NCBI GenBank assembly: GCA_038731975.1 | Contig: JAVYQJ010000007.1 | Span: 1-64,000 of the forward strand | Direction: 5' to 3' | DNA length: 64,000 bases | Source: Thermofilaceae archaeon | GTDB lineage: Archaea > Thermoproteota > Thermoprotei > Thermofilales > Thermofilaceae | Shown here: positions 1 to 64,000 of the stretch, one piece after another | Layout of the letters: every line of letters begins with the position of its first letter | Position numbering within the stretch: the stretch's first letter is position 1 | Notes under the pieces: generated by a model | Databases searched by the model: none | The model's input: only the letters and a program-made list of their open reading frames with translations | Told to the model about the DNA's origin: nothing | Translations under genes and position numbers: made by a program

Positions 1-127
1 ACACCAGATCCTCCAACACCCACTGAGAAACAGGCTTCCCCGCCACCTCAATCAACTGCTTCGGCCCCGAAAACGTCAAAGGCCTCAAACGAGTACCAGC
101 ACCCCCGTGAAGAATAACACCCTTCAT
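1..127 (-). CDS. Sugar-phosphate nucleotidyltransferase, RmlA type (N-terminal part, runs off left edge)
   Basis: The minus strand encodes 42 residues from an ATG at 127 to the window edge. They begin [18 protein letters not shown] and carry the nucleotide-binding [11 protein letters not shown] loop, then [11 protein letters not shown], which is typical of glucose-1-phosphate thymidylyltransferases and other NDP-sugar pyrophosphorylases. Such enzymes join a sugar-1-phosphate to an NTP to make the activated sugar used by glycosyltransferases. A TATA-like element (plus-strand GGTTATAAAACT near 152-163) lies about 28 bases before the ATG, so the copy looks intact and leaderless. Its exact sugar specificity cannot be read from 42 residues. 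A broken second copy lies at 4214-4310 in the opposite direction. Confidence 0.8.
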
Positions 128-1295
128 CGTCTCAAAGCAGAATCAACGGTCGGTTATAAAACTATAAACTTGCGCTTTCTATCACTGCCCACTGCCTATG
201 AACTGGACAAGTAATATTAACGACAACATGATACTTATCTCTCTATAGGCATAAAGCCTGGAGATTGACACCCCACCAATGTTGTTTGTAAGCCTTACCG
301 TGCGCTGAATCGTTTCAGAAATTCATGTCTCTATTCTATTTTATTTCAATACTAAAAATCGACACACATCTTATACGATCTATAGGAGCTTAGAACCTCC
401 GTTAATTTCTTGAAAGATTGCTGCTTGAGCAATGAGAGGTATAGTAGAGGGCCTGAAGTTGCTAAATCCCGATAGCATAAAGTTTAGTTAGTTTAATTAG
501 AGATTAAAATATAAAACAAATTGAATATTTAACTATTAAACTATAATAATTTATTTCAAGCAAGTATGAAATTACTCAGGCAATTCAGGTATAGGCGACG
601 AAGGCGCGGAGCCCCAATAATATAACTCATGGGGTAAGCGCGCGTGTAAATTAGACACGTGATTGCATAGTAGATGCCTCTGCTATCCTTAAGTGAAGTA
701 AATGATGCCGATATGAACGAAAACTGTTAGAACAGTAACAGTAAACTCTGCGGGAAGCCTTGTTCACCTCACTACTTGCCGCCCTCGTGAACGTTGAAGT
801 CGATCCTATCCCTGCCACGGACAGCTTAAGTATAATTTCGTACCATCCATTGTCAAGCAGGATGCATCGGCTTTTGATCTCGGCATCTTTGACTAACCGC
901 TAAACTCACTCATAATTACGTCAATCCACGAATGCCAGAGACTACAACCGTCACCATCTTTCATAACAATCAGCCTCCCTTGAGAAAAACGGCGACAGGT
1001 GCTTCCGATGTAGATCCGCTAGATATAGGTCTCTAAACCTGCCGACTCTAGGCTTTATCGCGTCTCCATCGATAGTTTTAGCAGTAGGGACAAACTCTAC
1101 GCCCATATCAGGTCGTTCTCCAACGAGAGCCGCCCCTTCTCTTAGCATCGGAGTCGAAGCAGACTAGTGCAGCAATGTTAACATAATAGGAAGGGGAGAG
1201 CTCCTTTAAGCTACTCACCGGTGGTATACATCCTTATCTTGAGAACAGAACTATGAATACGCCTTCGCACAGCAGAGCTGGAGTTCAGCGGCAGG

Positions 1296-1327
1296 GTGTT
1301 AAGGGTCTCAACGTAGACCCTTAACAC
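1296..1327. repeat. Perfect 13-bp inverted repeat with 6-nt loop
   Basis: The left arm GTGTTAAGGGTCT (1296-1308) and right arm AGACCCTTAACAC (1315-1327) are exact reverse complements separated by CAACGT. No gene directly adjoins it. It could be an old transposon end, a terminator-like hairpin or an operator left behind in the decayed zone. The function is not known. Confidence 0.8.
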
Positions 1328-1394
1328 TATATTCTGCAGATAATTCCCCTCTTGGGCCTCGCAACTCTACCCTCGCGTTCCTCACTACTTTCGC

Positions 1395-1530
1395 GTTCCT
1401 GCTATTAGATCCTCCTTCAGCCTTTCCGCACCCTTGCGAGAGCGTTCTCGAGCATGACGCTATACTCGAGCGGGTCTACATGACGTAAGCCCCATTCCGA
1501 TGCTCGTGCGGGAGCCGATAAACGAGAACT
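1395..1530 (-). pseudogene. Possible HEPN-type gene remnant (N-terminal part)
   Basis: On the minus strand a frame reads SEWGLRHVDPLEYSVMLENA and continues for about a dozen residues to a stop near 1430. After a frame change it carries on as AERLKEDLIAG. The helical, charged pattern resembles the start of archaeal HEPN proteins that pair with MNT nucleotidyltransferases. No intact start, full domain or partner remains, so this is a decayed fragment and the family call is tentative. Confidence 0.25.
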
Positions 1531-1722
1531 CGATCAAGATATCCCCCGACCAATTGTTAGCCTCCTTACCGTGCTCTTCATAATCTTCGACCCCCTCCTT
1601 ACCGCAACCCTCCTCTCCACCCTCAAGCCCTCACCCCTGGGCACTTCTTCCAGCACGCTTGGCCTATAATTAGACCGTTCACGTGCGAAATGACTTCCTC
1701 CTTTCCCACGTCAAGCCATTAG

Positions 1723-1872
1723 CTATTGACGAAACTGTAGCCCATTCTGTACCTCCGCTCGTGTATGTACTGCAGCGCGCCTATAATTTTTAGCCCCCTC
1801 CAGCTCGACTACGGCTCCCATAATATCGAAGGTAAAAGGTGAGGAAGATGAGGTCTTGAAAAGGTACACTTC
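1723..1872 (-). pseudogene. Possible HEPN-type gene remnant (middle part)
   Basis: The minus-strand frame contains LIEVYLFKTSSSSPFTFDI followed by VVELEGAKNYRRAA. This resembles the HEPN-domain pattern of an E-x-x-L-K helix followed by a P-x-T-H-D-I-like segment and an L-x-x-L-E helix, with the usual His replaced by Phe here. It has no plausible start and ends in stops after about 50 residues. I treat it as a broken relic; the family assignment is an inference from pattern only. Confidence 0.25.
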
Positions 1873-2571
1873 AATCAGAGCGTACCTGCTCGGCGGCTCT
1901 CTCGGCTCTCGCACCGTCGGACCCCAGAGAGGTGTCGCTCCTCGTCCCATACCCTCGACGCGGCTCCCTGGCTACCTTCACCAACTCGCTCATATTTTTC
2001 ACTCGAACTTTTCCCTTTCTCTCAGCTGCGCGTTTCTGGCCATCTTCCACCGCCCAATCTAGGCCTGCATCCCATCCTTCTCCTCGCAGCTTGGAGGTAG
2101 CCAAACGAGAAAAGGGGAAACAAAATAGAAGGGAAATGAGGCATTTTAGCTTACAGTTACACTCGACGACTGGGGCTATGTGGGCCTTCGACCTACCGCT
2201 TCTCAGCTTGACCATCATGATGCAGCGTCCCTAGGCCCGCGCGAAGCTCATACTTTCAGGCCTCAGCCCTGCGATCCTGAAAGCCCTCAAAGCCTCGACC
2301 AGGATCTCTAACCTTTAAGGTCACCTCGAGCTCGTCCGCGCAACCATGGCAGCAGCGCGAAGAAGCAGCCTGCGCGGTAAGGGTGCGACCCTGCCGGGAT
2401 GCACTCTGTCGCCGGAGCGCTGAAAGGTGGGCGAGTAGGCCGCTGTCCCAAGGCGACAATGACCCATAACCCGCCCCAGTCGCTTACGGTTAAACCGCGG
2501 CGGCCAGGAACGGGTCCCTGCTCAAAGGCGGAAGTCAATGAAGGGGGAATACACTATGACGTGGACTTAGT

Positions 2572-2584
2572 AAATTAAATAAAC
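2572..2584 (+). promoter_or_regulatory. TATA-like promoter of tRNA-Lys
   Basis: AAATTAAATAAAC is centred about 27 bases before the first base of the mature tRNA at 2605. In archaea transcription starts about 25-27 bases downstream of the TATA box, so the transcript would begin at or within a base or two of the mature 5' end, leaving little or no leader to cut. Confidence 0.6.
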
Positions 2585-2604
2585 CCTAACATGTCGAGCA
2601 GCTA

Positions 2605-2681
2605 GGGCCGGTAGCTCAGCACGGTAGAGCGACGGGCTCTTAACCCGTAGGCCCCGGGTTCGAATCCCGGCCGGCCCGCCA
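2605..2681 (+). tRNA. tRNA-Lys (CTT), CCA encoded
   Basis: The acceptor stem GGGCCGG (2605-2611) pairs with CCGGCCC (2671-2677), followed by discriminator G 2678 and an encoded CCA (2679-2681). The D stem GCTC/GAGC, anticodon stem ACGGG/CCCGT and T arm CCGGG-TTCGAAT-CCCGG all pair. The seven-base anticodon loop 2637-2643 gives anticodon CTT, reading the lysine codon AAG. No intron is present. It stands alone between the decayed zone and a glycosyltransferase. No partial copy of its 3' end was seen elsewhere, so no attachment-site duplication is evident. Confidence 0.96.
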
Positions 2682-2854
2682 TTTTGGTGATTGATCGAAA
2701 TGAACATTCGTTAAACGACCGAGAAAAAGGAAGTGTAAAGTATTAAAGCTTGAGAGCGCACCTCTAGACTTGGAGCGCGCTGGCTGCAACCGAGTACGCG
2801 TATTCATCTTATTTATGGAAACTTCTTCTACGTATGCTCACAAGTAAAGTAAAA

Positions 2855-2867
2855 AAATTAAAATTTG
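2855..2867 (+). promoter_or_regulatory. TATA-like promoter of glycosyltransferase gene
   Basis: AAATTAAAATTTG is centred 28 bases before the ATG at 2889, the spacing expected for a leaderless archaeal transcript. This supports ATG 2889 over the upstream TTG at 2865, which would lie inside the promoter. Confidence 0.55.
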
Positions 2868-2888
2868 TTAACTGATCCCAACGTCCCA

Positions 2889-4058
2889 ATGAATTCAAAA
2901 AACTCTAAGAGCATCGCCTACATTACACCCTTCGACCCTCGCTCTTACAGGAGGCCCTACCTTGTAAAAAGAGCTTTACCGTTCGCAAGTATATACTACT
3001 ACAGGAAGATAAGGGACTCGAACTGGTTACTATGCAGAGTTTTAAGGCTTAATAATCGCCTATCGAGGGTAGAGCTAAGGATCTACCAGCATACGCGAAG
3101 CGGCGGGGATGCATTGGTGACTGCTTTGGTTACTGATGTTCTGAACAAAGCGCTGCTCGCGCGTCTTAAAGCTGACACTGTTATAACGCTAAACCCATTC
3201 CTAGGATCGAGGAGGATATGGGGGAGCAGAGTAATTATCATAGATTGGATGGACGTGCATATGTGGCCTTGGGATGAACTGAACCTTTTCGATATTGAAG
3301 CTGTTGAGGAGGCTGACGGTGTGATTTTCTGGAGTAGACCACTCCTGGAAATTATGAAGAAACGGCTCAAATTAAGGAATTATACGTATGTTCCGCACGG
3401 TATAGATTTAGGCGAATTTGACCCGACGAAAGTTAACCCGAAAAGCTTTAGGAACAAGTACAGGTTAGGTGATAGTTTTCTCGTCGCTTACAGTGGGGGT
3501 GTTTGGTCGTACCGCGGAGTCGACTTGCAAGGCGTTCGGAAGGTCATTGAAGCTGTTGCGCTTGCAAGTAGACAGTTGCCAAACCTTAAGTTGGTTTTGC
3601 AGTTAGGAAGAGTAGACTTGGATTTGATACACTTTTGCAAAAAACTTAGAGTATTAGATAAAACTCGAATTATAGGCCCGCTACCTTATAGCGACCCTGA
3701 GAGGTTGGGCCTGTTCGCTGCCGCCGATGTTCTCGTTGCGCCTAACTCTGCTCACCCATCCGTTTACTATGCCGAGCGCATTAAGTTCTTCCACTATATG
3801 GCTGCGGGGAGGGCGATCTTAGCGGAAAAAACACCGGGAGCAATCAGTGTTTTTGGTAATACAGCATATTATGTTGAGCTGGACGATGTTGAAGCGTTGG
3901 CTGATGCCATAGTTGAGCTGCACGATGATTGCTCTCTGAGAAATAGCTTAGGCAAGCTTGCCCGAGAAAGAGTCACATCGTTATTTGAGTGGAATGTTAT
4001 AGCACCGAGGCTTAAGGATTTCGTTAATAATATCCTTAAGGAGCAAAATAGTTATTAA
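2889..4058 (+). CDS. Glycosyltransferase, GT4-like (GT-B fold)
   Basis: This 389-residue protein resembles GT-B glycosyltransferases, which transfer a sugar from an activated donor onto a growing surface glycan. The N half contains VIIIDWMDVHMWPW, where an Asp-rich acceptor-side segment is typical. The linker contains VPHGIDLGEFDP, a common hinge motif in GT4 enzymes. The C half has the donor-side Rossmann pattern FLVAYSGGVW, a LGLFAAADVLVAPN stretch, and YYAERIKFFHYMAAGRAI, equivalent to the E-x7-E region. No signal peptide or membrane segment is seen. Its base composition is AT-richer than genes after 5800, which with the surrounding broken genes suggests a laterally acquired or fast-changing glycan locus. 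The start ATG 2889 is chosen from TATA spacing. Confidence 0.82.
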   Translation: MNSKNSKSIAYITPFDPRSYRRPYLVKRALPFASIYYYRKIRDSNWLLCRVLRLNNRLSRVELRIYQHTRSGGDALVTALVTDVLNKALLARLKADTVITLNPFLGSRRIWGSRVIIIDWMDVHMWPWDELNLFDIEAVEEADGVIFWSRPLLEIMKKRLKLRNYTYVPHGIDLGEFDPTKVNPKSFRNKYRLGDSFLVAYSGGVWSYRGVDLQGVRKVIEAVALASRQLPNLKLVLQLGRVDLDLIHFCKKLRVLDKTRIIGPLPYSDPERLGLFAAADVLVAPNSAHPSVYYAERIKFFHYMAAGRAILAEKTPGAISVFGNTAYYVELDDVEALADAIVELHDDCSLRNSLGKLARERVTSLFEWNVIAPRLKDFVNNILKEQNSY

Positions 4059-4213
4059 ATTCAATAAATTTTGTATGTAATATATCTTGAAAAGTTAACC
4101 TACAAAACTGAGGATTTATTTCCCGTGACTTCGGCGGTGAGTGATTTTTCATGGAATTACCGTTGAGAAGGGGTGAAAACCCTATCATCCTGCATCTATC
4201 GTCCTAAATACTC

Positions 4214-4310
4214 GAAGTGCGCTGGTACTCGTTTGAGACCTTTGACGTTTTTGGGGCTGAAACAGTTGATTGAGGTGGCGGGGAAGCCCCGTTTCTCAGT
4301 GGGTGCTGAA
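4214..4310 (+). pseudogene. Broken second copy of the rmlA-type N-terminus
   Basis: The frame reads [20 protein letters not shown], nearly the same as the intact gene at 1-127 but in the opposite orientation. At DNA level the two stretches agree at most positions. One extra base after AAGCC shifts the frame (GCCCCGTTTC here against GCCTGTTTC in the intact copy). The true ATG and first codons are also lost or altered. This is a recent duplication or inversion scar rather than a working gene. Confidence 0.75.
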
Positions 4311-4359
4311 GAACTTAGGTATCTGCTAGAGTACGGGAGGCGACTATCGTGCTATACGA

Positions 4360-4695
4360 TGCTGAAGAAAGAAGAACTTGAGGAGGGCGCTTCGCGATGC
4401 TGAAGTGGTTTTCGATCTAGCGGACATTGCTAGCTGTTGCCGCTCTGCATCGAGCTGTTGGTGGTGTTTTCAATGTGGTGACGGAGAACGCTTCTCTCTC
4501 CGAGGTGATTGATGCTGTGAGGGGGGTGGTTCCGAGCGTGAGGGTGAGCATTGTTGAACCCCCTCATCCGCAGCAAACCTCCTACGGCGTTAGCGACGAG
4601 AGGATAAGAGGCCTCGGCTTCCAGCCGAAAGGCTCCCTCGAGAAGGGCGTGAGAGAAGTAGTAGAACGCTTCAAAGCCTTCCTCCCATGTGTACG
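4360..4695 (+). pseudogene. Internally deleted NAD-dependent sugar-nucleotide epimerase
   Basis: One frame near 4390-4440 reads LRRALRDAEVVFDLADIAS, matching the typical epimerase stretch in which a variable VVFHLAA precedes the active site. A different frame then reads VFNVVTENASLSEVIDAV and GVSDERIRGLGFQPKGSLEK, the normal C-terminal end of GalE/RfbB-like extended SDR enzymes. The middle of the protein, including the Y-x3-K active site, is missing, and frames do not join. It directly follows the broken rmlA piece, so the two once formed an NDP-sugar pathway segment. Confidence 0.65.
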
Positions 4696-4853
4696 CAAAC
4701 GGTGCAGAGCAGCACTTCGGTGGATGCTTAAACTCGTAATTTTAAACGCACGAAATTCAGTTAGTAGAATTTTGAATGCTGTGATATTTAACTCTGTATG
4801 TAGATTGGCTGTTTGAGAGAAGGCGATAAAAGCTTCTACCTGCTGGCTTTGGT

Positions 4854-5813
4854 GTGGAGAAGACGATCTCAGTAGTAATTCTCTCCAAGAATAACGGAAG
4901 GACGCTCGGTTTCACACTGCTCAGTGTTTTAAAATCGAAGCTTCCCCCAGGTTACTCTAGGGAGGTTATAGTCGTTGATGCTCATAGTACTGACAATACT
5001 CAAAGGATACTGGATCGCTTTCGTCCCTACATTAAAGTAGTATACGATGAGGGCAGAGGAATCGGAATCGCTAGGAACATCGGTGTTTTAGCTTCGAAAG
5101 GCAGCTACATTTGTTTCGTGGATGCTGATTGCATCGTGGGCGCAGACCATTTCGCGAGAGTTGTCGAAGCCTTCGAGAGGGGGGCTGATGTAGTCGATGT
5201 GAAAGCGGGCGGTTCTCAGGCTTCGACTAAAATCGAAAGATTGGAGGAGTTAGTGTGGCGTTACGGCAGGGCTTACTCTGAAGAGATGATGAGAGGGCGT
5301 TGCTTCGCCGGAGGGGCCTTCATCGCCTTTAAGCGCGATGTTTTCGATCGAGTGAAGGGCTTCTGGTTGTACCCACCGTACGGTGCCGATGATCTCGACT
5401 TTAGCTTCCGAGCTTGGAAAGCCGGTTTCAGGATTAGTGTGGTGGAGGTGCCTGGAACTGCGAGCAGGTTCAGGAGAGGAGTGAGGGAGCTCATTAGGCA
5501 GCAGATAGGATGGGGGAGGGGCATTGCGCACGTAATAGCCAGGTACAGGCATGATCGCGACTACTGGAGATGCTATAAACTGAACTCCTTCCTCTACAGG
5601 GTTCTCGGTGACGCTGTTTGGCTCTACCCAATCGTAGCTGCCCTATTAGCACCTGTGAGAGGCTTTCAATTGAGCCTAAAGACACGTAAGCCGGAAATGT
5701 TCTTCTACTGGACCGTGCGTAGGTGGGCTTTCCTTTACGGCATTCTGAGCGAGCTGCGACGTGCCTTCCTTGCGCAGGGGGTGCGGGCGAAAATAAAGGT
5801 GCGTGAAGCTTAA
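4854..5813 (+). CDS. Glycosyltransferase family 2
   Basis: This 319-residue GT-A glycosyltransferase starts at GTG 4854, about 25 bases after the TATA-like GATAAAAG near 4826. The N-terminus TISVVILSKNNGRTLGFTL is the usual GT2 nucleotide-binding strand-helix. VDAHSTDNT follows at about 41-49 and the metal-binding DxD is FVDADC at 88-93. GGAFIAFKRDVFD and DDLDFSFRAW (the acceptor-side ED/DD region) are also standard. The C-terminal third is basic and partly hydrophobic and may lie on the membrane. It likely adds a sugar to a lipid-linked or surface glycan, together with the downstream GT4 enzyme. The exact donor and acceptor cannot be told. Confidence 0.9.
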   Translation: MEKTISVVILSKNNGRTLGFTLLSVLKSKLPPGYSREVIVVDAHSTDNTQRILDRFRPYIKVVYDEGRGIGIARNIGVLASKGSYICFVDADCIVGADHFARVVEAFERGADVVDVKAGGSQASTKIERLEELVWRYGRAYSEEMMRGRCFAGGAFIAFKRDVFDRVKGFWLYPPYGADDLDFSFRAWKAGFRISVVEVPGTASRFRRGVRELIRQQIGWGRGIAHVIARYRHDRDYWRCYKLNSFLYRVLGDAVWLYPIVAALLAPVRGFQLSLKTRKPEMFFYWTVRRWAFLYGILSELRRAFLAQGVRAKIKVREA

Positions 5814-5837
5814 ACGCCCAGCGCAAGTTGATCAACT

Positions 5838-6875
5838 GTGAAGTTGCTCCTTGCGTCGCCGCGCGTGAGCGGTATAGGGGGTGTCGCTCAGCACGTATCC
5901 AAGCTGCGGAGTATGCTCGAGGCCCGCGGTTTCACGGTTGACGTGGTATCGGTGGAGAACACGCCGCATGTGCCAGTGAAGGGGCTCTACAACCCCAGTT
6001 TCGCGCTGTTCTCCGCTCTCAAGACGCTGCTCCGCAACCTGGAGGGGAGGAGGTACGATGTAGCCCATGGCCACAACGTGCCATCCTGGCCCGCCATCAG
6101 GGTGGCGCGCGCGGAAGCCAGGGTTCTCACGCAGCACGGCGTCTACTCCCAGCAGATCGGGCTGCTCCACGGGAGGCTATTAGGTGAGTTGAGCAGGTGG
6201 TTTGAGAGGAAGGCTGTGGGAAGCGTCGACGCAGTGACTTGCGTTTCTCGCAGCACGTGCGAGTTCTACAGGAGCAGGGGCATTAACGCCATCTACATCC
6301 CGAACGCCGTGGACCTGCGGGAAATGCCTTCTGAGGGCTTGAGGATGTACGATAGGCAGGTCGTTTACGTGGGGCGGTTAAGCCGCGAAAAGGGCTTCGA
6401 CGTGCTCCTCGAGGCCGCTGAAATGCTGAACCCGGATGTACACTTGGTCGTCGTTGGATCGGGGGTGGGAGAGCTCGAGGAGCGCGCCCGCGCTCTCTCC
6501 CAGCGCTTGAGGAACTTCCACTACCTGGGGTATAAGCCGAGAGAGGAGGCGCTGAAGGTGATCAAGGGAAGCGATCTGCTCGTCCTACCGTCGCGTGTGG
6601 AGGGGATGCCCACCGTCCTGCTGGAGGCGATGGCCTTGAAGACCCCCATCCTCGCCTCGAGGATCCCTGGGGTCCTCGACGTGGTCGATGACACGTGCGC
6701 CGTTCTGATCGAGCCGGGAGACCCCAAGGGGCTCGCCGACGCCATAAACAGGTGCGTAATCGAATACCCGAGAACCTTCATCGAGGAAGCATTCAGGAGA
6801 GTTGTGGAGGAATTCAGCTGGGATAGAGTTGCCCAGGAGTATGTAAGGCTCTACGAGCGTCTTCTGGGTAGCTGA
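5838..6875 (+). CDS. Glycosyltransferase family 4
   Basis: This 345-residue GT-B enzyme begins at GTG 5838, 24 bases after the previous gene. A TATA-like AGCTTAAACG near 5807-5816 gives the leaderless spacing. Domain signs are a glycine-rich N-terminal loop (SGIGGVAQHV, 11-20), the hinge IPNAVDL (154-160), the donor-domain strand VVYVGRLSREKGFDVLLEA (175-193) and the E-x7-E region SRVEGMPTVLLEAMA (252-266). These define GT4 retaining glycosyltransferases of the GPGTF group, which use NDP-sugars. Together with the GT2 gene before it, it forms an intact pair for surface-glycan or N-glycan building. Confidence 0.92.
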   Translation: MKLLLASPRVSGIGGVAQHVSKLRSMLEARGFTVDVVSVENTPHVPVKGLYNPSFALFSALKTLLRNLEGRRYDVAHGHNVPSWPAIRVARAEARVLTQHGVYSQQIGLLHGRLLGELSRWFERKAVGSVDAVTCVSRSTCEFYRSRGINAIYIPNAVDLREMPSEGLRMYDRQVVYVGRLSREKGFDVLLEAAEMLNPDVHLVVVGSGVGELEERARALSQRLRNFHYLGYKPREEALKVIKGSDLLVLPSRVEGMPTVLLEAMALKTPILASRIPGVLDVVDDTCAVLIEPGDPKGLADAINRCVIEYPRTFIEEAFRRVVEEFSWDRVAQEYVRLYERLLGS

Positions 6876-6981
6876 GAGACAACTTTGACCTCTCGAGGGA
6901 AAACCTCTACGCTGCTGCGATTTACCGAGCATGCACCGTATCTTTCTTCATCTGGGAGAAGCGACGGATAGCAATATGCAA

Positions 6982-6999
6982 GGAAAAGTTTATATATAA
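6982..6999 (+). promoter_or_regulatory. Strong BRE/TATA promoter of the bactofilin-like operon
   Basis: GGAAAAG (BRE-like purine run) is followed by TTTATATATAA at 6989-6999, one of the best-matching archaeal TATA boxes in the window. Its centre is about 30 bases before ATG 7024, so the operon mRNA would be leaderless or nearly so. Confidence 0.75.
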
Positions 7000-7023
7000 A
7001 TTTTAGCCTACATACTTGATGCG

Positions 7024-7335
7024 ATGTGCGGCAGCGGGGAGGAGGAGTTGAAAGATTGGGTAAGAGTGCTCCGGACCTTAGCGAATCCGATAAGGCTGCG
7101 TATGCTAGCCTTGATCGCGGCGCGGCCGAGGCACGCGTACGAGCTTTCAAAGCTGCTGGGTCTCTCGTACCCGCTGGTGCACATGCACCTTCGGGCATTG
7201 GAGAAAGCGGGGCTCGTGGAAGGAGCGTACGTAGAGGAAGCCAGGGTGAAGCGAGTCTACCGGTTGAAGGACTTTCGGCTGGTGCTAGATGGGGAAACCC
7301 TCAGGAAGCTGGGTGAGAAGCTTGAGAATGGGTAG
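7024..7335 (+). CDS. ArsR-like winged-helix transcription regulator
   Basis: This 103-residue protein has the ArsR/HTH_20 winged-helix layout: LRTLANPIRLRMLALI (16-31), then ELSKLLGLSYPLVHMHLRAL (recognition helix, about 40-59), then the wing AGLVEGAYVEEARVKRVYRL. It lacks the Cys or His metal-binding helices of metal-sensing ArsR proteins. Its single Cys at position 2 is not in such a motif, so the signal is unknown. It is the first gene of an operon whose other members are a membrane coiled-coil protein, a 44-residue peptide and a bactofilin-like protein. It probably autoregulates that operon. It overlaps the next start by 8 bases. Confidence 0.85.
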   Translation: MCGSGEEELKDWVRVLRTLANPIRLRMLALIAARPRHAYELSKLLGLSYPLVHMHLRALEKAGLVEGAYVEEARVKRVYRLKDFRLVLDGETLRKLGEKLENG

Positions 7336-7708
7336 CGTTGTGGCCTCCGTGGTCACGCTGGCGGCGGTTGTCGCCGCCGCTCTAATGGCCGTCTACGTGC
7401 CGATCCGTCTCTTTGAGCTATCCGGAACAGGTGGGCTAAACATTATTGCGGCCGGCGTCTTCAGCGCCATAAGCATGATCGCGGGAGCGGTAGTGGCCTT
7501 CTTCGCGGTGGTTATCGGTGTTCCACTTTTGACAGGTGTTACCCGTAGCCCCGAAGAGAAAGCCGAGCTCTCCCTAAGGCGGAAGGAGCTTGAGGAGAAG
7601 CTGACAATGTACAGGGCCAGGCAGAGGGCTATGCTCGAGGAGCTTGACGAGATTAGGAGGGTGCTTGAGGAGATCCGTGACATACTCAAGGAGGGTGTTG
7701 AAGGATGA
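7328..7708 (+). CDS. Two-TM membrane protein with C-terminal coiled coil
   Basis: I place the start at ATG 7328, overlapping the regulator's stop, rather than at an in-frame upstream start at 7289. The protein then has 126 residues. Two hydrophobic segments (about 3-25 and 36-62) form a hairpin that anchors it in the membrane. From about 72 it becomes a charged heptad-rich helix ending DEIRRVLEEIRDILKEG. This end closely resembles the C-terminal helix of the 44-residue peptide encoded next. It belongs to no family I recognise. The likely role is a membrane anchor for the soluble partners of the same operon. Confidence 0.75.
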   Translation: MGSVVASVVTLAAVVAAALMAVYVPIRLFELSGTGGLNIIAAGVFSAISMIAGAVVAFFAVVIGVPLLTGVTRSPEEKAELSLRRKELEEKLTMYRARQRAMLEELDEIRRVLEEIRDILKEGVEG

Positions 7709-7839
7709 GCGGCGAGCTCAGGTACGTGGAGCTTTCGGACGAAGAGGTTGATCAATTGATACTGCAGAGGCTGCGGGAGATCAAGGAGCTGCTCAAGGAA
7801 TTGAGGGACGTGCTGAAGAAGGCGAGCGAGTATGGCTGA
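7705..7839 (+). CDS. 44-residue coiled-coil peptide
   Basis: A short gene starts at ATG 7705, overlapping the previous TGA in an ATGA arrangement, and ends at TGA 7837-7839, overlapping the next ATG at 7832. Such tight coupling on both sides argues it is translated. The product starts MSGELRYVELSDEEVDQLI and ends with an amphipathic helix REIKELLKELRDVLKKA, which lines up with DEIRRVLEEIRDILKEG of the upstream membrane protein. No known family is recognised. I infer a helix-pairing partner that could link the membrane protein to the bactofilin-like scaffold. Confidence 0.7.
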   Translation: MSGELRYVELSDEEVDQLILQRLREIKELLKELRDVLKKASEYG

Positions 7840-8506
7840 GCTCTTCGACCTGTACGAGAGAGCGCTGAGGACCGGCAAGGTTAAAGGTGGATCGGTGAGG
7901 ATCAGCGGTGCTGGCCGAGTCAGCGGCGGTACCTACGAGAGCATTACCGTCAGCGGCTCTGCGATCGTTGATGGAGATGTCGAAGCTGAAACCGTTAGGG
8001 TTGCCGGCTCAACCTCTTTCCGCGGCAGCGTAAGGGCAGGCGAGATCTCTATTTCCGGCTCCGCGAAGGTGGAAGGAAGCGTGAAAGGGGGGCTTCTAAA
8101 AGCGAGTGGCTCGCTGTCCGTAAAGGATGTCATCGAGTGCGAGGAAGCTTGGGCCGCGGGATCGCTGAGGGCACGATCCTTGAAGGGCAAAATCGTTCGG
8201 CTAGCTGGGGCATTTAAAATCGAGGATGAGTTAGACGCTCAACTCGTGGAGCTCAAGCTGTCAAACGACTCAAGCTGCCGCGCCCTCAGAGGGGAGGAGG
8301 TGAGCATCGAGCGCTCTGGGGGCACTTTCCGGATGTTCCTCAGGTTCACCCGCAGGCATCCCACCTTGAAGGTGGAGCTCCTCGAGTCGAAACTAGTTAG
8401 AGCCAGGGACGTTGTGATCGAGGGACGAATCAAGGCGGATAGAGTTGAACTATACGGTGAAGCTGCAGTAGCGGGAGTCGTCGAAGGAGAAGTCGTTAAG
8501 CTCTAG
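7832..8506 (+). CDS. Bactofilin-like polymer-forming beta-helix protein
   Basis: The 224-residue product is built of short repeats of about 16-18 residues with alternating G/S and hydrophobic positions: GSVRISGAGRVSGGTYES, ITVSGSAIVDGDVEAE, VRVAGSTSFRGSVRAG, ISISGSAKVEGSVKGG and so on. This is the signature of the right-handed beta-helix of bactofilins (polymer-forming cytoskeletal proteins), which self-assemble into filaments without nucleotide. The repeats are interrupted in the middle (about 140-180) and return at the end (VVIEGRIKADRVELYGEA). The N-terminal helix MAELFDLYERALRTG may bind a partner. It is translationally coupled to the 44-residue peptide. Bactofilins are best known from bacteria; an archaeal copy in its own regulated operon is notable. 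Confidence 0.72.
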   Translation: MAELFDLYERALRTGKVKGGSVRISGAGRVSGGTYESITVSGSAIVDGDVEAETVRVAGSTSFRGSVRAGEISISGSAKVEGSVKGGLLKASGSLSVKDVIECEEAWAAGSLRARSLKGKIVRLAGAFKIEDELDAQLVELKLSNDSSCRALRGEEVSIERSGGTFRMFLRFTRRHPTLKVELLESKLVRARDVVIEGRIKADRVELYGEAAVAGVVEGEVVKL

Positions 8507-8550
8507 CGAAGGAGAACCGATTTTAACCATTAACCCCCCTTTTCTCCCGC

Positions 8551-8820
8551 ATGCGCGCATACGTGTTCAGAGTCGTAGTCCCCCGGCGCGACTGGGGGCG
8601 GGTTGAGTGGCTCGCCGAATTTTTGAAAAAGGAGAATGTCGAGCTGCTCTACACTCGGGTTGATCAACTGTTCAGCGAGAGAGCCGATCTGGATTCGATC
8701 GAAGTGGCCTTCCTGCTGCGGGGCGATGCGAGAGCTAGGAGGGAGCTGGAGAGGAGGCTCGCGGAGAGCCTTAGGGGGAGCATAGGCTTCTTCGTTTCGT
8801 ACGTGAAGCTGGAGGATTAG
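8551..8820 (+). CDS. Conserved-looking hypothetical protein, 89 residues
   Basis: The ORF starts at ATG 8551, about 28 bases after a TATA-like CGATTTTAACC at 8518-8528. The product shows an alternating strand-helix pattern: YVFRVVVPRRDWGRVEWLAE, a helix, SIEVAFLLRGDA, then a helix and GFFVSYVKLED. It could be a small ferredoxin-like alpha-beta fold, but no motif or family is recognisable. It converges on the next gene and overlaps it by 4 bases at the stops. Confidence 0.65.
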   Translation: MRAYVFRVVVPRRDWGRVEWLAEFLKKENVELLYTRVDQLFSERADLDSIEVAFLLRGDARARRELERRLAESLRGSIGFFVSYVKLED

Positions 8821-9089
8821 CCGAGGAGCTTGAGGAGGAGCTCTTTAGCATCCTCGAGGGTGCCGGAGTCCCTCAGCCTTATCAGGAGCCGGTCTGGCGC
8901 AACGTAGGTCAGCGAGTGGCCGCCGTAATCGAACTTCACGAGGGCTTCGCCCAGCTTCAGGCTAACCTTAGCCTTCGACGAGATCCTCCTCAAGATCTCC
9001 TCCTGTGCCCCCTCCCTGATGAAAGCGACGAATGTGGCTGCAGTCTGGCACACGACTTCGATCCTGGAGAACAGATCCTCGAGCCCCAT
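8817..9089 (-). CDS. Hypothetical protein, 90 residues
   Basis: I choose ATG 9089 because the minus-strand TATA-like TCTAAAATAAGC (9109-9120) is centred about 26 bases upstream; the alternative TTG at 9107 lies too close to it. The product begins MGLEDLFSRIEVV and has a helix-strand pattern with FDYGGHSLTYVAPDRLLIRL in the middle. It has one Cys and no catalytic motif. No family is recognised. It is convergent with the 89-residue hypothetical gene. Confidence 0.6.
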   Translation of the reverse strand: MGLEDLFSRIEVVCQTAATFVAFIREGAQEEILRRISSKAKVSLKLGEALVKFDYGGHSLTYVAPDRLLIRLRDSGTLEDAKELLLKLLG

Positions 9090-9167
9090 CGCGGCTAAAA
9101 CCCTCAAAGCTTATTTTAGATTTTCTCGTACCGATAGAGATAAGAACGACACGCCGGGCTCGTGGGT

Positions 9168-9524
9168 GTGGCGAGTAGACAGGTACTAATCTCAACTACA
9201 CCGTCCATCCCCGGCTTCAGAATCGTCAAAGTCCTCGGTGTCGTGACGGGTATGAGCATACGGACCCGCGGGGCTCTGGGCCGCTTCGCAGCCTCGATTG
9301 AGGCTCTCGTCGGCGGCCGGGCGGAATCCTACATCTCAGAGCTGAAAAAGACTCGTGATGAAGCGGTACAGGATCTCGTGAACGAAGCTTGGAAGCTGGG
9401 TGCGAACGCAGTCGTAGGTGTGGACTTTGAAACCTCCGAAATCCTCGAAGGCTTCATAATCGTAACAGCAACAGGGACGGCTGTTCTAGTCGAGCCCGAG
9501 CAGCAGGGGCCGCAAGGGAAATAA
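9168..9524 (+). CDS. YbjQ/UPF0145 family protein
   Basis: This 118-residue protein matches the UPF0145 (YbjQ) family, a small pentamer-forming alpha-beta fold of unknown function. The matching signs are the opening VLISTTPSIPGFRIVKVLG, the central SYISELKKTRDEAVQDLV (about 57-74) and WKLGANAVVGVDFET followed by IIVTATGTAV. The start is GTG 9168, or GTG 9162 six bases earlier; the TATA-like GATAAGAAC near 9138-9146 slightly favours 9168. Family length is usually 100-110, so this copy is complete. Confidence 0.85.
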   Translation: MASRQVLISTTPSIPGFRIVKVLGVVTGMSIRTRGALGRFAASIEALVGGRAESYISELKKTRDEAVQDLVNEAWKLGANAVVGVDFETSEILEGFIIVTATGTAVLVEPEQQGPQGK

Positions 9525-9603
9525 GAGAGGAGTCACAGCGTTAGAGCAGTGATGAAGGGTACCAAATCGGATCAGTGAAGATTCAGAAAAAATCTGATCC
9601 TCG

Positions 9604-11481
9604 CTACTGTACTTTTCCGGGGGCGTGGGCTAGCCTAACCCACACTTGCATAGGCCCGGGCTCGCGGTTAGCCCAAGCGTAGTACGGTACCGCTGTGAAC
9701 TCCACCTCCCTAGCCCGCTCCTCCACCTCGCCGAGGCGCGCGTAGAGCCTCTTCTCCCAGCCGCTGGCTTCCAAGGCTAGCGCTCTACCCTTAACCACTG
9801 CCACGCCTCCAAGAAGGTCTGGGCGCCACTCCACTCTCATCTCAGCCGGTACCAGGGCTAGGTTCCAGACATCGTGGCTGTTGTCGGCCTGCTCCAAGCA
9901 GTAGACGAGGGGGCCGTACTTTATGGCGCACCTGCACGTGTTGTAGGTGACCCATGGGTGGCTTACGAGGAAGTACGGACCCATCTCGAATCTAAGCGCA
10001 ACCCTATCGCCCTCCCTCCACCTCCTCTTCACCTCAAGGAAGGTGCCCGGTCGCACTGGCTCCAATTTTTCCCCGTTCACCTCGACTTTAGCTGCACGAG
10101 TCCAGCCCGGGATTCTCACGAAGAGGGAGAACTCGTCGACACCCCGCGGCCTCACCTCGATATCGACCTGCCCATCCCACGGGTAGTTGGTGCGCTCGAT
10201 CAGTTCCACAGATCCTCCGTCAAGCTCGATTGTGGCTCTACTGGCTGCGTAGAGCACCGTGTAGATGCCCATCCGCGTCTTCGCGTAGAGCATCCCGGGG
10301 ACGTAGGCGATCAGCCTGGCGATGTTCGGTGGGCAGCAGGCGCACTCAAACCACCTCTGCCTCCTGTGCCTCCCCCTATCCGCGAGCGGGTTAACGTAGA
10401 AGTACAGGTCCCCACTGAGCGAGATGCCGGCGAGCGCACCGTTGTAGAGGGCCAGCTCCATTACGTCCGCGAACCGGGCCTCGCCCGTCGCTAGCAGCAT
10501 CCTCCAGTTCCACATCACGTTGGCAACGGCGGCGCACGTCTCCGCGTAGGCCCTCTCGTTGGGGAGCTCGTAGGCTTCGCCTATCGCCTCCCCCTCGTAC
10601 CTCGACCCCACGCCACCGGTCACGTACATCTTCCTCGTGACGAGGTCCTCCCAGAGGCGCTCCAACGCTCTGAGGAGCTCCGCATCACCGTCCTCCATGT
10701 AGACGTCGGTAGCACCGCAGCAGAGGTAAAGCGCTCTCACGGCGTGCCCTGTGATCTCGGTCATCTGCTTGAACGGCACGTGATCCAGGTGGTAGGGGCT
10801 CCCGCCGATCAGCCCCCTCCCCCTCCTCTCGATGAGGAGCCGGGCCAGCTCCAGGTACTTGCGCTCCCCCACTTCCCTGTAGAGCTCGACGAGCGCCATC
10901 TCGACCTCCGGGTGCCCGTCGACAGCCTCCCGTCTGCCGGGGCCGAAGACTTCGTAGATGTGGTCGGCGAACCTGACGGCAGCGTCGAGGAGGTCTTTTT
11001 CACCCGTGGTTCTCCTCCTCGCGACCGCCGCTTGGAAGAGGTGGCCGGCGCAGTACATCTCGTGCAGGTCGCGCAGGTTCGTCCACCTCTCCCCCTTCCT
11101 CTCAAAGGTGAAGAAGGTGTTCAGGTAACCGTCCCCATCCTGCGCCGCGATTATCTCGGTTACAGCGCGATCCACCATCCCTTTCAACCGGGCGTCATGC
11201 TCGTAAGCTAGGGCCCACTGGGCCGCTTCCACCCACTTGTAGACGTCCGAGTCGTTGAAGACGAGCCCCCTGAAAGGCCCCTTGATTTTACCGGCTGCCC
11301 GCCTGAAGTTATCGATGCGCCCCGTCTCCTCCAGCAGCTCGTACTGCGACGGCAGCGTCACATCGATCAGTTTTCTGAGGCGTGGAGCCCAGAAGCCGTC
11401 CATTAGCCTGACGCGCCCAAGAGGTACCGGCTCCAGCTTAGCGTAGGGGCTCTTCGAGGTATCAACTACGAGCTGCCGCAC
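9604..11481 (-). CDS. GH127 family glycosidase (beta-L-arabinofuranosidase type, DUF1680)
   Basis: This 625-residue protein fits glycoside hydrolase family 127, whose known members release beta-L-arabinofuranose using a Cys nucleophile held by zinc. The N-terminal (alpha/alpha)6 barrel shows ALAYEHDARLKGMVDRAV, DGYLNTFFTFE, MYCAGHLFQAA and the conserved ELPNERAYAETCAAVANVMW. The zinc/nucleophile site is FECACCPPNIARL. The C-terminal half is beta-sandwich. There is no signal peptide, so it acts in the cytoplasm on imported oligosaccharides. It starts at GTG 11481 with a TATA-like element about 26 bases upstream, divergent from the coiled-coil operon. The substrate in this organism is inferred only from the family. 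Confidence 0.9.
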   Translation of the reverse strand: MRQLVVDTSKSPYAKLEPVPLGRVRLMDGFWAPRLRKLIDVTLPSQYELLEETGRIDNFRRAAGKIKGPFRGLVFNDSDVYKWVEAAQWALAYEHDARLKGMVDRAVTEIIAAQDGDGYLNTFFTFERKGERWTNLRDLHEMYCAGHLFQAAVARRRTTGEKDLLDAAVRFADHIYEVFGPGRREAVDGHPEVEMALVELYREVGERKYLELARLLIERRGRGLIGGSPYHLDHVPFKQMTEITGHAVRALYLCCGATDVYMEDGDAELLRALERLWEDLVTRKMYVTGGVGSRYEGEAIGEAYELPNERAYAETCAAVANVMWNWRMLLATGEARFADVMELALYNGALAGISLSGDLYFYVNPLADRGRHRRQRWFECACCPPNIARLIAYVPGMLYAKTRMGIYTVLYAASRATIELDGGSVELIERTNYPWDGQVDIEVRPRGVDEFSLFVRIPGWTRAAKVEVNGEKLEPVRPGTFLEVKRRWREGDRVALRFEMGPYFLVSHPWVTYNTCRCAIKYGPLVYCLEQADNSHDVWNLALVPAEMRVEWRPDLLGGVAVVKGRALALEASGWEKRLYARLGEVEERAREVEFTAVPYYAWANREPGPMQVWVRLAHAPGKVQ

Positions 11482-11541
11482 GCAGCTCCGGTGATTGTTC
11501 GCTGAAATGCTTTTCCCTAACCATTTTTAACTATAGAGCAT

Positions 11542-11554
11542 AAGTCTAAAAAAT
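11542..11554 (+). promoter_or_regulatory. TATA-like promoter of the cell-envelope operon
   Basis: AAGTCTAAAAAATG is centred 26-27 bases before GTG 11575, fitting leaderless transcription of the three-gene operon 11575-18271. Confidence 0.55.
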
Positions 11555-11574
11555 GTTCTGGCGGCTACAGACTT

Positions 11575-12333
11575 GTGAGCGAGCTGGAGGGGGGAGAGAA
11601 GCTATTGGAGGAGGCTAGGAGCGCCATAAGACAGTTCGGCGACCTGCAGTACGAGCTGAGGGACTACGAGAAGCGGAGGAGCGAGGTGCTCCGCATGTAC
11701 TCGACGGGGCAGGTTTCCAGGGAGGTTTTCGAGAACCTCATGGGCGAGCTCAAGCAGAAGATGCTCCCCCTCGTGAAGAGGTACTTCGAGCTGAAGTGGA
11801 GGCTGAGGGAGCTCGAGTCGCAGCTACGGCTTGTGGTGACCAAGCTTAGCGTCGAAGCTAGGGCTTCGGAGAGTTCACCGTACAGAGCCAGCTTCGAGAG
11901 GGATCAGCGCTTGAGGGCTACGCTCTCCAGGGTGGGTAGTACGTTGGAGGACGTTCAGCAGACCCTGAAGAACGTTGATGCTGAAAGGGAGCTGAGGATG
12001 CTGGACGTCCTTCTCGACGTCCTCCCGCGGGAGGAGGTCGAGGCGTGGAGGCAGGCGGTCAGTGAAGTGCTGGAAGGGTGGTCTCGAACGCGATTCTCCT
12101 ACGCCAGCAGGATTGAGGAGCTGGAGAGGAAGTTGGAGTCGCTAAGGGACGCATTAAGGGAGCTCGAGATAAGATTCGCCGTGGGGGAGTACGAGAGGGG
12201 GGAGTACGAGCTGAGGCGCTCAGCGGCCGAGAGGGAAGCGGGTGAGGTGCAGGCTCAACTTGAGGAGCTTCAGGAGAGATTGGAGGACCTCGACCTTATC
12301 GCAGCTAGGTGCAGGGAGTTTCTGGCTAGGTGA
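11575..12333 (+). CDS. Cytoplasmic coiled-coil protein (CdvA-like features)
   Basis: This 252-residue protein is almost entirely alpha-helical and charged, with long heptad stretches, no membrane segment and no Cys. Near 36-62 it reads MYSTGQVSREVFENLMGEL, and near 204-220 VGEYERGEYELRRSA. Both follow a pattern of Tyr, Gly, an acidic or polar stretch, Tyr/Phe and then a helix. The same pattern ends the next two proteins. Such coiled coils recall CdvA-type division proteins but lack the PRC-barrel domain, so I do not name it so. It starts the operon at GTG 11575 and overlaps the secreted protein gene by 4 bases. It may bind the cytoplasmic tails of its two membrane partners. Confidence 0.75.
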   Translation: MSELEGGEKLLEEARSAIRQFGDLQYELRDYEKRRSEVLRMYSTGQVSREVFENLMGELKQKMLPLVKRYFELKWRLRELESQLRLVVTKLSVEARASESSPYRASFERDQRLRATLSRVGSTLEDVQQTLKNVDAERELRMLDVLLDVLPREEVEAWRQAVSEVLEGWSRTRFSYASRIEELERKLESLRDALRELEIRFAVGEYERGEYELRRSAAEREAGEVQAQLEELQERLEDLDLIAARCREFLAR

Positions 12334-15011
12334 AGCTGATGGTTGCCCAGAGAAGGTTCATACTCACCGTGCTCCCGCTGCTCCTCGCTGTCGCACTGGC
12401 TGGAGCGAGGGGTCAGGGGGTCAGAGAGGTGAGGGTGTTCAACCCACTCCCCCACCCCCGCAGCGAGATTATAAGGTTGAACCTCAATTTCCTGGAGGGT
12501 GAGGCCTACAACGGGACGCTCAGCATCTGGGATTCCTCGGGCAACCCAGTCCCCCTCCAGCTCGTTAACTGCACCTTCTACCCTTCCGGGCACTACAAGA
12601 GCTGCTCCCTCCTATTTCGGGCTGATCTACCACCCTTGAACGTGACTCGGTACTTTATTACGTACTACTCGGCCCCGCCCGGGTACAACGTTAGCGTCCA
12701 TGGGGGGTTGAGCGTCCGTTCCGCTAACCTGACCCTCGTCGCTTTCAATGCTACGGGCTCCTACGCCATCAATGTGACTAAAGCCATTGTGGTGAGAGGG
12801 CCCGGTTACACCGCCATATTCAGCAACTCGTCTCTCGTTAACTTCCTCTTCGATGACGTGGGCAGCAACCTCGTCTTTATCGACTGGCCGCTGGCGGGTT
12901 TCGTGGCTATGAGGAACCTAACGATTGCGGCTAGCGGCTACGATTTGAAGGAGTGCCAGGTTAAGCTGCTACTCAACGGGACGCTCGAGGCGAAGGTCGA
13001 GCAGGTTTGCCGCCGCGATGGGCTCGAGCTCAGGCAAGTGTTTACGTTCAGCGGTTTATCAGCCCTCGTACGCGTCGATGCACAGCTGAGGGGGGTGGGG
13101 GAAGGGCTCCTCTTCTTCCCCTTCCTGAGGCTCGCTGCCTCTGATTTTCGCGAGGCAGTAATCAACGAGACCAGCGTTAGTGTAAACCGAGAGCGAAGCT
13201 ACGTTCCAGCCCCCCGCTGGCTGGCGTTGAGGGGCGGAAGAGGGTGGCTAGTCGTAGCTGTTAACTACACAAGTATTGATCCGAAGTCCGTGCTGGAGGC
13301 GCAGAGGCTCACGCTCTTTAGGAGTTACGTTAACGAGACGCACCCGCTGCGGAAGGCGCTTTACGAGCGTCTACTGAGGATCCACGGAAACCTCACGAGG
13401 GTTCTAACGGCTAGCCAGCTTGCAGAAGCGGGAAAGCTGAACCTCACTCAAACATTGAGGGAAGCTAATTACCTTTCGGCTTTCAGTTCTGAGAGGGACC
13501 TCCTCCTTAAGAACCTGACAGACTTGCTCGAGGCAAGCGAGAAGGCGGCTAGCAGGCTCCTGTTCATGCCTCAAGAGGGGACTCTCAACATAGCGTACCA
13601 GGTAGGGCGGAGGGAAGCTAGCATCAGTGCAACAATCGTTCTGGCGGTAGTCGCAGAAAGCCCCCGTGATTTCGTTAGGTTCTCCCTCCTGAGTGCGGTT
13701 GCTACACCGGCCGTACTCTACGCCCCCATTGAGGCTCGACTCGACGCGCCAACCACCGTCTACGTTGACGATTACCTCCCGGTTAGCGCCGTCGTAAGAT
13801 CGGCGGAGGGCCTGCGCAACGTCAGCGTCAGGTTAGTGCTCCCAGAGCGTGCATTCGCGGTTGTAGAGGGCAGGAGAAGCGTTAACTTCACGCTCCTGCA
13901 GGGCACGCAGAGGGTTGATTGGACTCTGAGAGCGGTGTACGAAGGCAGCTGGCCCATCTTCCTCAACGTGTCAAGCCCGTGGGGTAGCCTCATCCTTGAG
14001 AGAACCATCAACGTTTCGCTACTGCCCATCGTACCACGCGTCATCATCCCCAGGGCATTCAACGTGACGATCATCTGCATCGACGCGCAGGGTAGACCCC
14101 TCTCGGGCTACCTGGTTAACCTCTACGAGAACGCTACTGGCGCGTTGGTACGATGGGGGTTCACGAACGAGAGCGGCCTGCTGCGCTTCACAAACGTCAC
14201 CGCCGGCGTGTACCGCATTGAGGTCACAGATGGTTTCCACAGCACATGGAGCACTGTCTACATCTACTCTGACAGAAACTTCACCGTGAGCGTAGGCTTG
14301 TCTAACCTGAGGGTTAGGGTCGAGCTGGCCGAGGGGCGTCCTCTACCCCAAGCGGCTGTCTACGTTCGAGATGAGGAGGGCAGCCTCGTCTGCGCGGGCT
14401 TCACGGATGCTAACGGCACGGTGCTGTGCACCGGTCTTCCTCGCGGCAACTATACGGTATCCCTGCGGTGGCAAGGGGCGCTTGCCGGCTCCACACGCGT
14501 TTCCCTAACTAATGATACCGAGGTTGTGCTAAGGGGGCTCGTGAGGCTTGTGACGGTCTACGTCTCGTTAGGCGGAAGCCCAGCGGCTGGCGCCGTCGTA
14601 GCCGCGTTCTCGCCCGGAGGAACCCTAATCGCTACTACGTACACAGATGAGAGGGGGATAGCCCGGTTGTACCTGCTCCCCGGCCCCTACCGGTTCACCG
14701 CTACAAAGGGCCAGTACAGTTCAAGCGTAACTGCCGACGTCAGGGTCGGCGGGTACGTAGAGCTAAACCTGACGCTTTCACCAAGCCTCTGGGTGCTAAT
14801 CGCAGTAACCGCCGCGTTGTGGTCGGTCACGGCTTACGTATGGCACCGGAGGACAAGTTACGTGTACAGGGAGAGGGAGCGGTACAAGCGCCTCCTTCAG
14901 CGGCTCGAGGAGCTTTACGGTAGAGGGGAGGTTGAGGAGAGGTTCTACGTGAAGCTTAAACAGGAGTACGAGACGAAACTAAACGAGCTGAGCCGGGGTG
15001 AGTGGGAGTGA
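12330..15011 (+). CDS. Large secreted, C-terminally anchored envelope protein with carboxypeptidase-regulatory-like domains
   Basis: The 893-residue protein opens with a signal peptide (LTVLPLLLAVALAGARG, about 11-27). A long extracellular part is rich in N-x-S/T sites for N-glycosylation. Residues from about 555 to 815 contain repeated beta-sandwich modules of the carboxypeptidase-regulatory or Cna-B type, for example GRPLSGYLVNLYEN, TNVTAGVYRIEV, AVYVRDEEG and GLPRGNYTVSL. A transmembrane helix follows (SLWVLIAVTAALWSVTAYVW, about 825-845). The cytoplasmic tail carries YGRGEVEERFYVKLKQEY, the motif shared with its operon neighbours. It is likely a cell-surface stalk or adhesin-like subunit working with the permease encoded next. 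Start is GTG 12330. Confidence 0.8.
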   Translation: MKLMVAQRRFILTVLPLLLAVALAGARGQGVREVRVFNPLPHPRSEIIRLNLNFLEGEAYNGTLSIWDSSGNPVPLQLVNCTFYPSGHYKSCSLLFRADLPPLNVTRYFITYYSAPPGYNVSVHGGLSVRSANLTLVAFNATGSYAINVTKAIVVRGPGYTAIFSNSSLVNFLFDDVGSNLVFIDWPLAGFVAMRNLTIAASGYDLKECQVKLLLNGTLEAKVEQVCRRDGLELRQVFTFSGLSALVRVDAQLRGVGEGLLFFPFLRLAASDFREAVINETSVSVNRERSYVPAPRWLALRGGRGWLVVAVNYTSIDPKSVLEAQRLTLFRSYVNETHPLRKALYERLLRIHGNLTRVLTASQLAEAGKLNLTQTLREANYLSAFSSERDLLLKNLTDLLEASEKAASRLLFMPQEGTLNIAYQVGRREASISATIVLAVVAESPRDFVRFSLLSAVATPAVLYAPIEARLDAPTTVYVDDYLPVSAVVRSAEGLRNVSVRLVLPERAFAVVEGRRSVNFTLLQGTQRVDWTLRAVYEGSWPIFLNVSSPWGSLILERTINVSLLPIVPRVIIPRAFNVTIICIDAQGRPLSGYLVNLYENATGALVRWGFTNESGLLRFTNVTAGVYRIEVTDGFHSTWSTVYIYSDRNFTVSVGLSNLRVRVELAEGRPLPQAAVYVRDEEGSLVCAGFTDANGTVLCTGLPRGNYTVSLRWQGALAGSTRVSLTNDTEVVLRGLVRLVTVYVSLGGSPAAGAVVAAFSPGGTLIATTYTDERGIARLYLLPGPYRFTATKGQYSSSVTADVRVGGYVELNLTLSPSLWVLIAVTAALWSVTAYVWHRRTSYVYRERERYKRLLQRLEELYGRGEVEERFYVKLKQEYETKLNELSRGEWE

Positions 15012-18000
15012 GGCGGGCAACAAGCTACGCGGTATTCGCCCTCCTATCGCTACTCGCATCGGCAGGCGTAGCGGTCGCTGCACCCGAAAGCCAGCTCATA
15101 GTCATAGTTCGCGAGTACCCCAGCGGGAGGCCTCTGGGGGGCGCATCCCTCAACGTTACGCTGTGGATTGGGGGGAGGACTCTGACATTCAACGCGCTGA
15201 CAAACCCCGTCGGGATGTGGAACATACAGCTAGACCTGAAGCCGCAGGAGGCCTACCTGGTTAGGCTCTCAGTAGCACCCGCGAACTTCACAGGCTTCTC
15301 CTCCCCGCAACCCGCCCTACCCGTGCGCGTGGCTGATACGATGATCGACGAAATAGACTACAGAGCAGCCTTCATACCCTCTGCCAACGTAACAGAGCTC
15401 TCAGAGCTCAGGATCCCCCTCCAGGTTACCCAGAGCGGCAATGTTAGCCTAGTGAGGTGCGCAATCTGGATCGCCCCAGCGAGATTCGTTAACGTCAGCG
15501 TTCTAGACCCGGTAACCCGAAGGCCGACGAGAGTGACCGTGAAGCCGGGAGTCCCTCTCGCTGCAAGAGGCTACCTTCAGCCGTACCTCCTCCCGATAGG
15601 CTACCCCGTGCTAGTTAGGGCCGACACCCCCCTGGCTGAGGCTCGGCAGCTGAGGTTCTGGGTGACCAACGAGACTCGCCTCGTGCCATGGTCGTACTAC
15701 GCCGCCGATGCATTCCTGAAAGGGCAGCTGGCCACCATCGACGATTCGCTAAGGCAGTTAGAGGCGATAGGCTATCCGACTGAAGAGTTTAGGAGGGAGG
15801 CGAGCCTGTTAAGGGCTGTTGCATGGCAGGCTTTGATCTACTTTGAGCGGGGCAACTACACGACGGCTATCGGAGCCCTACTGGGGCTCGTCAACGGAGT
15901 TAACTCGCTGCGCGGCAAAGTGGACAACCTTTTCAGCTACTCACAGTTAGCCGCCGTCGGGGTTATCCTGCTTACCCTAGCATTCGCCCACGTCTTGTCA
16001 GCATTGATCTTCGAGAGGCGAAGGCACCTTTTCGTGACTCGGTTAGCCCTGCTAGTGGCACTCATCCTGTTCGCGCTGTACACGTCGCCGACGATGAGGG
16101 TCGCCGCAGCCGGTCTCCTCGGGACACTGGGGGTACCCATGGCGGCGCTGGATTACCCCACGCTGGTTGCCGGAACCCTCCTCTTGAGCTTCCTAGCTTA
16201 CAGCCTGCTCTTACTCTTCTCAGCCGTTTCCGGCCCGGTGAGAGGCTTCTGGCTGCAGATAGCGCTCAGGTACATGAAGTCCAAGCGCCTAAGAACAGTG
16301 CTGGTTCTCACGGCCATGACCTTAGTCGTATCCTCGGTGCTAGCGGTCTCCGGCGTCACCATAGGCTCCGCAGTGATGGTGAAGAGCGGCCGGGGCTCTG
16401 GCTTCTACGGCCTCGACGTAGAGGTTGACACGATTCGCCGGCCCACGGGCATGAATTTGTCGGAAGTTGAATGGCTCAGAGCACTGGTTAACGCCACTGC
16501 AGTAGGCCGCATGGCCACTCCACCCCCAAACTACCTGGGCGTGCTTGTGATGACTCGCGCCTCCGAAGCAATGATCCTAACCCAGATGGTCGCCATCGAT
16601 ATCAGCTTTGCAGCACGTTACTTCAACCTGACAGCCGCTCTCTACGACGGGAGGCTTCCTCGAGATGGCGCGGCCGAGATCCTCCTGCCGAAGGGCTTCT
16701 CAACTTCACTTAGCATAGGCGACAGCGTGTGGCTTTTCTTCGCCCAACCGAGCGCACAGGGCCCGCCCTCGCCGGCGGGCCCCGTATGGGACACGCCAGT
16801 ACGAGTGGTAGGCTTCTTCGACCCGCTCGTCCTCAACGGGACGTTGGACCCGGAGCTGAGGCCGCTGTTCGGCGATCTTGCGCGAGTGAACTTCCTCGTG
16901 ATAGCGCCCTTCGACCCCCTAGCGCGCAGGTTAGCCCTCTCGCGAGTCTGGCTTCTTACAGCAAATGCCACGCCCGCTAGAGATGCGGCTCAACTGATAT
17001 TCACAGCGCTCCCCGTTACAGTGCACGTGCTCGAAGGAAACCGCGTTACCACCTACGAGAGGACGCTTCAGCTGTCGTTCAGGGGGCAGGAGTCGTTAGT
17101 GCTCCTAGTCATAGCGGCCTTGATGAACGCCATGGTGATGCTCGGCCACGTCGAGGATAGGAGGAGGGATGTTTACACAATGGCGACGCTGGGCGCCGAC
17201 CCTAAGAACCTATTCAACGCGATGATCGTCGAGGCATCAATCATAGGTATCGTGGCCTCCTACCTCGGTTGGCTCCTAGCTCCCGTGATAAACCTGGTGC
17301 CCTCATTCTTCACCTCCCTCTTCGGCGGGGCGCCGATCGTGGTCTCGCCGCCACCGGTTGAAAGCCTGTTTTACGCGGCGGGGCTCGGGCTAGCCACGTC
17401 CGTGCTCTCGGCTTACGTGCCGTCGAGGAGGGCGAGCGGCCTCTCCAGGATGGGTAGGGAGGAGAGGAAGGTGATCTCGCCCAGCGAGCTCAAGCTGGTG
17501 GGCGGAATGGCGATATACGAGCTTCCGGTTAGGGTCTCGGTCTTCGAGAGCGAGGCGCTGTACAGGTACTTGAAGGAGATCCTTCCGAAGAAGGACATCC
17601 TGGGGGAGGAGGTTTACCTGGATGGAACCTTCGCGATCTCCTTCGCCATCCTACCGCCGCACATGAGGGGTACTCTCGTCACTTGCAGGCTCCGAACCGT
17701 TAAGCGCGGCGACAGCCTGATCCTGCAGCTCGAGGTCCCGGAGGAGTACAGGAGCTACATCTACCTGAGCGACGTGATCTACGCGCTCGAGACGAAGCTG
17801 CTCGACTACTCGAAGTGGAGAGACACGCAGTTCAGGTACCAGATCCTGAGGTACGCGCCGCGGCGCGAAGTACTGACGCTGGACGCCCTCCTCGAGCGGA
17901 GCTCGAACGTCATGGCTAGAGCCAGGGAGCTGGAGCTGAAGTTGAGGAGGCTCGACGAGATGAAGGCCACGATATCCACGAGCTTGTACACCGAGTATGA

Positions 18001-18271
18001 GAGGAAGTACAGGAGGGAGCTCAACATGCTCATCCGGGAGCTCCTCACGCTCTCGCTGAGGCTCGAGCCATTCGTGAGCCAGCTGCGCGATGAGATGCGC
18101 AAGCTCGAATCCGAAAGGGAGAAGCACAGAGTCGCTTACGAGCTGGGCGAGCTAAGCGAGGCGGAGTACAGGGCCGCTGTTGAACCGATAGAGAAGCAGC
18201 TCGACGAATACGCGAGCAGGCTGAAGATGATAGAGGAGGTAAACTCCTTCCTGGCGTCGAGGCGCAGGTAG
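15002..18271 (+). CDS. Giant ABC-type permease, FtsX/MacB-like, with extracellular and cytoplasmic coiled-coil domains
   Basis: The 1089-residue protein has a signal anchor (about 7-27) and a secreted domain to about 310. Hydrophobic segments follow at about 315-335, 345-360, 385-412 and 432-455. A second extracellular domain comes next, then the FtsX core at about 690-815 with MNAMVMLGHVEDRRRDVYTM and ATLGADPKNLFNAMIVEASI, typical of the MacB/LolE permease fold. After about 820 comes a long cytoplasmic region ending in coiled coils with YELGELSEAEYRAAVEPIEK. FtsX permeases need an ABC ATPase, but none is encoded next to it, so it must act in trans or in a modified way. Start GTG 15002 overlaps the previous stop. 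Confidence 0.82.
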   Translation: MGVRRATSYAVFALLSLLASAGVAVAAPESQLIVIVREYPSGRPLGGASLNVTLWIGGRTLTFNALTNPVGMWNIQLDLKPQEAYLVRLSVAPANFTGFSSPQPALPVRVADTMIDEIDYRAAFIPSANVTELSELRIPLQVTQSGNVSLVRCAIWIAPARFVNVSVLDPVTRRPTRVTVKPGVPLAARGYLQPYLLPIGYPVLVRADTPLAEARQLRFWVTNETRLVPWSYYAADAFLKGQLATIDDSLRQLEAIGYPTEEFRREASLLRAVAWQALIYFERGNYTTAIGALLGLVNGVNSLRGKVDNLFSYSQLAAVGVILLTLAFAHVLSALIFERRRHLFVTRLALLVALILFALYTSPTMRVAAAGLLGTLGVPMAALDYPTLVAGTLLLSFLAYSLLLLFSAVSGPVRGFWLQIALRYMKSKRLRTVLVLTAMTLVVSSVLAVSGVTIGSAVMVKSGRGSGFYGLDVEVDTIRRPTGMNLSEVEWLRALVNATAVGRMATPPPNYLGVLVMTRASEAMILTQMVAIDISFAARYFNLTAALYDGRLPRDGAAEILLPKGFSTSLSIGDSVWLFFAQPSAQGPPSPAGPVWDTPVRVVGFFDPLVLNGTLDPELRPLFGDLARVNFLVIAPFDPLARRLALSRVWLLTANATPARDAAQLIFTALPVTVHVLEGNRVTTYERTLQLSFRGQESLVLLVIAALMNAMVMLGHVEDRRRDVYTMATLGADPKNLFNAMIVEASIIGIVASYLGWLLAPVINLVPSFFTSLFGGAPIVVSPPPVESLFYAAGLGLATSVLSAYVPSRRASGLSRMGREERKVISPSELKLVGGMAIYELPVRVSVFESEALYRYLKEILPKKDILGEEVYLDGTFAISFAILPPHMRGTLVTCRLRTVKRGDSLILQLEVPEEYRSYIYLSDVIYALETKLLDYSKWRDTQFRYQILRYAPRREVLTLDALLERSSNVMARARELELKLRRLDEMKATISTSLYTEYERKYRRELNMLIRELLTLSLRLEPFVSQLRDEMRKLESEREKHRVAYELGELSEAEYRAAVEPIEKQLDEYASRLKMIEEVNSFLASRRR

Positions 18272-18273
18272 CC

Positions 18274-19422
18274 TCAAACTCTTTTAATACCTCTTTTCCG
18301 ATCCTCCACGATCTTGGAGAAAAGATCGAACACCCAGCTCGTGTCGTTCGGCCCAGGCGAAGCCTCAGGGTGGAACTGGACGCAGAGAACCCCCCTCTCT
18401 TCGTCTATGACCCCCTCGATGGTTTCATCATCGGCGTTGATGAACCAGGGCTCGAGACCGGTCTCCGCCAGCGATTCCCCCTTCACGGCGTAACCGTGGT
18501 TCTGAGAGGTCATGTAGCACCTTCCCGTCCGAAGATCAACTGCTGGCTTGTTGACCCCGCGATGCCCGTAGCGCAGCTTGAAGATTCGCGCCCCGCGAGC
18601 CAGCGAGATCACCTGGTGGCCGAGGCAGATGCCCAGCATGGGGTAGCCGTACTCGATCAGCGCTTTCGCGCACTCGATAGCTTCCCCGTAGAGCGAGGGG
18701 TTCCCGGGGCCGTTGCTGAAGACTACGCCCACAGGGTTCAGGTCCAGTACGCGCTCCGCGCTGGTCCCGTAGGGCAGCAGCGCCACATCGTAGCCTCTCG
18801 TGAGGAGCGCTCTCACGATGCTCGCCTTGACGCCACAGTCGTAGAGTGCAACCACCCCGCGCCCCCTCCCTGATTCGAGCTTCACGGGTTCCCTGACGGA
18901 AACCCTCTCGGCCAGCTTCAGCGAGCCGTAATCCGTCCCTCTGGCGAGCTTCAGGAGTTCCCCAACGCTGGGTTCCCCCTCCTCGTAGACTGCGAGAGCG
19001 CCCATCATCACGCCCCTCTCCCTGATCCTCTGCGTGATGCGCCTCGTGTCCACACCCCAGATTCCGGGGATACCCTCGTCCCTCAACCACTCGTGGATCG
19101 ACCTCCTCGAGGCCCAGTGGCTCGGTTCGAAGCAGGCCTCGTGCACGACCACCCCTTCCACCTTGATGCCCCTCGATTCGAAGTGCAGCGGGAGCCCGTA
19201 CCTGTCGGTCAGCTCGTACGGAGGTACACCGTAGTTACCGATCAAGGGGTAGGTGAAGACGAGGATCTGCCCAAGGTAGGAGGGGTCGGTCAGCGCTTCC
19301 GTGTAGCCGACCATCCCCGTCGTGAAGACCACCTCACCCACAGCCACGCTGGGTGCGCCAAAGCCGCGCCCCCTCACCACCGTCCCGTCCTCGAGGACGA
19401 GGATCGCCCTCACACCCACCAC
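18274..19422 (-). CDS. carA: Carbamoyl-phosphate synthase small subunit (glutaminase)
   Basis: This 382-residue subunit hydrolyses glutamine and passes ammonia to CarB for carbamoyl phosphate, the entry to pyrimidine and arginine synthesis. The N-terminal CPSase domain reads TGMVGYTEALTDPSYLGQIL. The class I glutaminase domain has MLGICLGHQ with nucleophile Cys about 266, and QFHPEASPGP with His about 351 and Glu about 353. Its start GTG 19422 directly adjoins the carB stop, so the two are one transcript in the order carB-carA. Length is normal for the family. Confidence 0.96.
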   Translation of the reverse strand: MVGVRAILVLEDGTVVRGRGFGAPSVAVGEVVFTTGMVGYTEALTDPSYLGQILVFTYPLIGNYGVPPYELTDRYGLPLHFESRGIKVEGVVVHEACFEPSHWASRRSIHEWLRDEGIPGIWGVDTRRITQRIRERGVMMGALAVYEEGEPSVGELLKLARGTDYGSLKLAERVSVREPVKLESGRGRGVVALYDCGVKASIVRALLTRGYDVALLPYGTSAERVLDLNPVGVVFSNGPGNPSLYGEAIECAKALIEYGYPMLGICLGHQVISLARGARIFKLRYGHRGVNKPAVDLRTGRCYMTSQNHGYAVKGESLAETGLEPWFINADDETIEGVIDEERGVLCVQFHPEASPGPNDTSWVFDLFSKIVEDRKRGIKRV

Positions 19423-22400
19423 CTACAGCGGTTCGACGCTCAACGGACCCCCGCTCCTGTAGTACTCGATGGCCTCGAGCAGATGAACAGCCAGTCTGCG
19501 GTTGAGCAGGAGCGGTACCATGTAGTCGGCTGCAGCCCTCCTGACAGAGTAGTCCTTACCATCGCCGCCGCAAGCGATGACAGCCTTGACCACCCCCCTC
19601 ATTACTAGCTCATTGACCCTTCCGTCCAGCGCAGCGGGCTCCACCACAAGCGGCTTAAACCCCAGCCTCTCCAGCCTCTCCGCAAGGTCGTCTCCATCCC
19701 CCACGATTAGGACTGTTGAGCCAGGCTCGGGGAGGGTGTTGGGCTGCGCAGCCAGCCAGGACTTCAGCAGCGCCTCCTGCAGGCTAAAACCTACGGCCGC
19801 CACCTCCCCCGTTGACCGCATCTCGACGTCGAGCACTGGGTAAGCGCCCCTCAGCCTCGACCAGGAGAACTGCGGCGTCTTCACCCCCCAGCGGAACGCG
19901 GGGGGCTCGTACACCTCACCGGGGATATCGAGCTCCCTCCCCAGGATCACGTCCGCAACGTAGTCCATCAGGTTGACACCCTTCACCTTCGAGACGAAGG
20001 GCATCGTCCGCGAGGCCCGCAGGTTGCACTCGATCACGTAGACGTCGCTGCCCTTAACGACGAACTGTATGTTGACCGGCCCTCGAGCTTTGAGGGCCCT
20101 GCAGATCTCGAGAGTGTACCTTCTCACCTTATCGAGGACGTCCTGGCTCAGCGAGAATGGCGGAATGACGAGGGTTGCATCACCCGAGTGCACGCCCGCC
20201 TCCTCGATGTGCTCGATCACAGCGCCGATCAAGACGCGGTTGCCGTCGGAGACGCAATCCACCTCAACCTCCCTCGCCTCCTCGATGAACTTGCTGACGA
20301 CGAACTTGCCCACACTACCCCTCCTCGCGACGTCGTTCAGGTAGCTCAAGAGCTCCCCCTCGCTCCGCACGACCCGCATGGCAGTGCCTGAGAGGACGAA
20401 GGAGGGCCTCACGATGACCGGGTAGCCGACTCGCCTGCAGAAGGAGATGACCTCTTCGGGGCTCCTCAGCTCAGCCCAAGGCGGCTGAGGGATGCCCAGC
20501 TCATCCAGCAGCCTGCTGAACTTCCGCCTGTCCTCCGCCCTCTCAACCGCTTCGCCGCTGGGGCCTAGGATTCTAACGCCGCACTCCTCGAGGAGGGGGG
20601 CGAGGTTGTTGGCGATCTGCCCGCCCACGCACGCTACGACGCCCATCGGGTCCTCGAACTCGTAGATGTCGAGCACCCTCTCGAGCGTGAGCTCCTCGAA
20701 GTAGAGCCTGTCAGGCACGTCCCAGTCCGTCGAGACAGTCTCGGGGTTGTAGTTCACGACGATGGTCTCCACGCCCCTCTTCCGAAGGGCCCAAACGAGC
20801 TGCACGACGCTCCAGTCGAACTCGACCGATACGCCGATCCGGAAGACCCCTGCGCCGATTACGACAACCGCCCCGCGGCCAGCGGGCTCCACGTCGTGCG
20901 CATCGCCACCGTACGTCACGTACAGGTACTTCGTCCTGGCCGGCCACTCGGCCGCGAGCGTATCGATCTGCTTCACAGCCGGTAGAATGCCGTGCCTCTT
21001 TCTGAACGCACGCACCTCCCTCTCGTCAACCCCAAGGCACGCGGCGATCTGAGCGTCCGAGAAGCCGAGCCTCTTCGCCTCCCTGATCAGCTCCACCGCC
21101 CTCTCGGTGTCACCGAGGCCTCCGAGCCTGCGCAGCTCTCTCTCCAGGTCGACGATCCTCTTCATCTTGTATATGTACCACGGATCGATACCGGTCAAGC
21201 GGGAAATCTCCTCCACCTGCAGACCGGCCTTGAGGGCTTCAGCGATCAGGAAGACCCTGTAGGGTTTCTGCTCAGCCAGCTCCCTCCTCAACTCCTCAGC
21301 GGGCCTCGGCTCCCGATCCCACGGGTTCGCGACGAGCCCCCTCGCTCCGATGTCGAGCATCCTTAGAGCCTTCTGGAGAGCCTCCTCGAAGCATCTACCG
21401 ATCGCCATGACCTCACCGATGCTCCGCATCTCGGTCCCGATGACCGGCTTCACCCCCGGGAACTTCTCGAAATCCCACCGCGGCACCTTGACAACGACGT
21501 AGTCGAGCGCCGGCTCGAAGTGCGCCGTCGTTACACCGGTCACGGTGTTCATCAACTCGGGGAGCCTGTAGCCGAGGGCCAGCTTAGCAGCTATGTACGC
21601 CAGCGGGTACCCTGTGGCCTTACTAGCTAACGCGCTGCTTCTCGACATCCTCGGGTTGGTCTCGATAACGTAGAACTCCTCCGACCTGGGATCGAGCGCG
21701 AGCTGGACGTTGCACTCCCCAACCACGCCGATCGCCCTGGCGACCGCCAGCGAAGCATCCCTCAGCGCCTGGTACTCGCGGTTCGTTAGCGTCTGGGATG
21801 GCGCGACAACGATCGAGTCGCCCGTGTGAACACCCATCGGGTCGACGTTCTCGAGGCAAGCCACAGCGACCGCGTTGTCGGCGGAGTCCCTCACCACCTC
21901 AAACTCGACTTCCTTCCACTTGTCCAGGTACTTCTCCACGAGCACCTGCTTAACAGGCGACTGGGCGAAGGCCTTCGCGATCCCCTCGCTCAGCTGCTCC
22001 CTGCTCCACGCTACGAAGGAGCCCGCCCCTCCTAGGTTGAACGCGACTCGAACCATCACCGGATAGCCTATCTCTTCAGCCGCCTCGATAGCCTCGCTCG
22101 GCGAGTAGGCGGCCCTCGAGGGTGGGACAGGTATCCCGTGCTCCACCATCGTCTTCCTGAAGAGGTTACGATCCGAAGCCCGCACAATGCTCTCCACGGG
22201 TGTGCCGAGAACCTTCACGCCGTACCTGTCCAGAACCCCCCTCCTCGCCAGCTCAACCCCGCAGTTCAGCGCTGCTTGGCCGCCGAAACCGAGCAGTATG
22301 CCATCTGGCCTCTCCCTCTCGATCACCCTCTCGACGAAATCCGGCTGAACGGGCAGCAGGTAGACCTTGTCGGCCAACTCCTTCGACGTTTGTATCGTCG

Positions 22401-22617
22401 CAACGTTCGGGTTGACGACAACAACTTCGATCCCCTCCTCCTTCAAAGCCTTGATCGCTTGGGACCCGCTGTAATCGAACTCCGCAGCCTCAGCGATCTT
22501 TATGGCCCCTGATCCCAGCAGCAGAACCTTCCTGACGTCGCCCGTAGAAGAGCGGGAAGCAGCTGTGCGGTGTAAACCCGCGCTCGAGAGAGCGCTTTCC
22601 CTTAGGGCTCGAGGCAA
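19423..22617 (-). CDS. carB: Carbamoyl-phosphate synthase large subunit
   Basis: The 1064-residue protein has two ATP-grasp halves. The first begins VLLLGSGAIKIAEAAEFDYS and contains KYLDKWKEVEFEVVRD; the second begins VVVIGAGVFRIGVSVEFDWS, with SGTAMRVVRSEGEL and EVEVDCVSDG. A short regulatory/allosteric domain closes it (GSTVLIVGDGDDLAERL). Halves 1 and 2 make carboxyphosphate and carbamoyl phosphate. Only TTG 22617 is available as a start before the conserved region, giving about 26 extra N-terminal residues without family similarity. Minus-strand TATA-like elements lie near 22651-22675. It is followed without gap by carA. Confidence 0.96.
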   Translation of the reverse strand: MPRALRESALSSAGLHRTAASRSSTGDVRKVLLLGSGAIKIAEAAEFDYSGSQAIKALKEEGIEVVVVNPNVATIQTSKELADKVYLLPVQPDFVERVIERERPDGILLGFGGQAALNCGVELARRGVLDRYGVKVLGTPVESIVRASDRNLFRKTMVEHGIPVPPSRAAYSPSEAIEAAEEIGYPVMVRVAFNLGGAGSFVAWSREQLSEGIAKAFAQSPVKQVLVEKYLDKWKEVEFEVVRDSADNAVAVACLENVDPMGVHTGDSIVVAPSQTLTNREYQALRDASLAVARAIGVVGECNVQLALDPRSEEFYVIETNPRMSRSSALASKATGYPLAYIAAKLALGYRLPELMNTVTGVTTAHFEPALDYVVVKVPRWDFEKFPGVKPVIGTEMRSIGEVMAIGRCFEEALQKALRMLDIGARGLVANPWDREPRPAEELRRELAEQKPYRVFLIAEALKAGLQVEEISRLTGIDPWYIYKMKRIVDLERELRRLGGLGDTERAVELIREAKRLGFSDAQIAACLGVDEREVRAFRKRHGILPAVKQIDTLAAEWPARTKYLYVTYGGDAHDVEPAGRGAVVVIGAGVFRIGVSVEFDWSVVQLVWALRKRGVETIVVNYNPETVSTDWDVPDRLYFEELTLERVLDIYEFEDPMGVVACVGGQIANNLAPLLEECGVRILGPSGEAVERAEDRRKFSRLLDELGIPQPPWAELRSPEEVISFCRRVGYPVIVRPSFVLSGTAMRVVRSEGELLSYLNDVARRGSVGKFVVSKFIEEAREVEVDCVSDGNRVLIGAVIEHIEEAGVHSGDATLVIPPFSLSQDVLDKVRRYTLEICRALKARGPVNIQFVVKGSDVYVIECNLRASRTMPFVSKVKGVNLMDYVADVILGRELDIPGEVYEPPAFRWGVKTPQFSWSRLRGAYPVLDVEMRSTGEVAAVGFSLQEALLKSWLAAQPNTLPEPGSTVLIVGDGDDLAERLERLGFKPLVVEPAALDGRVNELVMRGVVKAVIACGGDGKDYSVRRAAADYMVPLLLNRRLAVHLLEAIEYYRSGGPLSVEPL

Positions 22618-22682
22618 GACCCTGACCCGGGCTGGCTCTGACAGCCTAGAAAAAGCTTTTGGTTATTTTAAGCGTGGAACGC

Positions 22683-23507
22683 TCAGATTATGAAGCGCTC
22701 GAGGAACTTTCGCGCCAGGATCAAGCCCTCCTCGTAGCCGAAGTAGGGGTCCTCGTGCTCGATGCTGATCGCGTAGTCGTACTTGTGCTTCTTCAGGACG
22801 GAGAAGAAACCCGTCCAGTCGAGCTGGCCGAAGCCGGGGAGACGGTGGGGGCACCACCCCCCTACAGTGACTCCAAGCTCTTTCACGCGCTCCCAGAGAA
22901 CCATAGCGTCCTTCGCGTGCACGTGGAAGATCCTGCCGCCGAACTCGTCCGCTGCCCTCACGGGGTCGATGAGCTGGCAGATCAAGTGGCTTGGGTCGAA
23001 CTCGAGGCCCAGATTCGGCGATCCCAGCTCCTCGAAGACGGCTCGCCAGATGTCGGGCCGGTACATGATGTTGGCGGGGCAGTTCTCGATCGCCACTTTG
23101 ACCCCACAGTCCTCAGCCTTCCTCAAGATCGGGGGCCAGACCTTCTTGATCTCCTCTATGTTCCTATCCACGTCGCCGGGGTGCTTGCCCAGCCAGCCCG
23201 TAACCACGGATTTCTCCAGCTTGTAGCTCGCCTCGATGAGCTTCAGGAAGTGCTCGGAGTGAAGCTTCCGCGTCGAGGGGTCCGGGTCGATCGGGTTCCC
23301 GTAGAAGCCCAGCGCGCTGATCACAACTCCCGTCTCAGCCTCGAGCTCCCTGATCGCTCGGGGGTTCCTGATCACCTCATCGACGTCCAAGAACTTGGAG
23401 CCGGGCGGCGCGGCCACGCTGATCGAGTGAAAGCCGTGCTTCTTCGCCCACTCCAAGGTTTTCTTCAAGTCGCCCAACTGCCCGCCCGTGAAGAAGCCCA
23501 ACAGCAT
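22683..23507 (-). CDS. Sugar phosphate isomerase/epimerase, AP-endonuclease-2 (xylose-isomerase-like) TIM barrel
   Basis: The 274-residue protein has the TIM-barrel pattern of the IolE/hydroxypyruvate-isomerase group. The metal-ligand strands are visible: VKVAIENCPANI (Glu), GLEFDPSHLI (Asp, His), FHVHAKDA (His) and AISIEHEDPYF (Glu). These enzymes isomerise or epimerise keto sugars using a divalent metal. ATG 23507 is preceded by a minus-strand TATA-like box near 23536-23546. It is divergent from the RpiB-like gene at 23593, and both are probably part of the same sugar-catabolic repertoire. The substrate is not known. Confidence 0.87.
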   Translation of the reverse strand: MLLGFFTGGQLGDLKKTLEWAKKHGFHSISVAAPPGSKFLDVDEVIRNPRAIRELEAETGVVISALGFYGNPIDPDPSTRKLHSEHFLKLIEASYKLEKSVVTGWLGKHPGDVDRNIEEIKKVWPPILRKAEDCGVKVAIENCPANIMYRPDIWRAVFEELGSPNLGLEFDPSHLICQLIDPVRAADEFGGRIFHVHAKDAMVLWERVKELGVTVGGWCPHRLPGFGQLDWTGFFSVLKKHKYDYAISIEHEDPYFGYEEGLILARKFLERFII

Positions 23508-23557
23508 GGCCCTCCGCTCTGTGCGGGGGGTTAACGGTAAAAATGGTTTGTGGAGAC

Positions 23558-23567
23558 CATAAATCTT
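23558..23567 (+). promoter_or_regulatory. TATA-like promoter of RpiB-like gene
   Basis: CATAAATCTT lies about 30 bases before GTG 23593. A purine-rich GGGGGAGGGAG at 23578-23588 just before the start could act as a ribosome-binding site in a very short leader. Confidence 0.5.
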
Positions 23568-23592
23568 CTAAGCCTTCGGGGGAGGGAGTTGC

Positions 23593-24042
23593 GTGGCTAA
23601 AGTCGTTGTTGGCTCTGATGACGTGTACCCCCTGGCTAGGTTCGTAGTGGAGCTTTTGAAGGCGCGAGGCTTCGAAGTGGTGACGGTTGGCGCGCTGAGG
23701 GAGGGGAGGCTCGTCCCGTGGCCCGACGTTGGTTTCGAGGTGGGGGAGGCGGTGGCGAAGGGCGAGGCAGCTTTCGGCGTTGTCGTATGCTACACCGGCA
23801 CGGGGGTTTCGATTGCTGCTAACAAGGTGAAGGGTGTTAGAGCTGCGCTCTGCTTCGACGCTCAGACTGCGAGGGGCGCGAGGCTGTGGAACGACGCCAA
23901 CGTCCTAGCGCTGAGCGCCCGCTTGACGAGCGAGGAGGTTGCGAAAGAAATCTTGGAGGCGTGGTTGTCGGTGGAGAAGCCCGACCCCAGCGAGATCGAA
24001 AACATCAGGAGGCTGAGGGAGTACGACGAGAAGCGAGGCTAG
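23593..24042 (+). CDS. RpiB/LacA/LacB family sugar-phosphate isomerase
   Basis: This 149-residue protein matches the ribose-5-phosphate isomerase B family, which interconverts aldose and ketose phosphates. The catalytic Cys region is VVCYTGTGVSIAANKVKG (about 58-75), and the sugar-binding part is WNDANVLALSARLTSEEVA. The N-terminus KVVVGSDDVYPLARFV differs from the usual SDHAG pattern: the His-Ala-Gly there is replaced by Asp-Val-Tyr. Substrate use may therefore differ from ribose 5-phosphate. It overlaps the stop of the glycosidase gene by 4 bases. Confidence 0.85.
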   Translation: MAKVVVGSDDVYPLARFVVELLKARGFEVVTVGALREGRLVPWPDVGFEVGEAVAKGEAAFGVVVCYTGTGVSIAANKVKGVRAALCFDAQTARGARLWNDANVLALSARLTSEEVAKEILEAWLSVEKPDPSEIENIRRLREYDEKRG

Positions 24043-25364
24043 CCCTTCTCCAGCGTCAGCAGCTGCACGGAGTAGGGCTCGATAGTGCAGATGGAGCCTC
24101 TGCATTCAAGATCCTCCAAATCCCTGCGCGCGTCAATAGCTTGAACCCTCGCGACTCTGTACCCTTCAGCCGCGATCTCGTACCTGACCTGGGCTGAGCC
24201 GTAGTTCACTACGAGCAGGCGCAGCGACCCGTCCCGCTTCAGGCCCGCCATCGCGTACAGCAGCCCTCTCTCAACGACAACCGCAACCCTCACGCTGTCC
24301 TCCACCAGCTCCCTGTAGGCCAACCAGACGTAGTAGGGCTTGCCCGGCCTACCATCACTGTGGAAGAGGCCGCCCCACATCCATGCGTCACCGCGGTACA
24401 GTGTAGCGATGTCCACGGGCGCATCCTCCATGAGGATGAGAGCAGCGGCCTGGAACGCCGCCGCTTGAGAGCTCCTGAAAATCTCCCAAGGCTCGCCCTC
24501 CTGATGAGCGAAGTTCCACTCGGTCAGTACGCTTGGGAGCGCGCCGTAGCCGTGCCTCTCCATCGCGCGTCGCACCGCTCTAGCTCTCTCGGCAACTTCG
24601 ACAGGGTTCTTCGTGTAGATGTGCCACGAGACGAAGTCGATGGGAACCCCCCTCGAAGACGTGTAGGCTAGAAACCTGTCTAGGAAACCGACGTTCCACG
24701 CGATCCCCGGTCCACCGACAACGGCGTCCGGGTTTGCCTCCTTGATCGCCCTGGCGACTTTCTCGTAGAGCTCGAAGAACTCTGTTTCAGAAAGGTTCCA
24801 GAACCAATCGATATCGGGTTCGTTCCATATCTCGAACCAGATGTTTTTGTAGTTGTAACCGTTGGCCCAGCCCTTCGTGTAGTGGAGCACGATGTGCTTA
24901 GCGACTTCCGCGAGCTTATCAAAGCTCACGTGAGGTTTATTCTTAGGCGGATCGTTCCAATCATAGCCGATCCTGAGGATGAGGATGTCGGCCAGCTTGA
25001 GGGCCGCTTCCACGTGCCGGTCGAGAGCAGTGAAGTTGTAACTACGGGGGTCTCCGGGGTCCGCATCAGGGTTTGGGAAAATCGTGTCGAGCTCGTCGAC
25101 CACCCAAAGGTCGTGAAACCTGATGACCTTCACGCCCAGCTTAGCGTAGTGCGAGCTCAGGTCGAGAGTCAAAGCCCGATCCCAACCCCGGGGGCTCCAA
25201 GGGCCGCAGTTCACCCCTCTTAGATCCTTGAAACGCCCGAGCACCTGGCCCGGTTGCACCACAACCCTCTCGTTCGGCCCCTCGGAAAGCAGCTTGAAAG
25301 CACCAATAAGAGCAGCGACCCCGATCGCTACTCCGACCACCACCCACCTGAGGGGTCTGGCCAT
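24039..25364 (-). CDS. Membrane-anchored GH39/GH5-like glycosidase (clan GH-A)
   Basis: Starting at ATG 25364, the 441-residue protein begins with an uncleaved signal anchor (WVVVGVAIGVAALIGAF, about 6-22), so the enzyme faces outside. The TIM-barrel part shows WFEIWNEPDIDWFW, where NEP carries the acid/base Glu of clan GH-A, and SVLTEWNFAHQ, where the Glu is the likely nucleophile. This pattern suits GH39 beta-xylosidases and relatives. The C-terminal part forms a beta-sandwich. The upstream alternative start at 25382 lies closer to the TATA box shared with surE. It likely trims xylan-like or other plant sugars at the cell surface. Confidence 0.82.
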   Translation of the reverse strand: MARPLRWVVVGVAIGVAALIGAFKLLSEGPNERVVVQPGQVLGRFKDLRGVNCGPWSPRGWDRALTLDLSSHYAKLGVKVIRFHDLWVVDELDTIFPNPDADPGDPRSYNFTALDRHVEAALKLADILILRIGYDWNDPPKNKPHVSFDKLAEVAKHIVLHYTKGWANGYNYKNIWFEIWNEPDIDWFWNLSETEFFELYEKVARAIKEANPDAVVGGPGIAWNVGFLDRFLAYTSSRGVPIDFVSWHIYTKNPVEVAERARAVRRAMERHGYGALPSVLTEWNFAHQEGEPWEIFRSSQAAAFQAAALILMEDAPVDIATLYRGDAWMWGGLFHSDGRPGKPYYVWLAYRELVEDSVRVAVVVERGLLYAMAGLKRDGSLRLLVVNYGSAQVRYEIAAEGYRVARVQAIDARRDLEDLECRGSICTIEPYSVQLLTLEKG

Positions 25365-25384
25365 CGAATCCGGATGTAGCAAGT

Positions 25385-25393
25385 GATAAAAAG
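25385..25393. promoter_or_regulatory. One TATA box serving two divergent leaderless genes
   Basis: GATAAAAAG, centred at 25389, lies 25 bases from the glycosidase ATG (25364, minus) and 26 bases from the surE ATG (25415, plus). No second A/T-rich box exists in the 50 bases between the two starts. Both transcripts would start on their initiation codons. Confidence 0.6.
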
Positions 25394-25414
25394 CAATGAG
25401 GTACGATGCCTGCC

Positions 25415-26203
25415 ATGCGAATCGTAGTGACGAACGACGACGGTTTGAGGAGCCCGGGGCTCCGCCTGCTGTACGAGGCTGTGAGAGAGCTGGGGGAGGC
25501 GATCATCGTAGCGCCCCTGGAGCAGGCTTCAGCTCGGGGAGGTATGCTTACGCTCGACGAGCCGATCCGAGTGTACGAGGTCGACCTCGGCTACGCGAAG
25601 GCCTTCGGTATCACGGGATCGCCGAGAGACGTTGTACACGTGGCTCGAGAGGTGTTCGGGGGCGCTGACCTCCTCGTCTCGGGGGTTAACGTGGGCGAGA
25701 ACACGAGCGTTCAGAACATACTCGTTTCGGGCACCGTCGGTGCTGCATTCGAAGCCGCTCTCTTCGGCATCGCCGGCATCGCGTACTCCGCGGATGTTGA
25801 GAAAGCTGAAACATTCCTCGATACGGGTTACGCCGAGTTCGTAAAGACGGTCTGCGGGGAGATTGCGAGGTACGTGGTCGAGAGGGGGATGCCGAAGGGG
25901 GTTGACGTGCTTAACGTCAACTTGCCGCGAAGGCCCTCGAGGATCGTTAAGGTTGCTCCGCCCGCTAGGCTGCGCTGGATCGAGAGGCTCGATAAGCGCC
26001 TTGACCCGCGCGGCAAGCCCTACTACTGGCTGTACGGGGAGGCCGCGCAACCGGAACCGGGGACGGACTCGTACGTAGTGTTCGTTGAGGGTGGGATCTC
26101 CATCACACCTCTGGCCTTGAGCCTCCGCGGCGTCGATGCGTCGCTGCTCGACGAGCTGATCCAGGCTTTGCGATCTGCGATAGAAAAAAGCCTAAAACCC
26201 TAG
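25415..26203 (+). CDS. surE: 5'/3'-nucleotidase SurE
   Basis: From ATG 25415 the 262-residue product begins MRIVVTNDDGLRSPGLR, the classic SurE start with the metal-binding N-D-D. It continues with SGVNVGENTSVQNILVSGTV (metal-binding Asn region) and LNVNLPRRP. SurE is a metal-dependent phosphatase acting on nucleoside monophosphates. An upstream in-frame ATG (25406) would add three residues, but family length and TATA spacing favour 25415. The next gene begins 15 bases after its stop. Confidence 0.95.
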   Translation: MRIVVTNDDGLRSPGLRLLYEAVRELGEAIIVAPLEQASARGGMLTLDEPIRVYEVDLGYAKAFGITGSPRDVVHVAREVFGGADLLVSGVNVGENTSVQNILVSGTVGAAFEAALFGIAGIAYSADVEKAETFLDTGYAEFVKTVCGEIARYVVERGMPKGVDVLNVNLPRRPSRIVKVAPPARLRWIERLDKRLDPRGKPYYWLYGEAAQPEPGTDSYVVFVEGGISITPLALSLRGVDASLLDELIQALRSAIEKSLKP

Positions 26204-26218
26204 CATTACGATGCGCGC

Positions 26219-27085
26219 GTGGCTGACGGCAGCAAGCCCGCCGTAGATCGAGTCCTCATCGCTTCAGTGGTGGGCAACGCCCTCGTGTGCTCCGTCAAGA
26301 TCGCTGGCGGCTTGTTGTCCGGCAGCACCGCTTTGCTTGCTGACGGAAGCGACTCGATTCTAAACGTCGTGAGCGGCGCTCTAGCTTATAGGTTCAGGAG
26401 GGAAGCTGAGAAGCCCCCAGACTTCGAGCACCCCTACGGGCACTCTCTCCTCGAGGTCTACGGGTCACTGCTGATAGTAATGTTAATGGTTGCCACCTTC
26501 TCGTTTATCGGCTACATGGCGCTCGACAGGCTGATGCACGGTGAGCTGGAGCGCGTGGATCCTATCGGCGTGCTCTTCGCCACCGTATCGCTCGCGCTTA
26601 ACCTCACCGTCTCCACGCTGCTGAGGATCCTCGGGCGTGGGAGCGTTATAGCCAGGGCTGAGTCGCGCCACGTGAGCTTCGACGTGTTCGAGGGCCTCCT
26701 GACTCTAACCGGGGTGGCTTTGGGTGCCTACGTCTCCGCGCTGTTCGACATCGCGGCCACCTTCGCTCTACTCGCTCTAGTAGCCTTCACGGTCTTCCTA
26801 ACCCTGCGCGAGCTGAGGGGCTTCATAACAGCTGAGAGCCCTCCGGAAAACCTCGTCAGAGAGATCGAGCGCGCGCTGGCCAGCGTGGAGGGGGTGAAGG
26901 GAGTGCATCAGCTGCGCGTGAGGCAGGCCGCGGACACCATTTTCGCCGACGTTCACCTGGAGGTGGAACGCGGGATCACCATTGAGGAGGCTCATCGGAT
27001 AAGCGAGGAGGCTGAGCGGAATGTGAAGGAGAGGCTGGGTAACGTCGATATAGTCGTCCACATCGAGCCCGAGGGGGAGGGTTAA
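26219..27085 (+). CDS. Cation diffusion facilitator (CDF) metal transporter
   Basis: This 288-residue protein has the CDF pattern: six predicted membrane helices in the first 200 residues and a cytoplasmic metal-binding tail. Helix 2 carries ALLADGSDSILNVVSG, with the D-x3-D-type site, and helix 5 carries SRHVSFDVFEGLLTLTGV, with the H-x3-D site. EHPYGHSLLEV follows helix 2 as in other family members. The tail KGVHQLRVRQAADTIFADVH is the usual ferredoxin-like dimer domain. CDF proteins export Zn, Mn, Fe or Co by proton exchange. The start is GTG 26219, with a TATA-like CCTAAAAC about 25 bases before it inside the surE end. Confidence 0.9.
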   Translation: MADGSKPAVDRVLIASVVGNALVCSVKIAGGLLSGSTALLADGSDSILNVVSGALAYRFRREAEKPPDFEHPYGHSLLEVYGSLLIVMLMVATFSFIGYMALDRLMHGELERVDPIGVLFATVSLALNLTVSTLLRILGRGSVIARAESRHVSFDVFEGLLTLTGVALGAYVSALFDIAATFALLALVAFTVFLTLRELRGFITAESPPENLVREIERALASVEGVKGVHQLRVRQAADTIFADVHLEVERGITIEEAHRISEEAERNVKERLGNVDIVVHIEPEGEG

Positions 27086-27096
27086 CGCGTGCGACG

Positions 27097-27107
27097 AAAA
27101 GTATAAG
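27097..27107 (+). promoter_or_regulatory. TATA-like promoter
   Basis: AAAAGTATAAG lies about 22 bases before GTG 27124, giving a leaderless transcript for the small hypothetical gene. Confidence 0.45.
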
Positions 27108-27123
27108 TTCAGCTTCTCAACGC

Positions 27124-27420
27124 GTGCACGTGGCTTCGCCGAGCATCCCGGACGACGTGAGGCAGTTCATCGAGCTGGCACGAAAGCGCGGCTACAACGT
27201 CACCAAAGTCGCTATCGCGAAGGTCCCCTTCGAGCGGTACTACTACTTTGAGAATGGCGAGTACGTCGGCGAGATCGGGGAGGAGGTTGCCCTCGAGTCC
27301 AACATCGTCATGGCTCACGACGACATCTGCATCCTCTTCTACAACGATGAACCAGTGCTCGTGATGACGCGGGGAGGAAGGGGGAATCGGGAAGGCATAG
27401 GAGCGGCGAAACCGCAATAA
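27124..27420 (+). CDS. Small hypothetical protein, 98 residues
   Basis: The product begins with a helix (PDDVRQFIELARKRG), followed by beta strands YNVTKVAIAKVPFERYYYFE and DDICILFYNDEPVLVMTR. The C-terminal 12-15 residues are Gly- and basic-rich. It is a plausible small alpha-beta protein but carries no catalytic motif, and I do not recognise the family. It lies between a CDF transporter and a sugar kinase, with its own promoter-like box. Confidence 0.55.
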   Translation: MHVASPSIPDDVRQFIELARKRGYNVTKVAIAKVPFERYYYFENGEYVGEIGEEVALESNIVMAHDDICILFYNDEPVLVMTRGGRGNREGIGAAKPQ

Positions 27421-27442
27421 GAGGGGCGGGAGTGGTTGCGGA

Positions 27443-28867
27443 GTGCCCGATAGACTGATCGCTGTACTCGACGTCGGGAAGACGAATAAGAAGTTCACCG
27501 TCTACACGGAGCAGCTCCAACCTCTCTTCTCCACTTCCACGCGGATCGGGGAGATAAGCGTGGAGGGCATCCTCTGCGACGACGCTGAGGCGATCGTCAA
27601 GTGGGCTCGAGCGGCTCTCGCCGAGTGGGCGGGGAGGGTGTCCGCCATCGCTGTCACGACGCACGGGGCTACGCTGGCCCTCCTCGACGAGCGGGGGGAA
27701 CTGGCGATGCCTGTCGTGTCCTACAACCATGAGGTGGGAGAGGAGGTCAAGTCGGAGTTCTACGCCCGCTTCGGCAGCCCCGAGGAGCTCTACACTCGAA
27801 CTGGGACACCCCCGCTCGGCCAGCTCCTGAACGCGGGCGTCCAGCTCTTCTGGATTTCAACGAGGTTCCCCGACAGGTACCGCAGGGCTAGAAAGCTGCT
27901 CTTCCTGCCCCAGTACATCGTCCACGCCCTCTCCAATCTCGAAGCTGCCGAGCTCACATCGATCGGGTGCCACACTTACCTTTGGGACCTAGTGGACAGC
28001 AGGTGGAGCAGCGTAGCCGAAGGCTTGGACGCCCACAGCCTCTCACCGGGGACCAGGAGCGTGTGGGAGCCCCTTGGCCGGCTGAGGGGAGCAGTGGTGA
28101 CTCCCGGCATCCATGACTCGAACGCCGCGCTTCTGCCGTACCTGGCTGTCGAACGGGAGGAGTTCGTGCTCGCCTCCACCGGCACGTGGTGCGTCCTGAT
28201 GTACCCCGGCGCGCCCTTCGCCCCCGAGCCTGTCGACATGAGCCGGGACATCCTCTACTACGTTGACGCCTACGGGAGGCCGGTCAAGGCGGCCCGCTTC
28301 AAGATCGGGTTTGAGTTCGACTACTACGTTGAAGACATCAGGCGGCGCTTCGGAGTCGAGCCCCTCAAGATCGCGCTAGATGAGAGCCTGGCGGTGGAGG
28401 TTCTGAAGGAGGCGCGCGCGTTCTACGTTCCCACCCTGACCCCTGGTACAGGCCAGTTCCCGCGATCCAAGGGGCGTCTCGTCGGCGACCCCGGTGACGC
28501 CGTGCGGGCGTACTACTACCTCAACCTCTCCCTCGCGGTTCAAACCTGGTACGCGCTCAACCTGCTGACAGGCGGCAAGGGGGTTAAGGTCTACGTGCAG
28601 GGGGGTTTCGCGCGGAACGATGTCTACCTTTCCTACCTGTCAACGCTGCTCCGCAACTGTGAAATCGTGAGGGCGGAGAACCCGGAGGCCACGAGCCTGG
28701 GTGCGGCGGTGACAGCGCTGTGCGCGCTGGAGGGTGTTGAACCGAGGGGGTTGAGCGTTGAGCCACCCGGGCTGCGCGGCTCAAGAGTCAAGCCCCTCAA
28801 GGTCGAGGATCGCTACGTTGAGGGCTACGTTGAGAAGTTTCTACGGCACTGTGCTGAGCAGTTTTAA
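27443..28867 (+). CDS. FGGY-family carbohydrate kinase
   Basis: This 474-residue kinase shows the actin-like ATPase fold of FGGY kinases. IAVLDVGKTNKKFTVY (about 6-21) is the phosphate-1 loop. AIAVTTHGATLALLDE holds the sugar-side region. VTPGIHDSNAAL places the catalytic Asp near 230, ASTGTWCVLMYPG is the phosphate-2 loop, and VYVQGGFARNDVYLSYL is the adenosine motif. The closest pattern is with L-fuculose or L-rhamnulose kinases, but the substrate is not certain. It starts at GTG 27443 and would phosphorylate a ketose before aldolase cleavage. It fits the nearby isomerases and glycosidases. Confidence 0.87.
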   Translation: MPDRLIAVLDVGKTNKKFTVYTEQLQPLFSTSTRIGEISVEGILCDDAEAIVKWARAALAEWAGRVSAIAVTTHGATLALLDERGELAMPVVSYNHEVGEEVKSEFYARFGSPEELYTRTGTPPLGQLLNAGVQLFWISTRFPDRYRRARKLLFLPQYIVHALSNLEAAELTSIGCHTYLWDLVDSRWSSVAEGLDAHSLSPGTRSVWEPLGRLRGAVVTPGIHDSNAALLPYLAVEREEFVLASTGTWCVLMYPGAPFAPEPVDMSRDILYYVDAYGRPVKAARFKIGFEFDYYVEDIRRRFGVEPLKIALDESLAVEVLKEARAFYVPTLTPGTGQFPRSKGRLVGDPGDAVRAYYYLNLSLAVQTWYALNLLTGGKGVKVYVQGGFARNDVYLSYLSTLLRNCEIVRAENPEATSLGAAVTALCALEGVEPRGLSVEPPGLRGSRVKPLKVEDRYVEGYVEKFLRHCAEQF

Positions 28868-28869
28868 GG
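28861..28869 (+). promoter_or_regulatory. TATA-like promoter of dph6
   Basis: GTTTTAAGG is centred 27 bases before ATG 28892. It overlaps the final codons of the FGGY kinase gene. Confidence 0.5.
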
Positions 28870-28891
28870 CTTTGAGGGCCTCTAGTTTGAG

Positions 28892-29566
28892 ATGAAGGTT
28901 TGCGTGCTGTACTCCGGGGGGAAGGACTCGAACCTCGCCCTCCTAGAGGCTCGCGAGCGCCACGAGGTTGCGTGCCTCGTCACTCTGGTGCCTAGCTCGC
29001 TGGAGAGCTGGCTCTTCCACTACCCTAACGTGAACCTCGTCCCGCTGCAGGCGGAAGCGCTGGGCCTTCCGCTGATGCTCCACAGATGCCCTGATGATGA
29101 GGCGGGGAGCCTGGCCGCGCTTGAGAGGGCGCTGGGGGAGGCGGTTGAGTTCTACGGGGTGGAGGGGGTTGTGACGGGCGCCGTAAAGTCGAGGTACCAG
29201 GCTGAAAGGTTCGCCGCCGTCTGCCGAAGGTTGGGGCTGGAGTGCATCAACCCGCTCTGGGGCAGGAGCGAGGTGGAGCTTCTTCGCGAGGTTTTGAGGC
29301 GCCGCATCGAGGCAATCTTCACACGCGTGGCTGGTTACCCGCTCAGCGCATCCCTACTCGGCAAGAAAATCGATGAGAGGGTGGTGGAGTGGTTGAGCGG
29401 GCTCGCACACATCGTGAACCCCTCCGGTGAGGGGGGCGAGTACGAGACGTTCGTCCTCGACATGCCCCTCTTCAAGTGGAGGATAGAGCCTGTGGAGTGG
29501 AGAGTGGAAGGCACGGACTACGATGCGGTGCTAATCATCGAGAGGGCCGAGCTGCGAGCACGCTGA
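28892..29566 (+). CDS. dph6: Diphthine--ammonia ligase (Dph6), PP-loop ATPase
   Basis: The 224-residue protein opens with YSGGKDSNLAL, the ATP-pyrophosphatase P-loop SGGxDS. It has VEGVVTGAVKSRYQAERFAA and the diagnostic end motif SGEGGEYETFVLDMPLF. These features mark the MJ0570/ATPBD4 family, whose eukaryotic member Dph6 adds ammonia to diphthine on elongation factor 2, the last step of diphthamide formation. The length is that of archaeal members. It is convergent with tfb. Confidence 0.9.
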   Translation: MKVCVLYSGGKDSNLALLEARERHEVACLVTLVPSSLESWLFHYPNVNLVPLQAEALGLPLMLHRCPDDEAGSLAALERALGEAVEFYGVEGVVTGAVKSRYQAERFAAVCRRLGLECINPLWGRSEVELLREVLRRRIEAIFTRVAGYPLSASLLGKKIDERVVEWLSGLAHIVNPSGEGGEYETFVLDMPLFKWRIEPVEWRVEGTDYDAVLIIERAELRAR

Positions 29567-29640
29567 AGAAGGGGGAGCGACCCGACGCGTCAGCTACCCT
29601 CCGCTGCCTCAACTCTGGAGCGTAAAAGAAATCTGATGAT

Positions 29641-30600
29641 CTACTTCTTGATGGGGAGGTCAATCTTCAGTTTTCTCACCAGTTCCTTGTACCTGTTCCT
29701 GACGGTGACTTCTGTGACCTGGGCTGCTCGAGCGACCTCCTTCTGAGTCCTCACTTCGCCTCTCCTTAACGCGGCGATGTAGATCGCTGCTGCCGCCAGC
29801 CCCGCTGGATCCTTGCCCGCGGTGATGCCTATCTGCTGCGCCTGCTTCAGTATGTCTATCGCGTCCCTAACCGTAGCGGCGCTCACTCGCAGCATGTTCC
29901 CTATGCGGGGGGCGAAGTCGATGGGGTTGGGTAGCGGAACTCTAATCGAAGTCTCCCTGAGCAGGAGCCTGTAGCACCTGGCCACCTCCTTGCGCCCGGC
30001 TCTCGTGTACCTGGAGATCTCGTCGAGCGTCCTTGGGATCTTCAGCTCCCTGCAAGCCGCGTAGATGGCTGCCGCTACGACGGACTCGATCGAGCGGCCC
30101 CTTACGAGACCCGTCTCGAGGGCCCTCCTGTAGATCTCGCTGGCGCGATCCAGGATCCTCTTCGGTAGCCCCAGCTGGGCACCGAGCCTCTCCAGCTCCT
30201 GCTGGGCCTGGATCAGGTTGCGCTCGAGGCTGGACTGCGCTTGCGCTCTCATGTGCCACCTGCGCAACCTGAACATCTCGACCTTCTTCCTCAACCCGAG
30301 CTCGCGGCCGGCAGCGTCCTTGCTCCTCCAGTCGATCTCCGTAGCGAGGGCGTCCGGCGTGTACCTCAGGATTGGGGCGCCAACCCTGCTCCTCTTCTCC
30401 CTCTCCTCACCGTCGAAAGCCCTCCACTCGGGGCCCTTGTCGATCTCCTTCTCGCTGACGACGTAGCCGCAGGAGGCACAGATGATCTCGCCCCTCATCG
30501 GGTCGTATATCAAACGTTCAGAACCGCACTGCGGGCAGCTTTTTATCTCCTCCGTGGGGAGGAACTTCGCAATCAGATCCTCATTAACTTTTTCCGACAT
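29641..30600 (-). CDS. tfb: Transcription initiation factor TFB (TFIIB)
   Basis: The 319-residue factor recruits RNA polymerase to the TBP-TATA complex. The zinc ribbon has Cys about 22, 25, 41 and 44 in CPQCGSERL and [12 protein letters not shown]. The B-reader and linker region is [19 protein letters not shown]. Two cyclin folds follow (about 115-215 and 225-315), and the last helix-turn-helix reads [19 protein letters not shown], which reads the BRE. ATG 30600 is preceded by GGGTGGT, a possible ribosome-binding site, and TATA-like boxes near 30615-30650. It is therefore one of the few genes here with a short leader. Confidence 0.97.
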
Positions 30601-30638
30601 AATACCACCCGAAACCTTTTTAAGGGCCGTAGAATGGC

Positions 30639-30854
30639 CTATTTAAGCTTTTCGTTTATATGAGCGAGCGCATCGACAAGCCTGAGCACGTCATCGATAA
30701 AAGAGCGGATTTTCGCAGCCTTTGAGTGGCAGGAGCAGGAGGCCTCAACGACGATTAAGGCTCCACTCCTGCTCGTTGAGATCGTCGAGCAACCACCGCT
30801 CCAATCGTCGGGGGAGAGGGCCGCCTTTAAAGCTTCAGCTTCCCTCTCATCCAC
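30639..30854 (-). CDS. pcc1: KEOPS complex subunit Pcc1
   Basis: This 71-residue protein has the Pcc1/CTAG pattern: an N-terminal helix with [13 protein letters not shown], the strand [10 protein letters not shown], and the C-terminal helix [19 protein letters not shown]. Pcc1 is the dimer-forming subunit of the KEOPS complex, which makes t6A37 on ANN-decoding tRNAs. The start is GTG 30854, 31 bases after the recJ stop. Bud32 and Kae1 are encoded within 6 kb. The gene order S15-recJ-pcc1 is known from other archaea. Confidence 0.85.
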
Positions 30855-30885
30855 CTGCGGCAGCTTCAGCAGGACGCCGACCTCC

Positions 30886-32286
30886 CTAAGCGCCAGTTGA
30901 CATCACCCTCTCCACTTCCGCCAGAAAGTCCTCCAACTTTCCAGCCGGTATCGTCGCGCCCCCCGCTCTCTCATGGCCCCCGCCAATCCCACCCACTTTC
31001 TCGGCAGCTTTTCGCAGAACTTCGCCCACCACGACTTGAGGACCATCAGCCCTCCGCGCGGAGATCTTGATGCCGTCCGGTGAGTCTAGAGCCACGAGGA
31101 GGAGCTTGCCGCTCTTCACGTAGGGGAGGAGTAGGGAGGCGAGAGCCCCGCTAACCCGCTCGTTGAGGAAGCTCCTGCCCCTCAGATCCACCAGCATGAG
31201 GCGCTCGCTCTCCCGTATCGGCTTCTCCTCCCTAACGCACTTGAACGCTCTTGAGAGGAGGGACCGGTACTGGGCGGCGACATTGATCGCCTTCAGAAGC
31301 AGGTCGCCCCTGGCGCCGAGGCACAGGGCGACGGCTACGTCGTAGGACCCGATCCTCCCGCTGGCGTTCAGCAGCTGAGCGTACTCCCTCGCGTCCCTGA
31401 GGGGGCTGTCGGGTGCCTCGCCGAGGATCACGTAGCTGGCCCCGTAGATCCGCTCCGCCTCGCTCGCCGTGTACCCGTACTTCAGCATGAGCTTGACGAG
31501 CTCGGAGGCCAGCTTCCTCCTCTCCTCCTTAGTCAGTTCGCCGAGTGTCCTGTGCTTGTCTCCAGAGGCCGGCTCAATGTTGATGCTCTTGAGGAAGGAG
31601 AAAGCGTTGCCCTCGTCTCCCGTTAAACCGGGCAGGAAGGGGTCAGTCGTGTAAGCTAACGCCTTCACGATTGGCCTCGCGGGACCCCCGAACAGCCTAA
31701 GGTCTATCCTCTCCTCGATGAGCCCAGCCTCCACAGCCTCCCTCACTATCATCCTGTTTACGCCGATGAGCCTGAAGCGTTCACCCACATCCTGCCTATC
31801 TCCGAGCGCTCCGACGATGGCTAGGGGGGCGAAGTCGACCGCTTCCTCCCCCAGCAGCTCCTTCGCGAGGAGGTAAGCGAGGCCGGAGCTGCTCACCTCT
31901 CGCGACCCATCGATTCCGCACCGATGCGGGTTAACCTCTACAACCCCTTCTCCAGCCCCCTGCGGCAGGTGGTGGTCGAGGACCACGACGGTAGTCTTCA
32001 GCTTCGAAAGTTCTCTTACGCTGCCGCTGCCCATGTCTGAGAGGAGGGTTAAGGGGTAGTCCGAGGCTAGAGCTTGAAGCTTTCCAAGGCTTGAGGGCGT
32101 CATTTGCTCGAGGATGAGGAGGTGCACGACGAAACCTCTGCTTGCTAGCGCCTTGAGGAGTATCGAGGCGGCGGACAACCCGTCCGCGTCGTAGTGGGAG
32201 GCTAGCAGTGCTCGCCGCTCGCTGCACGCTTCGATAGTCGAGGCTGCGCGCTCTAGCTGCTTGGAGAGTTCATGCGCTTCAGCCAT
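30886..32286 (-). CDS. RecJ-like DHH-family nuclease (archaeal RecJ/GAN)
   Basis: The 466-residue protein has the DHH phosphoesterase motifs in order: ASHYDADGLSAA (motif I, Asp 33 and 35), LLSDMGSGS (motif II), VVLDHHLPQG (DHH at about 104-106) and a later SSSGLAYLLAKEL. The DHHA1 end carries GGIGGGHERAGGATIP. Archaeal members act as GINS-associated nucleases or single-strand exonucleases at the replication fork. ATG 32286 is centred 26 bases from a minus-strand TATA-like box (about 32307-32317). It is encoded between S15 and pcc1, a conserved archaeal arrangement. Confidence 0.92.
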   Translation of the reverse strand: MAEAHELSKQLERAASTIEACSERRALLASHYDADGLSAASILLKALASRGFVVHLLILEQMTPSSLGKLQALASDYPLTLLSDMGSGSVRELSKLKTTVVVLDHHLPQGAGEGVVEVNPHRCGIDGSREVSSSGLAYLLAKELLGEEAVDFAPLAIVGALGDRQDVGERFRLIGVNRMIVREAVEAGLIEERIDLRLFGGPARPIVKALAYTTDPFLPGLTGDEGNAFSFLKSINIEPASGDKHRTLGELTKEERRKLASELVKLMLKYGYTASEAERIYGASYVILGEAPDSPLRDAREYAQLLNASGRIGSYDVAVALCLGARGDLLLKAINVAAQYRSLLSRAFKCVREEKPIRESERLMLVDLRGRSFLNERVSGALASLLLPYVKSGKLLLVALDSPDGIKISARRADGPQVVVGEVLRKAAEKVGGIGGGHERAGGATIPAGKLEDFLAEVERVMSTGA

Positions 32287-32326
32287 GAGCGAGGCTTGAG
32301 CTAGAGCTACGCTAAAAGCCTATTCG

Positions 32327-32773
32327 TTAAGTGAAGATACTCACCCTCTCGGGCTTGTACTCCCAGTTTGGCGGCAGTAATCCAACCCGCTTGTAGTACT
32401 TCGCTAACCTTCGTATCTTCGACTCGATGAGGATCAACCCCCTCTTCGAGTGGTAGTCCTTCGGGTGCTCCTCGAGGTGCCTCCTAACCCTCATCGCCCT
32501 CCTTATCAGGTTAGCCAGATCCTCAGGAACTTCAGGCGCCAAACCCCTTTCACGCAGGATGCGAACCAGCTTCTTACCAGTTACAGCCCGCACGCTGGGG
32601 ATGCCGTACTGATCCCTCAGTATCGTGCCGATCATAGATGGGGGGTAGCCTCTCCGATAGAGCGAGACTACCAGCTCTTCCACCTGCTCCGGCGGAATCG
32701 TCACCCACTCCGGCTTCACGATCTCCACGGGGCGCGTTGAGCCTGATCTACCCTTCTCGTGGCGCTTATTCAC
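32327..32773 (-). CDS. rps15: 30S ribosomal protein S15
   Basis: I place the start at GTG 32773, giving 148 residues beginning [15 protein letters not shown], which matches the normal archaeal S15 opening. A TATA-like box (32795-32805) is centred 27 bases upstream. The longer TTG form at 32797 would start inside it. The body has [20 protein letters not shown] (archaeal/eukaryotic-specific N part), [20 protein letters not shown], and the S15 helices with [19 protein letters not shown] and [15 protein letters not shown], which bind 16S rRNA helix 22. Confidence 0.96.
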
Positions 32774-32794
32774 GGTGGCGCGGAGGCCCCCATT

Positions 32795-32805
32795 CAAATA
32801 TAAGC
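32795..32805 (-). promoter_or_regulatory. TATA-like promoter of S15
   Basis: On the minus strand it reads GCTTATATTTG, centred 27 bases before GTG 32773. It decides the start of S15 and lies between the S15 and bud32 genes. Confidence 0.65.
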
Positions 32806-32812
32806 GTTATGC

Positions 32813-33514
32813 TCAAGCCCGGAGAACTCTACGCCTCTCAGCAACGTACCTCCCTCGCCTCCTAATCTCGGTCACCTTATCCTCCACCAGCTTTGCCGTT
32901 GCCTCACCCCTGGCCTCCCCGTACCCCCGGAGGAAGGCTCTGTAGAGGCTGGGGGCTAGCGAAGGGACTGTGCTCTCCAGTGAGCGGAGCATGAGGTGTA
33001 CGTCAACGCCCTGCTCCTCCAGGTCGTTGCTGAAGGAGCCCAAGCCGAAGTCGATGATGAAGATCCCCCGGCTTGACGCTACCACATTGGCTGCTGTCAA
33101 ATCCCCGTGCACGATGCCTCTCGCGTGTAGGAGGCCGGTGTAGAAGCCCAGTTCCCGGAAAACTGCCTCTCTCCCCTCCATGCTGGGGAGCACCTCCCTC
33201 AACCGGGGACCGGGGATGTAGTCCATCATGAGCACGAAGAACTCGGGGTTCACGTAGAGAAGGGTGGGTGCTGGCACGCCGAGCTTCCGAGCTTCGGCGA
33301 GCAGCTTCGCCTCCAGCGCCGTCCTCTCCCTCCTCAATCTCCCGTCGAGCTCGGGAGCCCGGTACGGCTTCGGCAGCCGAACTTTAGCAACAGCATCGAA
33401 GGACCTCCACTCGCACCTAATCACGACTGCTTCAGCTCCCACCCCGAGCAGCCCGATCGGTTTTGAGCCTACGGCTTTGACGAGCTCCTCGGCTTCCGCG
33501 AGAACCGCTCTCAT
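32813..33514 (-). CDS. bud32: KEOPS complex kinase/ATPase Bud32
   Basis: From ATG 33514 the protein has 233 residues and the small kinase fold of Bud32 (PRPK). Lys 44 in AVAKVRLPKPYR binds ATP. HGDLTAANVV (136-145) is the catalytic loop and IIDFGLGSF (153-161) is the metal-binding DFG, followed by the typical QGVDVHLMLRSLES. In KEOPS it works next to Kae1 in t6A tRNA modification. The upstream start at 33637 would overlap the divergent rpo7 coding region and give 41 unrelated residues, so I reject it. In many archaea Bud32 is fused to Kae1; here they are separate. Confidence 0.93.
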   Translation of the reverse strand: MRAVLAEAEELVKAVGSKPIGLLGVGAEAVVIRCEWRSFDAVAKVRLPKPYRAPELDGRLRRERTALEAKLLAEARKLGVPAPTLLYVNPEFFVLMMDYIPGPRLREVLPSMEGREAVFRELGFYTGLLHARGIVHGDLTAANVVASSRGIFIIDFGLGSFSNDLEEQGVDVHLMLRSLESTVPSLAPSLYRAFLRGYGEARGEATAKLVEDKVTEIRRRGRYVAERRRVLRA

Positions 33515-33536
33515 CGTGAGGAGCACAAGCACAACG

Positions 33537-33544
33537 CTTATAAG
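33537..33544. promoter_or_regulatory. Palindromic TATA box shared by bud32 and rpo7
   Basis: CTTATAAG reads the same on both strands. Its centre is 26-27 bases from the bud32 ATG (33514, minus), giving a leaderless mRNA. It is about 44 bases from the rpo7 ATG (33585), giving an 18-base leader with GGTGA at 33574-33578 as ribosome-binding site. No other TATA candidate is visible between these genes. Confidence 0.65.
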
Positions 33545-33584
33545 AGGTTCTTCGGAGCGTCTTCTACACTTTCGGTGAACTCTC

Positions 33585-34199
33585 ATGTTTAAGCTGGTCG
33601 AGTGCGAAGACGTTGTAAGGATCCCACCCAGCCTCATCGGCGTCCCCTTGAAGGAGGCCGTTCTGGAGGTCCTGAGGCGCGAGTACGTGGGTCAAGTGAT
33701 CAAGAACCTCGGAGTCGTAGTGAGCGTGCTCGATGCGGAGGCCAATGAGTTCGGTATCATCCTGCCAGGCGAGGGCAGCCTCTACCACGAGGCTAGGTTC
33801 AAGATGCTGGTCTACACACCAGTGATCCAAGAAGTGGTCGAGGGGGAGGTAATGATCGTCGAGTCGACGGGCGTCATCGTCCGGTTGGGGCCCGTTGAGG
33901 GCTACATACACCGGAGCCAGATAATGGACGAGACGATCTCCTACAGCAGAGAGCAAAGCGTCATCATCGGCGAGAAGAGCGGGAAGGTTCTGAGGAAAGG
34001 CGACGTCGTAAGAGCACGAATCGTCGCGGTCAGCTACGGTGGAAGGAAGCAGGCCTTAAGGGTTCAGCTCACGATGAAGCAGCCGTACCTCGGGAAGCTC
34101 GAGTGGATCCGGGAGGAGCTGAAGAAAGCCGAAAAAGCGGCTCAATTGCAGGTAAAACAGGAGGCCGAAGCCAAGCCGAAGCCCAGCGCGAAGAGGTGA
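33585..34199 (+). CDS. rpo7: RNA polymerase subunit Rpo7 (RpoE')
   Basis: This 204-residue subunit forms the stalk of archaeal RNA polymerase with Rpo4. The N-terminal tip domain reads FKLVECEDVVRIPPSLIG and the C-terminal S1/OB domain contains EGEVMIVESTGVIVRLGPVE and GYIHRSQIMDE, then VRARIVAVS. The last 25 residues form a charged Lys/Glu/Ala-rich tail that is longer than usual. The ATG is preceded by GGTGA, one of few good ribosome-binding sites here. It starts the operon rpo7-spt4-dephospho-CoA kinase. Confidence 0.96.
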   Translation: MFKLVECEDVVRIPPSLIGVPLKEAVLEVLRREYVGQVIKNLGVVVSVLDAEANEFGIILPGEGSLYHEARFKMLVYTPVIQEVVEGEVMIVESTGVIVRLGPVEGYIHRSQIMDETISYSREQSVIIGEKSGKVLRKGDVVRARIVAVSYGGRKQALRVQLTMKQPYLGKLEWIREELKKAEKAAQLQVKQEAEAKPKPSAKR

Positions 34200-34202
34200 G
34201 CG

Positions 34203-34421
34203 ATGGTGGCCACGCGAAGGAGAAAGGCCTACTTCAAAGCTTGCATGAAGTGCAAGATGCTGGTGCCCCCAAACGTCGAGATCTGCCCCAACTGCGGCAG
34301 CCGCGACTTCAGCGAGGAGTGGGAGGGGATGATCATCGTGTTCGACGTGGAGAACTCGATGGTTGCGAAGCGGCTCAACATCACGAGACCCGGCAGGTAC
34401 GCCATCAAGCTGCGAGCCTAA
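34203..34421 (+). CDS. spt4: Transcription elongation factor Spt4 (RpoE'')
   Basis: The 72-residue protein is a zinc-ribbon with Cys pairs CMKC (about 17-20) and CPNC (about 30-33). EEWEGMIIVFDVENSMVAKR follows, typical of archaeal Spt4. It binds Spt5 to form the processivity clamp over the polymerase cleft. Its ATG is 3 bases after the rpo7 stop and its TAA shares one base with the next ATG, so the three genes are coupled. Confidence 0.96.
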   Translation: MVATRRRKAYFKACMKCKMLVPPNVEICPNCGSRDFSEEWEGMIIVFDVENSMVAKRLNITRPGRYAIKLRA

Positions 34422-34966
34422 TGCTCCATCGCTTAAGGGAGGAGCACAGGCGGGCGCTCCGGATACCCTTAGGCCTAGCCCTCTACAGGCATCCCCACGA
34501 GTCCGCCAAGCTGATCCTCGAGCTAGCCGAGCTCGTCCAGCCCCCCCTCATCGTCACAGTGGGGGATTTCGTCACCGCCAACCTCAGGCGCGCCGGTTTG
34601 GAGCCCGAAGTCGCTATCGTAGACTGGAAGACCCTGAGGACGCCGCTGATGGAGGACCCCAGTTCTCTGGTCTCGGGACGCCAAGTGTACAGGTGCTCTA
34701 ATCCTCCAGGCTCGCTGACGGTTGAGGCGGTCGAGCTCGTGCGCGGTGCACTCGCGAAAGCTTCCCCGAGTTTCAGAATCCTAGTGGCGGTAGAGGGGGA
34801 GGAGGATCTGCTGGCTCTGCCCGCGCTAGCATTCGCCCCGCCCCGCTCCTTCGTGATCTACGGGCTCTGGCTGGGGGCTGCAGTCGTAACCTTCTGCCAC
34901 CCCCTCATTGAGAAGAACGTAAGGCTCTTCCTGAAGGTAGCGTTCGACCCGCCCCTGAGCCTGTAA
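34421..34966 (+). CDS. GTP-dependent dephospho-CoA kinase (DUF359)
   Basis: The 181-residue protein, starting at ATG 34421, belongs to DUF359. Members have been shown in archaea to phosphorylate dephospho-CoA with GTP, the last step of coenzyme A synthesis. The conserved signs are ALRIPLGLALY, LIVTVGDFVTANL, EVAIVDWKTLRTP, NPPGSLTVEAVELV and LVAVEGEEDLLALPA. Its position after spt4 is conserved in many archaeal genomes. It shares one base with the spt4 stop. The frame extends upstream inside rpo7/spt4, but those codons are shadows. Confidence 0.92.
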   Translation: MLHRLREEHRRALRIPLGLALYRHPHESAKLILELAELVQPPLIVTVGDFVTANLRRAGLEPEVAIVDWKTLRTPLMEDPSSLVSGRQVYRCSNPPGSLTVEAVELVRGALAKASPSFRILVAVEGEEDLLALPALAFAPPRSFVIYGLWLGAAVVTFCHPLIEKNVRLFLKVAFDPPLSL

Positions 34967-34975
34967 ACTTAAAAA
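34967..34975 (+). promoter_or_regulatory. TATA-like promoter of S24e-S27ae
   Basis: ACTTAAAAA is centred 26 bases before GTG 34997, giving the two ribosomal protein genes their own leaderless transcript in addition to any read-through from the rpo7 operon. Confidence 0.55.
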
Positions 34976-34996
34976 CGATCTCAGCTGGGGTGGACT

Positions 34997-35320
34997 GTGG
35001 GGAACGGGTTTAACTTGGAGATCCTCTCATCGAGGGATAACAGGCTGATCGAGCGGAAGGAGTACATAGTGAAGATCGTCCACTGGCCACAGGGGACTCC
35101 GTCGCGTAAAGAACTGCGAGAGCGAATCGCACAGATGCTGGGTGTTAGCCCGGATCTGGTGTACGTGAGGAAGCTTAAGACGGAGTACGGGAAGTGCGAG
35201 AGCCTAGCGCGGGTCCACGTCTACGAGAGCGCCGAAAGAGCCCGCAGCATTGAGCCCTCTTATATCATCAAAAGGAATTTAGGTGAAGAAGGCAAGAAGG
35301 AGGGTGGGAAGAGTGGCTGA
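34997..35320 (+). CDS. rps24e: 30S ribosomal protein S24e
   Basis: The 107-residue protein matches S24e: [19 protein letters not shown], then [20 protein letters not shown] and [20 protein letters not shown]. The Lys/Glu-rich C-terminal tail is typical of the archaeal form. It is encoded at GTG 34997 and overlaps S27ae. The order spt4-DUF359-S24e-S27ae is conserved in archaea. Confidence 0.96.
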
Positions 35321-35483
35321 AGTGCACAAGAGGTACGAGTACGACTACAAAACCGGTACCATAAGGCTGAAGAACAGGAAGTGCCCCCGCTGCGGATCGA
35401 TACTCGCTCACCACCTCACCCCCGTAGAGCGGTGGCACTGCGGGAAGTGCGGCTACACCGACTTCGTTGTTCAGAGGAAGTAG
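35313..35483 (+). CDS. rps27ae: 30S ribosomal protein S27ae
   Basis: The 56-residue zinc-ribbon protein contains [13 protein letters not shown] and [16 protein letters not shown], the two Cys pairs of S27ae. I choose GTG 35313, giving [15 protein letters not shown] and overlapping the S24e stop by 8 bases. The longer in-frame ATG at 35283 would overlap S24e by 38 bases and add a basic stretch that is absent from most homologues, but I cannot exclude it. Confidence 0.92.
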
Positions 35484-35650
35484 CTGGCTCCCAGCAGGTC
35501 GACTGAGCTTAAGCCAGGCGTAGCGGCGCGAGCTTGAGCACTGCAGATCCGAGCCAGGCCGCTCCGCGCCTCTTAACGCGTAGCAGGAGGGGGAGGTGTT
35601 AGGAGGTCAACGCTTTAAGCTTGAGCCGCCATAGTAGGGAGGGGTTTGCT
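35484..35650. other. Intergenic region before kae1
   Basis: These 167 bases carry no ORF of note. A TATA-like CGCTTTAAGC (35611-35620) would start transcription near 35642, and GGGAGGGG (35637-35644) may be a ribosome-binding site for TTG 35651. Nothing else is evident. Confidence 0.5.
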
Positions 35651-36637
35651 TTGTCCGAGCCTCTCGTGCTCGGGATCGAGAGCACCGCACACACGTTCGG
35701 AGTTGGAGTAGCAACCCCGAGCCGCATCCTCGCTGCCGTCGATTACGCTTACCAACCGAGGGCTGGCGGTATTCACCCGAGGGAGGCCGCCGAGCACCAC
35801 GCGAAGGTGGCTGGCAGAGCGCTGGCGGAGGCACTAGCGGAGGCGGGCTTCAGCGTTAGGGACTTGGACGCGGTGGCCGTAGCGCTGGGCCCGGGCATGG
35901 GTCCCTGCCTCAGAGTGGGGGCGACGCTCGCCCGCTACCTGTGCGTGAAGTACTCGAAGCCCCTCGTCCCCGTGAACCACGCGGTAGCGCACATCGAGAT
36001 CGCGAGGCTGACTACGGGCTTCGAGGACCCCCTCGTCGTCTACATCGCTGGTGGCAACACGCTGATAACCACATTCGTCGAGGGGAGGTACAGGATCTTC
36101 GGCGAAACCCTCGACATTCCCCTTGGTAACTGCCTCGATACATTCGCGAGGGAAGTGGGCCTCGGCTTCCCCGGTACGCCGAGAGTGGAGGAGATAGCAG
36201 CGAAAGGTCGGAAGCTCCTCGAGCTCCCCTACGTCGTGAAGGGCCAGGATCTGCAGTTCTCAGGCCTCCTCACAAAGGCCTTGAAGCTCGTGAAAGAGGG
36301 GGAGAGGCTGGAGGACGTCTGCTACAGCCTGGTGGAGACGGCGTACTCGATGCTCGTGGAGGTTGCTGAGAGGGCTCTAGCGCTCACGGGGAAGCGTGAA
36401 GTGACGCTCACGGGCGGCGTTGCGAGGAGCAAGCTGCTGACAGCGAAGCTGGAGAAGATGGCGGAGCTCCACGGCGCAGTTTTCAAGCCTGTGGAGCCCA
36501 AGTACGCCGGCGACAACGGGGCGATGATCGCGTACACCGGTGCGCTAGCCTTTAAGGCGGGTGTCACGATAAGCGTCGAGGAGAGCAGGGTACGCCCCCT
36601 CTGGCGCCTCGACCAGGTCGAGATACCCTGGAGGTAG
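35651..36637 (+). CDS. kae1: KEOPS complex tRNA threonylcarbamoyltransferase Kae1
   Basis: The 328-residue protein transfers threonylcarbamoyl to A37 of tRNA. It has the ASKHA fold with VLGIESTAHTFGVGV, PVNHAVAHIEIARL (metal-ligand His about 110 and 114), YIAGGNTLI, LQFSGLLTKALK, TLTGGVARSKLL and YAGDNGAMIAYTG. I choose TTG 35651 because of the ribosome-binding-site-like GGGAGGGG and TATA spacing; TTG 35621 would begin on the TATA box itself. Pcc1 and Bud32 lie upstream. No Bud32 fusion is present. Confidence 0.95.
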   Translation: MSEPLVLGIESTAHTFGVGVATPSRILAAVDYAYQPRAGGIHPREAAEHHAKVAGRALAEALAEAGFSVRDLDAVAVALGPGMGPCLRVGATLARYLCVKYSKPLVPVNHAVAHIEIARLTTGFEDPLVVYIAGGNTLITTFVEGRYRIFGETLDIPLGNCLDTFAREVGLGFPGTPRVEEIAAKGRKLLELPYVVKGQDLQFSGLLTKALKLVKEGERLEDVCYSLVETAYSMLVEVAERALALTGKREVTLTGGVARSKLLTAKLEKMAELHGAVFKPVEPKYAGDNGAMIAYTGALAFKAGVTISVEESRVRPLWRLDQVEIPWR

Positions 36638-36642
36638 ATGGC

Positions 36643-37848
36643 TCACAGCTCGCCACTGTGCCTCTTGATCTTCAAGACCGCCTCGACGATATCGTCCATG
36701 TCCTCCCTCTCGGCCAGGAAGATGTGCTGAGGCAGCGTGACAACGCGCTCCACGGCCTCCCTAGCCGCCGGGTACTTCCCCCTCCTCACGATCCTCCCGA
36801 AGGGGCCGTGGGCCAGCGTCTCGTAGAGCGGGGGGTGATCGATCCTGGATGCGGGGATGCCCTCTGCCCTCAGCGCTTCAACAAACCTTCCGATGCCAGC
36901 CCCTCCGAAAGCTTCCGGCGTGTACTTGAACGCGTAGGGCCACGGCTGGTGCCTCGTCAACCTCGGATCAACCTTCACTGGCTCTACGCCCTCGATCTCG
37001 CTCAGCCGCTTCGATAGGTACTCGCTGTTCTCCTGCCTCTTCCTCAGCTGCTCCTCAAACCTGTCCAACTGCGCGAGGAGGAGGGCCGCCTGGAACTGCG
37101 TCATCCGGTAGTTGAACCAGTTCAGCCAGTACCTACCCCCCTCCGCGAAAGCCCAGTTCCGCACCCTCCCGCAATCCTTGAGCGCGTAGCACCTCTCCGC
37201 CAGCTCCTCGCTGTTCGTCGTGATCATGCCGCCCTCCCCGGCGGTTAGGAACTTGCTCTGCTGGAAGCTGAAGCAGCCCATATCGCCGATCGACCCCACA
37301 GGCTGCCCGCGCCACTGGAAGCCGTGCCCCCTCGCGCAGTCCTCGATCAGGTAGACGCCGTGCTCATCGGCTAGCTTCCGCAGCGCATCCATGTCAGGGG
37401 CTGAACCGTAGTTGTACACCGGCACAATGACCTTCGCGTTCTCCGTGAGCGCTCTCTCAACCTCCCCCGCGTCCAAGCACAGCGTCTCCGGATCGACGTC
37501 CACGATCACGACGGTTGCACCAGCCATTAGCGCGGCGCTCCCCGTCGCCGAAAACGTGAGAGCCGGGACGATCACCTCGTCCCCCGGCTTCACCCCCGCG
37601 GCCAGGTACGCGACGTGCAACGCCGCGCTGCCGCTGGAAACCGCTATACCGTAGCGGCAGCCGTGCAGCCTGGCGAACCTCTCCTCCAGCTCGCGCTCCC
37701 AGGGGCCGCTCTCGCCGACCCCGCCTCCCCAGTACCCGCTTTCGAGAACCCTCCTCAGCATCTCGAGCTCCCGATCGCCCCATACGGGCCACGTGGGCCA
37801 CTTCTTCTTCCTCACCGGTTCACCGCCGCGAATGGCAAGCACTGCCAC
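36643..37848 (-). CDS. DegT/DnrJ/EryC1/StrS family sugar aminotransferase
   Basis: This 401-residue PLP enzyme belongs to the NDP-sugar or inosose aminotransferase family. The PLP Lys is in CFSFQQSKFLTAGEGGM (about 186-202), with YLIEDCARGHGFQWRG (the Asp that holds the pyridine ring) before it and AVSSGSAALHVAYLAAG (PLP phosphate site) earlier. NWFNYRMTQFQAALLLAQL follows as usual. GTG 37848 fits a TATA-like box near 37870-37881. Such enzymes make aminosugars for surface glycans or antibiotics. With no cluster partners here, the substrate is unknown. Confidence 0.9.
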   Translation of the reverse strand: MAVLAIRGGEPVRKKKWPTWPVWGDRELEMLRRVLESGYWGGGVGESGPWERELEERFARLHGCRYGIAVSSGSAALHVAYLAAGVKPGDEVIVPALTFSATGSAALMAGATVVIVDVDPETLCLDAGEVERALTENAKVIVPVYNYGSAPDMDALRKLADEHGVYLIEDCARGHGFQWRGQPVGSIGDMGCFSFQQSKFLTAGEGGMITTNSEELAERCYALKDCGRVRNWAFAEGGRYWLNWFNYRMTQFQAALLLAQLDRFEEQLRKRQENSEYLSKRLSEIEGVEPVKVDPRLTRHQPWPYAFKYTPEAFGGAGIGRFVEALRAEGIPASRIDHPPLYETLAHGPFGRIVRRGKYPAAREAVERVVTLPQHIFLAEREDMDDIVEAVLKIKRHSGEL

Positions 37849-37892
37849 GGGTAGAGGATGGTTGTGGTGGTACTTATTCCTGCGCCAAAATG

Positions 37893-39380
37893 CTAGCTCA
37901 GCGCTTTGTGCATGTAGAAGGAGCCGGGAAGCACGCGGTAGCCCAGCTTCCTGTAGTACTCGCGAGCGCCGACGGCCGAGATGACGATCATTCTCCTCGC
38001 ACCGTACTCGTTAGCGGCCACCTCCTCCGCGGCAGCCATGAGCCTCCTCCCCAACCCCCTGTGCTGCCACCATCCCCCTTCCTCGCCGATCGGAACCTCG
38101 GGCCCGTACACGTGCAGCTCCCTGATGAGCGCAGTGCGGTTGTCGATCTCCCACCTGCTGGGCCTCTCGCTGGGGATCCGCAGCCTCACAAAACCGAAGA
38201 GGACGTCCCTCGAAGGGTCCTCAAAAGAGATGAACTCCTCCACGCCCCCGCTGGCCTCGTACCGCCTCCTCACCAGCTTCGCATCTTCAATGCTGGGCAC
38301 CTCGCCTGTCCTCAGCGCGAATCTGCCCACCTCGCGGCACCTGATGCACCTGCACTTCAACCCGTGCTTCATCATGTAGTCCCAGACGACCTCGCGCAAG
38401 TTGCCCACGGGTGGCCCCGCGGCAACCTCGCTCAACGGCACGTCGCGCTGAACCCTGATGATCCTGACCCACGGTGGGGTGATCGACTTGATCCGCGCGA
38501 GCAGCTCCACGAGGGTCTCCAGATCGTAGGGCTGGTACTCGCCCCTCCTCCAAAGCTCGTAGAGGTCCGAGCTGGGCACGACGAGCGTAGGGTAGATCTT
38601 TACGGCGTCCGGCATGAAGTCGGGGTTGCTGTAGATCTCCCTGAACGCCTCGAAATCCCCATCTGGGTCGGAGCCGGGGAGGCCGAGCATCATGTGGTAC
38701 GTGACCTTGTAGGCCGCATCCTTCAGGAGTCGCGTCGCCTCCACGGTCTCTCTGACGCCGTGCCCCCTCCGCACGCGCTCAAGCACTTCGTCGTAGATCG
38801 TTTGGACCCCGAGCTCCACCCGCGTTGCACCTAGGTGGAGGAAGAGGTCGACGTGCTCCTCTCTGCAGTAGTCGGGCCTCGTCTCGAGCGTGAGCGCCAC
38901 GCACCTGATCGCAGCGGTCTCGTTCCTCCTCATCGCATCCTCGAGGTAGACCCAGCCTCCGGGCGCGGCTTCAGGGAACCTGTTCAAGGCTTCGAGCGCC
39001 TGCGCGATGAACCACTCCTGGTAGTCGAGCGGCATCGCGGGGAACGTGCCGCCCATCACGATCAGCTCCACCTTGCTCGGCTTGTGGCCCATCGCTATGT
39101 ACTGCCTGAGGCGGAGCCGCACTTGCTCGTACGGGTGGTAGTTCACGCGCAGAGCTCTAGCCACGGCCGGCGAGCTCTTGACGTAGCTCTGCGGGGTCCC
39201 AACCAAGGGGCCGCCCGGACAGTAGAGGCAGCGGCCGTGCGGGCAGGGGTAAGGTTGCGTCATGAGAGCAACTACCGTAACCCCCGAGAGCATTCGCGTT
39301 GGCTTACGCACACCCTTGAACAGCTTCAACCCGCGAGGCCTCGAAGGCACATCCCGCTCTATCGAGTGGAAGAGCCCCAT
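37893..39380 (-). CDS. elp3: Archaeal Elp3: tRNA wobble-uridine carboxymethyl synthase
   Basis: From ATG 39380 the protein has 495 residues. The radical-SAM cluster motif CPHGRCLYCPGG (Cys about 46, 51 and 54) lies in a TIM barrel with IVMGGTFPAMPLDYQEWFIA and VELGVQTIYDEVLERVRRGH. The C-terminal GNAT acetyltransferase part contains WWQHRGLGRRLMAAAEEVA. Elp3 uses SAM and acetyl-CoA to make cm5U34 in tRNA. An upstream in-frame start (39452) would overlap the vapC end, so I reject it. A Trm9-like methyltransferase lies 0.8 kb upstream. Confidence 0.95.
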   Translation of the reverse strand: MGLFHSIERDVPSRPRGLKLFKGVRKPTRMLSGVTVVALMTQPYPCPHGRCLYCPGGPLVGTPQSYVKSSPAVARALRVNYHPYEQVRLRLRQYIAMGHKPSKVELIVMGGTFPAMPLDYQEWFIAQALEALNRFPEAAPGGWVYLEDAMRRNETAAIRCVALTLETRPDYCREEHVDLFLHLGATRVELGVQTIYDEVLERVRRGHGVRETVEATRLLKDAAYKVTYHMMLGLPGSDPDGDFEAFREIYSNPDFMPDAVKIYPTLVVPSSDLYELWRRGEYQPYDLETLVELLARIKSITPPWVRIIRVQRDVPLSEVAAGPPVGNLREVVWDYMMKHGLKCRCIRCREVGRFALRTGEVPSIEDAKLVRRRYEASGGVEEFISFEDPSRDVLFGFVRLRIPSERPSRWEIDNRTALIRELHVYGPEVPIGEEGGWWQHRGLGRRLMAAAEEVAANEYGARRMIVISAVGAREYYRKLGYRVLPGSFYMHKALS

Positions 39381-39426
39381 CTTAAAGCTCCCGCGGTTTA
39401 CGCGGCTAACTGCTACTAACCCCGTT

Positions 39427-39915
39427 TCACGCAGACTCGAACTGGTCGGCAAGCTCCGCGAGGAAGGCGAGGGGCAGCTTCCTTAGTTCATCGAGCTTGG
39501 GTAGCATCTCCCTCTCCGGCTTTAAGAACAGGGCCACTGCACCGAGCCTCTCAGCCGCCGCTATTGCGTAGCAGTCGGGCAGGGCGATCCTGAACTGCTT
39601 CCTCAGCTCCCCTGCTCTCAGTGAAGTGCTTACATCCGCGTCGACCACCCTAGCGCGCGCTAAAGCCCATTTGACGAAGTTACGGGCTTCGGCGTTGGCG
39701 TCTTCCACGCCTGCAGCCGTGTAGATCTTTGAAGCTGTGTACAGTAGCTCGGCCACGGTTAATGGCGTCAAGTAGATCTCAATCGCCCTTGGCGCGAGCG
39801 CGAGAAGCTCTTCCACACGCCCCCTGTACGGCGACGCCTCGAGGATGCACTCCAGGAGCACGCTAGTGTCGACTACGTACCTCCTCGAGGATTCTACGCG
39901 CTTTCTCCTCCTCAA
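39427..39915 (-). CDS. VapC-type PIN-domain toxin
   Basis: The 162-residue protein is a PIN-domain nuclease: VVDTSVLLECIL (Asp about 16), VAELLYTASK (Glu about 56) and LPDCYAIAAAERLGA (Asp about 114) are the acidic active-site residues. Many archaeal VapC toxins cut tRNA or rRNA. The start is TTG 39915, which overlaps the antitoxin gene by 53 bases, an unusually long overlap. The next canonical start is beyond the first catalytic Asp. It pairs with the AbrB-type antitoxin gene upstream. Confidence 0.88.
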   Translation of the reverse strand: MRRRKRVESSRRYVVDTSVLLECILEASPYRGRVEELLALAPRAIEIYLTPLTVAELLYTASKIYTAAGVEDANAEARNFVKWALARARVVDADVSTSLRAGELRKQFRIALPDCYAIAAAERLGAVALFLKPEREMLPKLDELRKLPLAFLAELADQFESA

Positions 39916-40114
39916 GCTCCCACTCCTCCCTCAACAGCTTCTCAACGAGCCGTGAATCCACGTTCACAACCTTCGGCTTGAGCGGCTTGATGATGACGGC
40001 ACCATCCCTGACCTCCGCGATCACTTCTCCACCTTCGCGGATCCCGGCTTCCTCCCTCAACGCCTTAGGGAAGACTACAACCCCCTTTTTCCCCACTTTG
40101 AGCACGAACTGCAC
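39863..40114 (-). CDS. VapB-type AbrB/MazE antitoxin
   Basis: The 83-residue protein has a swapped-hairpin AbrB DNA-binding domain: VLKVGKKGVVVFPKALREEA and GEVIAEVRDGAVIIKPL. The C-terminal helix RLVEKLLREEWELEEEKARR would wrap around the toxin. It starts at GTG 40114. A perfect inverted repeat (40115-40141) lies directly at the start and probably binds the VapBC complex for autoregulation. Confidence 0.87.
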   Translation of the reverse strand: MQFVLKVGKKGVVVFPKALREEAGIREGGEVIAEVRDGAVIIKPLKPKVVNVDSRLVEKLLREEWELEEEKARRILEEVRSRH

Positions 40115-40141
40115 GGTTAAACCATAGTTAGTGGTTTAACC
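40115..40141. promoter_or_regulatory. Operator of vapBC (perfect inverted repeat)
   Basis: GGTTAAACC (40115-40123) and GGTTTAACC (40133-40141) are exact reverse complements separated by 9 bases. The repeat touches the vapB start codon and covers the expected transcription start. AbrB-type antitoxins bind such symmetric sites, so autoregulation is likely. A TATA-like box (minus-strand AAGCTTTTAAC, 40145-40155) lies just outside it. Confidence 0.75.
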
Positions 40142-40144
40142 TCT

Positions 40145-40155
40145 GTTAAAAGCTT
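40145..40155 (-). promoter_or_regulatory. TATA-like promoter of vapBC
   Basis: On the minus strand this reads AAGCTTTTAAC, centred 36 bases before the vapB GTG, so transcription would begin about 10 bases ahead of it, inside the inverted repeat. Confidence 0.5.
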
Positions 40156-40181
40156 AACCCAGCGCAACAGATTGTGATTGT

Positions 40182-40850
40182 TCAATCGCTGCACTCGAGC
40201 TCCACAACTAGGTTCCTCTTCAGCAGCACCGGCTTGTAGTCCCAAGCGTACAGCCTGAAGCCCTCGCAACCGGCCGCGCGGAGGTCACGAGCCAGCTCCC
40301 AGCGCGTGTACAGGTGGTAGTACCGCGCCGTCCCACCCCTCTTGAGGAGCACGTCCTTCGACCCCGCCGCAATAACTGTGAGGAGGTTCCCGGGGCTTAG
40401 GGCGCTCCACACGGTGAGGAGGAGGAAGCCTCTGCACACCCTCTTGAGCTCCCTGATCGCCTCCACTCTACGTTCCCTACTGTACACGTGGTGGACGACG
40501 GCGGCCGCTAGAACCGTTGAGAAAGCGTTGCTGCGGAAGGGTAGCATGGTTACTGTGCCGCGCACCGGGTGGATGCTGGCGTCAACGCGCCACTTGCGCG
40601 CCCTCCGCTGGACTACCTTGAGCATCCCACGGCTAACGTCGAGGCAAACCAGCGTATCGAGGCCACGCTCAGCCAGCCTGCAAGCCACGTAGCCGGTCCC
40701 GCAGCCGGCGTCGAGGAGTGGGGGCGAAGCTCTGCCGCCCAGCAGGCTGAGGATCCCCCTGTACCAGCCCATCCTCCCCCTATCGTAGGTCTCGGAGGCT
40801 CTGTCGAAGGGTTCGACTACGTGCACCTTCGTGAAATCGTCGAGCTCCAT
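40182..40850 (-). CDS. Class I SAM methyltransferase, Trm9/ALKBH8-like
   Basis: This 222-residue methyltransferase has the SAM-binding motif LLDAGCGTGYVACRLAERG (45-63), then LVCLDVSRGML and the motif IV-like region AAAVVHHVYSRERRVEAI, followed by RVCRGFLLLTVWS and RYYHLYTRWELARDL. The HH-x4-RR-x2-AI pattern, the VWS strand and the RYYH box are typical of Trm9, which methylates cm5U34 to mcm5U in tRNA. Because Elp3 makes cm5U and is encoded nearby, that role is likely here. A general small-molecule methyltransferase remains possible. ATG 40850 has a TATA-like box at about 40873-40883. Confidence 0.75.
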   Translation of the reverse strand: MELDDFTKVHVVEPFDRASETYDRGRMGWYRGILSLLGGRASPPLLDAGCGTGYVACRLAERGLDTLVCLDVSRGMLKVVQRRARKWRVDASIHPVRGTVTMLPFRSNAFSTVLAAAVVHHVYSRERRVEAIRELKRVCRGFLLLTVWSALSPGNLLTVIAAGSKDVLLKRGGTARYYHLYTRWELARDLRAAGCEGFRLYAWDYKPVLLKRNLVVELECSD

Positions 40851-40961
40851 TGCGCGGATTAACCGGAGGGAAGGTTTAAGGCGATCTACTCTACTTATCC
40901 CCCGCGTGATGAGGGAAGAGACGATGGAGCGGTGACAGGGAGCCGTCTCACGCTGACCCCT

Positions 40962-41687
40962 CTAAACGAGCTCCTTGACGCTCAAGTACTCGGTCCCAAC
41001 TGTCCGGAGACCGTTTGCGAGCAGGTTCTCGACGAGCAACCTCTTTGATGCGTCAATGGGTATGACGACAGCCCTAGCCCCCTGCTCCAAGCCGACCTGC
41101 CTGAGCCCCACTAGTAGAGCCTTGAGGGCCTCCAAGGCCGAATAGGAGGATAGGGCCATGTAATCGACGTAGAGCTCGTCGTCCAGCGAGAACTCGGCCA
41201 CGCCCCTCAACCTCCTCCCCTTGTACGCTAACAGGGCTTCCTCCACCGGGTACCTCCTGTAGACTAGGCGATCCACCGGCTCGGTGAGTGAGCTCCACCA
41301 GGTTGACGGTTTGAACCTGGAGCTGCGGAGCACCCCCGCCTGCCGGCGCTTAAGGGTGAAAGTGTCGGAAGCCCGGGCTGGGAGGGCTTCTACCGGCGCG
41401 GACATTATGAGCACGATGCCCTTCAGCTGGTAACCGTTGCGAAGGTAGAAGTCGAGGGCGCGCTTGTTGCTGTCCTTCACGCTCAGAGCGACAACTTCAG
41501 CCCCATCGCGCCTCAGCTCGTCCTCCAGGTAAGCTAGGAGCCTGCTCCCCACCCCCATGCTCCTGCACTCGGGCTTCACAGCGATGCTGTCGATGTAGGC
41601 GAGCCTCCTGTAGCGGTAGGCGATGGCGAAGCCCACCACTTGCCCGTCGTACTCCGCGACCAGAACCTTCCTCCTCCGGGATCTCAC
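40962..41687 (-). CDS. GNAT acetyltransferase (N-terminus lacks a normal start)
   Basis: From GTG 41687 the protein has 241 residues. The GNAT core is VLVAEYDGQVVGFAIAYRYR and DSIAVKPECRSMGVGSRLLAYL, with the acetyl-CoA-binding R/Q-x2-G-x-G/A site as SMGVGSR. A second, C-terminal domain of about 110 residues has no clear family. The same frame continues upstream to about 41837 and reads LLLRPARRSDYKAIFEIH, the usual GNAT opening, but there is no ATG, GTG or TTG between the TGA at 41838-41840 and 41687. The true protein probably begins near 41798 or 41846 by an unusual route. Confidence 0.75.
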   Translation of the reverse strand: MRSRRRKVLVAEYDGQVVGFAIAYRYRRLAYIDSIAVKPECRSMGVGSRLLAYLEDELRRDGAEVVALSVKDSNKRALDFYLRNGYQLKGIVLIMSAPVEALPARASDTFTLKRRQAGVLRSSRFKPSTWWSSLTEPVDRLVYRRYPVEEALLAYKGRRLRGVAEFSLDDELYVDYMALSSYSALEALKALLVGLRQVGLEQGARAVVIPIDASKRLLVENLLANGLRTVGTEYLSVKELV

Positions 41688-41952
41688 GCTCAGCAGAGCC
41701 TTGAACCACTCAAGGTCCTCCTCGTCCAGCCCCTCCAGCGATTGGAGGTGGATCTCGAAGATCGCCTTGTAGTCGCTGCGCCGGGCAGGGCGCAGCAGTA
41801 GCTCAGCCGCGGGCTTGCCGCCCGCTTTACCTATGAGTCAACTCATGATTACTCCAGCAGAGTCGTGCCACCGGTCCCCCTTATAAAGTTTAGGCAACGT
41901 TTAGAGAGAAAAAACGTGGCAAAGAGATAGAAGAGGAAGAGGCGTGCGGGCA

Positions 41953-42489
41953 TCACTTGACCCTCTCCGCTCTCCTGTGGGTCTTACGGCGCCTACTCTT
42001 CAGCGCCTTGCGACCGAAGTACGCGGCTAGCGCGGCCACCACGAGGCCCACGGCTGGGAAAGCCCACGCTGGAGCGGGCTCCTTCTCCGCGTAGACCTTA
42101 ATCGAGGCGAACGAGGGGTCGGCGTTGTCCGCGAAGGCTGTGGCGACAACCGTCCCTGTCCCATCCCTGCACCTCACTGGCACTAGCACCCTCTTCGCGG
42201 CCCCTACAGTCACGTTGCCGAGCGTTAGCGACAGATTCGACCTCCAAACGCCCCTCTCGTCGAGGAGCTCAGCGCACCCCGTCGCTGCGAGGGTGAGATG
42301 GACGTTTTCAGCCGGGGCTGCTCCAAGGTTTCTTACGACGAGAAGTATCGAGCCCGGCCTGCTCGAGGTGAGGTTGACTTGCGCGCTCGCCGGCTCAACG
42401 ATTATGACAGTTAAATCCGTCGGCTGCGCTAAAGTGATGATGACGAGCGCGGGGATTACGAGCGTGAACGGTACGCAACGCACGCGCAT
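41953..42489 (-). CDS. Secreted, C-terminally anchored small surface protein
   Basis: The 178-residue protein has a signal peptide (FTLVIPALVIITLAQP, about 8-23), a beta-sandwich-like outer domain with VILLVV-type strands and N-x-S/T sites (NLTS, NLSL, NVTV), and a C-terminal membrane helix (WAFPAVGLVVAALAAYF, about 142-158). A very basic tail (GRKALKSRRRKTHRRAERVK) follows. The pattern with LLVVRNLGAAPAENVHLTL resembles the CARDB/NEW3 type of archaeal surface beta domains. Its function is unknown. ATG 42489 is preceded by GGGTGG, a possible ribosome-binding site. Confidence 0.65.
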   Translation of the reverse strand: MRVRCVPFTLVIPALVIITLAQPTDLTVIIVEPASAQVNLTSSRPGSILLVVRNLGAAPAENVHLTLAATGCAELLDERGVWRSNLSLTLGNVTVGAAKRVLVPVRCRDGTGTVVATAFADNADPSFASIKVYAEKEPAPAWAFPAVGLVVAALAAYFGRKALKSRRRKTHRRAERVK

Positions 42490-42611
42490 CAGCCCACCCG
42501 GCCCTTAAAAACCAGGCTGTGAGCCAACGTGCGGGCAGCCACAGCAGATTCTTCCGAATGCCGCTGCTCAATAAACATGCAAGTGGTGCCGCAGGGCGAG
42601 GGGTTTTGAGC

Positions 42612-42866
42612 TAGTAGGCGCCCAATCGCCCCGTCGCCTTCAAGCGCTTCTCCACGAGCTTTACCGCAGAGATGCCCAGAGCGAGCAGCAAAGCGGTGTA
42701 AGAGATTAGGACAACGAACTCGAGGGTTACGGGAAGCAGCGTTGGAGTACCCATGCTGTAGTGCCTCAGAAGGTCGATCGAGTAGGTGAAGGGGAGAGCT
42801 AGAGCAACGACCCTGGCGCCCTCCGGCAGAGCGGTTACGGGGAAGAAGGCGCCGCTTAGCCCGAGT
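42612..42866 (-). pseudogene. C-terminal fragment of an ABC-2 type permease
   Basis: The minus-strand frame reads LSGAFFPVTALPEGARVVAL then PFTYSIDLLRHYSMGTP and two hydrophobic helices to TAG at 42612-42614. This is the normal last 80-odd residues of an ABC-2 exporter permease (SGxFFPxxxLP is its hallmark). The rest of the gene is missing: upstream, the sequence passes directly into the truncated ATPase gene in another frame. Confidence 0.8.
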
Positions 42867-43413
42867 TGGGGTCGAGCCCTATCGTTGGTTCATCAAGGAA
42901 GAGGATCGGAGGGTCGTGCAGCAAGGCCCTCGCGATGTTGAGCTTCGACTTCATCCCCGTGCTGTACTCCTCAACCAGCCTATCCGCGTCCGCGCTTAAG
43001 TCGAGGAGCTCGAGAAGCTGGCTTATCCTGCGCCTCGCGTGCTTTTCATCCATGTGGTACAGGCGGGCGAAGTAGAGGAGGTTCTCCCGGCCCGTCAGCT
43101 TCCAGTAGAAACCCCTATCGCTGTAGAGGCTGACCCCTATCACCTCCCTAACCCTTGGAGCTTCCTTCACCACGTGGAAGCCCCCAACCCACGCTTCACC
43201 CGAGTCGGGCAGCAGGAGCGTGCTCAGTATCTTTATCGTCGTTGTTTTTCCAGCCCCGTTTGGGCCCAGTAGCCCGAAGATCTCCCCCCTCCTGACCTCG
43301 AAGGAGACCCCCTTGAGCGCTTCAACGATCCTCCTCCTCCCGCGGAAGAGCATTCCCCCCTCTCTTGTGACGAAGGTTTTGCGGAGTTCAACGGCTTTGA
43401 TAGCAGCGTCCAC
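42856..43413 (-). pseudogene. Truncated ABC transporter ATP-binding protein
   Basis: The frame has 185 residues with Walker A LLGPNGAGKTTTIK, the signature YSTGMKSKLNIARALL and Walker B PILFLDEPTIGLDPN. It then ends in NSG-stop before the switch His loop and the last 100 or so residues. It joins the permease C-terminus directly, so one deletion removed the ATPase end and most of the permease. GTG 43413 and a good TATA box remain. It may still be transcribed, but it should not form a working transporter. Confidence 0.85.
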
Positions 43414-43432
43414 GCTCGCGCCTCACCGGCGA

Positions 43433-43444
43433 CAATATATATGC
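43433..43444 (-). promoter_or_regulatory. TATA promoter of the broken ABC operon
   Basis: The minus strand reads GCATATATATTG, a strong TATA box centred 25 bases before GTG 43413. Confidence 0.6.
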
Positions 43445-43527
43445 GTTAGTTTACACAACCCCGCTCAAACTGTAGTTCGGCGGGGGCGGGATTGCGTCAT
43501 CCCCGCGTGGCCTGTGGTTCGCGCTAG

Positions 43528-43536
43528 GGTTAAAGC
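43528..43536 (+). promoter_or_regulatory. TATA-like promoter of the GH2 gene
   Basis: GGTTAAAGC is centred 26 bases before GTG 43558, the first possible start after an in-frame TAA, giving a leaderless mRNA. Confidence 0.5.
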
Positions 43537-43557
43537 GGTCCCGAAGCTGCTCCCCCT

Positions 43558-45630
43558 GTGCTGCTGCTCGCTCTCCTGCTGATCGCTCTGCTGGCGTCAC
43601 CCGCGATGGTTTACTCCCGCCCGCTGGCTCCACCAACCCTTCAGCTGGTGGAGGTAGACGGGGTGCTCGTGCCCTTGCAGAACGGTGTCGTTTACCCGAC
43701 CTTCGCTTTCCAGCCCTCCCGCAGGTACATCGATCTGGGGGGCGAGTGGGAGATCCTCTACGATGAGGAGGGGGGTGAGGCGATGTTCGGCGGTGTAAGG
43801 CTCTCGCTGGCGCCGAGAACGGGTGAGGTGCTTCAGCTGCTCGAGCAGCAGATGAGGACGGCCCTGGCTAGGAGCGGCTGGATGAGAACGCGAGTCCCCT
43901 CGTGCAATAACGCGAGGGGCTCCGCAAGGGAGGGGTACCAGGGGGTTGCATGGTACCGGAGGGTCTTCGAAGTCGCCGGCGGTCAGCTGGAGGGGCGCGC
44001 GAGGGTATTCCTGGTCTTCCACGGGGTCAACTACGTGGCCGACGTGTGGCTGAACGGCGTGTATCTAGGCTACCACGAGGGCGGCTTCACGCCCTTCCTG
44101 TTCGATGCTACACGCGCGCTTAAGCCCGGGTTGAACGAGCTCGTCGTCCGGGTCGATAACGTGCCCTGGGACTCTCCTGACTCTCGCTTCCTCTCGGTCC
44201 CCTACGCGAAGTGCGACTGGTGGAACTACGGTGGCATCTACCGGGAGGTCTACATAGAGATCGTGAACTCCACGTACATCGCACGGCTCGATCTGATAGC
44301 TGAGAAAGGTGCGGGTTGGACTCTCAGGGCCCGGGCCACGATCGTGAGCGACGGAGCCCGTAGGGCAACGCTCAAGCTCGCGCTCTACCCGGCCAACGCG
44401 GCGGGGCGGCTCGAGTGGAGCCCAGCCCTCGTGGCCGATCGCTCAGCACCGCTGGTTGAACTAGCCCGGGAGGTCGAGCTGCGGACAGGGATCAGCGTTT
44501 TCGAAGTCCGCCTGGACGGCCTAGAGGTCTCTGAGTGGAGCACCGAGAACCCCCGCCTCTACGTCGTGGGCGCCCAATTGGTTGTAGACGGCTTGGTTGT
44601 GGACGAGCTCTACGATCAGTTCGGCTTTAGAACAGTCGGTATCAGTGGGGGTAGGATCACGATCAACGGGGAACCCGTTTTCCTGAGGGGTGTGGCCAGG
44701 CACGAGGACCACCCTGCCTACGGAAGATCAATACCACCAGAGCTGATCTACGGGGACCTCGTCATCGTGAAGGAGGTTGGAGCGAACTTCCTTAGGACAG
44801 CCCACTACCCGAACCACCCGCTCACCTACGTGTACGCGGATCGGCTTGGCCTCCTGGTCTGGGAGGAGATACCGGTCTACTGGTTCGACTGCGCGGGCTT
44901 CCGGGTAGTAATGGAGAGGGGTGTTGCGGAGCAGATGCTGCTGGAGATGATCTTCAGAGACTTCAACCGACCCTCGATCATCATCTGGAGCTTCGCGAAC
45001 GAGTGCGCCTGCAGAGAGGAGCGCGTCGCCTACCTGAGGAGGATGAGGGAGCTGGCGAAGAGGATCGATCCCACTCGGCTCCTCACCCAGGCGGTGCGGT
45101 GGGACCCGACAGACGACACCTCGCTGAGAGCCGGGCTCGACGTGCTGGCAGTCAACATGTACTTCGGCGTTTTCTACGGGAGGATCGAGGACCTGGAGGG
45201 GGCGATACAGGAGCTTCGGAGGAGGTACCCAAGCCTTCCCCTCTTAATCAGCGAGTTCGGCTACTGGTCCGGAGGCGGCGTGGGCGAGGCTGGGCAGTTG
45301 GAGTACTTCATAAAGGCATGGAGGATTATCAGGTCGAGGGCCGGGGAACTGGCTGGCGCCGTCTGGTGGACCATCTTCGACTACGACAGCATGATCGTGT
45401 TCAACACGTTCGGCGCGCTCGACTGGCACCGTACCCACCGCAAGCTGCTGTACCAGGGGCTTCGAGAGGCCTACCACGCTCCTCTCGAGCCGGAAGCTCG
45501 AGGGCAATGGGCTCCGCAGCTCTTCGCCGCGCTGATCGCAGCCTCCCTACTTGCTCTCGTTGCCGCCCGCAGGTTTCGTAAAGCATCTGAAAAAGGCATC
45601 GCTCAGAATCCCCGCGGCTCCGGTGCGTAA
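43558..45630 (+). CDS. Secreted, tail-anchored GH2 family beta-glycosidase
   Basis: The 690-residue enzyme has a signal peptide (LLLALLLIALLASPAMVYS, about 2-20). A GH2 sugar-binding jelly roll follows with GVAWYRRVFEVAG and GVNYVADVWLNGVYLGYHEG, then an Ig-like domain, then the TIM barrel. RTAHYPNHPLTY and IIWSFANECACREE carry the acid/base N-E (about 480-481), and LLISEFGYWSGG carries the nucleophile Glu (about 564). A C-terminal helix (LFAALIAASLLALVAARRF, about 659-677) anchors it to the membrane. Family members cleave beta-galactosides, beta-glucuronides or beta-mannosides. Acting outside, it fits scavenging of plant polysaccharide pieces or turnover of its own surface glycans. Confidence 0.92.
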   Translation: MLLLALLLIALLASPAMVYSRPLAPPTLQLVEVDGVLVPLQNGVVYPTFAFQPSRRYIDLGGEWEILYDEEGGEAMFGGVRLSLAPRTGEVLQLLEQQMRTALARSGWMRTRVPSCNNARGSAREGYQGVAWYRRVFEVAGGQLEGRARVFLVFHGVNYVADVWLNGVYLGYHEGGFTPFLFDATRALKPGLNELVVRVDNVPWDSPDSRFLSVPYAKCDWWNYGGIYREVYIEIVNSTYIARLDLIAEKGAGWTLRARATIVSDGARRATLKLALYPANAAGRLEWSPALVADRSAPLVELAREVELRTGISVFEVRLDGLEVSEWSTENPRLYVVGAQLVVDGLVVDELYDQFGFRTVGISGGRITINGEPVFLRGVARHEDHPAYGRSIPPELIYGDLVIVKEVGANFLRTAHYPNHPLTYVYADRLGLLVWEEIPVYWFDCAGFRVVMERGVAEQMLLEMIFRDFNRPSIIIWSFANECACREERVAYLRRMRELAKRIDPTRLLTQAVRWDPTDDTSLRAGLDVLAVNMYFGVFYGRIEDLEGAIQELRRRYPSLPLLISEFGYWSGGGVGEAGQLEYFIKAWRIIRSRAGELAGAVWWTIFDYDSMIVFNTFGALDWHRTHRKLLYQGLREAYHAPLEPEARGQWAPQLFAALIAASLLALVAARRFRKASEKGIAQNPRGSGA

Positions 45631-45759
45631 GTCAGCTTTTCAACATGAACTTCCAAGAGTCTATGGAGTGTCGGGATGATTGTGCGAGTTGCGGTTTTTG
45701 CACTCATGGTAGTCTACTAACGGTCTTAAGCTCGAGCATGGACTCGCAAACGGTAAGTT
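45631..45759. other. Intergenic region
   Basis: No ORF of note is present. A TATA-like CGGTCTTAAGC at 45721-45731 could start transcription a few bases before GTG 45760. No tRNA or stable hairpin is evident. Confidence 0.4.
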
Positions 45760-46731
45760 GTGACCGAGGAGGATTCGTCGAGTAAACTGGTCGAGCGATC
45801 AACACCCTTAATTAGGAGCAGAGTTCTCGCCCGCTTCCTCGGCTTCGACGGGAAGCCCCTCTACTTCAAGTGGGAGGGCGCGAACCCAACCGGTACGCAT
45901 AAGGATAGAGCGGCTGTCGCTCACGTGCTCTCAGCGCTCGAGAAGGGGATGGAGGTTGTGACGGTCGGCACCTGCGGGAACTACGGCGTGGCTCTCGCAT
46001 ACTACGCGCGTCAGTTCGGCCTATCAGCGGTGATTTACGTACCGGAGGGCTACGAGAACAGCAGGATCGATGAGATGAGAAGGCTGGGGGCAGAGGTTGT
46101 GCTCGTCGAGGGGGGCTACGAGGAGGCGGTTGAAGCGAGCGTTAGGGCGGCAGCGAGTAACGGGTGGTACGACGCGAACCCTGGTAGCGTCAACAACGAA
46201 CTGAGCCTCGAAGCCTACTCGAGCATCGCGAGCGAAATCGTGAGGCAGTTGGGCGACGCGCCTTACGCCGTTGCGGTCCCGGTGGGCAACGGGACGACGC
46301 TCGCCGGCCTCTACAGGGGTTTCCTAAGGATGTACAGGGAGGGCTACGCGACCGGCATCCCACGGCTCATCGCCGCAACCACCTCTCACGCCAACCAGCT
46401 CGCGCTGATCTGGAGGAGGAAGGCTACCCTGGATGAGCCGGTTCAAGTAAGGGAGACGTGGATCAACGAGCCACTCGCGGCGGCCAAAGCCCTCGACGCA
46501 GCGGAAGCCCTTGAGGCTCTCCGCTCCACGAGGGGCACGGTCTACACGTTCAGTGACGAGGAGATGCTGGAAGCAGCCATACTGATGAGAGCCCTCGAGA
46601 GGCTCCCCGCGCTCCCAGCCTCCGCCTCGTCCCTGCTTGCTCTTAACAAGTTGAAAAGCGAGGAGCTCGAGGGACCGGTAGTGGCTGTGGTGACCGGAAG
46701 GTGGATGAACGGCCGAAAGCTGTCATACTAG
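45760..46731 (+). CDS. PLP-dependent threonine-synthase/cysteate-synthase-like enzyme
   Basis: This 323-residue fold-type II PLP enzyme has the PLP Lys in NPTGTHKDRAAVAHV (Lys about 48), the substrate loop VTVGTCGNYGVALAYYA (about 68-84), and the phosphate loop PVGNGTTLAGLYRG (about 174-187). It lacks the N-terminal extension of threonine synthase and has THKDR where that enzyme has SFKDR, so the reaction may differ. It overlaps the downstream DUF1611/DgcN gene by 31 bases, and a link to amino-acid catabolism is therefore likely. The substrate is unknown. Start is GTG 45760. Confidence 0.82.
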   Translation: MTEEDSSSKLVERSTPLIRSRVLARFLGFDGKPLYFKWEGANPTGTHKDRAAVAHVLSALEKGMEVVTVGTCGNYGVALAYYARQFGLSAVIYVPEGYENSRIDEMRRLGAEVVLVEGGYEEAVEASVRAAASNGWYDANPGSVNNELSLEAYSSIASEIVRQLGDAPYAVAVPVGNGTTLAGLYRGFLRMYREGYATGIPRLIAATTSHANQLALIWRRKATLDEPVQVRETWINEPLAAAKALDAAEALEALRSTRGTVYTFSDEEMLEAAILMRALERLPALPASASSLLALNKLKSEELEGPVVAVVTGRWMNGRKLSY

Positions 46732-47765
46732 CGGAGGGCTTTTACGCGACCACCGACGCCAAGACTGCCCACGGCCTAGTGAGGAGGAGCGAGCGCTACA
46801 GGATCGTCGGCGTCATCGATAGCAGGCTCGCCGGCCTGGACGCTGGGGAGGTTCTCGACGGAAAGAGGCGGGGCATCAGGATCTACGCGTCGCTCGAGGA
46901 GGCGCTAGGGGAACACCCCGACGTGAGGTACCTGATAATCGGTGTTGCAACCACGGGGGGAGTACTACCTCCGGGCTACAGGGAGACGGTGAAAGCGGCG
47001 CTCAAGAGAGGGATCAGCGTCGTCTCCGGCCTCCACGAGTTCCTCAGCGACGACCCTGAGCTTGCTCAGATCGCTCGCTCCACAGGCGCGGAGATCATAG
47101 ACGTCCGCAAGCTCTTCTACGGCATGCGCATCCACTACAGCGGTAGGATAAGGGAGGTGAAGGCGCTGAAGATCGTGGTGGCGGGGACGGACTCCGCCGT
47201 GGGTAAGCGGACGACCGCCTGGATGATCGCTGACGAGCTGAACGGGCGCGGCGTTAAAACGGTCTTCATCGGGACGGGGCAGACCGCGTGGATGCAGGGG
47301 GCCAAGTACGCCTTCGTCCTGGACAGCCTGATCAACGACTTCATTCCGGGAGTCCTCGAAGACGTCGTCTGGAGGGCGTACGTTGAGGAGCGCCCAAAGG
47401 CTATCGTCGTGCCTGGCCAGGGCTCACCCCTCCACCCGGTTTTCCCCGGAACCTTCGAGATCCTCAACCTGCTGAAGCCAGAGGTAACGATCCTGCAGCA
47501 CGCGCCCTCCAGGAAGCACTTTGACGGCTTCCCCGAGTATCCCATGCCCCCGCTGGAAGACTACCTCAAGCTGCTGGAGATCCTCACCGGGAGGAGCGTC
47601 TTCGCGATCACGCTGAACACAGAGGGTTTGACGAGGGAGGAGGCCCTAGCTATCAGGGCGGAGCTCGAGATGAAGTACGGCATACCAACCGTCGTGCCCC
47701 TGGAGGAGGGGGTTGGCAGGATTGTGGACTTGATCCTGGAGAGGTTCCCTCAGCTGAAGGGTTAG
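46701..47765 (+). CDS. DUF1611 family protein (DgcN-like, P-loop)
   Basis: The 354-residue protein matches DUF1611. The N-terminal Rossmann part reads YRIVGVIDSRLAGLDAGEVL and YLIIGVATTGGVLPPGY; the C-terminal P-loop part has VVAGTDSAVGKRTTAWMIA, VFIGTGQTAWMQGAKYA and VVPGQGSPLHPVFPGTFEIL. The bacterial member DgcN is an N-acyltransferase in D-glutamate use, normally paired with DgcA. Here the partner is a PLP enzyme with which it is translationally coupled (GTG 46701 inside the previous gene). It could act on an unusual amino acid or dipeptide. It overlaps the next, convergent gene by 4 bases. Confidence 0.88.
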   Translation: MDERPKAVILAEGFYATTDAKTAHGLVRRSERYRIVGVIDSRLAGLDAGEVLDGKRRGIRIYASLEEALGEHPDVRYLIIGVATTGGVLPPGYRETVKAALKRGISVVSGLHEFLSDDPELAQIARSTGAEIIDVRKLFYGMRIHYSGRIREVKALKIVVAGTDSAVGKRTTAWMIADELNGRGVKTVFIGTGQTAWMQGAKYAFVLDSLINDFIPGVLEDVVWRAYVEERPKAIVVPGQGSPLHPVFPGTFEILNLLKPEVTILQHAPSRKHFDGFPEYPMPPLEDYLKLLEILTGRSVFAITLNTEGLTREEALAIRAELEMKYGIPTVVPLEEGVGRIVDLILERFPQLKG

Positions 47766-48511
47766 AGGCTCAGCTCGAAGCCGCTGGGAGTTTTCCGGAC
47801 GATTATCTTCACCTTCCTTACCCCATACTTCACCAGGTTCTCCGCCAAATCGACACCGACTGAGGCTACGATTAGCGCACCCACGAGCTCGCACTTGGCC
47901 TGCTCCAGTATGGAGGAGATCGCCTGGAGGGATTCGAAGTTCCTCGTCACACCCTTCACCACCAGAACTCTCGCTCCCTTCTCGAGGGCCTCCCTAGGGA
48001 TGTGCAGGTAGACCGTCTCGCCCCTCTCGCTCGAACGATAGGAGGCGGTGTACAGCTTCCCCCAGCTCGCCCAGGCCCTCTCTGTCGCGACGCACGCGTC
48101 CGCGCTCAACCAGTCCGCTACTATCGCGGCGAGAGCCGAATCGCGCTCGTTTGTCGCCAGCACGAGGTCAACGTTGTCATCCCCGAACGCTTTCCACGCT
48201 ATGTAGCCGACCAGGTTGAGGAAGCGGGGGTTGAAGAACAGGCGCCACTCCTCCGCTATGCCCTGGGGCTTTACGACAAGCTCCCTGATCGCCCGCTCCA
48301 GAAGGTGCTTGCTCTCGATCGCGTCCAGCAGCTTCTTCGCGGTTCCGCGCTCGGGGAACTGGACGTGACTCGTGTACCTCCAGAGGACCTGAGCCGGGAC
48401 GTCTAGGAGCTCCTCTAGCTCCTTGAAGGTGTAGACCTCCTTCAATCCGCCCAGTAGCCTCACAGCGACGTACGAGCTCTCCTTATCTCTATCCCCCGAA
48501 TTCGGGGGCAT
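47762..48511 (-). CDS. HTH-phosphoribosyltransferase-type transcription regulator
   Basis: From ATG 48511 the protein has 249 residues. The N-terminal part YTFKELEELLDVPAQVLWRY looks like a helix-turn-helix (about 27-46), followed by a helical linker. The C-terminal half has a type I phosphoribosyltransferase fold (VDLVLATNERDSALAAIV, then ARVLVVKGVTRNFESLQAI). The PRPP loop normally reads VVDDVxxTG; here it is VVKGVTRNF, without the Asp pair, so it is likely a sensor rather than an enzyme, like PurR and archaeal GfcR-type regulators. It is divergent from sucCD, and two inverted repeats lie in the shared region. The upstream start at 48631 would run through the sucC gene. Confidence 0.75.
   Translation of the reverse strand: MPPNSGDRDKESSYVAVRLLGGLKEVYTFKELEELLDVPAQVLWRYTSHVQFPERGTAKKLLDAIESKHLLERAIRELVVKPQGIAEEWRLFFNPRFLNLVGYIAWKAFGDDNVDLVLATNERDSALAAIVADWLSADACVATERAWASWGKLYTASYRSSERGETVYLHIPREALEKGARVLVVKGVTRNFESLQAISSILEQAKCELVGALIVASVGVDLAENLVKYGVRKVKIIVRKTPSGFELSL
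48493..48508. promoter_or_regulatory. Perfect 16-bp palindrome at the regulator's first codons
   Basis: CCCCCGAATTCGGGGG is fully symmetric and covers codons 2-6 of the HTH-phosphoribosyltransferase gene. It sits just downstream of that gene's start and close to the sucC promoter. This is a good candidate operator for autoregulation. It encodes PPNSG, a run with no evident structural need. Confidence 0.65.
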
Positions 48512-48512
48512 T

Positions 48513-48534
48513 CCTCTCCCTGTGTCAGGAGAGG
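48513..48534. promoter_or_regulatory. Second inverted repeat between the regulator and sucC
   Basis: CCTCTCC (48513-48519) and GGAGAGG (48528-48534) are exact reverse complements with an 8-base spacer. The repeat overlaps the expected start of the regulator transcript and lies just outside the shared TATA box. Confidence 0.6.
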
Positions 48535-48537
48535 TGC

Positions 48538-48549
48538 ACAATAAATACC
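48538..48549. promoter_or_regulatory. TATA box shared by sucCD and the regulator
   Basis: ACAATAAATACC on the plus strand (GGTATTTATTGT on the minus strand) is centred about 25 bases before sucC GTG 48569 and about 33 bases before the regulator ATG 48511. It is the only A/T-rich TATA candidate between them. Confidence 0.6.
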
Positions 48550-48568
48550 TTCTGCAAAAACATAGCCT

Positions 48569-49678
48569 GTGATACTCCACGAGTTCGAGGTTAAGCGGAT
48601 CCTCGAGCAGTACGGAATCCCCACGGAGCAAGCAGTCCTGGTCGGCGAGGCAGACGTGGGGAGATTCGAGGAGCTAGTATCCCGCCTCAAACCCCCCTAC
48701 GTCGTGAAAGCCCAGGTACGTGGGTGGGGCAGGGGGAGGATGGGCTTGGTGAGGATCGCGGGAACGCTCAGCGAGGCTAAGTCGCACGCGCTGCAAATGC
48801 TCGGTGCAACGTTCAGGGGCGAGAGAGTTAGGCACGTGATGGTCTCGGAGAAGCTCCGCGTGGTGAGGGAGCTGTACTTGTCCATGATGGTGGGTGGCTC
48901 TCCGCCGGGGGTGCTCCTCTTAGCCAGCTCCGCCGGCGGGATCGAGGTGGAGGAGGCTGCGGGAGGTGTGCTCATGCTGAGGGTGGATCCGTACACGGGC
49001 CTCAGGAGCTACCACGTGAGGCGGGTCGCGAAGCAGCTGAACACGCCGGAGAGCGCGATCGAGCCCATCCTGCGGGGCATGTACAAGGCCCTTTGGGACT
49101 ACAGCCTCACCCTCCTCGAGCTCAACCCTCTAGCCGAGACTGAGCGGGGGCTCGTTGCGGTGGATCGCAAGGCCATCGCGGACACCGACTCGGGCAACCC
49201 TAGGCTCGCGGAGTTCATCTCCAGGTACGAGGAGGAGCTCGGCTCCCTGCAGCTCGAAGCTAAGCGGTGGGGTTTCGCCGCGGTGGAGCTTGAGGGAGAT
49301 GTCGCGGTGGTCGGTAACGGCGCGGGGCTGACGCTGGCCACCTTGGACGCGGTGGCTGAGGCTGGCGGGAGGCCGGGTCTCTTCCTCGACCTGGGCGGTG
49401 GAGCAGCGGCGGAGCGCGTGAAAGCTGCGCTAAAGCTCGTGCTGAGCGAGCCCGGCATCCAGAAGGTGCTGGTGAACATCGTGGGCGGGATCACTAGGTG
49501 CGATGAGGTGGCGAAGGGGGTTGTCGAAGCCCTACGAGAGGCCGGTGGAAGGAGCGTTAAGCTGGTGGTACGCTTGACCGGCTTCATGGAGGAGGAGGGG
49601 AGGAGGATCCTCAGCGAGGCGGGGGTCAAGGTCTTCGGAGCGCTAGAGGAGGCTGTGAGCGAGGTGGTCGGCCCGTGA
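48569..49678 (+). CDS. sucC: Succinate--CoA ligase (ADP-forming) beta subunit
   Basis: The 369-residue subunit has an ATP-grasp N half (HEFEVKRILEQYGIPTEQAV, KAQVRGWGRGRMGLV) and LLELNPLAETERGLVAVDRK for the metal site. The CoA-ligase flavodoxin-like end carries VVGNGAGLTLATLDAVAEAG and VNIVGGITRCDEVAKGVVEA. With SucD it links succinyl-CoA to ATP formation in the citric acid cycle. It overlaps sucD by 4 bases and is leaderless at GTG 48569. It lies opposite a likely regulator with palindromic sites. Confidence 0.95.
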   Translation: MILHEFEVKRILEQYGIPTEQAVLVGEADVGRFEELVSRLKPPYVVKAQVRGWGRGRMGLVRIAGTLSEAKSHALQMLGATFRGERVRHVMVSEKLRVVRELYLSMMVGGSPPGVLLLASSAGGIEVEEAAGGVLMLRVDPYTGLRSYHVRRVAKQLNTPESAIEPILRGMYKALWDYSLTLLELNPLAETERGLVAVDRKAIADTDSGNPRLAEFISRYEEELGSLQLEAKRWGFAAVELEGDVAVVGNGAGLTLATLDAVAEAGGRPGLFLDLGGGAAAERVKAALKLVLSEPGIQKVLVNIVGGITRCDEVAKGVVEALREAGGRSVKLVVRLTGFMEEEGRRILSEAGVKVFGALEEAVSEVVGP

Positions 49679-50562
49679 CGATTCTCGTAGATCAGGGCAC
49701 GAGGGTCCTCGTGCAGGGGATCACAGGGAGGCAGGGTAGCCTGCACACGGAGGAGATGCTCCGCTACGGGACAAAGGTCGTAGCCGGAGTTTCGCCCGGC
49801 AAGGGGGGTGGGAGGGTGCACGGTGTCCCGGTCTACGATACAGTGGCTGAGGCGGTGGAGGCCCACCCCGACATCAACGCGTCGATAATCTTCGTCCCGG
49901 CACGCTACGCTCCAGACGCCGTCTATGAGGCGGTTGACGCTGGGATCCCGCTGGTAGTGGTTATCACGGAGGGGATCCCGGTGCACGAAACCCTCCTCAT
50001 GGTCAACTACGCCACGCGGCGGGGCTCCACGATCATCGGTCCAAACACGCCGGGCGTGATCAGCGTTGGGAAGTGCAAGGTGGGGATCATGCCGGGTCAC
50101 CTCTTCAAGCCCGGGAGGATCGGTATCGTTTCGAGGAGCGGGACGCTCACCTACGAGGTCGCGTTGAGGCTCGCCGAAGCGGGCTTCGGAGTATCGACCG
50201 CCGTCGGGATCGGCGGAGACCCTGTCACTGGGCTCAGCTTCTGGGACGTCTACGAGATGTTCCAGCGGGATCCCGAAACGGACGCCGTGGTACTCGTGGG
50301 AGAGATCGGTGGAACGAGGGAGGAGGAGTTCGCCAGGGCGTACGCTGTAAGGCGCGGCAAGCCCGTCGTCGCGTACATAGCCGGCCGCTACGCGCCACCC
50401 GGCAGGAGGATGGGTCACGCCGGTGCCATAGCATTCGGCGCCCGGGGTACTTACGAGGGGAAGGTTGAGGAGCTCTCCCGAGCCGGAGTGCCCGTAGCCG
50501 GTAGCTTACGCGAGATCCCAGCGCTACTAACGCGGGCCCTAAGAGAGGCCGGCTCGGGGTAA
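49675..50562 (+). CDS. sucD: Succinate--CoA ligase alpha subunit
   Basis: The 295-residue subunit has the CoA-binding Rossmann domain (VLVQGITGRQGSLHTEEML, GTKVVAGVSPGKGG) and TIIGPNTPGVISVGKCKVGI. The active His that is phosphorylated lies near residue 248 in RMGHAGAIAFGARG. It forms the ligase with SucC. Its start GTG 49675 overlaps the sucC stop. Confidence 0.95.
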   Translation: MTILVDQGTRVLVQGITGRQGSLHTEEMLRYGTKVVAGVSPGKGGGRVHGVPVYDTVAEAVEAHPDINASIIFVPARYAPDAVYEAVDAGIPLVVVITEGIPVHETLLMVNYATRRGSTIIGPNTPGVISVGKCKVGIMPGHLFKPGRIGIVSRSGTLTYEVALRLAEAGFGVSTAVGIGGDPVTGLSFWDVYEMFQRDPETDAVVLVGEIGGTREEEFARAYAVRRGKPVVAYIAGRYAPPGRRMGHAGAIAFGARGTYEGKVEELSRAGVPVAGSLREIPALLTRALREAGSG

Positions 50563-50673
50563 ACCGAGGATCGAGCGTAGCGGCTAAACAGCGCGCGTTT
50601 GACCGCGGTTAGCCAGCTCGTTGAAGGATTGCTAGGCCGACGGTAGATCTTCGCTCTAGCGATCGGCGAGGGG
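50563..50673. other. Convergent intergenic region
   Basis: These 111 bases between the sucD and oxidoreductase beta-subunit stops hold no ORF, tRNA or obvious hairpin. No gene is seen. Confidence 0.4.
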
Positions 50674-51510
50674 TTAGCTGAACCTGGCTAGCAGCTTCGC
50701 TAGGCTGAGCTTCCTTAGGCTCGCGAGCTCTGCGGGCTGCTTAACCAAGTGCTTGAAGTTCTCCTCGAAGGCCGGCTTCTCGACATCGTAGAGCACGCCG
50801 AGCGGGATCTTCTCCGCCTCCAAGGCAAGGTTCAAAGCCGCCTTGAAGTCCGCGGGGTCGTGCCCCTCCAGCTTGTACAGCCTTCCCCTGATCTCGCGCC
50901 TCACGTCGTAGAAGGTGGGGCAGGGCTGAATAACGTCGATTATCGCGAAGCCCCTGTGGTTTACGGCGCGCTTAATCAGCTCCTTCAAGTGCTGGACGTC
51001 GTCGCTGAAGCCGCGAGCGACGAAAGTCGCCCCGCTAGCCAAGGCTAGCAGAATTGGGTTGAAGGGCTCCTCCGGGTTCCCGGACGGCGTCGATCTGGTT
51101 CTAACACCCTTCGGGGTCGTGGGGCCCGCCTGGCCCGTCGTAAGGGCGAAGATCATGTTGTTGTGGACGATGACCGCGATACCTACGTTCCTCCGGGCCG
51201 CGTGGAGCAAGTGGCTGAGGCCGATCGAGTACGCGTCCCCGTCGCCGGTGTGGACGATAACCTTCAGGCTGGGGTTCGCCAGCTTCACGCCGACTGCAAC
51301 GGGTACCGCCCTCCCGTGTATCGCGTGGAAGGCGTTCACCCCCAGGTACTCCGTCATCCTGCCGTGGCAGCCGATGCCAGCAACCGCGACCACGCTCTCC
51401 GGCTTGAGCCCCAGCTCGGCGAGCGCCGCTCTCACTGCCGCGAGGATGCCGTAGTTCCCGCAGCCCGGGCACCACTGGGGCCGCCTACCCGTGTCGAAGG
51501 CGCTAGCCAC
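50674..51510 (-). CDS. 2-oxoacid:ferredoxin oxidoreductase beta subunit
   Basis: I choose GTG 51510, giving 278 residues that begin with the conserved FDTGRRPQWCPGCGNYG. The thiamine diphosphate motif is HTGDGDAYSIGLSHLLHAA with VIVHNNMIFALTTGQAG. Cys residues in CPGC, GIGCHGRM and IQPCPTFYDV can hold the 4Fe-4S cluster. With the fused gamma-alpha subunit it oxidises 2-oxoacids such as 2-oxoglutarate or pyruvate to acyl-CoA and reduces ferredoxin. It overlaps the alpha gene stop by 8 bases. An upstream start at 51564 would give a non-homologous N-terminus. Confidence 0.94.
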   Translation of the reverse strand: MASAFDTGRRPQWCPGCGNYGILAAVRAALAELGLKPESVVAVAGIGCHGRMTEYLGVNAFHAIHGRAVPVAVGVKLANPSLKVIVHTGDGDAYSIGLSHLLHAARRNVGIAVIVHNNMIFALTTGQAGPTTPKGVRTRSTPSGNPEEPFNPILLALASGATFVARGFSDDVQHLKELIKRAVNHRGFAIIDVIQPCPTFYDVRREIRGRLYKLEGHDPADFKAALNLALEAEKIPLGVLYDVEKPAFEENFKHLVKQPAELASLRKLSLAKLLARFS

Positions 51511-53200
51511 CCCTCCCACCCCGCACGAACTCCACGATCTCCTCCGGCTCCAACTGCCTCCCATCGTAGCGTAGCAGCAGCGAATCGGGCTCCCGCAGCA
51601 GGTGCTCCCTCACCAGCGACGCCAGCTGCCCCGTCGCGTTGTTCTCGGCCACCAGCACTCTGCACCCCTCGAGCTCCCTCCCGAGCGATTGGGCTGGGAA
51701 GGGCTCAAGCCAGACGACTTGGACGAGCTTAACCCCCTCCAGCTCCCTCAGGGCTTCCAGCGCCACCATCTTCGTCGAGCCCCAGACGAGGAGCGCCACT
51801 CGACCCGAACCGTACACCTTCACCCCCCTCTCCTCCGCCAGCGCCCTCAGCATCCTGAGCTTCCTGAACCGCTTCTCCTGCATCCTCCTGACGGTCTCCG
51901 GGTCGACGGTAACGAACCCCTCCTCGTCGTGCTCGTTCGCATTCGCGTAGACCCTCGCGCCCCTCGTGCCGGGGAGCAGCATCGGCGAGACGCCGTCATC
52001 CGTCACGCGATACCTGGCATAGCCCGCCGGTGCCTCACCAACGATGATGGACCCCTCGTCGGGCTCAACCCTCGGCAGCCCATCAATCGTCCAGTAGCTC
52101 TCCCCCAGGTACTTGTCGGTCAAGAGGATGACGGGAACCTGGTAGCGCCACGCAAGGTTCAGCGCCTCGCAGGTCAGCTGGTAGGCTTCAACCGGATCGC
52201 CCGGTGCCAACACAACGCGCGGGAACTCGCCGTGAGAAGCGTGGATGGCGAACCTCAAGTCGCCTTGAGCTGTGTGAGTGGGGAGCCCAGTGCTCGGTCC
52301 CGCCCGCTGGACGTTCACGACCACGATCGGCGTCTCAGTCATCGCGGCTTCGCCGAGCGCCTCAGCCATCAGAGAGAAACCGGGGCCTGAGGTTGCGACG
52401 ACAGCCCTCGCTCCGGCGTACGCGGCTCCCACAGCCATGTTGATGGCCGCTAGCTCGCACTCGGCTTGAACCACGATAGCTCCAACCTCCTCCTGAACTT
52501 CAGCTAAGAAATGGAGGATGGGGGAGGCGGGCGTGATCGGGTAGGCTGCGAAGAAGCTCATGCCCCCGGCTAGCGCCCCCAACGCGACAGCCGAGTTACC
52601 GTCTAAGAGCAGGCGCCCCCCTCGCGGCTCATACTTGAGCTTGAGGCTGGATAAGGCTTCAAGCTTAACCCCCAACTCGTAAGCCATCGTCGCGACTCGC
52701 ACGTTGAGCTCCGCGAGCCTCTCCCGACCCCTGTAGTAGCTCTTCACCGCCTCGAGAATCGGCTCCAGCCTCGCACCCATCATTGCTAGGAGGGCGCTCA
52801 AACCCGCGACGTTCACCGCCACGGGAGGCGCACCAGCCTTTTCCACAACCTCTCGGAGGCCCAGCGCTACGATGCGCGCGTTGCTGCAAAGCCCCTTTGC
52901 AACAGACTCGTCGCAGACGACTACCCCTCTACCCCCCAATCTCGCTTCGTGCAACCTGATGGTCTCCGCGTCGAGCGCGAGCAGCGCGTCGATCGACCGG
53001 CAGTGCGCGTACACGTTTTCGCCCAATCGACCCCTGACGAGAACCCACTGGTGCCCGCCCCGGATCGTACTAGGGTACTCGTTCGTCGCGAAGACGCTGT
53101 AGCCGTGGTAGAGCAGGGCTCTCGCTGCGATCGCTCCGGTGGCGAACACGCCCGAGCCGGCCGGCCCGCCAACCAGGACGGCTAGCTCCTTGGCAGCCAT
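51503..53200 (-). CDS. 2-oxoacid:ferredoxin oxidoreductase gamma-alpha fused subunit
   Basis: The 565-residue subunit joins the gamma domain (ELAVLVGGPAGSGVFATGAI, GHQWVLVRGRLGE, about 1-180) with the alpha domain (NSAVALGALAGGMSFFAAYP, whose end continues as YPITPAS). TSGPGFSLMAEALGEAAMTE and VNVQRAGPSTGLPTHTAQGD form the thiamine-side and CoA-side regions. Crenarchaeal enzymes of this two-subunit kind act on several 2-oxoacids. ATG 53200 has a TATA-like GTATGATATTTG (53221-53232) upstream. It works with the neighbouring succinyl-CoA ligase and glutamate dehydrogenase around 2-oxoglutarate. Confidence 0.95.
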   Translation of the reverse strand: MAAKELAVLVGGPAGSGVFATGAIAARALLYHGYSVFATNEYPSTIRGGHQWVLVRGRLGENVYAHCRSIDALLALDAETIRLHEARLGGRGVVVCDESVAKGLCSNARIVALGLREVVEKAGAPPVAVNVAGLSALLAMMGARLEPILEAVKSYYRGRERLAELNVRVATMAYELGVKLEALSSLKLKYEPRGGRLLLDGNSAVALGALAGGMSFFAAYPITPASPILHFLAEVQEEVGAIVVQAECELAAINMAVGAAYAGARAVVATSGPGFSLMAEALGEAAMTETPIVVVNVQRAGPSTGLPTHTAQGDLRFAIHASHGEFPRVVLAPGDPVEAYQLTCEALNLAWRYQVPVILLTDKYLGESYWTIDGLPRVEPDEGSIIVGEAPAGYARYRVTDDGVSPMLLPGTRGARVYANANEHDEEGFVTVDPETVRRMQEKRFRKLRMLRALAEERGVKVYGSGRVALLVWGSTKMVALEALRELEGVKLVQVVWLEPFPAQSLGRELEGCRVLVAENNATGQLASLVREHLLREPDSLLLRYDGRQLEPEEIVEFVRGGRGG

Positions 53201-53396
53201 TACGCACGCGGTAGCTCAGAGTATGATATTTGTTGCTACTCATCGCGCGAAACACCATTGGAGCGCGCGTGCAGCCTCCGTTGCGAAACGGGCGATACCG
53301 CCAACCGTCCGCTAAAACTTCATTAACGGGGAGGCAGCCCCCCTGCCGACTCATTAGGCGTCCACATTTATTTACCGTTCGCCCCGATCCTCAAGC
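53201..53396. other. Divergent promoter region of the oxidoreductase and gdhA
   Basis: These 196 bases carry the minus-strand TATA-like box at 53221-53234 for the oxidoreductase and a plus-strand box at 53366-53374 for gdhA. A short GGCAG...CTGCC hairpin lies near 53332-53346. A GGTAGCTCA string near 53210 resembles a tRNA D-arm but has no matching tRNA around it. Confidence 0.5.
53366..53374 (+). promoter_or_regulatory. TATA-like promoter of gdhA
   Basis: ATTTATTTA is centred 27 bases before GTG 53397, the expected leaderless spacing. Confidence 0.6.
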
Positions 53397-54665
53397 GTGA
53401 GCGAAAGCTCCTCTCAACTGCTCAGGACCGTGTTAACGACCCTACGAAGAGGGATTGAGCTGGGAGGTTTCCCGGAGCAGTTTTACACCATCCTGAGCAA
53501 GCCGGAAAGGGTGGTCATCGTCTCGATACCGGTCCGCATGGACGACAACAGGCTTGAGGTCTTCGAGGGCTTCAGAGTCCAGCACTGCAGCGCTCTGGGC
53601 CCCTACAAGGGCGGGATCCGATTCAACCCAAACGTCACGCTGGAGGACGATATCGCGCTAGCGATGCTGATGACTCTGAAGAACTCCCTTGCCGGCTTAC
53701 CCTATGGGGGTGGGAAAGGGGCTGTTCGGGTGGACCCCCGCAAGCTCTCCCGGCGCGAACTGGAGATGCTGTCGAGAGGATACGTAAGAGCCCTATACTC
53801 CGTTCTCGGCGAGCTTCTCGATATCCCCGGACCCGACTCTGGGACCGATCAGCAAGTGATGGCGTGGATGGTCGACGAGTACAGCAGGTTGAAGGGCTAT
53901 CCCAGCCCCGCCTCCTTCACGGGTAAGCCGGTGGAGCTTGGCGGCGACCCGGCGAGGGTTTACGCGACCGGCTTCGGGTGCGCCGTAATCACGAAGCTGG
54001 CCGCTGAGGAATTCATCGGGACCTCGAAGGGGTTGACGCTGGCCATCCAGGGCTTCGGGAACGTGGGCTCCTGGCACGCCTACTGGGCCTCCAAGATGGG
54101 CTTCAAGATCGTCGCAATATCCGATATCGGCGGCACGGTGTACGACCCCTCCGGCATCGACGTGGAAAAGGCAATGAAGGTCGTGAGGGAGACAGGAACG
54201 ATCTACAATTACCCCGGTGGTGAGCACTCGAGGGATACGAAGGGGGCTCTCTACGCCGACGCCGATATCGTCGCCCCAGACGCGCTCGAGAACCAACTGA
54301 CGGTCGAGAACGCGCACCTCGTCAAAGCGAAGATCGTGGTGGAGGGCGCCAACGGCCCCACCACCCCTGAGGCCGAGAGGATCCTGGCCGAGAGAGGAAT
54401 CGTCGTGGTCCCGGACATGCTCGCCAACGCGGGTGGAGTTGTTACGAGCTACTTCGAGTGGGCTCAAAACCTTCAGCGCTGGAGCTGGGGCGAGGAGGAG
54501 ACGAGGTCCAGGCTGGCAAAACTGATGGAGTCCAACTTCAGGAGGGTGTGCGAGCACTGGGAGAAGCTGAGGAGCCAGCGCAAGGACGCGTCCATGAGGG
54601 ATGCGGCTGTCGTGGCCGCGCTGCAGCGCGTGTACGACGCCATGAAGCTTCGCGGCTGGATTTAA
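53397..54665 (+). CDS. gdhA: Glutamate dehydrogenase
   Basis: The 422-residue enzyme has the archaeal hexameric GDH length. The substrate domain reads [20 protein letters not shown] and [20 protein letters not shown], and [20 protein letters not shown] holds the catalytic Lys. [20 protein letters not shown] follows. The nucleotide domain has [20 protein letters not shown]. It interconverts glutamate and 2-oxoglutarate with NAD(P). It starts at GTG 53397 and neighbours the oxidoreductase and sucCD, which use the same 2-oxoacid. Confidence 0.97.
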
Positions 54666-54684
54666 ACCCCCGACCTCGAGCTTC

Positions 54685-54695
54685 GCTTATATCTT
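54685..54695 (+). promoter_or_regulatory. TATA-like promoter of the 5-formyl-THF cyclo-ligase gene
   Basis: GCTTATATCTT is centred 25 bases before GTG 54715, giving a leaderless mRNA. Confidence 0.6.
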
Positions 54696-54714
54696 CCCCA
54701 TTCACGGCTCGCGC

Positions 54715-55440
54715 GTGGAAGAGGTCAGAAGACAGAAGGAGGAGATCAGGAGGAGGGTTTGGAGGCTGCTGAGGGAGAAGGGGGTTGCTAGGCCGCCCTT
54801 CCCCATTGAGGGGAGGATCCCGAACTTCGCGGGTGCCGAGGCGGCGGCCGCGCTGCTGGTACGCTCACGGGCCTTCCAGAAGGCCGAAGTAGTTTTCTGC
54901 AACCCCGATTCGCCGCAGAGGCCCGTCAGAGAGGCGGCACTGCACTACGGAAAGATGGTCGTGATGGCGTCGCCGAGGCTGAGGAGCGGGTTCCTCGTGC
55001 TGAACCCCTCCAAGATCCCCCGGAGCGCCTACCGGGAGGCCTCCACAATCGCCGGGGCCTTCAAGTACGGCAGCCAGACTCTCGACAAGCTGCCGCAGAT
55101 CGATCTGAAGGTCGCCGGCAGCGTAGCAGTCAGCGCAGAGGGGGGGAGGGTGGGGAAGGGGGGCGGCTTCAGCGATCTCGAGTACGCCATTCTCAGGGAG
55201 CTCGGCGTTATCGACGAAGGGGTCCCGATCGCAACGACAGTCCACGACCTGCAGATCGTCGAGCGGATCCCGATGCTGAAGCACGATGTCCCCGTCGACC
55301 TCATCTTCACCCCCAAGGGCCAAATCGAAGTGAGCGGGCCGCGAAGGAGGCCTGAGGGGGTCTACTGGGAGCTGCTCAGCCGCGACAAGCTGGAATCGAT
55401 ACCGGTGCTAAAGATTCTCATGGAGAGGAGGAACCTCTAG
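54715..55440 (+). CDS. 5-formyltetrahydrofolate cyclo-ligase family protein
   Basis: The 241-residue protein has the family opening RRQKEEIRRRVWRLLREKGV and AEVVFCNPDSPQRPVREAAL. KYGSQTLDKLPQIDLKVAGS lies mid-protein, and EGGRVGKGGGFSDLEYAILR is the diagnostic glycine-rich KGGGFxDxE motif, followed by TTVHDLQIVERIP. Known members convert 5-formyl-THF to methenyl-THF with ATP. Archaeal homologues may work with other pterins, so the exact substrate is uncertain. Start is GTG 54715. Confidence 0.87.
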   Translation: MEEVRRQKEEIRRRVWRLLREKGVARPPFPIEGRIPNFAGAEAAAALLVRSRAFQKAEVVFCNPDSPQRPVREAALHYGKMVVMASPRLRSGFLVLNPSKIPRSAYREASTIAGAFKYGSQTLDKLPQIDLKVAGSVAVSAEGGRVGKGGGFSDLEYAILRELGVIDEGVPIATTVHDLQIVERIPMLKHDVPVDLIFTPKGQIEVSGPRRRPEGVYWELLSRDKLESIPVLKILMERRNL

Positions 55441-55470
55441 AAAGCTTCCTTCACCGCGTGCCGGTAGCTC

Positions 55471-55480
55471 AAACTTTAAA
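55471..55480 (+). promoter_or_regulatory. TATA-like promoter
   Basis: AAACTTTAAA is centred 27 bases before GTG 55503 and decides that start over the in-frame codon at 55458. Confidence 0.5.
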
Positions 55481-55502
55481 GCGCGGATGGCTTACCCACC
55501 GC

Positions 55503-55844
55503 GTGCCAGAGGGCTTCCGCGCGGCCGTCGAGGAAGCCGTGAGCGAGTACAACAGGCTGCACGGCGTTGAGGCTAGAGCCAGGATCGTGGAGCTGTCCAG
55601 CGACAGCTTCAAAGTGGAGTTCACGGGGAGCTTCTGCCTTACCTGCGGCTTCTACGACTACTTCGACGATTTAGCGTACCTTGTTAGAGAAAGGGGTTAC
55701 CCGGTTAAAGCCGTGAGCATCGAAGAGCGGGAGGGGGGCGCTATCGTCGAGTACAGGGTCACGGGTGAGATGGTGGGAGAAGGAGTGAGGAGCGCCCAGC
55801 CCGAGAGGGCGGTACTGATTTTCGAGTGGAGAAGGGAGGGCTAA
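55503..55844 (+). CDS. Small CxxC protein of unknown function, 113 residues
   Basis: From GTG 55503 the product opens MPEGFRAAVEEAVSEYNRLH. The middle has FTGSFCLTCGFYDYFDDLAY, where the CLTC pair could bind a metal or form a disulfide. A C-terminal strand region with GAIVEYRVTGEM follows. I do not recognise the family. The upstream in-frame start at 55458 lies before the TATA box and is unlikely. It overlaps the next, convergent gene by 4 bases. Confidence 0.65.
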   Translation: MPEGFRAAVEEAVSEYNRLHGVEARARIVELSSDSFKVEFTGSFCLTCGFYDYFDDLAYLVRERGYPVKAVSIEEREGGAIVEYRVTGEMVGEGVRSAQPERAVLIFEWRREG

Positions 55845-56431
55845 CCGACCCAATCGCGGAGGGTCGGGGTCCGCTTGGCTACCCGGGCTATCACGGATTC
55901 GGGGCTCTCCCACTCCGGGATCTCGATGCGCAGGTAGAGCCCAGTCCTACCCACCTCATCCCTCCTCGTGAGAGCCTTAACGCGGTCCATCACGGTATCG
56001 ATGGAGACCCCCAGTAGATCCGCCACCTCAGCCTCCCGGCCGATTACGGAGAACTCGATGTGCCCCGCGCCCGTCGGGATGATTGCGAGCAGCCTCTTGT
56101 TCACCCCCATTACCCTCTCGCCTCTGGTCAGCTGCTCCAGCGTGATCGAGCCGGCGAACCGGTAGAACTCCTCCTCCACCCTCGAGAGCTTGGCGAGGGG
56201 GATCGACACCTTCTCGCCGCCGCTGAGGTGGATGTAGAGCTTCGGAGTCGAGAGCGGTGTCGCCTGCACCAGCTCCCTGGCAGCGACAGCAAAGCCGGCC
56301 AGCCGCAAATGCTCCTCAACAAGCGAGGGCGGGCGGGGGTCCAGGAGGGCGACGTCGATGTCGCTACCCCTGTGCACGTCCCCGCGCGCCACGCTCCCCA
56401 CAAGGAGGCTGCCGGGCAGGGCCTGCATCAA
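55841..56431 (-). CDS. Nucleotidyltransferase-fold protein with C-terminal regulatory domain
   Basis: The 196-residue product shows the polymerase-beta-like motif SLLVGSVARGDVHRGSDIDV, i.e. GSxARGD followed by D-x-D. The C-terminal part, with REAEVADLLGVSIDTVMDRV, resembles a winged helix. The reading frame stays open for another 100 bases upstream and reads VEVAYTPEQWQLLRELRLRA, a typical first helix of such archaeal proteins, but no ATG, GTG or TTG is present there. TTG 56431 may be too short a start. The substrate is unknown. Confidence 0.75.
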   Translation of the reverse strand: MMQALPGSLLVGSVARGDVHRGSDIDVALLDPRPPSLVEEHLRLAGFAVAARELVQATPLSTPKLYIHLSGGEKVSIPLAKLSRVEEEFYRFAGSITLEQLTRGERVMGVNKRLLAIIPTGAGHIEFSVIGREAEVADLLGVSIDTVMDRVKALTRRDEVGRTGLYLRIEIPEWESPESVIARVAKRTPTLRDWVG

Positions 56432-56510
56432 CCGCTGCGCCCTTAAGCGCAGCTCGCGGAGGAGCTGCCACTGCTCCGGCGTGTAGGCGACCTCGACGCC
56501 GTCCCTGACC

Positions 56511-56882
56511 TTAACCGGCTTTACCCTGCCTGATCCTCCTCGCGTACTCGATCACCCGGAGCAGGTTGAGGGCGACGTCCAAGGCCTCGGAGACCTCGGA
56601 GTAGTCCTTCGCGCTCCTCAGCTCAGCGGTCACCTGCGCTAGCCGCTCCACAGCGGCCCGCTCAAGCTCCTGCAGCGTTAGGTTTCCCCGGGCCTGCAGC
56701 TCCTCCTCATCGCTGCTCACGATGACGAAGCGCTGACCGCAGCTTGGGCAGACAACCTCGCCAGTCTTCAACCGGAAGAGGGGGACGTTGCAGAAGGGGC
56801 ACGTCTGCTCGAGCATCGCAGCCCCCGACTTAAGCATAGCAGCCATCTTCCTCACAACCTCGTCTTCCCGGGCGCTAGCCAT
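56511..56882 (-). CDS. UPF0148 zinc-ribbon protein (SSSCA1/autoantigen p27 type)
   Basis: From ATG 56882 the 123-residue product has a zinc ribbon: MLEQTCPFCNVPLFRLKTGE and VVCPSCGQRFVIV give two Cys pairs. A helical tail follows. UPF0148 proteins are common in archaea and of unknown role. The alternative TTG at 56888 adds two residues. The TATA-like CGCTTTTAGG (about 56912-56922, minus) is centred 35 bases upstream of ATG 56882. Confidence 0.85.
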   Translation of the reverse strand: MASAREDEVVRKMAAMLKSGAAMLEQTCPFCNVPLFRLKTGEVVCPSCGQRFVIVSSDEEELQARGNLTLQELERAAVERLAQVTAELRSAKDYSEVSEALDVALNLLRVIEYARRIRQGKAG

Positions 56883-56963
56883 ACCCAACGTACCGCCATT
56901 GCTGCTTACCCCAGCCTAAAAGCGTGACTGAGCAGCGAAACTTGGGTTAGCGGGCTGGGAGAA

Positions 56964-56974
56964 GAGCTTTAAGC
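56964..56974 (+). promoter_or_regulatory. TATA-like promoter of ksgA
   Basis: GAGCTTTAAGC lies about 31 bases before GTG 57000. Confidence 0.5.
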
Positions 56975-56999
56975 GGCATCCCGCTTTCGCGGTGGTGCT

Positions 57000-57848
57000 G
57001 TGACTAAGGCCGCTTCTAGCAGCGTGGCTTCGAGCTGGGAGCTCGCGTCCAGGAGGTACGTGAGGGAGGCTCTCAACCGGTTCGGCATCAAGCCGAGGAA
57101 GAGGCTGGGCCAGCACTTCCTGGTGAGCAGGAGAGCTCTTGAAGCGATCCTGGAGGCGGTTGACCCGCGGGAGGGCGAGGTCGTGTACGAGATAGGGGCG
57201 GGCTTAGGTGCGTTGACAGCCGCTCTCGCGGAGAGGGGGGCCCGCGTGGTCGCCGTCGAGGTCGACGGGAGGCTGGTGGAGGCCCTTAGGGAGCGCTTCA
57301 GGGGGTGCCCGCTCGTCGACATCCTGCACGGCGACGCGCTGCGCTTGCCGCTGCCGCGCTCCTCAAAGGTGGTGGGCAACATCCCCTACAGCATCTCCTC
57401 CCCGCTCATCGTAAAGCTGCTCCGCGAGCAGAGCTACGAGCTCGCCGTGCTTACGCTCCAGAGGGAGTTTGCGCTCAGGCTCGCAGCGAAGCCTGGAAGC
57501 AGGGATTACGGTAGACTCAGCGTTCTAGCGCAGCTGTACGCTAGCGTCGAGATCGTCGGCAGCGTGAGCCGGAAGGCCTTCTACCCGGAACCGGAGGTGG
57601 ACTCGCTGATAGTCAAGCTCAAGCCGCGCAGAGAGCACATCCACCTTTTCCCCTGCGTGGAGGAACTCACAGCCCCCCTATTCTCGCAGAGGCGGAAGAA
57701 GCTCTCAAAGGTCCTCAAACGGCTGGGGCTAGACCCCGAGGCCTTTGCCAGCTTCGTCGACCTGGAGAAGAGGGTCTACGAGCTGACGCCTACGGAGATC
57801 TTGAGGCTAGCGGAAGCCCGTCATACCAGCGTTTTACCCGCGCGCTAG
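57000..57848 (+). CDS. ksgA: rRNA adenine N6-dimethyltransferase (KsgA/Dim1)
   Basis: The 282-residue enzyme dimethylates two adjacent adenines in the helix 45 loop of 16S rRNA. The motifs are KKRLGQHFLVS-like (here RKRLGQHFLVSRRALEAIL), VVYEIGAGLGALTAALAERG (SAM-binding), VVGNIPYSISSPLIVKLL (catalytic NIPY), and REFALRLAAKPGSRDYGRLS. The C-terminal helical part FSQRRKKLSKVLKRLGLDPE is typical of this family. It starts at GTG 57000. Confidence 0.96.
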   Translation: MTKAASSSVASSWELASRRYVREALNRFGIKPRKRLGQHFLVSRRALEAILEAVDPREGEVVYEIGAGLGALTAALAERGARVVAVEVDGRLVEALRERFRGCPLVDILHGDALRLPLPRSSKVVGNIPYSISSPLIVKLLREQSYELAVLTLQREFALRLAAKPGSRDYGRLSVLAQLYASVEIVGSVSRKAFYPEPEVDSLIVKLKPRREHIHLFPCVEELTAPLFSQRRKKLSKVLKRLGLDPEAFASFVDLEKRVYELTPTEILRLAEARHTSVLPAR

Positions 57849-57867
57849 CATCTCAGACCCCAAACTG

Positions 57868-57878
57868 CCCAAATATTG
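57868..57878 (+). promoter_or_regulatory. TATA-like promoter
   Basis: CCCAAATATTG lies about 30 bases before ATG 57903 and supports that the short ORF there is a gene. Confidence 0.4.
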
Positions 57879-57902
57879 CCAGAGGTTGACGCAAGGATTG
57901 CA

Positions 57903-58067
57903 ATGACCGCGTCCCGCACGGTTTACGTTCAAGTGCTGGAGCTGATGAGAACGAAGGTTGTAGAGGTTAAACCTTCGCTGGCTGCATCCCTCTCAGCTCG
58001 GAAGATGCGGCTCGAGCGCCTCCTGGAGGCTATTATGGCCGGCCAGCTGCACGTTGAGCTAAATTAA
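57903..58067 (+). CDS. Small hypothetical protein, 54 residues
   Basis: The product starts MTASRTVYVQVLELMRTKVV and is mostly helical, with RKMRLERLLEAIMAGQLHVE near the end. A TATA-like box at the right distance and clean start and stop support it. There is no recognised family. It could be a small nucleic-acid-binding or regulatory protein, but that is only a guess. Confidence 0.45.
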   Translation: MTASRTVYVQVLELMRTKVVEVKPSLAASLSARKMRLERLLEAIMAGQLHVELN

Positions 58068-58177
58068 TGAGCCACAACCTGTAAGAGCTCCAGCCGATGA
58101 AAGGGTTTGGGCAAACCGATTGATGAAGAACCGGAGCAGGCATTGAGGCGCAAGGAATAAATAGAGTTTCTCACAAT

Positions 58178-58678
58178 ATGCCTGTGGAAACCCAAATAAT
58201 AGAGTTGGCTAAGGGTCTCGCCGGCATTAATGAACCCTTCGAGCACGCGATCATCGTCTACGAGGACGGCTACCTACTACACCTCAGGGGCTCAACGCTC
58301 GGCGTAGGGATCCCCCTCGTCACCGACCACGGTAGAGCCGTCGCGATCGTTCACTCCCACCCCGTTCCGCGGACAGCCCCATCCCTACCGGACCTCAGAG
58401 TGCTCCTCTCGATGAAGCAGCTCGGCGTCGAGAACCCCAAGCTAGCAACTGTATACTCGGACGGCCGCGAAGCAACAGTCACCGTGTACACTCTACGCTC
58501 AACGCCGCCGCCCCATCTGATCCCGCTGCTGGAGCAGCACGCTCTCGAGTACGAGCGGTTGAACGTGGAGTCGCGCTTCGACCCGGCGATTTCGGAGAAA
58601 CAGCTGCGCGAGCAGCACGCTCTCCTCAGCAGGCTGGGCTTGAGCATCGAAAGGTACCGCTTCAGGGTAGCGTCCTAG
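58178..58678 (+). CDS. JAMM/MPN-domain metalloprotease-like protein
   Basis: The 166-residue protein carries an exact JAMM zinc motif: His 59 and His 61 in AIVHSHP, then Ser 69 and Asp 72 in APSLPDL (HxH-x7-S-x2-D). A Glu needed upstream is available in VYEDG or EPFEH. Archaeal JAMM proteins remove ubiquitin-like SAMP modifiers or act in sulfur transfer. The C-terminal part (about 105-166) is mainly helical and may bind the substrate. Start is ATG 58178. It neighbours an MFS transporter but shares no obvious pathway with it. Confidence 0.8.
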   Translation: MPVETQIIELAKGLAGINEPFEHAIIVYEDGYLLHLRGSTLGVGIPLVTDHGRAVAIVHSHPVPRTAPSLPDLRVLLSMKQLGVENPKLATVYSDGREATVTVYTLRSTPPPHLIPLLEQHALEYERLNVESRFDPAISEKQLREQHALLSRLGLSIERYRFRVAS

Positions 58679-58683
58679 CGGAA

Positions 58684-58694
58684 TGCTTTATTAC
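58684..58694 (+). promoter_or_regulatory. TATA-like promoter of MFS gene
   Basis: TGCTTTATTAC is centred 30 bases before ATG 58719 and rules out the longer ORF form starting at 58683. Confidence 0.5.
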
Positions 58695-58718
58695 GCAGCG
58701 GGTAGCCGCGCTACCGCA

Positions 58719-59942
58719 ATGCGCTTATTCCATCTTACTCAGCCCTTCAGGGGGTTGGACAAGAGGTACAAGGTGATTCTCGCGGTGACAGGCTTGTACA
58801 ATTGGGCTGCGAGCCTACCGGCCACCTATCTACAGATTTACACGGTTCAGCTGGGCGCTAACCCCGTTGAGCTGGGCTCGCTCTCCAGCATCGGGAGCGT
58901 GGCGAGCGCGCTCGCGGCAGCTCCGGCGGGCGCGCTCATGGCGAAGCATGGGGTGAGGAGGACGCTGCTTATCGGCTTCCTCGTCTTCGCTCTGTCAGCG
59001 TTCACCTACGCCATCGCCAGCCATTGGCTGATGCTCATCCCAGCTTTCCTCCTCTCCTTCATCGCTCCGTCCCTCATCTTCCCGATCTCGGACATCGTCA
59101 TCGTTGGTGTCACGGGGCAGGGCTCGAGAGCCACAGCGATGGGCTTGTCCCGCGTCGCGTGGAACGCCTTCAGCGTTCTCGCACCACCCGTCGCAACAGC
59201 GATCGTCGTTGCGTTCGGGGGGATGACGGTCGAGGGTATTCGCCCGATCTTCCTCGTCCAGCTCGCAGCCGCTTTAATCGCAACGTTCATTATCGCCGCG
59301 CACATGGAGGACCTGAGGCTCCCGGAGGCACGCAGCGAGGAAGGGCGAAAGTCAAGCCTCTGGCGGAGCCTGAGGTGGCTATTCACTAAGCGCAAAGCGC
59401 TGGCCTGGTTCGTCGCGATGTCGGCTCAACGCTTCGGAATGGGGGTTTCGATGGCCTTCCTCCCCCTCTGGATCGTAGAGGTGAGGGGGGCGGACCCCTA
59501 CGTCATTGGCGCCATGAATACGGCTGGCATAGCAGCGCTCCTTTTGCTCTCCCTGCCGGCCGGAGCCCTCTCCGACCGGTACGGCTACCTGAGGATCTAC
59601 GCAGCCCTCCGAACCCTCCTGTACGCTGGCACCCTCCTCGCGCTCCTCGTCCCCAGCCGAGAGGCCCTCGTAGCTGCTGGCGGCTTAGGAATCGTCGGGC
59701 TCATGTACGGGGCTGGCTTCGCAAGCTTCATCCCGTTCATCACCGCGTTCTGGGAAACCCCGCCCCCGGAGCTCAGGGCGGCGTGGTTCACCGCATCGAG
59801 CATCATCGGCGGCCTCATCGCCGCCGTAGCCCCCCTCATCGGTGGAGCCCTCTGGATGGCGGGCTTCAGGGATCAACTGCTCCTCCTCGCCCTGGCCGTC
59901 GACGTCGCTGGGCTCGCAGTCGTCCTGCTCGGCTGCCGCTAG
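58719..59942 (+). CDS. MFS family transporter
   Basis: From ATG 58719 the 407-residue protein has about 12 predicted helices. GALMAKHGVRRTLLIGFLVF (loop 2-3) is the MFS motif A, repeated as GALSDRYGYLRIYAALRTLL in the second half. A hydrophilic middle loop contains LPEARSEEGRKSSLWRSL. MFS proteins export drugs or move sugars and small acids with protons. The substrate is unknown. It lies next to sugar-oxidoreductase genes on the other strand. Confidence 0.88.
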   Translation: MRLFHLTQPFRGLDKRYKVILAVTGLYNWAASLPATYLQIYTVQLGANPVELGSLSSIGSVASALAAAPAGALMAKHGVRRTLLIGFLVFALSAFTYAIASHWLMLIPAFLLSFIAPSLIFPISDIVIVGVTGQGSRATAMGLSRVAWNAFSVLAPPVATAIVVAFGGMTVEGIRPIFLVQLAAALIATFIIAAHMEDLRLPEARSEEGRKSSLWRSLRWLFTKRKALAWFVAMSAQRFGMGVSMAFLPLWIVEVRGADPYVIGAMNTAGIAALLLLSLPAGALSDRYGYLRIYAALRTLLYAGTLLALLVPSREALVAAGGLGIVGLMYGAGFASFIPFITAFWETPPPELRAAWFTASSIIGGLIAAVAPLIGGALWMAGFRDQLLLLALAVDVAGLAVVLLGCR

Positions 59943-60928
59943 TAGGGGAAGAGGGGGAGCTTCACCGGCCTCCCCTCCTCAGCCGACTTGACGGCGGCCA
60001 GCGTCACCTCCAGCGTCCTCACCCCCTCGATGTACGGGACGTCGGTTTCGCGGCCCAGCTTGACGCAGTCGATGAAGTGCCGATCCTCCTCGAAGTAGGG
60101 GTCAACTGTCGCGCTAATGACGCTCCTCTCCTCGCCCCGCGCGACGATTACGTCGCCGCCCGAGCCGATGAGCTCCAGGTTCCTAGCGATCAAGCGGAAG
60201 TTCACGTCCATTCCGGCCGGCTGCGCGGCGCACGTGCTGGTTACGGAGCCGATCGCGCCCGACTTGAAGCGCATGATAACGGCTGACGCGGCCTCGATGT
60301 TGAAGTTGGGCAGGTCGCGCAGCGACCTCGTCTCGAAGTACGCTGAAACCTCCTCAACCTCGCTGCCCACCAGCCAGCGCCCCAGATCGACGAGGTGGGT
60401 CGACTGCTCAACCAGCTGGCCCCCGCTTAGCTCCCTACGCCTCCACCAGTGGTCGGGGCCCCCCGCCACGCCGCCGATCCACCATGCCTCGTACAGAATG
60501 ACGTCTCCGCCCATCTCGCGGAGCAGCTGCCTCGCAGCCCTCATCGAGTCGAGGAAGCGCCTCGTGTAACCGACGAGCGTGATAACGCCCGCCCTCTCCA
60601 CCGCCCTCAGGATCTCTACGGCCCTCTCGAGGGTGAGCGCGACGGGTTTCTCAACGAAGAAGTGCACACCGCGCTCGGCGCAGAGGATCTCCTGGTCGGT
60701 GTGCGCGTAGGGCGGTATGCAGATGAAGACCGCGTCCAGCTTCTCCCTCTCGAGCATCTGCCTGTAGTCGGCGTACGCTCTCCCACCGTACCTTTCAGCA
60801 AAGCTTTGCGCCCTGCTCGGCACAGCATCTGAGAAAGCAACGAGCTCGACGTCCTCCATCTTAACGAGCCTATCGGCGTGCACTTGCGCAATCCCGCCGC
60901 AGCCGATGAAGCCTACCCTAACTCTCAC
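59939..60928 (-). CDS. Gfo/Idh/MocA family oxidoreductase
   Basis: The 329-residue protein opens VRVGFIGCGGIAQVHADRLV, a dinucleotide-binding Rossmann fold. It carries the family motif FFVEKPVALTLERAVEILRA (EKP with catalytic Lys, about 93-95) and GGQLVEQSTHLVDLGRWLVG (the substrate-side H-x2-D). Such enzymes oxidise or reduce sugars and cyclitols using NAD(P). GTG 60928 has a TATA-like box at about 60949-60958. It is followed by the MFS gene on the opposite strand, overlapping by 4 bases. Confidence 0.92.
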   Translation of the reverse strand: MRVRVGFIGCGGIAQVHADRLVKMEDVELVAFSDAVPSRAQSFAERYGGRAYADYRQMLEREKLDAVFICIPPYAHTDQEILCAERGVHFFVEKPVALTLERAVEILRAVERAGVITLVGYTRRFLDSMRAARQLLREMGGDVILYEAWWIGGVAGGPDHWWRRRELSGGQLVEQSTHLVDLGRWLVGSEVEEVSAYFETRSLRDLPNFNIEAASAVIMRFKSGAIGSVTSTCAAQPAGMDVNFRLIARNLELIGSGGDVIVARGEERSVISATVDPYFEEDRHFIDCVKLGRETDVPYIEGVRTLEVTLAAVKSAEEGRPVKLPLFPY

Positions 60929-60966
60929 AAAAAGGAGTATGCGATTGAGTAAAAATCGTTAACGGG

Positions 60967-61974
60967 CTACGGCAGGCTTACCTCGCTCAAACCCGTTTCG
61001 CGGCGGAGGCGCTCCATGATACTCTCGCGAGAGCCCACCTCGAACACCAGCTCGTACTCGGCCACTGAAACCCTACGGCCGCCCACTTCGACCGCCGGCC
61101 GGAAGTGGAGCTCGATCTCGCCGAACCTCTCCGGCCCAGCCTCGGGGCCCGAGTTGTAGCTCTGCACGCAGCCCTTCGGGCCGGCTGGGTCGGCCTTGGC
61201 TGGGTCGAGGCACTCCTCTTGTCCTCTCGGAGCATCGTGCGTCCTCATCAGCAGCAGAGCCCACACCCCGCCCTCCCTCTCGGCTACGTGAGCTATCGCG
61301 GCGGAGCCCTCGAACGGCAGATCCTCCGGCCTCACGCCCAGCTTGCAGACGCGCGCGCCATCGATCTTGAAGGAGACGTGATCCCTCGCTACGACCAAGC
61401 GCTCGGAAGGTATCGGGCCGAAGTAGTGGACGGGTTGCGCGCCCACCTTCACTGGTACGACCGCGGCCCCCCTCGAGCCGGGCTCCACCTGGGCGAGAGC
61501 CCAAAGGTTGAAGTCGCCCGGGTAGCTGGCCAGCACTGCATCCCTCACCAGCAGCCTATCGGGAGCGGCGAGCTTGAACTCCCTCCTCACCTTCGCGTGA
61601 AGCCTCCAGCCCTTGAAGCGGTCCGTGGCCTCCATCACGCCCTCGAGCACGACCCTATCCGGGCCGGCGTAGGTGATCCTGAAGCTGCCGGGATCCAGGC
61701 TGGCGGGGCAGAACCACCCCTCGAACTTCTCCGGGTCCTCGTAGAAGAAGGCCCGCTCGGGGGAGAGCCAGAGGCGGAGCCCGCCAACGTTCCAGCCGCC
61801 CTTCTCTAAGACCACCTCTAGCTCGGGGCTGACCCAAAGCAGGTTGAGCCCGCCTACGTACAGACCTAGTACCCTCGCGCCCCTCTCAACCACGAGAACC
61901 CTCGTCGAACCCTTCTCCAGAAGAGCCGCGGCTGAGTAGCGAGAGGCGATGCTCCTCAGCTCCTCCAGCTTCAT
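60967..61974 (-). CDS. Aldose-epimerase-like protein
   Basis: From ATG 61974 the 335-residue product shows a beta-sandwich pattern with GLYVGGLNLLWVSPELEVVL, GWNVGGLRLWLSPERAFFYE and FNLWALAQVEPGSRGAAVVP. This resembles galactose-mutarotase-like proteins that bind an aldose, and the length fits that superfamily. The longer ORF up to 62118 has a different reading and no similarity, and a TATA-like box (plus-strand CCGTAAAAATGG, about 61995-62006) supports ATG 61974. Specific activity is unknown. Confidence 0.7.
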   Translation of the reverse strand: MKLEELRSIASRYSAAALLEKGSTRVLVVERGARVLGLYVGGLNLLWVSPELEVVLEKGGWNVGGLRLWLSPERAFFYEDPEKFEGWFCPASLDPGSFRITYAGPDRVVLEGVMEATDRFKGWRLHAKVRREFKLAAPDRLLVRDAVLASYPGDFNLWALAQVEPGSRGAAVVPVKVGAQPVHYFGPIPSERLVVARDHVSFKIDGARVCKLGVRPEDLPFEGSAAIAHVAEREGGVWALLLMRTHDAPRGQEECLDPAKADPAGPKGCVQSYNSGPEAGPERFGEIELHFRPAVEVGGRRVSVAEYELVFEVGSRESIMERLRRETGLSEVSLP

Positions 61975-62018
61975 CAAGACTCCTGCGGGCTCGCCGTAAA
62001 AATGGCTAACTGCAGCCG

Positions 62019-64000
62019 CTAACCGGAGAAGCGCTTGGCGAACAGCTCGTAGAGGGCGAGCTGCTTCGGGTCGAGCCTCGGCTTCATCCCTCTCCGCGCT
62101 CTCTCGATATCCTCCCATGTCACAGTGGTCCTCGCGCTCCCGGTCTGCAGAGCCTCCTCGAAGAGGAGCCTCCTCACCCTCTCGGTGATCGCCTTCAGCT
62201 CGGCTGGGGTATAGTACTCGGTCTCGGCGGCCAGGCGCTCGATGACATCCTCACTCACGTCGAGGCCGCGGAGGAGGACCTTTAGGACGCTCATTCTGCC
62301 CTCCTTGTCTGGTGGCGGCACGTAGACGAGCTTGTCAAAGCGGCCGGGCCTGAGGATCGCCGCGTCCAGCTCCCATGGCTTGTTGGTGGCGCCGATCACG
62401 ACGACCCCCTGCGCCGATTCAAGGCCATCCATCTCCGCGAGGAGCTGGGAGAGGGCGTTGCGCCACTCGCTGGCCTCCCTAGCCCTGGCCAGCACCTCTA
62501 CCTCGTCGATGAAGAGGATCGCAGGTGCGTTCTCGCGGGCCAGATCGAACTTCTCCCTGATGAGCTGCGGCGCGCCCAGCGGGCCTGCCTTCGCCAACTC
62601 GTCGCCCGATATCGTCACGAAAGTGACGTTGAGCTCGTTTGCGAGGGCCTTGACGAGTGTGGTCTTACCCGTGCCGGGCGGCCCGTAGAGAAGGATCCCC
62701 TTCGGCAGCTTCACCCCCAGCCTCTCAGCGAGTTCCCGGTGCTTCAACGGGCCCTCGACGGCGAGCCTCAACTCCCTCTTCACTTCCTCCAAATCGCCGA
62801 TGTCGTCCCACCTGACCTCCCCTACGAAGGCGGGCTTCGCCTCGACGCGTACCGCTGAGTACTTCCTGGCCAGCTCCTCGTAACGCCTCAGGCTGGAAAG
62901 GGTTATCCTTGGCCTGTACTCGTTGAGGGCTTTGACGAAGTCGTCCAGGTTCGGCTTCCCGCCTCCCACCCTCTCCCTAACCCTCTCAACGATGTACTGG
63001 ATCTCAGCCGGCGAGTACCGCTCGCTCAACCTCGCTAGCTCCTCCACGTCCGCCACAACGTCGCCAAATGTTCTCCGTAGGAAGTTCTCCCAGAGCTCCC
63101 TCCTCCCCCTCGCGTCGGGGAGGGGCACGTAGATGACCTCGTCGAAGCGGCCGGGCCTGAGGAAGGACGGGTCGATCTCCTCCGGCACGTTTGTTGCCCC
63201 GACGATCAGAACTGGCACCTTCTTGTCGTGGAGCTCCTGAAGCCTACGCAGGAGGATGTCGACGAGCCTTACCGTCACTTCGTGAACGTAGCCGCGCCTC
63301 GTCCTTGCCATCGCTACCTGCTCCATCTCGTCGATCAAGAGTACGGCTGGCGCGCTCCTCTCCACCTCGTCGAGGAGGAGCGCGAGCTTGCGCTCACTCT
63401 CGCCGTACCACATCGTCAAGATCTCCTCCGCCCTCACCTCGAAGAGGGGCCAGCCCAGCTCACCGGCCATCGCCTTCGCCAGGAAGCTCTTCCCAGTGCC
63501 CGGGGGGCCAAAGAGGATAACGCCGTAGGCCCGCTTCCTCCCCCGCACGCTCTCTAGGATCTCGCGAATTCTAGCCTTCACCTGCTCCATGTCGTACACA
63601 TCATCGAGCTTCGGCAGCCCTCCTACCCCGGCCTGCTGCTTCTGCTCCTCGGCTCTAGCTCCTTCTGCCGCTACTACGGGAAGAGGCTGAACCGCTTCCA
63701 CCTTGTGGCACGAAACGGGGCTCCCCAGCGCAAGCGAGTAGGCAGCGGCTATCGGCAGTGCCGGGAGCAGAGCTAGGAAGCTGAGCCCCCACTCCCCACC
63801 CATAAACTCGTAGACCCAGCCCAGGACGCCCATGAGACCCGCGATCGCAAGCCAAGCGCAAAGTGGACTAAGCAACCTCGCGGGGAGCCCCCCGAGCACG
63901 GCGAAGCTCCTCCTCTCCTCCAACACCTGGAACACTCTGACGTGGATCGAGCGCGCTGCCGCAACCGCGGCCGCAGTCAGAGCGATGAAGGAGTAGGTAC
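62019..64000 (-). CDS. Membrane-anchored Cdc48-like double AAA ATPase (5' end beyond right edge)
   Basis: The frame stays open to the window edge without a start codon after 63935, so the N-terminus is cut. The visible part has hydrophobic segments (YSFIALTAAAVAAA, LLSPLCAWLAIAGLMGVLGW and LSFLALLPALPIAAAYSLAL), followed by two AAA modules. The first has VILFGPPGTGKSFLAKAMAG and VLLIDEMEQVAMARTRRGYV; the second has ILLYGPPGTGKTTLVKALAN and ILFIDEVEVLARAREASEWR, each with an arginine-finger region (ILRPGRFD). It resembles CDC48/VCP unfoldases but replaces the usual N-domain with a membrane anchor. It may extract or unfold membrane proteins. Confidence 0.88.
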   Translation of the reverse strand, partial: TYSFIALTAAAVAAARSIHVRVFQVLEERRSFAVLGGLPARLLSPLCAWLAIAGLMGVLGWVYEFMGGEWGLSFLALLPALPIAAAYSLALGSPVSCHKVEAVQPLPVVAAEGARAEEQKQQAGVGGLPKLDDVYDMEQVKARIREILESVRGRKRAYGVILFGPPGTGKSFLAKAMAGELGWPLFEVRAEEILTMWYGESERKLALLLDEVERSAPAVLLIDEMEQVAMARTRRGYVHEVTVRLVDILLRRLQELHDKKVPVLIVGATNVPEEIDPSFLRPGRFDEVIYVPLPDARGRRELWENFLRRTFGDVVADVEELARLSERYSPAEIQYIVERVRERVGGGKPNLDDFVKALNEYRPRITLSSLRRYEELARKYSAVRVEAKPAFVGEVRWDDIGDLEEVKRELRLAVEGPLKHRELAERLGVKLPKGILLYGPPGTGKTTLVKALANELNVTFVTISGDELAKAGPLGAPQLIREKFDLARENAPAILFIDEVEVLARAREASEWRNALSQLLAEMDGLESAQGVVVIGATNKPWELDAAILRPGRFDKLVYVPPPDKEGRMSVLKVLLRGLDVSEDVIERLAAETEYYTPAELKAITERVRRLLFEEALQTGSARTTVTWEDIERARRGMKPRLDPKQLALYELFAKRFSG

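Follow-up and report, generated by a model that had tools for sequence, protein, structure and literature searches.

In this study, we analysed a 64,000-nucleotide stretch (hereafter the window) of the genome of a Thermofilaceae archaeon and found in it a four-gene operon encoding, in this order, a winged-helix (wHTH) regulator, a membrane protein with two transmembrane helices (2TM), a 44-residue peptide and a bactofilin. The order is kept in 31 complete loci spanning at least 12 families of Thermoproteota. We favor, with a probability of roughly one half, the reading that the operon specifies a membrane-tethered bactofilin scaffold, held by a two-protein helical anchor, often serving an ABC exporter and controlled by a local regulator. 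The parts are of known kinds, and their assembly appears to be undescribed. The first-pass annotation of this DNA knew of no described archaeal system of such layout. That statement stands for the open-access literature searched, in which no paper treating bactofilins together with Thermoproteales or Thermofilum was found, and not for all literature; paywalled work may exist.

Gene Layout and Promoter

The four forward-strand open reading frames, which had been annotated as one overlapping unit, were recovered at the same coordinates with their start-stop overlaps by sequence and ORF check, on contig 7 of an assembly of 1.85 Mb (95% complete). The regulator gene (7024..7335, 103 aa) is followed by the 2TM gene, for which the first-pass annotation had chosen ATG 7328 and hence 126 aa. 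Because the orthologues begin with MRSL(K/R) and share a 23-base overlap with the regulator gene, the start is more probably GTG 7313, giving 131 aa (7313..7708). The peptide gene (7705..7839) and the bactofilin gene (7832..8506, 224 aa) complete the unit.

A BRE/TATA-like promoter, AAGGAAAAGTTTATATATAAA, was confirmed upstream at about 6980..7000 (+), and its AAAGTTTATATATA core was found again 5' of most Thermofilaceae orthologues. The start codon lies about 24 bases downstream of this box, which predicts a very short leader. The TATA region (6985-7005) also forms a near-perfect palindrome, AAAAGTTTATATATAAATTTT, which is not clearly conserved in relatives; overlapping the promoter, it is a possible operator.

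Directly 3' of the bactofilin gene, an 89-aa protein without a Pfam or NCBIfam match is encoded (8551..8820, +). The gene occupies the same place in two same-genus genomes (L040 8174-8443; L058 5782-6057), is possibly a genus-level addition and may be co-transcribed with the operon. Judged by eye, we take two upstream genes (4854-6875, +) to be glycosyltransferase-like, and a downstream gene (9604-11481, -) is probably a GH127-type glycosidase, which would place the operon among sugar genes.

Conservation of the Four-Gene Order

Relatives of the bactofilin were found in 23 of 61 related genomes, and in their neighborhoods the wHTH, 2TM, short peptide and bactofilin genes kept their order, in nearly all cases with overlapping or directly adjoining ends. 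Among 398 Thermoproteota genomes, 34 were positive with a 2TM-protein profile, some of them in families outside the class, and the loci with this protein throughout the phylum again held the four genes in order; contigs from Geothermarchaeota and Bathyarchaeota added two further loci. Thus 37 loci were available, 31 of them complete, four cut at contig ends and not counted as complete (the Bathyarchaeota contig among them) and two real exceptions. The carriers include Thermofilum, Thermofilum uzonense (PMC4673724) and Thermoproteus tenax (PMC3189178). At one locus (L100), three operon genes stand in one shared reading frame.

The peptide, whose orthologues are 39-58 aa long, follows the same distribution. 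Its profile gave 33 strong matches (E <= 2e-16) in the 398 genomes, each in a 2TM-positive genome, and only one of the 34 2TM-positive genomes, G333, was without it. Together, the order in 31 complete loci and the peptide orthologues in 33 of 398 genomes argue that the unit did not arise by chance, and the first-pass expectation of the same gene order and of co-occurring homologues in other Thermoproteota was borne out.

The two exceptions differ in kind. In the same-genus genome G002, the bactofilin is a pseudogene (L058 5098-5740, several stops in each frame) and the wHTH, 2TM and peptide genes are intact, so that these three may act without a bactofilin. In G333, an assembly that is 76% complete (L096 / L112), the wHTH and 2TM genes form a single fused frame of 230 aa, and both the peptide and the bactofilin are missing. 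Fusion was rejected as a general feature of the operon: the 218-aa frames of T. tenax and its relatives are merely upstream frame extensions, and the G333 case is the one real fusion. A genome of the Thermofilum group without the operon (G014) carries a different short HTH-like gene directly 5' of a standalone bactofilin (L057 5151-6127).

The Regulator and the Two Helical Proteins

The wHTH protein is always encoded first, and its gene nearly always overlaps the 2TM gene. It matches Pfam HTH_5 (ArsR) at 1.3e-11, as do all 15 of the wHTH orthologues examined at their own scores, which agrees with the earlier assignment to ArsR-like regulators. The likeness is one of fold only, since the protein scores 42.4 bits against the NCBIfam metalloregulator model NF033788 (cut-off 55) and has a single cysteine (C2) in place of a metal-site cysteine pair; judged from its sequence, it is not a metal-sensing ArsR. 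Against PadR it reaches 20.5 bits, under the cut-off of 27, and seven of the 15 orthologues match PadR at E <= 0.001.

The 2TM protein belongs to no Pfam family, and its 29 members showed neither a recurrent Pfam or NCBIfam match nor a HAAS (DUF1700/DUF1129/DUF1048) domain. AlphaFold2 predicts three helices (residues 2-33, 39-70 and 75-125; mean pLDDT 92), in line with the first-pass description of two transmembrane segments and a coiled-coil tail. The charged N-terminus given by the revised start (MRSLR) and the tail fit a topology with both ends inside, in which the last helix of 51 residues (7550..7702, +; pLDDT about 98) would be cytoplasmic. Conservation is concentrated there: all 12 columns that are invariant among 15 orthologues from Thermofilaceae and near relatives fall in this helix and none in the transmembrane part, and the helix carries the motif Y-x-A-R-Q-x-A-x-L-E-x-x-D-x5-L-x-x-I-R-D-x-L (7610-7687, +).

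The 44-aa peptide, also without a Pfam family, has a KYxxLSDEEV head and, after it, a helix, REIKELLKELRDVLKKA, which resembles the 2TM tail. This likeness, already noticed in the first-pass annotation, proved strong. In register, the tails share 44% identity, as compared with 24.5% (maximum 28.4% of 500) in shuffles that preserve hydrophobicity class, and hhalign of the peptide with the 2TM tail gave a probability of 95% and an E-value of 2e-8 over 23 columns. The two sequences hardly differ in the later heptads and the final helical turns. They part in the first heptad, where the 2TM protein has E, E and D at positions 1, 2 and 4 and the peptide mostly has K, R and R/K. A helical bundle larger than a dimer is suggested by the wide hydrophobic face (a, d and g).

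Both tails also resemble designed coiled coils, and it could be objected that any coiled coils look alike. In the window genome, the peptide profile found, besides the peptide, only the 2TM tail (7628-7696, E 8.8e-5), and a search for the ARQRAM pattern gave no further copies of the tail there. Across the 398 genomes, the next-best matches down to E 0.001 were 2TM tails in about a dozen genomes, with three unrelated matches besides. A profile that, at genome scale, picks up hardly anything but peptides and 2TM tails is the strongest answer to the objection. A matching preference between the peptide and the 2TM tail of the same genome was not significant (p = 0.15), and we therefore claim no coevolution of the pair.

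The Bactofilin and Its N-Terminal Helix

The fourth protein, described at first as bactofilin-like, scored 32.1 bits against PF04519 (cut-off 27.9), and 20 of 25 operon bactofilins matched this family at E <= 0.01; as a control, Haloferax also gave a PF04519 match. Its AlphaFold2 model (pLDDT 88.8) consists of a helix at residues 2-13 and continuous beta structure from there on, which agrees with the predicted beta-helix. Foldseek of the model against the PDB returned top matches that were all beta-helix proteins, none below E 0.001, with BacA at rank 35, so a sequence-profile search was used for the relationship. Among solved structures, the family profile matched 6ria, a filament of the Thermus bactofilin, at 7.8e-6 and 2n3d, BacA of Caulobacter, at 2.2e-4. 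By profile and model, the protein is a PF04519 bactofilin with a beta-solenoid core related to the solved bactofilins. Toastrack domains gave no match at cut-off in the 25 operon bactofilins (DUF4097 weak in one, DUF2807 weak in four). The beta-helix part measures only about 150-175 aa in Thermoproteaceae and Thermocladiaceae, where several copies also fall below Pfam detection, which makes polymerisation in these families doubtful. Thermoproteota also have a second, widespread family of bactofilin-like proteins, about 400 aa long, which occurs without the operon in five recorded genomes and others.

Most studied bacterial bactofilins are thought to bind lipid directly via a short N-terminal peptide, and the route of archaeal bactofilins to the membrane is, to our knowledge, hardly known. 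In the operon bactofilins, the N-terminal helix (AELFDLYERALR; 7835..7870, +) follows the FDxYE-like pattern (F/M/L)-(D/E/R/K)-x-Y-(E/Y/L), in which the tyrosine (Tyr8) is invariant in all 25 copies and the solenoid is variable. The pattern was present in 25 of 25 operon bactofilins and in none of the 18 non-operon PF04519 matches of the phylum, three of which are nucleotidyltransferase-like. The N-terminus in the window, MAELFDLYERAL, has a charge of -2 and a hydrophobic moment of 0.63, and the operon copies have a mean moment of about 0.6 and are mostly net acidic. An amphipathic and mostly acidic helix is unlike MFSKKKK, the consensus of the lipid-binding N-terminal membrane-targeting sequence (MTS) in bacterial bactofilins; some bactofilins, according to the same authors, may reach the membrane through partner proteins instead (PMC12448750). 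We consider the helix a probable docking element.

The ABC Exporter Neighbor and a Proposed Function of the Operon

Eighteen of the 37 loci, from at least seven families, have an ABC ATPase and/or ABC-2 permease next to the operon, in differing arrangements. In the families of T. tenax and of G041-like genomes, both the ATPase and the permease are upstream and usually overlap the wHTH gene; the ATPase lies downstream at eight loci, that of Geothermarchaeota included; and the ABC genes are divergent in one genome of the same genus as the window's. Two of these neighbors gave a Pfam ABC_tran match. In the window genome itself, no ABC transporter stands beside the operon, the upstream neighbors being glycosyltransferase-like. 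Neither the frequent exporter neighbor nor the docking-type N-terminus of the bactofilin had been noticed in the first-pass annotation.

These observations can be joined in the following scheme. First, the 2TM protein would span the membrane twice, keep both termini inside and project its 51-residue helix into the cytoplasm. Second, the peptide would join this helix in a mixed helical bundle at the inner face of the membrane, as the charge-complementary first heptad and the wide a/d/g face suggest. Third, the bundle would capture the bactofilin by its amphipathic N-helix, in place of the lipid-binding MTS of bacterial bactofilins, and the docked bactofilin may polymerise beneath the membrane. 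Fourth, the scaffold would position a client, in many lineages perhaps the adjoining ABC exporter, and the wHTH protein would bind DNA and control the operon locally, presumably by autoregulation. The bactofilin assignment, the single unit, the matching tails and the membrane tether proposed in the first-pass annotation gain independent support from the phylum-wide gene order, the co-occurrence of the 2TM protein and peptide, the beta-solenoid model and the operon-specific N-helix; all contacts in the scheme are inferred. The missing within-genome preference of the tails, the bactofilin pseudogene of G002, the lack of an ABC gene at the window locus and the short beta-helix in Thermoproteaceae and Thermocladiaceae all count against the scaffold reading. 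Its fullest form, an undescribed and phylum-wide archaeal system in which the 2TM protein and a microprotein of about 40 residues tether a bactofilin polymer by its N-terminal docking helix, organise an ABC exporter and couple the exporter's state to the regulator, is offered only tentatively.

A less likely alternative is that the operon is mainly a membrane-stress relay, as proposed for bacterial HAAS-PadR-Toastrack systems: the 2TM protein and peptide would detect the state of the membrane, or the activity of the exporter, and signal to the wHTH protein, and the bactofilin would serve as a platform for assembly beneath the membrane. The constant first place of the wHTH gene and its near-constant overlap with the 2TM gene, the natural fusion in G333, the ABC neighbors and the decayed bactofilin of G002, beside intact wHTH, 2TM and peptide genes, speak for a relay, and published bacterial systems couple a wHTH protein, a transmembrane or helical signalling protein, a beta-helix and ABC subunits (PMC11237479). 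However, the fusion is a single case from an incomplete assembly that has also lost the peptide and bactofilin, neither HAAS/DUF1700 nor Toastrack matched at cut-off, and conservation is strongest on the anchor tail instead of at an obvious interface with the wHTH protein. Membership in the bactofilin family would equally allow a cell-shape cytoskeleton like that of halofilins or bacterial bactofilins, with the ABC neighbor incidental. Among the named carriers, several (T. uzonense and T. tenax) come from rod or filamentous genera, and halofilins shape Haloferax cells, as far as the account in PMC12186497 goes. Yet the operon is patchy in rod-shaped families, most sampled genomes of two families (f9 and f13) lacking it, and ABC genes adjoin it in at least seven families, more than incidental neighbors would lead one to expect; we regard this role as unlikely. 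Mere co-transcription without a complex, the tails being alike by generic coiled-coil convergence, could draw on their resemblance to designed coiled coils and on the absent coevolution signal, but it is the least credible of all in view of the register-specific identity far above the shuffles, the near-strict co-occurrence of 2TM protein and peptide, the selectivity of the peptide profile and the N-helix peculiar to operon bactofilins.

If the scaffold reading is right, the operon represents a conserved archaeal solution to membrane anchoring that relies on two as yet uncharacterised protein families, including a microprotein of 39-58 residues, a size that gene callers could miss. The recurrent exporter would tie a cytoskeletal scaffold to transport and connect the operon to bacterial envelope-stress modules built on other beta-helix proteins. 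Furthermore, the cultured carriers (Thermofilum uzonense and Thermoproteus tenax) and the small size of the parts make direct biochemistry feasible.

Comparison With Known Systems

Caulobacter BacA and Thermus ThBac share with the operon bactofilin the PF04519 beta-solenoid core, and their N-terminal tail is presumed to direct them to the membrane (PMC12448750). In contrast, the operon bactofilin has a mostly acidic FDxYE-like helix instead of MFSKKKK, and two helical partners are encoded alongside it; it lacks the cationic MTS, which is a common and not a strictly defining feature of bactofilins. Bacillus yhbDEF-type loci (BacE/BacF, PMC4627819) likewise have an HTH gene upstream of bactofilin genes, and a Bipolaricaulota relative has a small membrane protein between the two. 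These loci differ from the operon in their unrelated HTH (DUF4004) and in lacking the peptide, the conserved tail and the FDxYE-like helix. A beta-helix likeness described for SegB (PMC12284271) concerns SegB of Sulfolobales, which is unrelated to the operon.

The HAAS-PadR-Toastrack(-ABC) envelope-stress systems (PMC11237479) resemble the operon in combining a wHTH protein, a membrane or helical protein, a sub-membrane beta-helix and, frequently, an ABC ATPase and permease. The operon differs in being archaeal, in having a bactofilin for Toastrack and an additional coiled-coil peptide, and in scoring under the cut-offs for HAAS/DUF1700, Toastrack and PadR. In addition, the halofilins of haloarchaea are, like the fourth protein of the operon, archaeal bactofilin homologues, and they are located at the membrane, according to the summary of Curtis et al. 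(2024) given in PMC12186497.
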